DNA from: Gemmatimonadaceae bacterium
GTDB taxonomy: Bacteria; Gemmatimonadota; Gemmatimonadetes; Gemmatimonadales; Gemmatimonadaceae
Length of the DNA: 34,303 bases
Assembly (NCBI GenBank): GCA_013697785.1
Contig: JACCWE010000077.1
Location: 1 to 34,303 of the forward strand
Direction of reading: 5' to 3'
Below, in pieces: positions 1-34,303 of this stretch; the stretch's first letter is position 1; each line of letters opens with the position of its first letter. Position numbers and translations under genes: made by a program. The notes under the pieces were generated by a model. It was not told the origin of the DNA. It saw only the letters and a program-made list of their open reading frames with translations, and did no database searches.

Positions 1-23
1 CTCGCGCGCCGCTCGCATTCAGA

Positions 24-721
24 TCAGCTCCAACCGCCGGCGACCGAGATCCTCTCGCCGTTACCCCATCCGGACTCACTCGAGGCCAGGAAGACCGCGA
101 CTCGTGCGATATCCTGCGGCTGGCCGATGCGGCCGAGCGGAGTATTCGATACGAGCTGCTTCTCGAAGTCGCTGCCGATCATTCCAAGCGTACGGGAGCC
201 TTCGGTGTCGACGCCTCCCGGAGCAATCGTGTTCACGCGGATGTTGCGCGCGCCGAGCTCCTTCGCGAGGACCTTCGTGACTACATCGAGCGCACCCTTT
301 GTCGCCGCGTAGACGACTGCGTTCGGCGGCGGGTTGTCGCTCACGACAGAGCTGACGTTGATGACGCTGCCGCCTTCGCCATTGAAATGCTTGAGCGCTT
401 TTTGGGTCACGAGGATAGGACCTAGCACGTTGGTGTCGAACTCGCGATGGAATTCCGCTTCGGTCACCGTCTCGAGTGCATCGAACTGATAGACCGCGGC
501 GTTGTTGACCAAAATGTCGAGCTTCCCGTACGCTTTCCTGGTCTCGGCGAACAGCCGCTGCACATCCGCCACTTTGGCGACGCTGCCCTGACCGGCGATC
601 GCCTTGCCGCCCTTGCCGACGATCTCGTTCACCGCGTTGTCGGCGCCTTCCTTGCTCGACGAATAATTCACGACCACCGAGGCGCCAGCGGCGCCGAGCG
701 CACGAAGATTCCAGCGACCTT
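24..721 (-). pseudogene. 5'-truncated short-chain dehydrogenase/reductase (SDR) remnant
   Basis: The reading frame has clear classical SDR sequence from about position 701 down to the TGA at 24-26. It shows the NNAA motif after the fourth strand, a catalytic serine in NVSSVV, the YAATK active site (YxxxK), and the usual C-terminal GERISVAGG end. Homology begins abruptly at ALGAAGASVVVNYSSSK, so the first strand and the TGxxxGxG cofactor loop (about 25-30 residues) are missing. The frame stays open upstream only because it reads the kinase gene out of frame. No ATG or well-placed GTG precedes the conserved part. The homology starts only about 20 bases after the kinase stop. The product could not bind NAD(P) normally, so I call it a pseudogene. 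An assembly or sequencing deletion is an alternative. Confidence 0.75.
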
Positions 722-723
722 CG

Positions 724-1674
724 CTACAGCGCTGCCGCGCCTCCCATGTGCTCCTCGGCGCCGAGCTGCAGTGCGCGCCGCACCGCTCCGCGCACAGACA
801 CGATCGCGGCCGCGTGCACCTTGCTCCCCGGCACCGCCGACTTGAGCCGGTGCTCAACGCGCCGGCGCAGCGCGCTCCCCGGCTCGAGCAGTCCACCGCC
901 CAGCGCCACCTGCACCGCCGCGCGCTCATCCTGAAACAGCGAGCGTGCGAGCGTGCGCACGTGCAGCACGAGCTCCTCGGCCGCGAGCCCAAGCAGCGCA
1001 TTCGCGCGAAGGTCGCCGGCTTCCGCGCTCGCGACCACCACAGGGGCGAGCGACGCGATCTGCGCCACGGTCGCCGTTGCCGCCCACGGAATCAGCGACT
1101 CCACTTCGTCGAGCTCCGCAGCGGTGAGGATCGCGCCGACCAGCGTCGTCTCGGGCTCGCGACCGTCCGTCGCAGCCGTCACCACCGACAGTGCGCGCCG
1201 CGCGATCCAATAGCCGCCCCCTTCGTCGCCGATGATCGGCCCCCATCCTCCCACGCGCTCGAGCGCGCCCGCGGGACCACGGCCGTGCGCAATCGACCCC
1301 GTTCCCGCGATGAGCACGATCCCAGCCTCATCGCCGAACGCATCCGCCATCGCGATCTCGGCGTCGGTCGTCACCAGCACATCATCCGCGAGCGATTCGG
1401 CGTGGAGCGCGTCGCTCAACGCGCGGCGCTCGTTCTCGCGCCCGACGCCGGCGACGCCCGCGCACAGCGCGCGCGGCGTTCCGAGCGTCGGGTCGAGCGT
1501 GAGCATTGCATCGCGCACGGCGGATGCGATGATCGACGCAGATCGCGCGATCTCGCCGGGCTTCACGGCGCCGCCCTCGCGTTCGGAGCTCGCGAGGATC
1601 TCTCCGGTCGCATCGGCGACTGCAACGCGCGTGCGCGAGCCACCAGCGTCGACGCCGATCACGAGTCCGATCAC
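724..1674 (-). CDS. BadF/BadG/BcrA/BcrD-family ATPase, probable amino-sugar (GlcNAc/MurNAc) kinase
   Basis: 316 residues with the ASKHA fold. The N-terminal phosphate loop is GVDAGGSRTRVAVAD (residues about 6-20). A second nucleotide loop is LIAGTGSIAHGRG, followed by the family hallmark GGWGPIIGDEGGGYWIARRA and a C-terminal adenosine motif VALGGGLLEPG. Soluble BadF-family members of this length are N-acetylglucosamine or N-acetylmuramic acid kinases (for example clostridial MurK). The GTG start at 1674 overlaps the upstream symporter stop in a GTGA arrangement, so the two are translationally coupled. This suggests the kinase phosphorylates the sugar that the symporter imports. Together with the nearby NamZ-type muramidase, MurNAc or GlcNAc is the likeliest substrate. 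The family and coupling are seen; the substrate is inferred. Confidence 0.85.
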   Translation of the reverse strand: MIGLVIGVDAGGSRTRVAVADATGEILASSEREGGAVKPGEIARSASIIASAVRDAMLTLDPTLGTPRALCAGVAGVGRENERRALSDALHAESLADDVLVTTDAEIAMADAFGDEAGIVLIAGTGSIAHGRGPAGALERVGGWGPIIGDEGGGYWIARRALSVVTAATDGREPETTLVGAILTAAELDEVESLIPWAATATVAQIASLAPVVVASAEAGDLRANALLGLAAEELVLHVRTLARSLFQDERAAVQVALGGGLLEPGSALRRRVEHRLKSAVPGSKVHAAAIVSVRGAVRRALQLGAEEHMGGAAAL

Positions 1675-3218
1675 GCGAGCACCTCTGCCGCGTCCAGCGC
1701 CGGCATCGGATGTACGAATGAGGCGAGCATTCCAGTCGCCATCGTGATCGTCGTGCCGATCAGCACGTACCACGGCCATGCGATGCGCGCGACCGGCGCG
1801 AGCGCCGGCAGCAGGGATGGGAACGCCGCGCCGAGCGGCCTTGCGGAAACGACGATTGCCATTGCGAGAATTCCCACGCTCATGCCGATCAGCGCATCGC
1901 GCTGGATCGCGCGCCGCCAGAAAATTCCGAGAAAGAAGCCGCCGAGGAGTCCGCCGTACGTGAAGCTCGCGATCGAGAGCGCGACCACCACCACCGGCGT
2001 TCCCTGCGCACGAAACATGAGGGCGCCGCCCGTGAGAATGACACCCCACATCACCGCGAGTGCGCGGGAAATCTTCAGTGCGCGAGGATCGTCGGGGGAG
2101 AGCTTCGCGATCGGGAGATAGATGTCGTTCGTCGCCGCGGCGGCGAGCGAGTTGATCGCGCCCGAGTGCGTGCTCATGGTCGCCGCCACGATCGCCGCAA
2201 CGATCAGCCCCAGTAGTCCCGATGGCATGTGCTCGACGATGTACGTCGGAAAGATGACATCGGTCGCGTCGAAGTGGCGTCCCTGGTAGAACGCCCAGAG
2301 CCCGAGCCCGATCACGAGAAAGAGTGTGAACTGCGCAAACACCGCGAAGCCGCTCCCGATGATCGCGCGCCGCGCATCGCGGAGCGAGCGCGCGCACAGC
2401 AATCGCTGCACGATGAGCTGGTCGGCGCCATGCGAGGCCATCGAGAGAAAGGCGCCCCCGAGCAGTCCGGCGAATAATGTGTATGGCCGGTCGACCCCCA
2501 TGTACGTGTCGATCACGCGCAGCTTTCCGGCGTCGCCCGCGGTGTGGAAGATCGCGCTCCAGCCACCTGGCACCGCGCGCCCGAGCAGCACACACGCGAC
2601 GACTCCCCCGAACACGTACACGCCCGCCTGCACGAGCTCCGTCCACACCACCGCCTTCATCCCGCCGCGATAGGTATAGATGATCGTGAGCAGGCCGAGA
2701 ATGAGAACCGCGATAGGCGTCACGAGCGCGGGGTTCTTTACCGCGGGGCCGATGATCAAGGCGATCGGAATCGCCGTCGCGAACACGCGCACCGAGTCCG
2801 CGAGCGCTCGCGTCGCCATGAACACGATCGATGTGAACCGCCGCGTCGCGACTCCGAAGCGCCGCTCGAGCAGCGCGTAGGCCGTCACGAGCTGCCCGTT
2901 GTAGTAGCGCGGCAGCAGCGTATACGCGATCACCACTCGTCCGATCACGTATCCCGCGACGATCTGGAGAAAGGCGAGATCGCCTGCGTGCGGCGCGCCG
3001 CCGTAGCTCAGTCCCGGCGTCGAGATGAAAGTGAGCGCGCTCGTCTCCGTCGCCACGACCGAGAACAGCACCGCCCACCATGGTATCGAGCGCTCGGCCA
3101 CGAAATAATCGTTCGAGCTGCGCTGCCGTCGTCCGACCCAGAGTCCGAGCGCCGTGGTTCCGCCGAGGTAGGCGAGCAGCACCGCGAGATCGAGCGCGCC
3201 GAAGGTGTGTCCAGTCAT
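1671..3218 (-). CDS. Sodium:solute symporter (SSS family), probable amino-sugar importer
   Basis: 515 residues with about 13 hydrophobic segments, typical of the SSS family (SGLT/PanF/PutP fold). The N-terminus has the usual first helix LAVLLAYLGGTTALGLWVG, then SSNDYFVAERSIPWWAV and FSVVATETSALTFISTPGLS, which correspond to the conserved TM1-TM2 region. It acts in the cytoplasmic membrane and imports a solute with Na+. The last four bases overlap the kinase start, forming a transport-phosphorylation pair. Peptidoglycan-sugar clusters of Bacteroidota contain an inner-membrane MurNAc transporter beside a MurK-type kinase, and this pair resembles them. The ATG at 3218 has no Shine-Dalgarno in the 14 bases that separate it from a perfect 11-bp hairpin. 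The substrate is not provable from sequence. Confidence 0.88.
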   Translation of the reverse strand: MTGHTFGALDLAVLLAYLGGTTALGLWVGRRQRSSNDYFVAERSIPWWAVLFSVVATETSALTFISTPGLSYGGAPHAGDLAFLQIVAGYVIGRVVIAYTLLPRYYNGQLVTAYALLERRFGVATRRFTSIVFMATRALADSVRVFATAIPIALIIGPAVKNPALVTPIAVLILGLLTIIYTYRGGMKAVVWTELVQAGVYVFGGVVACVLLGRAVPGGWSAIFHTAGDAGKLRVIDTYMGVDRPYTLFAGLLGGAFLSMASHGADQLIVQRLLCARSLRDARRAIIGSGFAVFAQFTLFLVIGLGLWAFYQGRHFDATDVIFPTYIVEHMPSGLLGLIVAAIVAATMSTHSGAINSLAAAATNDIYLPIAKLSPDDPRALKISRALAVMWGVILTGGALMFRAQGTPVVVVALSIASFTYGGLLGGFFLGIFWRRAIQRDALIGMSVGILAMAIVVSARPLGAAFPSLLPALAPVARIAWPWYVLIGTTITMATGMLASFVHPMPALDAAEVLA

Positions 3219-3232
3219 GCGGATGACAAGAA

Positions 3233-3260
3233 GCCCGCGACGGCATCAACCGTCGCGGGC
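3233..3260 (-). terminator. Perfect 11-bp hairpin between iscA-like gene and symporter
   Basis: GCCCGCGACGG (3233-3243) pairs with CCGTCGCGGGC (3250-3260) around a six-base loop. On the minus strand it is followed by TTCTTGTC, a weak T-rich tail. It is likely the terminator of the iscA-like gene, yet it ends only 14 bases before the symporter ATG, so it could also attenuate or mask initiation there. Confidence 0.65.
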
Positions 3261-3277
3261 CTCGACCAACCGTTCAT

Positions 3278-3298
3278 CCGGCGCACCCTATGCGCCGG
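3278..3298 (-). terminator. Second perfect hairpin (8 bp) just after iscA-like gene
   Basis: CCGGCGCA (3278-3285) pairs with TGCGCCGG (3291-3298) around a five-base loop, 17 bases downstream of the iscA-like stop. No T-tract follows. It forms a tandem pair with the hairpin at 3233-3260. It may protect the 3' end or be part of a two-hairpin attenuator. Confidence 0.5.
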
Positions 3299-3315
3299 CG
3301 CTCGTACGTCAGCCT

Positions 3316-3672
3316 TTACGCGTTGAACGAGCTGCCGCAACCGCAGCCGCCCGTCGAGTTCGGGTTCGAGAAGGTGAAGCCCGACCCCTGCATCGAGGAC
3401 ACGTAATCGATCGTCACGCCATTGAGGTACTGAGCGGAGAAGGGGTCGACGAACACCTTGAACCCCTCCTGCTCGACGATGAGATCATCATCGGCCGCCT
3501 TCTCTTCGATGAGAAGGCCGTACTTGAAGCCGCTGCAGCCACCCGGCTGCACGCTCACGCGAAGTCCGCCGCCGGTTTCGGCAACGCCTTCCTGATCCAT
3601 GAATCGCTTGACCTCGACCGCTGCCGTTGGCGTAACGGAGACGGTGACGGCGGGTTCCTGGGTGGTTGCCAT
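3316..3672 (-). CDS. IscA/HesB/ErpA-type iron-sulfur cluster assembly (A-type carrier) protein
   Basis: 118 residues. A-type carriers hold and hand on Fe-S clusters using three cysteines, all present here: one in QPGGCSGFKYGL (mid-protein) and two in the C-terminal GGCGCGSSF. The length matches the family (about 105-120). The start chosen is the ATG giving MATTQEP, because GAGG lies about six bases upstream; the frame also opens 14 codons earlier, without family homology. It has its own promoter (3720-3748) overlapping the end of the upstream symporter gene and a hairpin downstream. It is therefore a separate unit inserted between two symporter genes. Whether it is ErpA, IscA or SufA by descent cannot be told here. 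Confidence 0.93.
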   Translation of the reverse strand: MATTQEPAVTVSVTPTAAVEVKRFMDQEGVAETGGGLRVSVQPGGCSGFKYGLLIEEKAADDDLIVEQEGFKVFVDPFSAQYLNGVTIDYVSSMQGSGFTFSNPNSTGGCGCGSSFNA

Positions 3673-3719
3673 GGCTACCTCGAAAATGTGTGACGGTGTA
3701 GAGCTGTAACTCACTGGAA

Positions 3720-3748
3720 AATATAATGGCTAGCTACCCGGGCTTCAA
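3720..3748 (-). promoter_or_regulatory. Sigma70-type promoter of iscA-like gene
   Basis: On the minus strand, -35 TTGAAG (3743-3748) and -10 TATATT (3720-3725) are separated by exactly 17 bases. The -35 box overlaps the TGA stop of the upstream symporter. The iscA-like ATG is 47 bases downstream of the -10. Confidence 0.65.
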
Positions 3749-5538
3749 CGGTCCGGGGCGAAGCGGTCTCCGGTGAATGACCGGGCAATCCATGCGAACG
3801 CAACCACGGCGATGACCACCAGCACTGCACCGGCCGCCCACTCGCCGAAAATAATCTTACCGATCCCGAACAGCGTTGCATACACCGCAATGACGCCGGC
3901 GAGCCAGTTCGCCCACGCCAAGCGACCACCGGGAATCTCCTCGCGGCCGTAGCCGAGCTTGTTCGAGATGTGCAGCCACCCCGGTCCGCCGGGGCGTACT
4001 CGCTTGTAGAACGCTTCGAGCACCGCCTCCGGTTCCGGCTTCGTCGCGAAGGTGACCGCGAGCCAGACCACCGTCGTAATGGCCACGGTTACGATCATGA
4101 CCCACGCGTCCCCCTCGGGGCCGCCGGCCTTCACCACGCTCGGCACGAACGCCGGGCCGAAGTGCCCGAGCACGGCGAAGGACACGACGAACGACGTGAT
4201 CATGGCCGATATCTCCGACCACGCGTTGATGCGCCACCAGTACCAGCGGAGAATCAGAACGAGTCCGGTGCCGGCGCCGAGGGCGAGCAGCAACCTCCAC
4301 ATGTCGCCGACCGAGGAGATCTGCCACGTCACGATCACCGATAATCCGAACAGGATGATCGTCGCCATTCGGGAGACGTTCACGTAGTGTTTCTCCGTCT
4401 CGTTCTTTTTCAGAAAGCGCTTGTAGAAGTCGTTGACGAGATAGGACGCGCCCCAGTTGAGCTGAGTTCCGACCGTCGACATGTACGCAGCCGCGAAGCC
4501 CGCGAGCATGAAGCCGCGCCATGGCGTCGGCAGCAGGTCGACGAAGGCGTGGACGTACCCCGATTCCTTGTCCTGCAGGTTCGGATAGAGGATGATCGTC
4601 GCGAGCCCAGTGATGATCCACGGCCATGGGCGGAGCGCGTAATGCGCGATTTGGAAGAAGAGCGTGGCGAGCACGCCATCGCGCTCCGTGCGCGCAGAGA
4701 AAATTCTTTGTGCGATGTAGCCGCCGCCGCCCGGTTCGGCACCTGGGTACCACGCAGCCCACCATTGCATGAAGAAGAAGACGCCGAGCGCGGTGAGCGG
4801 CATCCACGGATAGGCGGAGAGATGCCCGTTCTGTACCGAGACGGGGAGCACCGAGAGTCCGGCCGACTCGCTCCCGAAGTGCGCCGCGACGCCCGCCTTG
4901 AGCGCGGTCATGCCACCCACGGCGCGCACCGCGAACACCGCGAGCACGATCACCGCCGTCATCTTGATCACGAACTGCACGAGGTCGGTCCAGAGCACGG
5001 CCCACAGCCCCGCCGCCACGGCGTAGAACATCGTCACGACGAAACAGATACCGACGGCCACATAAGGATTTACGCCGAGCGAGATCGTGAGGATCTTGAT
5101 CATCGCGCGGGTGACCCAGCCGAGGACGATGAGATTGATCGGGATTGCGAGATAGAGCGCGCGGAAGCCGCGCAGTACGGCGGCGGGCTTCCCGCTGTAC
5201 CGGATCTCGGCGAACTCGACGTCCGTCATCACTCCTGCGCGGCGCCAGAGCCGCGCGAAGAAGAAGACGGTGAGCATCCCGCTCATCAGAAAGTCCCACC
5301 AGAGCCAGTTCCCGGCGACGCCATTGGCGACGACGAGCCCGGTAACGACCAGCGGGGTGTCGGCGGCGAACGTGGTGGCGACCATCGAGGCGCCGGCGAG
5401 CCACCACGGAACGTCGCGGCCCGAGAGGAAGTATTCACTCAGGCTCTCGCCGCCCCGCTTCGTGAAGTAGAAGCCGATGCCGGTGGAGAGCGTGAAGTAT
5501 GCGGCGACGATCGCCCAGTCGATCGCTGTGAGCTTCAT
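3745..5538 (-). CDS. Sodium:solute symporter (SSS family), long form
   Basis: 597 residues and many hydrophobic segments. The N-terminus shows WAIVAAYFTLSTGIGFYFT, then SLSEYFLSGRDVPWWLAGAS and MVATTFAADTPLVVTGLV, the conserved SSS helix 1-2 region. It has extra C-terminal helices after the core, so it is longer than the second symporter at 1671-3218 and belongs to a different SSS subgroup. The ATG at 5538 is preceded by GGAG about seven bases away. It is divergent from the NamZ-type hydrolase across an 88-base gap, so the two could share control. A sugar, amino-sugar or carboxylate substrate is possible. The link to cell-wall sugars rests on neighbours only. Confidence 0.85.
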   Translation of the reverse strand: MKLTAIDWAIVAAYFTLSTGIGFYFTKRGGESLSEYFLSGRDVPWWLAGASMVATTFAADTPLVVTGLVVANGVAGNWLWWDFLMSGMLTVFFFARLWRRAGVMTDVEFAEIRYSGKPAAVLRGFRALYLAIPINLIVLGWVTRAMIKILTISLGVNPYVAVGICFVVTMFYAVAAGLWAVLWTDLVQFVIKMTAVIVLAVFAVRAVGGMTALKAGVAAHFGSESAGLSVLPVSVQNGHLSAYPWMPLTALGVFFFMQWWAAWYPGAEPGGGGYIAQRIFSARTERDGVLATLFFQIAHYALRPWPWIITGLATIILYPNLQDKESGYVHAFVDLLPTPWRGFMLAGFAAAYMSTVGTQLNWGASYLVNDFYKRFLKKNETEKHYVNVSRMATIILFGLSVIVTWQISSVGDMWRLLLALGAGTGLVLILRWYWWRINAWSEISAMITSFVVSFAVLGHFGPAFVPSVVKAGGPEGDAWVMIVTVAITTVVWLAVTFATKPEPEAVLEAFYKRVRPGGPGWLHISNKLGYGREEIPGGRLAWANWLAGVIAVYATLFGIGKIIFGEWAAGAVLVVIAVVAFAWIARSFTGDRFAPDR

Positions 5539-5626
5539 GCGGCTCCGTGCGCGCGGGTGCGAGGGCGGTATCGGTGGGCTGTGCTCGGTGTATCTTGTGG
5601 CGTCATCGGCTCAAATCGGAGAGGGA

Positions 5627-6916
5627 ATGCATCGATATACGAGAAAGGGCGCGCTCGCGACACTGGCAGTTGCCTTCGCGTGCATGGGAAGCGGTCACGC
5701 GCGACAGGGTGCGGGACATGCGAAGCCGGGGATCACCGTGCTGCTCACGGACAGTGCGGCGCTCATCGACGGCAAGCGTCTCGGGCTCCTGACGAACCAG
5801 ACCGGCGTCGATGAAAAGGGCGTGAGCGACATCGATCTCCTCGCGCGGCGCGGGACGACGAAGGGGGCAAGCGGGCCGCAGCTCGTCGCGCTCTTCTCTC
5901 CGGAGCACGGCATTCGCGGAACCGAGGACCGAACGAATCTGTCGAACGGGAAGGACGCGCGCACCGGGATCCCGATCTATTCGCTCTACGGCGCGACGAC
6001 GCTCGCTCCGCCGGACTCCGTACTCAAGACGATCGATGTGCTTCTCATCGACATGCAGGACATCGGTGCGCGTCCGTGGACCTTCGTCGCCACCATGGTC
6101 TACGCGATGCGCTCGGCCGCCCGGAACCATGTCCCCGTGCTCGTGCTCGATCGCCCGAACCCCATCACGGGCGAGCATGTCGAGGGGCCGATCCTCGACA
6201 CTGCCTTCGCATATGCCGGAAGCCACAGCGCCGAGCGTGCGGCGACGCCAACGGCGATCTATCCGATTCCGACGCGTCATGGGCTCACGATGGGTGAGCT
6301 CGCGCGCTACTACAATGACGTCCTCGGATTGCACGCCGATCTCAAGGTGATTCCGGTACAGGGATGGCGTCGCGGAGATTGGTTCGACCAGACCAAGTTG
6401 CCGTGGATCAAGCCGTCGCCGAACATGCCGAACCTCACGAGCGCGACGCTCTATCCCGGCGTCGTGTGGCTCGAGGCGACGAACATCTCGGTCGGTCGCG
6501 GCACACCCGAGGCGTTCCAGCACGTCGGCGCGCCGTGGCTCGATGCGAAGAAGGCGGTCGAGCTTCTGAAGACGCATCCTGTTGCGGGCGTGCGCTTCGA
6601 GGAGGAGTCGTTCACGCCCGTGCATCCCGGCGATGAGAAGTACGATGGCAAACGAGTGCACGGCATCCACATCATCATCACCGATCGCGATCGTCTCAAC
6701 ACCGCGCGACTCGGCGCCGCGCTGCTCTACGTGATCATCCAGACGAACGGTGACTCGGTGCGCTTTCAGCAGAAGGGCTTCAATCAGCTCTACGGCACGC
6801 GCGGCGCGCGCGAGGCGTTTCAGGCTGGTGCGGATCCGGACTCGCTGATCGACGCGACGCTCGCACCGGCCGTCGCCTTCCAGCTCGCGACGAAGCGCTA
6901 CCGGCTCTACAAGTAG
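5627..6916 (+). CDS. namZ: NamZ-type exo-beta-N-acetylmuramidase (DUF1343)
   Basis: 429 residues. DUF1343 was shown in Bacillus subtilis to be NamZ, which releases terminal MurNAc from peptidoglycan fragments. Family motifs are present in order: GKRLGLLTNQTGVD near residue 50, LFSPEHGIRG with the conserved Glu, DMQDIGARPWTF, LDRPNPITGEHVEGPIL, and WLEATNISVGRGTPEAF. The N-terminus (RKGALATLAVAFACMGSGHA) is a Sec signal peptide, so the enzyme acts outside the cytoplasmic membrane. The ATG at 5627 is preceded by GGAGAGGGA; the frame runs further upstream but without homology. It is divergent from a sodium symporter, with a second symporter and a sugar kinase beyond it, which fits release, import and phosphorylation of muramyl sugars. 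Confidence 0.9.
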   Translation: MHRYTRKGALATLAVAFACMGSGHARQGAGHAKPGITVLLTDSAALIDGKRLGLLTNQTGVDEKGVSDIDLLARRGTTKGASGPQLVALFSPEHGIRGTEDRTNLSNGKDARTGIPIYSLYGATTLAPPDSVLKTIDVLLIDMQDIGARPWTFVATMVYAMRSAARNHVPVLVLDRPNPITGEHVEGPILDTAFAYAGSHSAERAATPTAIYPIPTRHGLTMGELARYYNDVLGLHADLKVIPVQGWRRGDWFDQTKLPWIKPSPNMPNLTSATLYPGVVWLEATNISVGRGTPEAFQHVGAPWLDAKKAVELLKTHPVAGVRFEEESFTPVHPGDEKYDGKRVHGIHIIITDRDRLNTARLGAALLYVIIQTNGDSVRFQQKGFNQLYGTRGAREAFQAGADPDSLIDATLAPAVAFQLATKRYRLYK

Positions 6917-6933
6917 CGGCTACGGGACGTGTC

Positions 6934-8427
6934 TTAGGAGAAGCTGCGCAGCGTCTTCGCGATCGTGTCGAAGACGGCCGCGATGTCGTCGAGCTGCGTG
7001 CCGGGGTTGACGATGCACGAGCGCAGCCAGGTTCGGCCGCGCAGCACGGTGCTCGAGAGAAAGGCCTCGCCGCCGAGTTGAACGGCGGCGAGGATGCGCT
7101 GATTGAGCGCGTCGGTGGCGTCGTCGTCGCCGGCGATGGATGCGGGCGTGGCGCGGAAGCAGACGATGCTCAGCCCCTGCGGCTCCCAGAGCTCGAAGTC
7201 GGGCGACGCGCGCACGCGCGCAGCGAGAGCGCGCGCCATCGCTATATCGTGCGCGATCAGCGAGGCGTAGCCCGACGTGCCGAAGTAGCGGAGCGCCATC
7301 CACACCTTCAGCGCCCGAAAGGGGCGCGTCTGCTCCGAGCCGAATTCGCTGAGCCACGGCGGCCCCTGCACGCCGTGCTTGTCGTCGTCGCTCCGGAGAT
7401 ATGGCGGCACGAGGCTGAAGGTGTCGCGCATCAGCTTTGCATCACGCACGAGGACGACGCCGGCATCGACCGGCACGTACATCCATTTGTGCGCGTCGAT
7501 GCCTACGCTGTCGGCGCGTCCGATCGCCGCGAGCTCCGCACGATATTCAGCGGTCATGATCGCCGGCGCACCGTAGCCGCCGTCGACGTGCATCCAGACG
7601 CCGTGCTTCGCGCAGACGTCGGCGATTGCGGGGAGCGGATCGATCACGCCCGTGTTGACGGTGCCGGCACTCGCGATGACGGCAACGGGGAGCGCACCCG
7701 TCGCGATGTCCGCTGTGAGCATCGCATCGAGCGCCTCGACTCGCATCGAGAGCTCGCCGTCGCTCGGCACGACGCGCAGCTGCGCGCTGCCGATGCCGAG
7801 TAGCTCGATGGCCTTCTGGTGGCAGGAGTGTGCCTCGGCGGTCTCGTACACGAGCATCCGCACCGGCTTGCCGCTCGCGTCGACGATGTGTGCGCCGTCG
7901 CAGCGCATGTCCCAGCCGCGGCGCGTGGCGGCGGAGTGCCGCGCGACGCCGAGGCCGGTTATCGCGGCCGCGGAGCTTCCGCTCACGAGGAGTCCCATGC
8001 TCTCGGGCGGAAAGCCGAAAATCGACTTGAACCATTGGAGGACTTCGCGCTCGATCCAGACCGCAGCGTGATTGCCGCCGGCGACGCTCGGATTCATCGC
8101 GGCGGCGAGCGCCTGCGCGTACACGCCGATGACCGCGGGAGGTGAGTTCACCCACGCAGAGAAGCGCGGATGCCCGTTGCCGAACGGGTAGTTGCCGATT
8201 TCGCTCTCGAAGCGGCGCAGGATCGCATCGACGCGCTCGCCGCGCTCGGGCACCGGCTCCGCGAGCAGCCGCTCCGCGACATCTGTGGGCACCGGATGGA
8301 ACACGGGCGATGCAGGGAGCGTTGTCAGGTACGTCGCGATCCAGTCCGCGACCTCGTGCCCGACACGTCGAATCTCCTCGGCGCTCCACGAGAAGTCGGC
8401 GGTCGGTTGATCGGCAGCAGAAGGCAT
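6934..8427 (-). CDS. PLP-dependent group II amino acid decarboxylase (aromatic-L-amino-acid/tyrosine decarboxylase-like)
   Basis: 497 residues, the usual size. Landmarks are an N-terminal swapped region with NYPFGNGHPRFSAWVNSPP, the cofactor-contacting SGSSAAAITGLGVARH, AEAHSCHQKAIELLGIG, the PLP-ring motif HVDGGYGAPA (usually HVDAAYGG), and the Schiff-base lysine in DAHKWMYVPVD. It would decarboxylate an aromatic or related amino acid to an amine in the cytoplasm. Exact substrate is not readable. It is convergent with namZ, with 17 bases between stop codons. The promoter -10 ends only eight bases before the ATG and no Shine-Dalgarno exists, so a leaderless message is likely. Confidence 0.9.
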   Translation of the reverse strand: MPSAADQPTADFSWSAEEIRRVGHEVADWIATYLTTLPASPVFHPVPTDVAERLLAEPVPERGERVDAILRRFESEIGNYPFGNGHPRFSAWVNSPPAVIGVYAQALAAAMNPSVAGGNHAAVWIEREVLQWFKSIFGFPPESMGLLVSGSSAAAITGLGVARHSAATRRGWDMRCDGAHIVDASGKPVRMLVYETAEAHSCHQKAIELLGIGSAQLRVVPSDGELSMRVEALDAMLTADIATGALPVAVIASAGTVNTGVIDPLPAIADVCAKHGVWMHVDGGYGAPAIMTAEYRAELAAIGRADSVGIDAHKWMYVPVDAGVVLVRDAKLMRDTFSLVPPYLRSDDDKHGVQGPPWLSEFGSEQTRPFRALKVWMALRYFGTSGYASLIAHDIAMARALAARVRASPDFELWEPQGLSIVCFRATPASIAGDDDATDALNQRILAAVQLGGEAFLSSTVLRGRTWLRSCIVNPGTQLDDIAAVFDTIAKTLRSFS

Positions 8428-8435
8428 GTGAGGAG

Positions 8436-8464
8436 AATATCATGATCGCGAGCGGCGGCGGCAA
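8436..8464 (-). promoter_or_regulatory. Promoter of the PLP decarboxylase, likely leaderless transcript
   Basis: On the minus strand, -35 TTGCCG (8459-8464) and -10 GATATT (8436-8441) have a 17-base spacer. Only eight bases (8428-8435) separate the -10 from the ATG at 8427, so transcription would start at or next to the start codon. Confidence 0.5.
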
Positions 8465-8550
8465 TCCGCTGTGTGACTGCACGCCGAACGGCTCAGCACG
8501 TACCTTGCACGGGGAGCAGGGAACACCCGTCCCGCACACAGGAGTCGCAA

Positions 8551-8877
8551 ATGCGAATGTTCACGATGGTTCTTCTTGCAGCATCGCTCGTCGCGTGCTC
8601 GCGAAAGGTCGAAGTCGGAAGTGCGCCGTCGCCGTCGAGTGGCATGGCGGTGAAGCTCACCAACAACGCCAGTCAGGCCGTGAACGCGTACGTGACGGCA
8701 GGCGGCGGCGATGTCTTCATCGGTCAGGTTGCCCCCAACAGCGTGAAGACGCTGGTGGTGTCTGGTGTGTCGTCGGGTAGCTCGGTGACGCTCAAGGCCA
8801 AGACCGCGGACGGCGCGCGCACGTATACAAAAGACAACGTGACGCTGAGCGAGAGCACGGACTGGACGGTCCCCTGA
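8551..8877 (+). CDS. Small lipoprotein of unknown function
   Basis: 108 residues. The start MRMFTMVLLAASLVAC is a lipoprotein signal peptide with lipobox LVAC, so the mature protein is anchored by the cysteine at about residue 16. The rest (about 90 residues) is Ser/Thr/Val rich and probably all beta: TNNASQAVNAYVTAGGG, GQVAPNSVKTLVVSG and VTLKAKTADGARTY look like strands of a small beta-sandwich. The ATG at 8551 is chosen because GGAG sits six bases upstream and the signal peptide begins there. A short CCCCT/AGGGG hairpin covers the stop codon. I recognise no named family. Confidence 0.8.
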   Translation: MRMFTMVLLAASLVACSRKVEVGSAPSPSSGMAVKLTNNASQAVNAYVTAGGGDVFIGQVAPNSVKTLVVSGVSSGSSVTLKAKTADGARTYTKDNVTLSESTDWTVP

Positions 8878-8895
8878 GAGGGGCGTAAGCGCGGG

Positions 8896-8924
8896 TTGCA
8901 CCGTATGTTACGACGGGATAACTT
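8896..8924 (+). promoter_or_regulatory. Strong sigma70-type promoter at the head of the long plus-strand gene array
   Basis: -35 TTGCAC (8896-8901), 17-base spacer, -10 TAACTT (8919-8924). The -10 is the same as that of the tRNA-Leu promoter in this window. Transcription would start about 8931, at a 7-bp hairpin (8930-8950), giving a leader of roughly 60 bases before the phosphatidyltransferase gene. Confidence 0.65.
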
Positions 8925-8929
8925 AACGG

Positions 8930-8950
8930 GCCGGAGCCACCCTCTCCGGC
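8930..8950 (+). other. Hairpin at the 5' end of the predicted leader
   Basis: GCCGGAG (8930-8936) pairs with CTCCGGC (8944-8950) around a seven-base loop. It would sit at the very 5' end of the message made from the promoter at 8896-8924 and could stabilise it. Confidence 0.4.
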
Positions 8951-8999
8951 TCGTCGCACGTGCGGAAGCTGCGATGCCAGCGGCATCGTGTGGGGACGG

Positions 9000-9704
9000 A
9001 TGAAGATACTGCCGGATTGGCTGAAATCGGGATATCTGCGCCTCATCGAGCCGGTGGCGCGGGGGCTGGTTCGCTACGACGTTCAACCGAACACGATCAC
9101 GACGGTCGGCACGCTCTGCACGATCGCCGGCGGCGTGTTGTACGGCCTCGGGCACATCAGAGCGGGCGGCTGGTTGCTCGGGTTGACGGCGCTTTTCGAC
9201 GTGCTGGATGGGATGGTGGCGCGTCGGACCGAGCGAAGCTCCGTGTTCGGCGCGTTTTACGATTCGACGCTCGATCGGGTCGCGGATGGCTTCGTGCTCG
9301 GCGGTCTCGCCGTGTTTTTCGCGACGCGTCCGGAGTGGTGGGGAACGCCGATGGTCGGCGTGTCCGTGCTCGGATTGGTTGGATCGTTCGTGACCTCGTA
9401 CACGAGAGCGCGAGCGGAAGGGTTGGGGATCGATGCACGGGTGGGAATCCTGCAGCGTCCCGAGCGCGTGGTGCTGCTGTCGGCACCGCAGGCGTTTTTC
9501 GGTTTGGCGTTTCATGGGCTCGTTCTGATCGCAATCATCGTTCTGTTGACCGTTACCGCGTGGATCACCGCGGCGCAGCGCGTCAGGGCCGTGTACCAGG
9601 GGCTGCAGACGCCCGAGGTGCCGGTACGCACGCTGCACGACACGACACGAGCGCGACCCTCGGGGGCACGCTCGCGGCGGCGGTTTATCGCGAAAGGAGA
9701 ATAA
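9000..9704 (+). CDS. CDP-alcohol phosphatidyltransferase, probable phosphatidylinositol-phosphate synthase
   Basis: 234 residues from the ATG at 9000; a GTG at 8988 is also possible. The CDP-alcohol phosphotransferase signature is complete: DVLDGMVARRTERSSVFGAF followed by YDSTLDR, giving the Dx2DGx2ARx8Gx3Dx3D metal and CDP site. Hydrophobic segments before and after fit the six-helix membrane fold. The enzyme joins CDP-diacylglycerol to an alcohol head group. The next gene, three bases on, makes myo-inositol 1-phosphate, the head group used by bacterial phosphatidylinositol-phosphate synthases in Actinobacteria and Bacteroides. That makes inositol phosphate the most probable acceptor. Glycerol phosphate (PgsA) is the main alternative. 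Confidence 0.85.
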   Translation: MKILPDWLKSGYLRLIEPVARGLVRYDVQPNTITTVGTLCTIAGGVLYGLGHIRAGGWLLGLTALFDVLDGMVARRTERSSVFGAFYDSTLDRVADGFVLGGLAVFFATRPEWWGTPMVGVSVLGLVGSFVTSYTRARAEGLGIDARVGILQRPERVVLLSAPQAFFGLAFHGLVLIAIIVLLTVTAWITAAQRVRAVYQGLQTPEVPVRTLHDTTRARPSGARSRRRFIAKGE

Positions 9705-9707
9705 GTC

Positions 9708-11057
9708 GTGCAGGGTACGACCTCGGGGAGCGGACGCCCCACGGGCGACAAGCCCGCAATTCGTCCGGCTGCCGGCCGCCTGGGTGTGTTGACCCCGGGA
9801 CTGGGCGCTGTGGCAACCACGTTCATGGCCGGTGTCGAAAGCATCCGGAAGGGGCATTCGAAGCCGATCGGCTCACTCACGCAGATGGCGACGATCCGCC
9901 TTGGCAAGCGCACGGAACAGCGTTCGCCGCTGATCAAGGACTTCGTTCCGCTCGCCGGGCTGGACGACATCGTCTTCGGCGCGTGGGATCCGATTCCCGA
10001 TGACGCGCTCACCGCCGCGCGGAAGGCCGGCGTGCTCGAGGAGAAGGATCTTCTCCCCGTCGCCGACTTCCTCTCGGCGATCAAGCCGATGCCGGCGGTC
10101 TTCGACAACAAGTACGTCACGCGCATCAACGGCACCAACGTGAAGACCGGCAAGACGAAGCGCGATCTGGCCGAGCAGCTGCGGCAGGACATTCGCGATT
10201 TCAAGACGAAGCACAAGCTCGATCGCGTCGTGATCGTGTGGTGCGCGTCCACCGAGATCTTCATCAAGCCTGGCCCGCAGCACGCCACGATCGAGCAGTT
10301 CGAGAAGGCGATGGAGCGGAATGACGATGCGATCGCGCCGTCGATGCTCTATGCCTATGCCGCGATCATGGAAGGCGTTCCGTACGCGAACGGCGCTCCG
10401 AATCTCGCCGTCGATACGCCCGCGCTCATTCAGCTCGCGAACGACAAGGGCGTGCCGATCATGGGCAAGGATTTCAAGACGGGGCAGACGTGGATGAAGA
10501 CCGTGATCGCGCCGGGGCTCAAGGCGCGCATGCTCGGGCTCGCGGGATGGTATTCCACGAACATCCTCGGCAATCGCGACGGCGAGGTACTCGACGATCC
10601 CGCGTCGTTCAAGACGAAGGAAGAATCGAAGCTCAGCGTGCTCCACGACATCCTGCAGCCCGAGACGTACCCCGACCTGTACAAGGACTTCGCGCACGTG
10701 GTGCGGATCAACTACTACCCGCCGCGCGGTGACAACAAGGAAGGATGGGACAACATCGACATCGTCGGGTGGATGGGGTACCCGATGCAGATCAAGATCA
10801 ACTTCCTCTGCCGCGACTCCATTCTCGCCGCGCCGATCGTCCTCGATCTTGCGCTGTTCATGGACTTCGCTCACCGCGCCGGGATGAAGGGAATCCAGGA
10901 ATGGCTCTCCTTCTACTTCAAGAGCCCGATGGCGGCCGCGGGACTGCATCCGGAGCACGATCTGTTCATTCAGCAGACGAAGCTCAAGAATACGCTGCGC
11001 CACTACATGGGCGAGGATCAGATCACCCACCTCGGCGTGGAATACTACGCCTCGTGA
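9708..11057 (+). CDS. ino1: myo-Inositol-1-phosphate synthase
   Basis: 449 residues from a GTG start, with AAAGGAG upstream overlapping the end of the previous gene. It converts glucose 6-phosphate to 1L-myo-inositol 1-phosphate using NAD. The Rossmann loop is GLGAVATTFMAGVESIRKG. Other family landmarks are GSLTQMATIRLGKR, INGTNVKTGKTKRDLAEQL, LGLAGWYSTNILGNRDGEVL and GYPMQIKINFLCRDSILAAP, where the lysines line the active site. The length matches bacterial and archaeal forms rather than the longer eukaryotic ones. Pairing with the upstream CDP-alcohol phosphatidyltransferase points to phosphatidylinositol synthesis. No phosphatase for the phosphorylated lipid intermediate is seen nearby. Confidence 0.94.
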   Translation: MQGTTSGSGRPTGDKPAIRPAAGRLGVLTPGLGAVATTFMAGVESIRKGHSKPIGSLTQMATIRLGKRTEQRSPLIKDFVPLAGLDDIVFGAWDPIPDDALTAARKAGVLEEKDLLPVADFLSAIKPMPAVFDNKYVTRINGTNVKTGKTKRDLAEQLRQDIRDFKTKHKLDRVVIVWCASTEIFIKPGPQHATIEQFEKAMERNDDAIAPSMLYAYAAIMEGVPYANGAPNLAVDTPALIQLANDKGVPIMGKDFKTGQTWMKTVIAPGLKARMLGLAGWYSTNILGNRDGEVLDDPASFKTKEESKLSVLHDILQPETYPDLYKDFAHVVRINYYPPRGDNKEGWDNIDIVGWMGYPMQIKINFLCRDSILAAPIVLDLALFMDFAHRAGMKGIQEWLSFYFKSPMAAAGLHPEHDLFIQQTKLKNTLRHYMGEDQITHLGVEYYAS

Positions 11058-11512
11058 GGATCGTCCGCGTGGCTCGTGTCGCTCTCACGCTCGCCCTCGG
11101 GTCGCTCGCCGCGGGGTCACTCGCCTCGTGCGGCCCCAAGGCGGCGGGTACGGCACCCACGGACTATCGTGCGTTCACCGCGCACTACGCCTTCAACATC
11201 ACGAGCGAACCGTCGCCACCGTATGCGCGCGAGAAGACCGTCTTCAGGATTCGCGTGCGCGACAAGAACTCCTCGCAACCGATCGAAGGTGGCGAGGGAC
11301 TGCTCTACGGCAACACGGAAGATGGCAGTGGCAAGGTCTGGGACAGCTTCACGCAGGGGCAGGCACCCGGCACCTACACGGCGACGGTGCACTTCGTCGT
11401 CGCCAACAACTGGGGGCTCGCGCTCCAGTTCCGAAAGGATTCGACGCAGACGCTCGAGAAAGTCGACACGTGGTATCAGCAGGTTCTTCCCGAACGAGCG
11501 GCCACTCACTGA
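11054..11512 (+). CDS. Lipoprotein with a beta-sandwich-like domain (YtkA/FixH-like possible)
   Basis: 152 residues. The GTG start overlaps the inositol synthase stop as GTGA, so translation is coupled. The N-terminus is VARVALTLALGSLAAGSLASC, a lipoprotein signal with lipobox LASC. The mature part has a strand pattern around KTVFRIRVRDKNSSQPIEGG and QGQAPGTYTATVHFVVANN ending in GLALQFRKDS. That pattern resembles YtkA-like or other immunoglobulin-like domains that expose a Thr/Tyr-rich strand. The resemblance is by eye only. It may be a surface or periplasmic protein linked to envelope lipids; no function can be assigned. Confidence 0.75.
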   Translation: MRIVRVARVALTLALGSLAAGSLASCGPKAAGTAPTDYRAFTAHYAFNITSEPSPPYAREKTVFRIRVRDKNSSQPIEGGEGLLYGNTEDGSGKVWDSFTQGQAPGTYTATVHFVVANNWGLALQFRKDSTQTLEKVDTWYQQVLPERAATH

Positions 11513-11516
11513 CCTG

Positions 11517-11810
11517 ATGCAACACTTTTATCGAAGCCATCTCGGCATCGACGAGGTCCTCGCGCTCGCGGAGCAGTTCTTCCCGACGCTCGGTCTCGTC
11601 AACGCGCCGAAGACGCCGCGCACCCGAACCTTCTCGGGCGAGCTCGGCACCGTGCAAATCAGCGCGCGCCCCGAAGGCGGACACTATCTGTTCATCGAGG
11701 CGGTCACCGATCAGGCAGGCGAGAGCCGGCTCGATCGCAACGTGAAGCGCTTCTTCGTGCTCGTGCATCGGGTGGCCAATCCCGCGCACAAGCTCGCGGC
11801 GGCCTACTGA
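11517..11810 (+). CDS. Small conserved-looking hypothetical protein upstream of E1 alpha
   Basis: 97 residues, starting at ATG 11517, four bases after the lipoprotein stop. There is no signal peptide or membrane segment. The sequence FYRSHLGIDEVLALAEQFFP followed by beta-type stretches such as GTVQISARPEGGHYLFIEAV suggests a small alpha/beta protein. The stop codon shares its last base with the E1 alpha start (TGATG), so the two are translated together. No strong Shine-Dalgarno is visible. I do not recognise the family. Its position suggests a link to the dehydrogenase complex, which is inference only. Confidence 0.7.
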   Translation: MQHFYRSHLGIDEVLALAEQFFPTLGLVNAPKTPRTRTFSGELGTVQISARPEGGHYLFIEAVTDQAGESRLDRNVKRFFVLVHRVANPAHKLAAAY

Positions 11811-12916
11811 TGGCCACCAGCACCACGTCGCGCGCGCCGTCGCGCCCTTCGGATGCGCTGACACTCGAGAGGAAGGTCGAGCTCTACTACTGGATGCGTC
11901 TCACGCGCTCGCTCGAGGAGCGGCTCGTGAACCTCTACCGCCAGACGAAGGTGGTGGGCGGACTCTTTCGCTCACTCGGGCAGGAGGCGGACGCGGTCGG
12001 CAGCGCGTTCGCGCTCGATCGCACGAAGGGCGACATCCTCAGCCCGCTCATTCGCAATCTCGGCTCGATGCTCGTGCAGGGCGCAGAGCCACTCGAGATC
12101 ATCCGCCAGTACATGGCGAAGGGCGATTCCCCAACGCGCGGCCGCGAGCTCAACATCCATTTCGGCGATACGGTGCGCGGCTTCGTCGGACAGATCTCAC
12201 ATCTCGGTGACATGGTGCCGGTGATGGCGGGAGTGACCCTGTCGTTCAAGCTGCGCAACGAGAAGCGCGTCGGAATGGTCTACGTCGGCGATGGCGCGAC
12301 TTCAACGGGTGCATTCCACGAGGGGATCAACTTTGCGGCGGTGCAGCGCTGCCCGCTCGTCGTGATCGTCGAGAACAACGGCTACGCCTACTCGACGCCG
12401 AACTCGAAGCAGAGCGCAGTGAAGGAGTTCAAGGACAAGGCGATGGCCTACGGCATTCCCGGCATTCGCGCCGACGGCAACGATGTGCTCGCGACGTACG
12501 ATGTCACGCGCGATGCGGTCGACCGCGCGCGCCGCGGCGAGGGCGTCACGCTCATCGAGCTCATGACGTACCGCCGCAAGGGCCACGCTGAGCACGACAA
12601 TCAGTCATACGTGCCCGACGGCGAGATCGAGCGCTGGGAAAAGCAGAACGATCCAATCAATCGCTACGTGCGCGTCTTGCTCGAGGAGCTGCAGGTGGAA
12701 AAGAAGGAGCTCGACGCGATCGATGCGCGCGTGATCTCGGAGATCGACGCCGCGACGGATCTCGCCGAGCAGTCGCCGGCGGCTGAGCCCACCGACGCAC
12801 TGCATGGTGTGTACGCGGTGCCCGCCCAGGTCGAACCACTCTGGTATCGCGCCGGCGTTCGATCGGCCGTCGAGAAGAACGAGCGCGCAGCGGGATGGGG
12901 AACGTTCAATGGCTGA
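11810..12916 (+). CDS. pdhA: 2-oxoacid (pyruvate or branched-chain) dehydrogenase E1 component, alpha subunit
   Basis: 368 residues. E1 alpha binds thiamine diphosphate and, with E1 beta, decarboxylates a 2-oxoacid and acylates the lipoyl group of E2. The ThDP motif is complete: GDGATSTGAFHEGINFAAVQ through VENNGYAYS (GDG...NN). RSLGQEADAVGSAF, SPTRGRELNIHFGD and TYRRKGHAEHDNQSY match conserved active-site and phosphorylation-loop regions of the alpha family. The start is the ATG overlapping the previous stop. E1 beta starts inside the last eight bases, so subunits are made in equal amounts. Pyruvate versus branched-chain substrate cannot be decided from sequence alone; the gene symbol is provisional. 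Confidence 0.92.
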   Translation: MATSTTSRAPSRPSDALTLERKVELYYWMRLTRSLEERLVNLYRQTKVVGGLFRSLGQEADAVGSAFALDRTKGDILSPLIRNLGSMLVQGAEPLEIIRQYMAKGDSPTRGRELNIHFGDTVRGFVGQISHLGDMVPVMAGVTLSFKLRNEKRVGMVYVGDGATSTGAFHEGINFAAVQRCPLVVIVENNGYAYSTPNSKQSAVKEFKDKAMAYGIPGIRADGNDVLATYDVTRDAVDRARRGEGVTLIELMTYRRKGHAEHDNQSYVPDGEIERWEKQNDPINRYVRVLLEELQVEKKELDAIDARVISEIDAATDLAEQSPAAEPTDALHGVYAVPAQVEPLWYRAGVRSAVEKNERAAGWGTFNG

Positions 12917-13886
12917 GATCACGTATCTCGAAGCGATTCGCGAAGCGCTCTTCGAAGAGATGGAGCGCGACAGCAACGTCTTCTGCATGGGCGAGGACAT
13001 CGGCGCGTACGGCGGCGCATTCAAGGTCACCGAGGGGCTGATGGCGAAGTACGGCGATCAGCGTGTGATCGATACGCCGATCTCGGAGGCCGGATTCGTC
13101 GGCGCAGCGGCGGGCGCGTCGCACATGGGGATGCGGCCGGTGGTCGAGATGCAGTTCATCGACTTCATCTCGTGTGCGTACGACATGCTGACGAACTACA
13201 TCGCGACCGCTCGCTACCGGGCCTTTCTTCCGTGCCCGCTGGTTGTGCGCGGCCCATCGGGCGGCTACGTGCGCGGCGGCCCGTTCCACTCGCAGAATCC
13301 GGAAGCCGCATTTCTGCACACGCCGGGGCTCAAGATCGTCTATCCCGCTACGGCGTCGGATGCGAAGGGACTCTTGAAGGCCGCGATCCGCGACGACGAT
13401 CCGGTGCTCTTCTTCGAGCACAAGTATCTCTATCGGCGCATCAAGGAGGAGATGCCCGCCGGCGATCACGTGGTGGAGATCGGGAAGGCGCGCGTCGCGC
13501 GCGAGGGAAAGGATCTCTCGATCATCACCTACGCCGCGACGGTGTGGAAGGCGCTCGAAGCCGCGGAGCAGCTCGAGAAGGAGGACGGACTCTCCGTCGA
13601 GGTGATCGATCTCCGCACGCTGCTGCCGATGGACGATGAGGCAATCATTGCCACGGTGAAGAAGACCAACCGCGTGCTGATCGTGCACGAGGATACGCGA
13701 ACGGGTGGTGTGGCCGGTGAGATCGCAGCGCGCATCAACGAACACGCGTTCGAGTGGCTGGATGCGCCGATCCTGCGCGTGACGGCCGCCGATGTGCCGC
13801 TTCCATTCGCGCCGCCGCTCGAGGACTACGTGCTGCCGCAGGTTGCGGACATCGTGTCGGTCGCGCGGAAGCTGGCCGCGTATTGA
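12909..13886 (+). CDS. pdhB: 2-oxoacid (pyruvate or branched-chain) dehydrogenase E1 component, beta subunit
   Basis: 325 residues, the normal length. Landmarks are the N-terminal TYLEAIREALFEEMERD, FCMGEDIGAYGGAFKVTEGL, the Glu-bearing RVIDTPISEAGFVGAAAGA, and VVRGPSGGYVRGGPFHSQNPE with the catalytic-channel histidine region. The C-terminal transketolase domain shows VEVIDLRTLLPMDDEAI and HEDTRTGGVAGEIAARI. The ATG at 12909 lies eight bases before the end of E1 alpha, so translation is coupled. It forms an alpha2beta2 E1 with the previous gene. Confidence 0.93.
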   Translation: MAEITYLEAIREALFEEMERDSNVFCMGEDIGAYGGAFKVTEGLMAKYGDQRVIDTPISEAGFVGAAAGASHMGMRPVVEMQFIDFISCAYDMLTNYIATARYRAFLPCPLVVRGPSGGYVRGGPFHSQNPEAAFLHTPGLKIVYPATASDAKGLLKAAIRDDDPVLFFEHKYLYRRIKEEMPAGDHVVEIGKARVAREGKDLSIITYAATVWKALEAAEQLEKEDGLSVEVIDLRTLLPMDDEAIIATVKKTNRVLIVHEDTRTGGVAGEIAARINEHAFEWLDAPILRVTAADVPLPFAPPLEDYVLPQVADIVSVARKLAAY

Positions 13887-13888
13887 GC

Positions 13889-14170
13889 GTGGCCGCGCTG
13901 GAGGACGAGACGAGGCCGAGCCGGTGGCGCTACCTCGTGGCGCTCCCGTTTGCGCTGGTTGGCTACCTGTCGGGCGGGATGATCGGCGTGTTCGTGGCGA
14001 AGGCGGTGGGCGGGTTTCAGAAATGCACTCCGGCCGAGGGCTTCCCGGCGTGTAACTTTGAGCCGTACCTGCAGGCGGGTTCGCTGGTGGGGTTGTTGAT
14101 CCTGCCGGGGGTTCTGGTGTGGCGGCTGTGGCAGAGCGACGCCGCGTATCGACATTCACAGCGAGGGTGA
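13889..14170 (+). CDS. Small two-helix membrane protein between E1 beta and E2
   Basis: 93 residues from a GTG two bases after the E1 beta stop; a TTG at 13883, overlapping that stop, is the alternative start. Two hydrophobic helices are clear: YLVALPFALVGYLSGGMIGV and AGSLVGLLILPGVLVWRLW. Between them is a loop with two cysteines (KCTPAEGFPACNF) that probably faces outside and could form a disulfide. Arg/Lys-rich ends follow the positive-inside rule for a hairpin protein. No family is recognised. It is four bases upstream of E2, so it is made with the dehydrogenase complex, perhaps tethering it to the membrane (speculation). Confidence 0.7.
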   Translation: MAALEDETRPSRWRYLVALPFALVGYLSGGMIGVFVAKAVGGFQKCTPAEGFPACNFEPYLQAGSLVGLLILPGVLVWRLWQSDAAYRHSQRG

Positions 14171-14173
14171 TTC

Positions 14174-15553
14174 GTGGCTCGGATGGACGTAATCATGCCG
14201 CAGATGGGCGAGTCGATTGCCGAGGGTACGCTCTCGCGCTGGCTCAAGGCGGTTGGGGATGAGGTAAAGCGCGACGAGCCGATCTTCGAGATTTCCACGG
14301 ACAAGGTGGATGCGGAGATTCCGGCGCCGGCTGCAGGCATCCTGGCCGAGATTCTGGTGGTGCAGGGGCAGACGGTCCCGGTGCAGACGGTGGTCGCGAG
14401 ACTGGAGACCGACAAGGCTGCGTACGCGGCGGGGAAGGGTGCGCCGGCGGGTGCACCGGCGGCGGTGGCGCCGGTTGCGGTGGCGGCAGCGGCTGGGGGG
14501 CCCCCCCCGAAGAGCGAAGGTAGTGCGCCTACTCCCGCTCCCTCGCATCCATCGCCCTCCGCCCCACACAGTCCCGCCCCCTCGGGCAACGGCAACTCGT
14601 TCGAGGAGCGCGTCCGTACCCGCTCCTCTCCGCTCGTCCGCAAGATCGCCGCGGAGCACGGTCTGGAGATCACCGCAATGCAGGGCAGCGGGGTCGCCGG
14701 ACGCGTCACGAAGAAGGACCTCGAGCCGTATCTCGCGGGCGGGGCCAAGCAGGGCTCCGCTCCATCGCGACCGCCCGTGCCGCCGTCGATGCACGCGCCC
14801 GCAGGTGCGAGCGCCGAGTCGCACGGTCCGGCGCCCGAGGCGTGGGCCGGTGATCTCGTCGAGCCCATGACGCCGATGCGCCAGCGGATAGCGCAGCACA
14901 TGGTCCAGTCGCGCCGCACCGCCGCGCACGTCACCTCGTTCTTCGAGGTCGATCTCACACGCGTCTCGCGCATCCGCGCGAAGCAGCGCGCAGCGATCGA
15001 AGCGGCGACCGGCTACAAGCTGAGCTATCTCCCGTTCATCATCAGCGCGGTCGTCGACGGACTGAAAAAGTTCCCCGTCATGAACGCGGCAGTGAGCGGC
15101 AACAACATAATCTACCGCAAGCAGTACAACATCGGGATAGCCGTCGCGCTCGACTGGGGGCTCATCGTTCCCGTCATCAAGAAGGCCGATGATCTCTCGC
15201 TTTCGGGACTCACGCGCGCGCTCAATGATCTCGCCTTGCGCGCCCGCGCGAAGAAGCTCGATCCGCGCGAAGTGCAGGATGGCACCTTCACCATCACCAA
15301 TCCCGGCATCTTCGGCTCTGTGATGGGCACGCCGATCATCAGCCAGCCCCAGGTCGCGATCCTCGGACTCGGCGCGATCGAGAAGCGCCCCAAGGTGATC
15401 ACCGGCGCCGACGGCGAAGACACCATCGCGATTCGCACGTGCGCGTTCTTCTCCATCTCGTTCGATCATCGCATCATCGATGGCGCGGTTGCCGACGAGT
15501 TCCTGGCCTTCGTCAAGAAAACGCTCGAGAGCTTTCCAGAGTCGGGTAGCTGA
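14174..15553 (+). CDS. pdhC: 2-oxoacid dehydrogenase E2, dihydrolipoamide acyltransferase
   Basis: 459 residues from GTG. Domain order: one lipoyl domain (residues 1-80) with the lipoylated lysine in EISTDKVDAEIPAPAAG; an Ala/Pro/Ser-rich linker; the E1/E3-binding domain SPLVRKIAAEHGLEITAMQG with VAGRVTKKDLEPYL; a second linker; and the acyltransferase core ending in FDHRIIDGAVADEFL, with the catalytic His and Asp of HxxxDG. The core helix region MTPMRQRIAQHMVQSR is typical of branched-chain-type E2. The first linker contains a run of six G followed by eight C (14495-14508), where slippage would shift the frame. No E3 (lipoamide dehydrogenase) gene is adjacent. Confidence 0.93.
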   Translation: MARMDVIMPQMGESIAEGTLSRWLKAVGDEVKRDEPIFEISTDKVDAEIPAPAAGILAEILVVQGQTVPVQTVVARLETDKAAYAAGKGAPAGAPAAVAPVAVAAAAGGPPPKSEGSAPTPAPSHPSPSAPHSPAPSGNGNSFEERVRTRSSPLVRKIAAEHGLEITAMQGSGVAGRVTKKDLEPYLAGGAKQGSAPSRPPVPPSMHAPAGASAESHGPAPEAWAGDLVEPMTPMRQRIAQHMVQSRRTAAHVTSFFEVDLTRVSRIRAKQRAAIEAATGYKLSYLPFIISAVVDGLKKFPVMNAAVSGNNIIYRKQYNIGIAVALDWGLIVPVIKKADDLSLSGLTRALNDLALRARAKKLDPREVQDGTFTITNPGIFGSVMGTPIISQPQVAILGLGAIEKRPKVITGADGEDTIAIRTCAFFSISFDHRIIDGAVADEFLAFVKKTLESFPESGS

Positions 15554-15555
15554 TC

Positions 15556-15816
15556 GTGCCTCGCTGGCTGACGTTGCAGCGCTCGATCGTCCCCGCCGGC
15601 GAGCGCAAGAAGTTCATGGAGCGTCTGCGCGCCCGGCGCGCCTACTATTCAGAGGCGAAGTGCGGCTTCTGGATTTTCGAGGAGAGCGGCCTTCCCGGCG
15701 CGCTCATCGAGTTCGTCGAAGCTCCGGATCGCGAGACGCTCGAGAGCGCGCTCGCCGGTGCGCCCGACCACATCGTGGACACGGGTCGAATCTACCGCGA
15801 AGTGGAGAGCAGCTGA
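15556..15816 (+). CDS. Small hypothetical protein downstream of E2
   Basis: 86 residues from a GTG two bases after the E2 stop. No signal peptide or membrane helix. Basic N-terminal half (RSIVPAGERKKFMERLRARR) and an acidic, strand-like half (CGFWIFEESGLPGALIEFVE, then ETLESALAG). The alternation of strands and helices is compatible with a ferredoxin-like or dimeric alpha/beta-barrel fold, seen only as a pattern. It overlaps the next small gene by one base (TGATG). I do not recognise the family. Coupling suggests it works with its small neighbour. Confidence 0.68.
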   Translation: MPRWLTLQRSIVPAGERKKFMERLRARRAYYSEAKCGFWIFEESGLPGALIEFVEAPDRETLESALAGAPDHIVDTGRIYREVESS

Positions 15817-16082
15817 TGCCCGTGCGCACTGTGGAGATCGGCGGCCACACATGGGAGGTCTCCCCCTCCGGCCGCGTCACCCCGAACGACCGCGATGAGT
15901 TCTCCCTCGTCTTTGCGCGGCGCGACATCGTGCCGCCCGAGATTCGTGTGACGCGCTACTCGCCCGTCGGCGCGCGCTGGCGCGAGCAGTCGCTCGCCGA
16001 GCTCGGCGCCGAGGATCTCGCCCGACTCTTCGCGCAATCGCAGCCGGGGATCATGTCGCCCGAGCGAGGCTATCGCGCGTGA
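15816..16082 (+). CDS. Small hypothetical protein before the PHP-domain gene
   Basis: 88 residues; the ATG shares its first base with the previous stop. The N-terminus VRTVEIGGHTWEVSPSGRVT reads as a beta-hairpin, then DEFSLVFARRD and IRVTRYSPVGARWREQSLAE. The C-terminal LARLFAQSQPGIMSP is helical. No cysteines, signal or membrane segment. It overlaps the PHP gene by four bases (GTGA). The frame is open further upstream inside E2, but that part is a shadow of E2. Family and function unknown. Confidence 0.68.
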   Translation: MPVRTVEIGGHTWEVSPSGRVTPNDRDEFSLVFARRDIVPPEIRVTRYSPVGARWREQSLAELGAEDLARLFAQSQPGIMSPERGYRA

Positions 16083-16948
16083 GCGGCGAAGGTGGCAATC
16101 CCGGCGCGCCACCGGCGCGATTCGTGGATCTTCACATGCACTCGACCGCGTCCGACGGCGTCGCCGCTCCCGCTGACGTCGTCGCCGCTGCGCACAACGC
16201 CGGCCTCTCCGCTATCGCGTTGACGGACCACGACACGGTCGACGGCATCGCGGAGGCGCAAGCCGCCGGCAACGCGATCGGTGTGCGAGTCGTCGCGGGA
16301 GTGGAGTTGAGCGCCGTCGATGATGGCGACGAAATTCACGTGCTCGGATTGCATCTCACGCATCCGGAGCACATCGCCGCTGCACTCACGGAGCTCAAGG
16401 AAGCGCGCCGCGATCGCGCGCGAATAACTGTCGAGAAGCTCAACTCACTCGGCATCCCGGTCACGCTCGACGCAGTGTTCGCCGCCGCCGGCGATGGCGC
16501 CGTCGGCCGCCCGCACATCGCGAAGGCGCTCGTCGCCGGCGGGTGGGCGCGCGACTTTCGCGATGCCTTCGACAAGTGGCTCGGCAACGGCCGACCCGCC
16601 TGCATCGAAAAGCGGACGGTGACATTCGAGGAGGCGGCGCGACTCATCCACGATGCGGGCGGCCTCGCGGTGTACGCGCATCCCGGCGGCGGCGCCTCGC
16701 GCGCCGATCTCGAAGAGCTCGCATCGCTCGGCCTCGACTCGGTCGAGGTGCGTCACCCGAGTCACACCGCCGACGAAATCGTGCGGCTCGGCGCGTTGAC
16801 CGACGAGCTCGGACTCGTGCCGAGCGGCGGCTCCGACTGGCATGGCGCGCCGGAGGGTTATCGCGCGCTCGGCAGCATGAAGGTGAGCATCGACTGGCTC
16901 GCGCGGCAGGACGAGCGTGTACGTCGGCGCGCGGAGCAGCTCACGTGA
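16079..16948 (+). CDS. PHP-domain phosphoesterase (YciV/RNase AM-like)
   Basis: 289 residues from a GTG start. The PHP metal-binding motifs occur in order: DLHMHSTASDG (two His), LTDHDTVDGI (His and Asp), the Glu in AGVELSAVDD, YAHPGG, and GSDWHGAPEG near the C-terminus. This full set with the middle insertion (RARITVEKLNSLGIPVTLDA, then GRPHIAKAL) matches the YciV family, which includes 3',5'-nucleoside bisphosphate phosphatase and RNase AM, 5'-3' exonucleases that mature rRNA ends. Three metal ions are expected. It overlaps the peroxiredoxin gene by four bases. Whether it acts on RNA or on small nucleotides is not decided. Confidence 0.88.
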   Translation: MSGEGGNPGAPPARFVDLHMHSTASDGVAAPADVVAAAHNAGLSAIALTDHDTVDGIAEAQAAGNAIGVRVVAGVELSAVDDGDEIHVLGLHLTHPEHIAAALTELKEARRDRARITVEKLNSLGIPVTLDAVFAAAGDGAVGRPHIAKALVAGGWARDFRDAFDKWLGNGRPACIEKRTVTFEEAARLIHDAGGLAVYAHPGGGASRADLEELASLGLDSVEVRHPSHTADEIVRLGALTDELGLVPSGGSDWHGAPEGYRALGSMKVSIDWLARQDERVRRRAEQLT

Positions 16949-17391
16949 GCAGCGAGCTCCCGGCGCTCGGCAGCAGGTCACCCGATTTCTCGGCGAAAGC
17001 GAGCGATGGGTCGACGGTGAGCTTGACCGAGCTCCTGAAGAACGGATCGGTCGCGCTCTTCTTCTATCCCGGCGACGACACGCCGGGGTGCAACCGTCAG
17101 CTCTCCGCAGTGCGCGACGATCTCGCGGACTTCCACGCTGCCGGGATTCAGCCCTTCGGCGTGAATCCCGCTGGCATGGAGAGCCACGCGAAGTACGCCC
17201 GGAAGTTCGACTTCAACTTTCCCCTGCTCGTCGATGCGGATCGTGCGATCGCAGCTGCATTCGGTGCGCTCAAGGACAACGGCACCGGCATTCAGCGCTC
17301 CGTGCTCGGCATCGGCCGCGACGGCACGATTTGCTTCGCCGTGCGCGGCGCTCCGCCGCCGGCCGAAGTGATCGCTGCCCTCGAGAAGTAG
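16945..17391 (+). CDS. Peroxiredoxin, Bcp/PrxQ type with a single cysteine
   Basis: 148 residues from a GTG overlapping the PHP stop. The thioredoxin fold and Bcp hallmark are seen: SPDFSAKASDGSTVSLTELL, then FFYPGDDTPGCNRQLSAVRDD, where the cysteine of TPGC is the peroxidatic residue. The resolving cysteine of classical Bcp, five residues later, is a serine here, and no other cysteine is present. It therefore works as a 1-Cys enzyme that needs an outside thiol for recycling. It reduces hydrogen peroxide or organic peroxides in the cytoplasm. A thioredoxin reductase gene lies about 1.5 kb downstream in the same array. Confidence 0.88.
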   Translation: MSSELPALGSRSPDFSAKASDGSTVSLTELLKNGSVALFFYPGDDTPGCNRQLSAVRDDLADFHAAGIQPFGVNPAGMESHAKYARKFDFNFPLLVDADRAIAAAFGALKDNGTGIQRSVLGIGRDGTICFAVRGAPPPAEVIAALEK

Positions 17392-17392
17392 C

Positions 17393-18121
17393 GTGGAGCT
17401 CGCCGGACGAGTCGCGCTGGTCACCGGCGCGGGCCGGCGAGTGGGGCGCGCAATCGCGCTCGCCCTCGCGGCGAAGAAGATGCGTGTCGCCGTGCATTAC
17501 AACTCTTCGTCCCGGGAAGCCGACGAGAGTGTGCGCCTCGCGCTCGCCGCCGGCGCAACGGACGCGTGGGCGATGTCCGCAGACCTGCGCGATCCCGTCG
17601 CGATAACGAAGCTCGTAGAGGATGTCGCCGCGCGCGGCGGCTCGCTCGACGTGCTCGTGAACTCGGCTGCGGAGATGAAGCGCACGCCGTTCGACTCGGT
17701 GACGCCGGAAGAGTGGGATGACATCATGTCGCTCAACATGCGGTCGCCGTTTTTCTGCTCGCAGGCTGCCGCGCGGCACATGGCGAAGGGTGGCGCGATC
17801 GTGAACATCGCCGACCTCGCGGCACTGGAGACCTGGCCGGAGTACATCCCGCACGGAATCTCGAAAGCGGGCGTGATGCAGATGACGCGCGCTCTCGCGA
17901 GGAAGCTCGCGCCGGCGATTCGCGTGAATGCCGTGGTCCCCGGCGCGGTGCTGTTGCCAGAGCACTGGACGAAAGAAGATGCGGAGAAGCTGATCCGCAC
18001 GACTCCACTCGCGAGGCTCGGCGCCCCCGAGGATGTCGCGCACGCCGTGGTCTATCTGCTCGAGTCCGACTATGTCACCGGCGATGCACTGGTCGTCGAC
18101 GGCGGCCGGCACCTGCGCTGA
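17393..18121 (+). CDS. SDR oxidoreductase, pteridine-reductase-like, atypical active site
   Basis: 242 residues from GTG, two bases after the peroxiredoxin stop. The cofactor loop VTGAGRRVGRAIALALA has the TGxxxRxG form found in pteridine reductases, which favours NADPH. NSAAE follows the fourth strand. In the active site the usual YxxxK reads HGISK (within EYIPHGISKAGVMQMT), so the catalytic Tyr position is His; a Tyr occurs three residues earlier. The serine position is IADLAAL instead of SS. The C-terminal DYVTGDALVVDGGRHLR is standard. It may use altered chemistry or be a reductase of unusual specificity. It is a full-length gene, unlike the SDR remnant at the left end. Confidence 0.85.
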   Translation: MELAGRVALVTGAGRRVGRAIALALAAKKMRVAVHYNSSSREADESVRLALAAGATDAWAMSADLRDPVAITKLVEDVAARGGSLDVLVNSAAEMKRTPFDSVTPEEWDDIMSLNMRSPFFCSQAAARHMAKGGAIVNIADLAALETWPEYIPHGISKAGVMQMTRALARKLAPAIRVNAVVPGAVLLPEHWTKEDAEKLIRTTPLARLGAPEDVAHAVVYLLESDYVTGDALVVDGGRHLR

Positions 18122-18129
18122 GCGCAGCG

Positions 18130-18900
18130 ATGCCGCCGCTCGCTCCCGCTCAGCACTACGGCACCATCGTCATCGTCGGCGGTGGCTGCTACGGCTCCTA
18201 CTATTTGCGGCAGCTGGGCCGAGCGGCGCGTGCCGGCGCGCTCACGGCGGAGCGAATCGTGGTCGTCGATCGGGACGCGAGCTGCCGGGTGTCCTCGGAG
18301 TTCGACCACGACGAGCCATTCACAGTCGAGCTGAGCATCGCCGAGTGGACGCCGTTCTTCGACGACTATCTCGGCGCCGCTGCCGCTCGCGCTCCGGGCG
18401 CCGGAGCGAGTGCCCCCGACGCCATCGTGCCGTCACCGCTCATGCCGCATCTCATGTACGAATGGCTCGCGCGGCGCGCGCGTGAGCGCTGGCCCGCGCG
18501 CGCGGTTGAATCGCGTCCGCTCGAGGCGCCATCCGGTATTCCGTGGCAGCGCCGTGGCGAAGACGGGACGCAGTACGTGAGCTTCGCCGAGTGGATCTGT
18601 CCGGTGAATTGCATCGAGCCGGCGCTCTGTCCGGCGACGCGCGGGGAGCGCAGCTGGAGCATGCCTCCCGCCGTCCTGGCAGCCACCGAAGAGGCGCGTA
18701 GGAGCGGGCGGAACCTTGCGGGTCCCGTCATCTTTCATTGTCAGCACCGCGCGTACGGTGTGGGAATGTTCGACACGAGCGCCGTGGTGGCAGGCGATGT
18801 GCTCGTGCAGAGGGCGGCGGAAGCGGGGGCGGTAGAGGTGCTCGTCGGAACGGTATCGCATTGCCACGGCGCGCTCAGCGTGCTCGCGGTGGGCGCGTAA
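18130..18900 (+). CDS. Uncharacterised Rossmann-like protein with a cysteine cluster
   Basis: 256 residues. The N-terminus TIVIVGGGCYGSYYLRQLG is a beta-loop-helix dinucleotide motif (GGGxxG), with RIVVVDRD as the second strand and its acidic end, so an NAD(P)- or FAD-type ligand is likely. In the middle, YVSFAEWICPVNCIEPALCP carries three cysteines spaced CX3CX6C, a possible metal or Fe-S site. Later IFHCQHRAYGVGMFDTS and VSHCHGALSVLAVGA add Cys/His residues. There are no membrane segments. It lies between an SDR and thioredoxin reductase in the operon, which hints at redox chemistry. I do not recognise the family and assign no reaction. Confidence 0.78.
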   Translation: MPPLAPAQHYGTIVIVGGGCYGSYYLRQLGRAARAGALTAERIVVVDRDASCRVSSEFDHDEPFTVELSIAEWTPFFDDYLGAAAARAPGAGASAPDAIVPSPLMPHLMYEWLARRARERWPARAVESRPLEAPSGIPWQRRGEDGTQYVSFAEWICPVNCIEPALCPATRGERSWSMPPAVLAATEEARRSGRNLAGPVIFHCQHRAYGVGMFDTSAVVAGDVLVQRAAEAGAVEVLVGTVSHCHGALSVLAVGA

Positions 18901-18931
18901 AATCGGCAGACTTTTGGCGAAAGGGGCTATC

Positions 18932-19921
18932 GTGGGACAGACGTACGAATACGACGTGGTGATCATCGGAGCGGGCCCCGCGGGGCTCACGGCCGGGCTG
19001 TACGCCGGCCGCTCGATGCTCAAGGCCGTGATGCTCGAGCGGCTCGGCGAGCCCGGAGGAGAGATCCTCAATACGGAGCTCGTCGAAGACTATCCCGGCT
19101 TCGAGTCCATCTTCGGGCGCGAGCTCGCCGAGAAGTTCGCGAGCCACGCTGCGAAGTTCGGAGCCGAGCTCAGAACCTTCGTCGTCGTCGAGCGCGTGGA
19201 GCGTGGCGAGGATGGGATCTTCACGACGACCACCGATGACGGCGATGTGTATCGCTCTCCCACCGTCATCCTCACCGCGGGCGGAACGCCGATCAAGCTC
19301 GGCGTTCCCGGCGAGGAGTTGTACGCGGGGAAGGGCGTGTCGTACTGCGCGATCTGCGATGGTGCGTTCTTCAAGGGCCACACGATCGCCGTGGTGGGCG
19401 GCGGCGATGCGGCACTCGAGGAAGCCGACTTTCTCACACGCTACGCCGAAAAGGTCTATCTGCTCCACCGGCGCGAAGGCTTCCGCGCATCGAAGCTCGT
19501 TCAGCGGCGCGTGTTCGACAATCCGAAGATCGAGATCGTGCGCAACGTCGTGGTCGAGGAGATCGTGGGCGATGATACGGGGCTCGTCACGAGCGTGCGA
19601 CTGCGCAACACGGTCACCGAGGAGCGCTCGCCGCTTGCGGTGAGCGGCGCCTTCATCTTCATCGGCTTCCGTCCGAACACCGGCGTTCTCGTCGACCATG
19701 TGCAGCACGATGCCGGTGGCTACATCATCACCGACGCGAACATGGAGTCGGACGTTCCCGGCCTCTTCATCGCCGGCGACGTTCGCTCGCAGCTCACGCG
19801 CCAGGTGACCACCGCGGCCGGCGACGGCACAACCGCGGCGATCGCGGTGGAGAAGTACATCACCTCCTTCCGCCGCCACGAGCCGACGGAGATCATGAGC
19901 AACGGCGGCTACACCGTATGA
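18932..19921 (+). CDS. trxB: Thioredoxin reductase
   Basis: 329 residues. It passes electrons from NADPH via FAD to thioredoxin. FAD motif VVIIGAGPAGLTAGLYAGRS is at the N-terminus; the redox pair is in SYCAICDGAFF (CAIC where CATC is commonest); the NADPH motif is AVVGGGDAALEEADFLTRYA with HRREGFRASK; and the second FAD motif is VPGLFIAGDVR, then RQVTTAAGDGTTAAIAVEKY. The GTG at 18932 is chosen because AAAGGGG ends five bases upstream; a TTG at 18914 is possible. It overlaps the MBL hydrolase gene as ATGA. It may recycle the nearby 1-Cys peroxiredoxin through thioredoxin. Confidence 0.94.
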   Translation: MGQTYEYDVVIIGAGPAGLTAGLYAGRSMLKAVMLERLGEPGGEILNTELVEDYPGFESIFGRELAEKFASHAAKFGAELRTFVVVERVERGEDGIFTTTTDDGDVYRSPTVILTAGGTPIKLGVPGEELYAGKGVSYCAICDGAFFKGHTIAVVGGGDAALEEADFLTRYAEKVYLLHRREGFRASKLVQRRVFDNPKIEIVRNVVVEEIVGDDTGLVTSVRLRNTVTEERSPLAVSGAFIFIGFRPNTGVLVDHVQHDAGGYIITDANMESDVPGLFIAGDVRSQLTRQVTTAAGDGTTAAIAVEKYITSFRRHEPTEIMSNGGYTV

Positions 19922-20565
19922 AGGTCGAGACGCTGACCGTCGGTCCGCTCGAAGAGAACTGCTACCTCGTGATCGACGAGGCGACCGATCGCGCGGTGAT
20001 CATCGATCCGGGCGACGACCCCGAGCGAATCCTCGAGGCGCTCGACGCGTCGGGCGCGACGCTCGAGAGCATCTGGCTGACGCACGCGCACTTCGATCAC
20101 GTGGGTGGTCTCGCCGGAATACTCCGTGAGCATCCCGTTCCCGTGCACATGCATCCGCTCGACGCACCGCTGCACGCGCAGGCAGTGGACTCTGCGCTCC
20201 GCTACGGCATCCGCATCGAGACGCCGCCGGGCGCGAGCGATCATCTCGCCGAGGGAGATCGCATGGTGGTCGGCTCCGAGGAGCTGTCGGTGATGCACGT
20301 GCCGGGGCACGCGCCGGGCCACGTCATCTTCCACAACGCTGACGTCGTCTTTGGCGGGGACTGCCTGTTCGCGGGGTCGATTGGGCGAACGGATCTCGAG
20401 TACGGTGACCGCGCTGCGCTCGATGCTTCACTCGCCCGAATCGTCGCGCTGGGCGATGATCTCACCGTCTATCCGGGGCACGGTCGGGCGACGACTATCG
20501 GCCGTGAGCGCGCGACCAATCCCTTTCTGCTCGGCTCAGCGCGACTCGTTCGCGTGAAGCGGTGA
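19918..20565 (+). CDS. MBL-fold metallo-hydrolase (glyoxalase II-like)
   Basis: 215 residues. Zinc motifs: THAHFDHVGG (HxHxDH) at about residue 60, a His in VPGHAPGH, an Asp in FGGDCLFAGSIGRTDL and the last His in YPGHGRATTIGRE. This is the glyoxalase II-like group (YcbL type), which is small and lacks the extra C-terminal domain of true GloB. It would hydrolyse a thioester, possibly a glutathione- or other thiol-linked acyl group. ATGA overlap with trxB and GTGA overlap with the membrane protein gene show tight coupling. Exact substrate unknown. Confidence 0.9.
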   Translation: MKVETLTVGPLEENCYLVIDEATDRAVIIDPGDDPERILEALDASGATLESIWLTHAHFDHVGGLAGILREHPVPVHMHPLDAPLHAQAVDSALRYGIRIETPPGASDHLAEGDRMVVGSEELSVMHVPGHAPGHVIFHNADVVFGGDCLFAGSIGRTDLEYGDRAALDASLARIVALGDDLTVYPGHGRATTIGRERATNPFLLGSARLVRVKR

Positions 20566-21077
20566 GCGAGCGGACGACGGACGCCCTCCGGCTGCGCTCC
20601 GGATGGTCGACCCCTGTGGCCGCGTCGCTGCTCTCGGCCTGGCTCGGCGCAGCGCTTTACTTCACGGTCGTCGTCACGCGCGCGGCCTTCGCCGTGCTCC
20701 CATCGCGCACGGTTGCCGGTGCGCTCGTAGGGCAGACGCTTCCGGTGCTGTTCGATACGGGAATGGTCGTCGGAGTCATTCTCGTCATCGTCGCGCGCAT
20801 CGCGATGAGCGGTGTCGTACGCTCGACGAGCCTCACGGGTGGAGTGGCCATTCTCGCGCTTTCCGCGCTCGCGCGCTTCGCGATCCTCACGCGCATCGAA
20901 GCCCTCCGCGCCTCAGTGCCAACGCCCATCGATTCGCTCGCAATCGCCGATCCCGCGCGACGGACATTCGGAGAGCTGCATGCGCTCTCCGTCGGCGCGC
21001 TCGGCCTCGCAATGCTCACCGGTATCGTGGTGGCCGTGGTGCTCGCTCACTCACTCTCGGTCGCCTCCCATGACTAG
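20562..21077 (+). CDS. DUF4149-like (TMEM205-type) membrane protein
   Basis: 171 residues from GTG. Four hydrophobic segments are visible: SLLSAWLGAALYFTVVVTRA, LFDTGMVVGVILVIVARIAM, TGGVAILALSALARFAILTR and LHALSVGALGLAMLTGIVVA. Between helices 1 and 2 the sequence AAFAVLPSRTVAGALVGQTL fits the DUF4149 pattern, where a conserved VLPSR-type motif lies after the first helix. The function of this family is not established. It sits between a hydrolase and an AhpD-like gene, with overlaps on both sides. Confidence 0.75.
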   Translation: MSERTTDALRLRSGWSTPVAASLLSAWLGAALYFTVVVTRAAFAVLPSRTVAGALVGQTLPVLFDTGMVVGVILVIVARIAMSGVVRSTSLTGGVAILALSALARFAILTRIEALRASVPTPIDSLAIADPARRTFGELHALSVGALGLAMLTGIVVAVVLAHSLSVASHD

Positions 21078-21606
21078 CGGCTCGCCTCGCGTCCCCCTTC
21101 CCGCACTGGAAGACGCCACGCCCGATGTGCACAAGCTCTTCGACGCCTTCATTCGCGAGCGGGGCAACGTTCCGAATCTCTTCCGCGCCGCGTCGCTTCG
21201 TCCTCCGATCGTGCTCACCTTGTTCGCGCATCTGCGCGCGGTCACCGGCCCGGGCGAAGTGCCGGTGCTGCTCAAGGAGCTACTGACTGTCAGGGTGTCT
21301 CAGATAAACGTGTGCGCGTACTGCCTTGCGTCGCACACGGCACTGTCGCGCAAGCACGGCGCGACGGACGAGCAGATCGCGTCGCTGGAAGCGGGGCGCT
21401 TCGATGTTTTCGAGCCAGGATGGCGCGCGGCACTGGCTTACGCGGACGCGATGACTCCGACCAACGGCGACGCGACGGACGAGATTTACGCCGAACTGGC
21501 CAGATGGTGGACACCGCCCCAAATTATCGAAATCACGGCTGTGATCGGATTCTTCAATTATTTCAATCGATTTGCTGAGGCGCTGCGCATTCCCGTCACG
21601 CGGTGA
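21070..21606 (+). CDS. Carboxymuconolactone decarboxylase/AhpD-like alkylhydroperoxidase
   Basis: 178 residues. The AhpD-like active site is CAYCLASHTALSRKHG (CxxC plus a His three residues on), preceded by VLLKELLTVRVSQIN. The same cysteines in AhpD reduce a peroxiredoxin partner and act on peroxides. The C-terminal half with IIEITAVIGFFNYFNRFAEA is the conserved helix of the family. The ATG at 21070 overlaps the previous gene by eight bases. With a 1-Cys peroxiredoxin and thioredoxin reductase in the same array, a peroxide-defence role is plausible. A decarboxylase role would need other residues and is less likely. Confidence 0.88.
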   Translation: MTSGSPRVPLPALEDATPDVHKLFDAFIRERGNVPNLFRAASLRPPIVLTLFAHLRAVTGPGEVPVLLKELLTVRVSQINVCAYCLASHTALSRKHGATDEQIASLEAGRFDVFEPGWRAALAYADAMTPTNGDATDEIYAELARWWTPPQIIEITAVIGFFNYFNRFAEALRIPVTR

Positions 21607-21629
21607 TGCTCGCGCCAGGAGGAGTATCT

Positions 21630-22415
21630 ATGAAGCGCTTCTTGTTCGTCGCAGTCGCCTCGCTACTGGTGCTCGGAGCCTGCAAGTCACTCGACAGCAT
21701 CCCCTCGAGCATCCCGCTCGGCTTCGTCACGGTCCAGATGAGTGACGCACCCAGCACCCACCGGACCAGCCCGACGGCGTACTTCGTCGATGCGACGAAC
21801 GTCAGCATTCCGAACAGCGGGCAGAACGCAGACACGTGCGCCGAGATCGGTTATCCGGGCTCGCAGGTCGTCTCGCCGCTCGCCCAGATCGATGCGGGAA
21901 CTCCGCTCGTGTTCGCGACCACCCTCGACACGGCGCAGCTGACGCCGAGCGCCGCCGACGCGAACGGCTACATCTTCTACCGTCTGCCGACGGGGGACAG
22001 CCTCCGCATCGTGCCGGGAAGCACCAGCCGGATCACGATCCCGGGTGTGTCCAACGGTTTCCACGCGTTCAACTTCACCTTCACGAACGCGGATTCGCTC
22101 AAGATCCAGCCGCTTCAGGCGAGTCCGGACAGCGTCCACGATCTCCCCGTCACCTGGAATCCGCAGAACGGCGCGTCTGTCGTGTTGCAACTCGAGTTCG
22201 GCGCGACTCCGTCCTCGATCAACACGCAGATCTTCTGTCAGTTCACTGACAACGGATCGCACGCGGTACAGGCGAGCCTCGCGAACGCGTGGCGCACCGC
22301 GGCCGCCAGGCGTGTGCATGCGTATCGCTTCCTCACCACGTTCAACAATGACGGCACCGACGAGGTCGTCGTCGTTTCGACGTATGGCACCGATAACACG
22401 GTCATCCTTCCCTGA
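21630..22415 (+). CDS. Lipoprotein of unknown function
   Basis: 261 residues. Start at ATG 21630 with AGGAGG upstream; the frame extends nine codons earlier without meaning. Signal MKRFLFVAVASLLVLGAC has lipobox VLGAC. The mature protein is rich in Ser, Thr, Asn and aromatic residues (VQMSDAPSTHRTSP, FHAFNFTFTNADS, VVLQLEFGATPSS), with no charged clusters, so a secreted beta-rich fold is likely. Two later cysteines (DTCAEIGYPG and IFCQFTDNG) may form a disulfide. No family is recognised. It is two bases upstream of the ammonia-lyase gene, which may be only operon packing. Confidence 0.8.
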   Translation: MKRFLFVAVASLLVLGACKSLDSIPSSIPLGFVTVQMSDAPSTHRTSPTAYFVDATNVSIPNSGQNADTCAEIGYPGSQVVSPLAQIDAGTPLVFATTLDTAQLTPSAADANGYIFYRLPTGDSLRIVPGSTSRITIPGVSNGFHAFNFTFTNADSLKIQPLQASPDSVHDLPVTWNPQNGASVVLQLEFGATPSSINTQIFCQFTDNGSHAVQASLANAWRTAAARRVHAYRFLTTFNNDGTDEVVVVSTYGTDNTVILP

Positions 22416-22417
22416 TC

Positions 22418-23878
22418 GTGGCTTCGGCATCCGGCACCAGTAAATCCGGAAGTGAGCCGGCGACGCGCACCGAGAAGGATCCACTCGGTGCGCTAGCCGT
22501 TCCCTCCGGCGCGCTGTACGGCGCGCAGACGGTGCGCGCGACGCAGAACTTTCCGATCAGCGGCATGCGCCCGCTCCCGATGTTCGTGACCGCCGTGGTG
22601 TGGATCAAGAAGGCTGCGGCGCTCACGCACAAGCAGACCGGCCGCCTCGATGCGAAGCTCGCCGATGCCATCGTCGCCGCGGCGGATGAGATACTCGCCG
22701 GCCAGCATCGCGATCATTTCGTCGTGGATGTGTTCCAGGCGGGCGCCGGCACGTCGCACAACATGAACGTCAACGAGGTGCTGGCGAATCTCGCGAACGA
22801 GCGCCTCGGCACCGCGCGCGGCAGTTACGCGCCGATCCATCCGAACGATCACGTCAACATGGCGCAGTCCACCAACGACGTGATTCCCACCGCCATCCGG
22901 CTCGGGGCACTCGCGCTCGCGCGCGACCTCGGGGCGGTGTTCGGCGAGCTTCGCGACGCACTGCTCGCGAAGGGCGTGGAGTTCGACGATGTGCTCAAGA
23001 GCGGGCGCACGCATTTGCAGGACGCGATGCCGATCCGTCTCGGGCAGGAGCTCCGCGCGTACGGGGTGAGCATTGATCGTAACATCCAGCGCGTCGAGAT
23101 GGCCGCGAGCTTCCTGCGCGATCTCGGCATTGGCGGGAGCGCGGTGGGCACAGGCGTCAACGTCGAACCGGAGTATCCCGCGCTCATGGTCGAGCATCTG
23201 CGTGCGATTTCCGGACTCGACGTGCGCGAGGGAAGCGACCGCATTCAGCTCATGCAGAGTATGGGTGATGCAGCCGGCTTCAGCGGCGCCCTGCGCACGC
23301 TCGCCGTCGACCTCGGCAAGATCGCGAGCGATCTGCGCCTCATGGCCTCGGGACCGCGCACAGGGCTCGATGAGATTCGCCTCCCTGCGGTGCAGCCGGG
23401 ATCGTCGATCATGCCGGGGAAGGTCAATCCGTCCATCCCCGAAATGGTGAACCAAGTGTGTTTTCAGGTGATGGGCAACGATGTCTGCGTCGCGATCGCC
23501 GCCGAGCACGGACAGCTCGAGCTCAACGTCATGATGCCGGTGATCGCGCACAACATCTTTCTCTCCGAGATGATTCTCACGAACGCCGCGCGCTCGCTGT
23601 CGGAAAAGACGATCGCGGGGATCGAGGCGAACGTCGAGATGTGCGCCTATTGGGTCGAGCGCTCGGCCGCGCTCGCGACGGCGCTGGCTCCGCAGATCGG
23701 CTACGCGCGCGCGGCTGAGCTGAGCAAGCAATCGGTGATGGAGAACGTGCTCATTCGCGATCTCGTGAAGCGCGAGCACGTGCTGCCGGATGCGGAAGCC
23801 GAGGATGTGCTCGATTTGCGGAAGATGACCGAGATCGGTGTGCCGGGCGGCGCGCACGGCGGCGTCTCGGCCGGATAG
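22418..23878 (+). CDS. aspA: Aspartate ammonia-lyase (aspartase/fumarase superfamily)
   Basis: 486 residues from GTG. The superfamily signature GSSIMPGKVNPSIPEMVNQV is present. The following VCFQVMGNDVCVAIAAEHGQ and LELNVMMPVIAHNIFLSEM match aspartase more closely than fumarase, which usually has MTMVCAQV-type sequence here. Other motifs: VPSGALYGAQTVRATQNFPI near the N-terminus, AGAGTSHNMNVNEVLAN, HPNDHVNMAQSTNDVIPTA, and SGRTHLQDAMPIRLGQEL. It would convert L-aspartate to fumarate plus ammonia. A fumarase C role cannot be fully excluded without alignment. Confidence 0.85.
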   Translation: MASASGTSKSGSEPATRTEKDPLGALAVPSGALYGAQTVRATQNFPISGMRPLPMFVTAVVWIKKAAALTHKQTGRLDAKLADAIVAAADEILAGQHRDHFVVDVFQAGAGTSHNMNVNEVLANLANERLGTARGSYAPIHPNDHVNMAQSTNDVIPTAIRLGALALARDLGAVFGELRDALLAKGVEFDDVLKSGRTHLQDAMPIRLGQELRAYGVSIDRNIQRVEMAASFLRDLGIGGSAVGTGVNVEPEYPALMVEHLRAISGLDVREGSDRIQLMQSMGDAAGFSGALRTLAVDLGKIASDLRLMASGPRTGLDEIRLPAVQPGSSIMPGKVNPSIPEMVNQVCFQVMGNDVCVAIAAEHGQLELNVMMPVIAHNIFLSEMILTNAARSLSEKTIAGIEANVEMCAYWVERSAALATALAPQIGYARAAELSKQSVMENVLIRDLVKREHVLPDAEAEDVLDLRKMTEIGVPGGAHGGVSAG

Positions 23879-23910
23879 TTGGCCGCGCGGTCAGCCTGCC
23901 GCTCGCGGCC

Positions 23911-23939
23911 TTGTTCCACTCGTGGGCCAACGGTAATCT
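23911..23939 (+). promoter_or_regulatory. Promoter of the Rrf2-family regulator, likely leaderless
   Basis: -35 TTGTTC (23911-23916), 17-base spacer, -10 TAATCT (23934-23939). The regulator ATG (23947) is only seven bases beyond the -10, so transcription would begin at or next to the start codon. This is the largest gap (68 bases) in the long plus-strand array. Confidence 0.55.
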
Positions 23940-23946
23940 CCAGGGC

Positions 23947-24402
23947 ATGCGCATCACTACGTGGGCCGAGTATGGGTTGATCAGCGCGCTGCATCTTGCC
24001 CGTCGCACGGATGACGGGCCAGTCACCGGGCGCGATCTCGCCGCGCGCGAGAAGCTCCCCGCGGACTACGTCGAGCAGATCATGCTGCGGCTTCGCCGCG
24101 CCGAGATCGTTCGCAGCACGCGCGGTGCGCATGGCGGCTACATGCTCGCACGAAAGCCCGACGAAATCTCCGTGCGCGAGATCATCCAGGCGTCCGAGCT
24201 CTCGACCTTCGATCTCCACTGCGTCTCGCATCCGGTAAACAGCGAGCGATGCTCTGCCTCGGGCGAGTGCAGCATTCGTCCCGTGTGGATGCTCCTGCAG
24301 CAGAAGATCGACGACGTGCTCGAAGGCGTGCACCTTTCGGATCTGCTCTACGGAGAGCAGACCGTGCGCGGTCGCGTCGGCTTGCCGATTCTCACCGTCT
24401 AG
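23947..24402 (+). CDS. Rrf2-family transcriptional regulator with three cysteines (IscR/NsrR-like)
   Basis: 151 residues. The winged-helix part starts MRITTWAEYGLISALHLARR and includes PADYVEQIMLRLRRAEIVRS and TRGAHGGYMLARKPDEISV, typical of Rrf2. The cysteine loop HCVSHPVNSERCSASGECSI holds three cysteines (spacing 9 then 5), so an Fe-S cluster sensor is likely. Start ATG 23947 is the first that gives the family N-terminus; an open frame 12 codons earlier is not used. It may sense Fe-S status, NO or redox stress and could control the redox genes nearby or itself. Target is not readable. Confidence 0.9.
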   Translation: MRITTWAEYGLISALHLARRTDDGPVTGRDLAAREKLPADYVEQIMLRLRRAEIVRSTRGAHGGYMLARKPDEISVREIIQASELSTFDLHCVSHPVNSERCSASGECSIRPVWMLLQQKIDDVLEGVHLSDLLYGEQTVRGRVGLPILTV

Positions 24403-24416
24403 AGCAGCGGCGACCC

Positions 24417-24944
24417 GTGATACGGTCGCTCAGGGCGTGGACGCTCGATCGTGAGCAGCGACGGCGCGCCGCAACGTACGTCACTGCGCTGTTCGTCGAG
24501 CCCTCCGAAGAGGACGTCGAGTGGTTGAGCGTGAACGGCACCGACTGCGATGCCGATCACGCGCGATGGGAGCTTCGTTATGCACGGCGCGCACTGGGAC
24601 TGCTCGGTGCACAGCGTGACGCCCTCGACGATCGCACCGCATCACTCGTGGCCGCCGCGCTCGCACGCGAGCTCGCGAACGACCGCGCTGTTGCGCCGGG
24701 AAAGATCCGCGTGGCCGAGCGGCAGTTGAACGCGCGACTCACCGCGTACGGCGACGCGCTCAACAATCGCGAGGGCGAGGGGAGCGGCTGGCATCTCGGC
24801 CGCGCGCTGCTCGACTTCGCGGGGCATCGCGACGCCGCGCGCCCCGAGATCGTCGCGCACGCTGGCGATCTGCTCGCGCGCTACATGGGCGAGGCAAACG
24901 CCGCGCTTCGCAAGAATTTCGGAGCGGCGACGCTCCCCGGATGA
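24417..24944 (+). CDS. Hypothetical protein after the Rrf2 regulator
   Basis: 175 residues from a GTG at 24417, 14 bases after the regulator stop. The protein is helix-rich and charged: REQRRRAATYVTALFVEPSE, DADHARWELRYARRALGLLG, LDDRTASLVAAALARELAND and RGEGSGWHLGRAL-like segments, with many Arg and Ala. No membrane helix or signal. It probably depends on the regulator transcript. I do not recognise a family. A strong hairpin right after the stop ends the transcript. Confidence 0.65.
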   Translation: MIRSLRAWTLDREQRRRAATYVTALFVEPSEEDVEWLSVNGTDCDADHARWELRYARRALGLLGAQRDALDDRTASLVAAALARELANDRAVAPGKIRVAERQLNARLTAYGDALNNREGEGSGWHLGRALLDFAGHRDAARPEIVAHAGDLLARYMGEANAALRKNFGAATLPG

Positions 24945-24947
24945 ACG

Positions 24948-24978
24948 AACGGGCGACCGCTTTCGCGGATCGCCCGTT
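24948..24978. terminator. Strong hairpin, shared terminator of convergent transcripts
   Basis: AACGGGCGA (24948-24956) pairs with TCGCCCGTT (24970-24978), plus an inner CGC/GCG pair and TTTC loop. It begins three bases after the plus-strand stop and eight bases beyond the 3' end of the minus-strand tRNA-Leu, so it can end both transcripts. There is no T-tract on either side. Confidence 0.6.
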
Positions 24979-24985
24979 GCTCTGC

Positions 24986-25070
<85 letters not shown>

Positions 25071-25080
25071 GTGAGCGAAA

Positions 25081-25109
25081 AAGTTACGAGCACGATGAGG
25101 CAAAGTCAA
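25081..25109 (-). promoter_or_regulatory. Promoter of tRNA-Leu
   Basis: On the minus strand, -35 TTGACT (25104-25109), 17-base spacer and -10 TAACTT (25081-25086), ten bases before the tRNA 5' end. Near-consensus; divergent from the smpB promoter. Confidence 0.75.
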
Positions 25110-25118
25110 CGCGCACCG

Positions 25119-25147
25119 TTGCTTGGCGCATCGGTCACTTCTAAGTT
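25119..25147 (+). promoter_or_regulatory. Promoter of smpB
   Basis: -35 TTGCTT (25119-25124), 17-base spacer, -10 TAAGTT (25142-25147), giving a leader of about 60 bases. The -35 is nine bases from the -35 of the divergent tRNA-Leu promoter. Confidence 0.65.
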
Positions 25148-25214
25148 GTGAAGGGCGGGATGCGAGCGCGTCCGGTGACCGCTCTCCCCGCCACGAGTCT
25201 CTATAGAGCGTCCC

Positions 25215-25685
25215 ATGCCCACAGATGCCGAGCAGGACGGGCATAAGATCATTGCCCGAAACAAGCGCGCCCGTCACGACTATCAGATCATCGATGCGTG
25301 GGAGGCCGGCATTGTGCTCACGGGGACCGAGGTCAAGTCGCTCCGCGATGGAAAGGCAAACCTCACCGACAGTTACGGCATTCTGAACGATGGAGAAGTC
25401 TTTCTGCTCAATCTCCACATTTCGCCGTACGAGCAGGGGAACAGGTTCAACCATGAGCCGACGCGCACGCGCAAGCTGCTCATGCACCGCAAGGAGATCC
25501 GCAAGCTGATTGGTGCCGTCGAGCGCCAGGGGCTCACGCTGGTCCCGCTCGAGATGTACTTCAAGCGTGGAGTCGCGAAGGTGACGATCGCACTGGGCAA
25601 GGGAAAGAAGCTGCACGACAAGCGCGCGGACGAGAAAAAGCGCGAAGACCAGCGCGACATGGCGCGCGCGGTGCGCGCTCGATGA
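25215..25685 (+). CDS. smpB: SsrA-binding protein SmpB
   Basis: 156 residues. SmpB carries tmRNA into stalled ribosomes for trans-translation. Conserved parts: KIIARNKRARHDYQIIDAWE at the N-terminus, GIVLTGTEVKSLRDGKANLT, FLLNLHISPYEQGNRFNHEP, the basic RTRKLLMHRKEIRKLIGAVE, VPLEMYFKRGVAKVTIALGK, and a Lys/Arg/Asp tail (HDKRADEKKREDQRDMARA) that enters the mRNA channel. Length is typical. It heads an operon: the amidase start overlaps its stop as ATGA. The tmRNA gene itself is not in the window. Confidence 0.97.
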   Translation: MPTDAEQDGHKIIARNKRARHDYQIIDAWEAGIVLTGTEVKSLRDGKANLTDSYGILNDGEVFLLNLHISPYEQGNRFNHEPTRTRKLLMHRKEIRKLIGAVERQGLTLVPLEMYFKRGVAKVTIALGKGKKLHDKRADEKKREDQRDMARAVRAR

Positions 25686-26890
25686 TCGGAGCGGTTCTCG
25701 TCGCGCTGCAGCTGGCGTCGGCGACGCCGTCCGTTCTGTCAGTCCGCGCCGGCGAGAGCGAGAGCATCGTGCCACTCGTCGAGACCAACATTGGCGCAGC
25801 GATCTCGATCGAGCGGCTGGCGCCGCTGGTACCGCTCGCCATCGCGAATCTCGGCAATGGACGCTTCGCGGTGAGAGTCGCCGGCGTCGACATGGAGATC
25901 CGCGACCAGCTGCCCTTCGCGAAGGTGAGCGGGCAGATCGTACCGCTCGCGGCCGCGCCGTTCGTGGTCGAGGGACATCTCTATGTTCCCTTTCAGCTCG
26001 TCGCCGAGCTGCTGCCGCGCGTCGCGTCCGACCGGCTGCGCTACAATCCGGGACGCGCCGAGCTTCGCTTTACCGGCTCGCCCGCAAATTCGAGTGTCGC
26101 GCTGCTCCCCGCGGCCAGCGTCACCGAGAGACGCGCCGCACCGAGTCGTCCCGGCACTCGCACGCGAAAGCGACGCATCATCGTCGACGCCGGCCACGGC
26201 GGCCCCGATACCGGCATGCACGGTCCGATCGGCGGGCGCTGGACGATCTACGAGAAAAACATCACGCTCTCCGTCGCGCACAAGCTCGACACCGCTCTCC
26301 GGGCGCGCGGAATGAGCGTGACGATGACGCGCACGCGCGACACGCTGATCACACTGGGCGACCAGGGCAAGATCGCGAACGGGGCACACGGCGATGTCTT
26401 CGTCTCGATCCACGTGAACGCCGCGAATCTGGCCTGGCACAAGCCGGCCGAGGCACGCGGCTACGAGACGTACTTTCTCGCGGAGGCGAAGACGGAGGAC
26501 GCGAAGCGCGTCGAGAAGATGGAGAACGAGTCGGTGCACTTCGAGGGCGGCCCGTCGAGCGGGAAGGACGATCCGCTCACCTTCATCACGATGGACATGG
26601 CGCAGAACGAGCACCTGCGCGAATCGAGCGAGCTCGCCGAAATCATCCAGCGTCGTCTCGGCGCCGTCGAGGAAGGACCGAGCCGCGGCGTGAAGCAGGC
26701 CGGCTTCATGGTGCTGGTGCGGGCGTACATGCCCGCCGTGCTCGTGGAGATCGGCTTCGGGACGAACGCCGAGGAAGCGCGCTTCCTCTCGAATCCGGTG
26801 AAGCAGCGCGCGATCGCCAATGCGATCGCCAACGGCGTGAACGAATATCTCGACAACTACGAGCGCAGGCTCGGCAGCACCACTCCGTGA
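25682..26890 (+). CDS. N-acetylmuramoyl-L-alanine amidase (Amidase_3 family)
   Basis: 402 residues. The N-terminus (IGAVLVALQLASATPSVLSV) is a signal peptide. Residues about 30-150 form a region resembling a copper-amine-oxidase-N-like/stalk domain (EGHLYVPFQLVAELLPRVAS). From about 160 the Amidase_3 domain has zinc ligands in IIVDAGHGGPDTGM, the Glu in IYEKNITLSVAHKL, SIHVNAANLAW, and catalytic Glu in AVLVEIGFGTNAEEA. It cuts the lactyl-peptide bond of peptidoglycan outside the cytoplasmic membrane, as in daughter-cell separation. Overlaps on both sides put it with smpB and pyrD in one transcript, an unrelated mix. Confidence 0.93.
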   Translation: MIGAVLVALQLASATPSVLSVRAGESESIVPLVETNIGAAISIERLAPLVPLAIANLGNGRFAVRVAGVDMEIRDQLPFAKVSGQIVPLAAAPFVVEGHLYVPFQLVAELLPRVASDRLRYNPGRAELRFTGSPANSSVALLPAASVTERRAAPSRPGTRTRKRRIIVDAGHGGPDTGMHGPIGGRWTIYEKNITLSVAHKLDTALRARGMSVTMTRTRDTLITLGDQGKIANGAHGDVFVSIHVNAANLAWHKPAEARGYETYFLAEAKTEDAKRVEKMENESVHFEGGPSSGKDDPLTFITMDMAQNEHLRESSELAEIIQRRLGAVEEGPSRGVKQAGFMVLVRAYMPAVLVEIGFGTNAEEARFLSNPVKQRAIANAIANGVNEYLDNYERRLGSTTP

Positions 26891-27816
26891 GCGACGAGAC
26901 GCTCGCGGTCGATGTCGCTGGGATCCACTTTCAGAATCCCGTGTTGCTTGCGTCGGGAACCGCAGCCTACGGACGCGAGATCGCCGGTGTGATCGATCTC
27001 GAGTCGCTGGGCGGGATCTTCACGAAGGCCGTGAGTCCGAGGCCGCGCAATGGCGCGCCGCCGCTCCGAGTGGTGGATACGCCGGGCGGGATGCTCAATG
27101 CAATCGGGTTGGCGAATCCGGGCGTGGCGGATGTGCGCGCGCACGATCTGCCGTGGCTCGCAGCGAATGTGTCGAGCGCGCGCGTGATCGTGAATGTGGT
27201 GGGCGACATGGTGGAGGATTACGCGACGGTGGTGAGCGAGCTCGCGAACGAGAAGGGAATCGATGGCTTCGAGCTGAACGTGAGCTGTCCGAACACGAAG
27301 GCGGGCGGGCTCGAGTTCGGGGCCGATCCGCGTGCGCTCGCCGAGGTCGTGCGCGGGGCGCGTGCGGCGACGAAGCGGCCGCTGTTCGTAAAGCTCAGTC
27401 CTGCGCTCGCGGACATCGCGAGCGCGGCGAAAATCGCGGTGGATGCCGGCGCGGATGCGATCTCGCTCGTGAACACGCTGCCGGGACTCGTCATCGATGT
27501 CGAGCGCCGGCGTCCGGCGCTCGGCTTCGGCACCGGCGGGTTGAGCGGCTCGGCGCTTCTTCCCGTCGGCGTGCGCGCCACGTGGATGGTGCGTCGCGCG
27601 GTCGAGGTCCCGATCGTGGGTGTAGGCGGCATCACGAAAGGGACGGATGCGGTGCAGTATCTGCTCGCCGGCGCGTCGCTCGTAGCGCTCGGCACCGCCG
27701 CGCTGCGGGATCCTCGCGCGCCCGAGCGCGTGGTGCGCGAGCTCGGCGCGTGGTGCCGCGCGCACGACGTGCGCGTGGTGCGCGAGCTCACGGGCACACT
27801 GGAGTGGGTATCGTGA
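26887..27816 (+). CDS. pyrD: Dihydroorotate dehydrogenase, class 1 (1B-like)
   Basis: 309 residues from GTG overlapping the amidase stop. Makes orotate from dihydroorotate in pyrimidine synthesis. FMN-site and catalytic motifs: NPVLLASGTAAYGREIAG, SPRPRNGAPPLRVVDTPGGM, LNAIGLANPGV, and the catalytic cysteine in ELNVSCPNTKAGGLEFG (class 2 enzymes have serine). Later PLFVKLSPALADI, DAISLVNTLPGLVIDV and VGVGGITKGTDAVQYLLAGA. Class 1B enzymes normally work with PyrK, an FAD/2Fe-2S subunit, but no pyrK lies here. pyrF follows with a GTGA overlap. Confidence 0.94.
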   Translation: MSDETLAVDVAGIHFQNPVLLASGTAAYGREIAGVIDLESLGGIFTKAVSPRPRNGAPPLRVVDTPGGMLNAIGLANPGVADVRAHDLPWLAANVSSARVIVNVVGDMVEDYATVVSELANEKGIDGFELNVSCPNTKAGGLEFGADPRALAEVVRGARAATKRPLFVKLSPALADIASAAKIAVDAGADAISLVNTLPGLVIDVERRRPALGFGTGGLSGSALLPVGVRATWMVRRAVEVPIVGVGGITKGTDAVQYLLAGASLVALGTAALRDPRAPERVVRELGAWCRAHDVRVVRELTGTLEWVS

Positions 27817-28499
27817 AGCCACGCGCCATCGTCGCGCTCGACGTTCCGGATGCGGAGTCCGCCTCGGCGCTCCTCATGCGGCTCGGGGCGGAGGCGGATT
27901 TCGTGAAGGTCGGGAGCGAGCTATTCACTGCCGCCGGGCCGGAGCTGGTTGGGCGGATGCGAGCCGAGCGGCGGGATGTGTTCCTCGATCTCAAGTGGCA
28001 CGACATACCGACGACCGTGCGCAACGCGGCGCGTGCGGCGGCAATGCTCGACGTGCGGCTCGTGACGGTCCACGCGTCCGGTGGGCGTGCGATGCTCGAT
28101 GCGGCGGTCGAGGGGGCGGGCAGCACCTGCGGCGTGCTGGCGGTGACGGTGCTCACGTCGTTCGACGCGGCGTCACTCGGTGAGACGTGGGGGAGGCCGG
28201 TCGCGCAGGTCGAGGACGAAGTGCTGCGGCTGGCGGAGCTGGCGCGGGGTGCCGGCGCCCACGGCATCGTCTGCAGCGGCGCGGAGGCGGCGGCTGTTCG
28301 CGCGGTGTATGGCAACACCCTCCGGCTCCTGATCCCTGGGATCAGGCTTCCGGGAGGCGAGGCGCACGATCAGGCGCGGGTGGTGACGCCCGAGGGCGCG
28401 CTCGCCGCGGGGGCGAGCTATCTGGTGCTGGGGCGCGCGGTGACTGCTGCGCCGGATCCGGGCTCGGCGCTGGCGGCCGTTCGGCGCGCGATCGACTAG
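27813..28499 (+). CDS. pyrF: Orotidine 5'-phosphate decarboxylase
   Basis: 228 residues from GTG overlapping the pyrD stop. Decarboxylates OMP to UMP, the last step of UMP synthesis. Core motif FLDLKWHDIPTTVRNAARAA contains the catalytic Asp-Lys-Asp set. Substrate phosphate and base contacts are in LIPGIRLPGGEAHDQARVVT and SYLVLGRAVTAAPDP. Length is typical of the shorter, group I enzymes. A large inverted repeat starts at its stop codon, likely the end of the smpB-to-pyrF transcript. Confidence 0.95.
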   Translation: MKPRAIVALDVPDAESASALLMRLGAEADFVKVGSELFTAAGPELVGRMRAERRDVFLDLKWHDIPTTVRNAARAAAMLDVRLVTVHASGGRAMLDAAVEGAGSTCGVLAVTVLTSFDAASLGETWGRPVAQVEDEVLRLAELARGAGAHGIVCSGAEAAAVRAVYGNTLRLLIPGIRLPGGEAHDQARVVTPEGALAAGASYLVLGRAVTAAPDPGSALAAVRRAID

Positions 28500-28540
28500 T
28501 AGCTGCGGGGTCCCAAAAACGGGCTTTTGCCACAGCTACT
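28498..28540 (+). terminator. Terminator-like inverted repeat after pyrF
   Basis: AGTAGCTG (28498-28505) pairs with CAGCTACT (28533-28540), and an inner CAAAA (28514-28518) pairs with TTTTG (28525-28529). The outer stem starts inside the pyrF stop codon. It separates the pyrimidine genes from the ribosomal promoter. Confidence 0.55.
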
Positions 28541-28607
28541 CAGTCCGGCACTTCCAGTGAGACGTTTGCGTTCATTACGCAGTGGGGCCGATCCGCGACA
28601 TCCTCGC

Positions 28608-28636
28608 TTGCCTGTCATGGCTAAGTAGGGTATATT
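28608..28636 (+). promoter_or_regulatory. Promoter of the rpmJ-rpsM-rpsK operon
   Basis: -35 TTGCCT (28608-28613), 17-base spacer, -10 TATATT (28631-28636). Transcription would begin about 28643, giving a leader of roughly 40 bases before rpmJ. The rest of the 183-base gap (28500-28682) holds the inverted repeat and no gene. Confidence 0.75.
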
Positions 28637-28682
28637 GCGAGACTTGGCCGGAAATTTTTACGTCACAACCGGAGTTTTTTTT

Positions 28683-28799
28683 GTGAAAGTCCGTAGCAGC
28701 GTGAAGCCCATTTGTGAGCACTGCAAGGTGGTCAAGCGTAACGGCGTGACCCGCATCATTTGCAAGCGCAACCCGAAGCACAAGCAGCGGCAGGGTTAA
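28683..28799 (+). CDS. rpmJ: Ribosomal protein L36 (bL36)
   Basis: 38 residues, complete, from a GTG start with GGAG eight bases upstream and eight T between. The sequence [20 protein letters not shown] and [14 protein letters not shown] is the zinc-binding form of L36, with ligands CxxC...C...H. Part of the large ribosomal subunit. The stop is three bases before rpsM. The usual neighbours infA and secY are not next to it; upstream is pyrF. Confidence 0.96.
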
Positions 28800-28802
28800 C
28801 GA

Positions 28803-29180
28803 ATGGCGCGAATTGCAGGCGTCGATCTCCCTCGGGACAAGAAGGTCGAGATCGGTCTCACGTACATATTCGGTATCGGCCGCGAGCTCGCGCGCCGTAT
28901 CGTCGAGAGCACCGGCGTGAGTGCCGACCTCCGCATCAAGGATCTCAATGATGCGGACGTCAACCGGCTTCGTCAGGCGATCGAAAAGGACTATCGCGTC
29001 GAAGGCGCGCTGCGCACCGAAGTGGCGATGAACATCAAGCGACTGATGGACATCGGCTCGTACCGGGGCATTCGTCATCGCCGCGGTCTTCCCGTGCGTG
29101 GCCAGCGGACGCACACGAACGCGCGCACCAAGAAGGGTCCGCGTCGCGCGATCGCCGGCAAGAAGAAGATCACGAAGTAA
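28803..29180 (+). CDS. rpsM: Ribosomal protein S13 (uS13)
   Basis: 125 residues. [20 protein letters not shown] at the N-terminus, then [20 protein letters not shown] and the C-terminal tail [20 protein letters not shown] followed by [16 protein letters not shown]. It lies in the head of the small subunit and touches P-site tRNA with the tail. The start ATG is three bases after rpmJ. Confidence 0.98.
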
Positions 29181-29238
29181 TCGGCGAAATGGCGCGAGAT
29201 GCGCCCTTCCGCTCTTTCTCCAGCTCTCCACACAGCGC

Positions 29239-29631
29239 ATGGCAACTGCAAAAACCGGCTCGGCCAAGAAGTCGAAGCGCGTCGTCGATCCCGAGGGGAT
29301 CGCCCACGTCAACGCGACCTTCAACAACACGATGATCACCATTACCGATATGCATGGTAATACGATCTCGTGGGCATCTTCGGGAAAGGCGGGCTTCAAG
29401 GGCAGCAAGAAGTCCACGCCGTTCGCCGCCACCGTCGCCGCCGAAGCATGCGCGCGCGAAGCGCTCGGCCTCGGCCTCAAGCGCGTGCACGTTCGCGTGC
29501 AGGGACCGGGGAGCGGACGCGAGTCTGCGATCCAGGCGCTTGCCGCCGCGGGCCTTCAGGTTCGCTCGATCAAGGATGTCACGCCGATTCCGCACAACGG
29601 TTGCCGCCCGCCGAAGCGTCGTCGCGTGTGA
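29239..29631 (+). CDS. rpsK: Ribosomal protein S11 (uS11)
   Basis: 130 residues. Landmarks are [60 protein letters not shown] and the C-terminal [16 protein letters not shown]. Platform protein of the small subunit. The ATG at 29239 is chosen because it gives the family N-terminus; the frame is open further upstream across the rpsM end, without homology. 58 bases separate it from rpsM. A strong terminator follows, so rpsK ends this operon rather than leading into rpsD. Confidence 0.97.
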
Positions 29632-29637
29632 TTCACG

Positions 29638-29663
29638 AGAGCCGGGCTCAGTCGCCCGGCTCT
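29638..29663 (+). terminator. Rho-independent-type terminator after rpsK
   Basis: AGAGCCGGGC (29638-29647) pairs with GCCCGGCTCT (29654-29663) around loop TCAGTC, with a short T run directly after. Ten perfect base pairs, seven bases past the rpsK stop. Confidence 0.75.
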
Positions 29664-29701
29664 TTGCAGGTGTAGCCGCAGTCGCACCATCTGGGTCGGG
29701 A

Positions 29702-29768
29702 CCCTAATTCCCATACGAGTTCACCACGCATTAGGGGCGGGGTGAAGCGTCGCCGGAACATTTCCGGT
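29702..29768 (+). promoter_or_regulatory. Structured rpoA leader: inverted repeat plus hairpin
   Basis: CCCTAAT (29702-29708) and ATTAGGG (29730-29736) can pair, enclosing 21 bases. A second hairpin pairs CCGGAA (29753-29758) with TTCCGG (29762-29767) over a three-base loop and extends by flanking pairs. The rpoA Shine-Dalgarno AGGA follows at 29781. No clear promoter is seen between the terminator and rpoA. The structure could be a translational control site; it is not a known motif to me. Confidence 0.45.
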
Positions 29769-29793
29769 GAGACCGAAACGAGGATTTCAAATC

Positions 29794-30858
29794 ATGGTTC
29801 AGGCAATCGATCTTACAGGGCTGGTTCGTCCGGCCCTTGTCGAGGCAACGAAGCGCGAAGACAATCAGAATGTGGCCGAGTTCCGGATGCAGCCGCTCGA
29901 GCGGGGCTTCGGATACACGCTGGGCAACGCCATGCGTCGCCTGCTGCTCTCGTCACTGCGCGGTTCCGGTGTGTGGGCATTCCGTATCGATGGCGTACTG
30001 CACGAGCATCAGACGATCCCGGGCGTCGTCGAAGACGTCCACCAGATCATCGGCAACCTGAAGTCACTCACGCTGCAGCTCGCGGACGACGTCGACGAGG
30101 CCGTTCTGCGCATCCGCAAGACGGAAGCGGGCCCCGTCACCGCTGGCGACATCGAGCAGTCTGGTGTCGTTCGCATTGGCGATCCGCGTCACCACCTGTT
30201 CACGCTGCAGGACGAGCGCGAGCTGAACGTCGAGCTGTATGTGAACAAGGGCCGCGGCTACGTCGAGGCCGATCAGCACCCGCTCGATCGCGGCCTCCCC
30301 GTCGATCTCGTTCGTGTGGACTCGATCTACAATCCCGTACGTCGTGCGAACTTCTCGGTGTCCGAGACGCGCGTCGGACAGCGCACCGATTACGACCGGT
30401 TGACGCTCACCGTCGAGACGAACGGAACGATCTCTCCCGAAGAGGCAGTGAGCTACGCGGCCGCGCTGGCGCAGACGCACTTCCAGTTCTTCGCCAACTT
30501 CGGCTCGCACGCGCAGGGCTCGGTCGCCTCCAATGGCGAGCACTCCGCGGATGGCCTCAGGCTGTCGCAGCTGTTCAAGACGCCAATCGACGAGCTGGAG
30601 CTGTCCGTCCGCTCTGTGAACTCGCTCAAGAATTCGGACATCCGCACCCTCGGCGATCTCGTTCGCCAGACGGAAGCGCAGATGCTCCAGGTGAAGAATT
30701 TCGGCAAGAAGTCGCTTCAGGAGATCGCTGATCTTCTCGAGCGTGAAGGTCTGAATTTCGGGATGCGCTACGATGACGGCGTTGAGGGCGTGCGTGTGTC
30801 CGATTGGGGAACGGCTCCCAGTCGCGCTGCCGCTGCCGCGCCAGACGACGAGGAGTAG
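29794..30858 (+). CDS. rpoA: DNA-directed RNA polymerase alpha subunit
   Basis: 354 residues, slightly longer than the usual 310-340. The N-terminal domain has FRMQPLERGFGYTLGNAMRR and LLLSSLRGSGVWAFRIDGVL, the assembly region, with GRGYVEADQH and RRANFSVSETRVGQRTDYDR later. The C-terminal domain ELSVRSVNSLKNSDIRTLGD and QVKNFGKKSLQEIADLLERE binds UP elements and activators. The extra length is a C-terminal tail ending in an acidic DDEE. The ATG at 29794 is chosen with AGGA upstream; an in-frame GTG nine codons earlier is possible. Confidence 0.97.
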   Translation: MVQAIDLTGLVRPALVEATKREDNQNVAEFRMQPLERGFGYTLGNAMRRLLLSSLRGSGVWAFRIDGVLHEHQTIPGVVEDVHQIIGNLKSLTLQLADDVDEAVLRIRKTEAGPVTAGDIEQSGVVRIGDPRHHLFTLQDERELNVELYVNKGRGYVEADQHPLDRGLPVDLVRVDSIYNPVRRANFSVSETRVGQRTDYDRLTLTVETNGTISPEEAVSYAAALAQTHFQFFANFGSHAQGSVASNGEHSADGLRLSQLFKTPIDELELSVRSVNSLKNSDIRTLGDLVRQTEAQMLQVKNFGKKSLQEIADLLEREGLNFGMRYDDGVEGVRVSDWGTAPSRAAAAAPDDEE

Positions 30859-30864
30859 ACTGCA

Positions 30865-31221
30865 ATGCGTCACAGAAAGGTTGGACGGCAGCTCCGTCGC
30901 ACGAGCGAGCAGAAGCTCGCCCTCATGCGCAGTCTCGCGAAGGCGCTGATCGAGCGCGGTGCGATCGAGACGACGGAAGCGAAGGCCAAGGAGCTCCGCC
31001 CGTTCATCGAGAAGCTGATCACCAAGGCGAAGACCGGAACGCTGCATGCGCGGCGTCTCGCGGGTCGCCACGTCCAGCATCGTGAGACGGCCGACAAGCT
31101 CTTTCAGGAAGTCGGCGTCAAGTTCGCGACGCGCAATGGCGGCTATACGCGCATTCTCAAGGTCGGTCACCGCAAGGGTGATGGAGCCGAGATGGCGCGT
31201 ATCGAGCTGATCGAGGGTTAG
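30865..31221 (+). CDS. rplQ: Ribosomal protein L17 (bL17)
   Basis: 118 residues. MRHRKVGRQLRRTSEQKLAL, then RSLAKALIERGAIETTEAKA and KELRPFIEKLITKAK give the core fold, and the C-terminus has FATRNGGYTRILKVGHRKGD. A large-subunit protein near the exit tunnel. It follows rpoA by six bases as in most bacteria. Confidence 0.98.
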   Translation: MRHRKVGRQLRRTSEQKLALMRSLAKALIERGAIETTEAKAKELRPFIEKLITKAKTGTLHARRLAGRHVQHRETADKLFQEVGVKFATRNGGYTRILKVGHRKGDGAEMARIELIEG

Positions 31222-31224
31222 GCC

Positions 31225-31437
31225 ATGTCCGGTAAAGAGTGCTACGTGTGCAAGAAGGGCGTGTCCTTCGGGAACAACGTCTCGCACGCGAACAACAAGC
31301 TGCGCCGCGTCTGGAAGCCGAATCTGCAGGTCGCGCGCATTCTGATCGACGACAAGATCACGAAGATCAAGGTCTGCACGCGCTGTCTCAGCGCGGGCAA
31401 GATTCAGCGCGCTCCGCGAGGGACCCGCGTCGCATGA
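31225..31437 (+). CDS. rpmB: Ribosomal protein L28 (bL28), zinc-binding form
   Basis: 70 residues. Zinc ligands CYVC near the start and CTRC near the end (CxxC...CxxC). KKGVSFGNNVSHANNKLRRV and WKPNLQVARILIDDKITKIK are typical of L28. It is three bases after rplQ. rpmB after rplQ is not the usual order and may be lineage-specific. It ends the operon: a terminator lies 25 bases downstream. Confidence 0.94.
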   Translation: MSGKECYVCKKGVSFGNNVSHANNKLRRVWKPNLQVARILIDDKITKIKVCTRCLSAGKIQRAPRGTRVA

Positions 31438-32481
<1,044 letters not shown>

Positions 32482-32482
32482 C

Positions 32483-33439
32483 GTGAAGGCGCTGGTGACC
32501 GGCGGTGCCGGCTTCGCCGGCCAATGGCTGTGTCGCGAGCTGCTGCATTCGGGTTGGGAAGTGTGGGGCGCGCGGCTCGATGACTCGCTGCCGCCCGGCG
32601 CGCTCGACGGCGACGCCGCACGGTCGGTGCGCTGGTGGCAGGGCGATCTGCGCGCGCCCGAGTCCGCGCACGCGATGCTCGATGCCGCGATGCCCGACGC
32701 CATCTTCCATCTCGCGGGCATGGCCCACGTCGTCACTGCGAACGCCGATCCCGCGGGAACGCTCGACGTCAACGTGATCGTCGCGTCGCGCATCCTCGGC
32801 GAGGTGCGCACGCGCCGCGGCGGAGGGACACTCGACCCCGCGGTCGTGATCGTCGGAAGCGGCGAGCAGTACGGGCGCCACTCCGCGTCCGAGATGCCGC
32901 TCGACGAAGTGGCGGCGCAGAACCCGATGGGGATCTACGCCGCCTCCAAGACCGCGCAGGAGGTGCTCGCGCTCGAGGCGCATCGCACCGGTGGAGTTCG
33001 CGTCATCTGCGCGCGATCATTCAATCACAGTGGCCCGGGGCAGTCGCCGAGCTTCGTGATCCCAGCGCTGGTGAAGCGCACCGTCGCGCTGCGCGGCACG
33101 TCGAAGCCGCTCGTGATGGGAAACACCGACACCGTCCGCGATTTCTCGCACGTCGAGGACGTCGCGCGCGCGTACGTCGCGCTGGCCGAGCATGGCATAC
33201 CGGGCGACACGTACAACGTGGCGAGCGGCATCGGCACCGACATGGGGTCTCTCGCGCGACGCATCCTTGCCCTCGCTGGAGTAGACGCGAAATTGCAGTC
33301 GGACCCGGCGCTCGTTCGCCCCGCGGATGTCCCGGCGCTGGTGGGCAGCGCCGCGAAGCTGCGCGCGGCAACCGGCTGGGCCCCTCGCCACTCGCTCGAC
33401 ACCATTCTAGAAGAGCTCATTCGTGCCGCGTCGCACTGA
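32483..33439 (+). CDS. NAD-dependent epimerase/dehydratase family, probable GDP-4-dehydro-6-deoxy-D-mannose reductase
   Basis: 318 residues from GTG. Rossmann loop [17 protein letters not shown]. Catalytic motifs: [11 protein letters not shown] (Ser) and [16 protein letters not shown] (YxxxK); [20 protein letters not shown] resembles the substrate-loop region of Rmd. Paired with gmd it would reduce the keto sugar to GDP-D-rhamnose, or (as GDP-fucose synthase-like) another GDP-deoxyhexose. Rmd is favoured by length and by the single-step pairing. These sugars enter cell-surface polysaccharide. The last 17 bases overlap the carB start. Confidence 0.85.
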
Positions 33440-34303
33440 CATACAGAAAATACTGCTCATAGGCTCCGGCCCGATCGTCATCGGGCAGGGCGCCGAGTTC
33501 GACTATTCGGGCACACAGGCGGCCAAGGCGCTGCGCGAAGAGGGATACACGGTCGTGCTGGTGAACTCGAATCCGGCAACGATCATGACGGATCCGGAAT
33601 TCGCCGACCGTACGTACGTCGAGCCTGTCACCGCCGATGTGGTGGAGCAGGTGATCGAGCGCGAGCGCCCCGACGCGCTGCTGCCCACGATGGGCGGGCA
33701 GACCGCGCTCAACGTCGCGCTGACGCTCGCGGACAGCGGCGTGCTCGAGAAGTACGGCGTCGAGCTCATTGGCGCGGATGCGCGCGCGATCAGACTGGCC
33801 GAGGATCGCGAGCTCTTCGCTGATGCGATGCGCCGCATCGGACAGCGCGTCGCGACGGGTGGCATCGCGCGCACGTGGGACGACGCGATCGCGCTCATCC
33901 CGATCGTCAGCTTCCCGGCGATCATCCGCCCATCGTTCACCCTCGGTGGCACGGGCGGTGGCGTCGCGTACAATCGTGAGGAGTACGAGGACATCGTGCG
34001 GCGCGGACTCGATCTTTCGCCCACGAGCCAGGTGCTCATCGAGCGCTCCCTTCTCGGCTGGAAGGAGTACGAGCTCGAGGTGATGCGCGATCACGCGGAC
34101 AACGTCGTGATCGTCTGCTCGATCGAGAACATCGATCCGATGGGCGTGCACACAGGCGACTCGATCACCGTCGCGCCCGCGCTCACGCTGACTGATCGCG
34201 AGTATCAAACCATGCGCGATGCGGCCGTCGCGATCATTCGTGAGATCGGCGTCGAGGCGGGCGGCTGCAACATCCAGTTCGCCGTCAATCCGGTGGATGG
34301 CGA
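33423..34303 (+). CDS. carB: Carbamoyl-phosphate synthase large subunit, 5' part (runs past window end)
   Basis: About 293 codons are in the window. It starts at GTG 33423, giving [20 protein letters not shown], the canonical CarB N-terminus, then [55 protein letters not shown] and the ATP-grasp loop [20 protein letters not shown], with [17 protein letters not shown] and [20 protein letters not shown]. It supplies carbamoyl phosphate for pyrimidines and arginine. The start lies 17 bases inside the reductase gene. The stop is not in the window. pyrD and pyrF are about 6 kb upstream, with the ribosomal genes between. Confidence 0.96.

Follow-up and report, generated by a model that had tools for sequence, protein, structure and literature searches.

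An unnamed bacterial protein family with a predicted Rossmann unit and a strictly conserved cysteine/histidine site, tentatively read as a [4Fe-4S] redox protein

Results

Gene X and its surroundings

The window, i.e. the whole stretch of 34,303 nucleotides analyzed here, comes from a Gemmatimonadaceae bacterium and holds, in this order, genes for an E2 lipoyl acyltransferase, a PHP phosphoesterase, a peroxiredoxin, an SDR, the protein under study (hereafter X), a thioredoxin reductase (TrxR), a metallo-beta-lactamase-fold (MBL) hydrolase and a DUF4149 membrane protein (Table 1). The flanks of X are those described in an earlier sequence-only reading, namely a pteridine-reductase-like SDR upstream and a TrxR recognized by TIGR01292 downstream. 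X begins 8 nt past the SDR stop codon, and the first possible TrxR start lies 13 nt after the end of X, this start being unsure (TTG 18914 or a later codon). Since the peroxiredoxin domain covers only part of its ORF, the ORF is called too early and the real gene starts near 16950.

Table 1. Positions of X, its conserved residues and the neighboring genes in the window
Feature	Position	Strand	Basis and remarks
X, whole gene (256 aa)	18130..18900	+	ORF from ATG 18130 to TAA 18900; orthologues; dN/dS; AlphaFold2
VGGGCYGS, GxGxxG dinucleotide loop including C20, residues 16-23	18175..18198	+	Alignment; model strand 8-16, then helix 20-34
D47, acidic residue at end of second Rossmann strand	18268..18270	+	65/67 members; alignment and model
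C52, outside the invariant core	18283..18285	+	58/67 members; alignment
H107, invariant, start of helix after central strand 98-100	18448..18450	+	Alignment and model
SxAxWxCPxxCxEPxxCP, core of cysteine site in long loop, residues 151-168	18580..18633	+	67/67 members; model mostly coil
C204, between two strands	18739..18741	+	65/67 members; alignment and model
SHCHG (S243, C245 and H246 invariant), turn between last two strands, residues 243-247	18856..18870	+	Alignment and model
Peroxiredoxin (AhpC/TSA) ORF	16543-17391		PF00578 on residues ~142-282 only
SDR, nearest to pteridine reductase/FolM-like models	17393..18121	+	Below NCBIfam curated cut-off
Thioredoxin reductase, CAICD active site	18914..19921	+	TIGR01292, 353 bits (cut-off 343)
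MBL-fold hydrolase	19918..20565	+	PF00753
DUF4149 membrane protein	20562..21077	+	PF13664; beside X in second phylum too
AhpD-like carboxymuconolactone decarboxylase-family protein	20812-21606		PF02627; ORF start too early, overlaps DUF4149 gene

Compared with three close relatives (74-88% identity), X has a dN/dS of 0.14-0.22, and its reading frame is therefore a gene; X is real and purifying selection is acting on it. The motifs that had been read from the sequence, i.e. GGGCYGS, CPVNC with a further cysteine (167), HCQH and SHCH, are all present in the ORF, its seven cysteines being situated at residues 20, 52, 157, 161, 167, 204 and 245. CPVNC corresponds to residues 157-161 and HCQH to 203-206, and the cysteines within residues 151-168 are spaced C157-X3-C161-X5-C167. 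The cluster spacing that had been given as CX3CX6C thus needs correction to CX3CX5C, which holds in every one of the 67 members aligned below. A CxxC redox pair, as in thioredoxin-type thiol oxidoreductases, is absent from the X sequence, and so are the radical SAM motif CX3CX2C and the lipoyl synthase motif CX4CX5C, with CX3CX5C found instead.

Family assignment

X scored below the curated cut-off of every family in Pfam and NCBIfam, and no significant match was found in PHROGs, PADLOC or the sequences of the PDB, the last including sequence profiles, which agrees with the earlier statement that no known family has this combination. The sole FAD/NAD-type match of the window protein was to NAD_binding_9 (PF13454), at 15 bits against a cut-off of 21.8. 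Some members matched DAO (PF01266), NAD_binding_9 or TrkA_N (PF02254) weakly (best E 4e-4), presumably over the GxGxxG region, while most had no match to FAD/NAD-binding Pfam families. Our search of the literature yielded nothing on the family. X is consequently a member of a bacterial family without a name, in which an ordinary nucleotide-binding fold is joined to a cysteine/histidine site that is both new and strictly conserved.

Conservation of the cysteine/histidine site

Conservation was assessed in an alignment of 67 distinct members, with identities down to about 20%. Sixteen positions are invariant in 67/67, namely H107, P138, S151, A153, W155, C157, P158, C161, E163, P164, C167, P168, W176, S243, C245 and H246. 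The cysteines of the site, whose conservation the earlier reading had put at stake, are thereby retained: C157, C161, C167 and C245 throughout, within the motif CPx2CxEPx2CP of constant spacing as far as the first three are concerned, and C204 in all members except L091 and L093. The distance from the third cysteine to C204 is most often 36 residues (CX3CX5CX36C). Four of the seven cysteines fall among the 16 invariant columns (hypergeometric P = 3e-4), and when cysteines and histidines are taken together P = 5e-5. This enrichment, together with the dN/dS, places the cysteine pattern beyond chance.

Other parts of the protein are less constant. C20 is found in 60/67 members, and both C20 and C52 are missing from a distant clade and a few others, in which clade the GxGxxG loop has also decayed (to GGHELS, GAHQLA and similar). 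The distant member L077 has exactly five cysteines, at the positions equivalent to 157, 161, 167, 204 and 245. Because the loop decays while the cysteine site is kept, the indispensable part of X is the cysteine/histidine site and not the nucleotide loop, and nucleotide binding by the family would not be universal. Of the HCQH and SHCH motifs pointed out earlier, C204, mostly H206, C245 and H246 are kept, whereas residue 203 varies and position 244 is a histidine in only 37/67 members, so that H203 and H244 do not count.

Predicted fold

An AlphaFold2 model of X, made from the family alignment, had a pLDDT of 94.6 and a pTM of 0.91, and that of a 23% identical member, in which strands and helices follow in the same order, had a pLDDT of 92.3, the two runs being not fully independent as their alignments are partly common. 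When both models were searched with Foldseek against 350,542 PDB chains, no match was obtained at E <= 0.001. The best matches of the distant-member model covered ~80-120 residues with a probability of 0.97-0.99 and consisted of Rossmann units (ArnA, EvdS6 and homospermidine synthase) and the N-termini of PurK/PurT, all with a query TM-score of at most 0.26. For the cysteine-bearing remainder, residues ~120-256, Foldseek matched no solved PDB fold, and a fold search against viral models gave nothing significant.

The earlier designation as a Rossmann protein is borne out for the N-terminal unit, both by the AlphaFold2 models and by the Foldseek match of the first half of the distant member. 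X displays a beta-alpha-beta unit, GxGxxG at residues 17-22 and the acidic D47 after strand 2. An acidic residue after strand 2 serves as a guide to cofactor preference in Rossmann folds, and with D47, NAD(H) or FAD would be expected in preference to NADP(H). In the models, H107, C204 and C245 are located in post-strand loops, where the active edge of a Rossmann-type sheet is usually found, and a long loop holds C157-C167; we infer that the cysteine ligands converge in space.

Distribution and inheritance

When one genome of each species was scanned, 14 X loci were obtained, of which 13 belong to Gemmatimonadota and one (L014) to a second phylum. A profile search, which covered these two phyla, recovered X in 109/298 sampled Gemmatimonadota genomes (92/256 good genomes), in the families f1, f2 and f4, and in 15/46 genomes of the phylum of L014. 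The true range is probably wider than these two phyla. One carrier is a closed genome (G051:C1, locus L096). Plasmid and phage records yielded no match, and viral contigs no relative. In the gene tree, the members cluster by taxonomic family and the number of changes is the minimum possible, from which we conclude that inheritance has been mainly vertical. In 18 of the 20 X-less Gemmatimonadota loci having both flanks, at most about 0.7 kb separates the SDR gene from TrxR or a TrxR-like gene, and this adjacency without X in between points to repeated loss of X.

Gene neighborhood

Much of the gene order of the window is kept in most Gemmatimonadales loci, and TrxR was found downstream of X in most of those examined. 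In family f4, the gene directly upstream of X (L094 3894-4967; L095 3449-4534 on the minus strand) encodes a ferredoxin-NADP reductase (FNR), i.e. a protein of TrxR-like type whose best PDB relatives are mostly FNRs and which is without CxxC; the other Gemmatimonadota carry a true TrxR on the downstream side instead. Two loci of the second phylum, L108 and L109, have glutamate synthase subunits, including the small subunit, upstream of X. That the flavoproteins near X in three lineages are different ones, yet all use NAD(P)H and belong to a single superfamily, is suggestive, as a pattern that was noticed after the fact among about ten inspected contexts.

The position between SDR and TrxR, from which an oxidoreductase had been suggested, is as described, but its weight as a functional hint is small, since X-less relatives keep the two genes side by side and the link to TrxR may be inherited gene order only. 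For the same reason we rejected a dependence of X on SDR and TrxR as strong evidence. Four relatives without X (G007, G011, G019 and G020, loci L136-L139) have a divergent TrxR-like gene, 38-41% identical, in the same place.

The DUF4149 gene, for which we know of no established function, is no more than 4 kb away from X in 25/25 Gemmatimonadota genomes checked and adjoins X on the opposite strand in seven genomes of the second phylum (L014, L098, L099, L100, L102, L103 and L104), so that the neighborhood spans two phyla. Its presence in Gemmatimonadota is uncorrelated with that of X (33/109 vs 46/189, P = 0.28), while in the second phylum it was found in 8/8 close X members vs 4/38 others (P = 2e-6), those genomes possibly representing one clade. 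Also in the second phylum, an MqnE-like radical SAM gene adjoins X in L102, L105, L108 and L110, in divergent and convergent arrangements. Co-occurrence with this menaquinone enzyme was rejected, since MqnE is near-universal whether or not X is present (38/41 Gemmatimonadota relatives have it regardless of X).

Discussion

Likeness to known systems

The first ~80-120 residues of X have a fold like that of the ArnA and EvdS6 SDR decarboxylases, homospermidine synthase and the N-terminal unit of PurK/PurT, and GxGxxG followed by an acidic residue after strand 2 is shared with classical NAD-binding Rossmann units. X differs from all of these in its unmatched residues ~120-256 and in the loss of the loop from distant members; to our knowledge, classical Rossmann and PurK/PurT folds have no such cysteine site. 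The auxiliary [4Fe-4S] site of lipoyl synthase has a similar three-cysteine spacing, CX4CX5C vs CX3CX5C in X, and an extra ligand far along the chain, as proposed for X. Lipoyl synthase is, however, a radical SAM barrel and matched X neither in sequence nor in fold, and a lipoyl synthase-like site was thus rejected, the likeness being one of spacing only. Among 4Fe-4S ferredoxins, a subtype CX3CX5CX32CP is listed (PMC11430716), which has the CX3CX5C of X, with the next cysteine after 32 residues vs mostly 36 in X. By any search run, X showed no homology to this subtype, and it differs from a ferredoxin in being Rossmann-type and two to three times as long.

Nature of the site

X has the appearance of a redox protein awaiting characterization, rather than of a pattern due to chance. 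Our best explanation, held tentatively and at a little less than an even chance, is that X is a soluble [4Fe-4S] redox protein with a Rossmann unit and a four-cysteine metal center; the presence and kind of metal, the function in redox chemistry and the partner are all putative. The N-terminal Rossmann unit would bind the nucleotide and the C-terminal part would hold the center, most likely [4Fe-4S], with C157, C161, C167 and C245, the four candidate ligands found in 67/67 members, as cluster ligands and with H107, C204 and H246 close by as extra ligands or catalytic groups. NAD(P)H might supply the electrons, via the dinucleotide loop of X itself or via the flavoprotein of TrxR class encoded next door, and the cluster would hand them on to a partner or small substrate close to C204/H246. 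Judged from the alignment, the invariant four cysteines, two histidines, EP, two CP and two tryptophans at fixed spacing would suit a buried metal center better than surface thiols, and a CP after the first and third cysteines is common in [4Fe-4S] proteins. Also in favor are the CX3CX5C spacing shared with the ferredoxin subtype, the five cysteines of L077, the predicted loop positions of H107, C204 and C245, and the flavoproteins near X.

The same four cysteines and two histidines would also fit zinc, in a structural role or, with H107, H246 and C204, in a hydrolytic or lyase center without redox function, and most loci of the second phylum have no redox partner tied to X. Zinc ribbons, however, seldom have CX3C and CX5C spacings combined with CP, and this, together with the TrxR, FNR and small-subunit glutamate synthase (GltD) flavoproteins near X, makes zinc rather unlikely. 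That X is usually followed by TrxR in Gemmatimonadales, with a peroxiredoxin-type gene two genes upstream in the window, could instead mean that the cysteines form a metal-free thiol/disulfide relay or switch that is reduced by the neighboring thioredoxin system. This we consider quite improbable, as X is without a CxxC pair, the f4 neighbor is an FNR without redox cysteines, genomes without X still have TrxR, and switches rarely keep four cysteines at fixed spacing along with the surrounding proline, glutamate and tryptophan.

Slightly more improbable still is a protein for metal or sulfur handling, i.e. a chaperone, delivery or sensing function in which the Rossmann unit binds nucleotide for regulation only. 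The patchy retention of X among relatives, its linkage to the DUF4149 membrane protein in both phyla and, in L102, to a putative CutA-like ORF recognized by eye would agree with such a role, but DUF4149 has no established function, and in Gemmatimonadota its presence is uncorrelated with that of X. Returning to the [4Fe-4S] redox protein, a fuller version, which we put forward as a possibility and with more doubt, would make X a new metalloprotein fold of Gemmatimonadota and the second phylum, in which a Rossmann unit is joined to an unseen domain that binds [4Fe-4S] via CPx2CxEPx2CP and the C-terminal SxCH, with a TrxR-class flavoprotein as its partner in electron transfer or catalysis.

Significance

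Uncharacterised protein families are numerous; X offers a fixed cysteine motif and a confidently predicted fold, with no solved relative, for testing. The combination of CPx2CxEPx2CP and SxCH lends itself to searches of other phyla. If the cluster is true, X would add a new cofactor site, and perhaps a new fold, to the iron-sulfur proteins, and would give a redox function to a phylum of which few proteins have been characterised.
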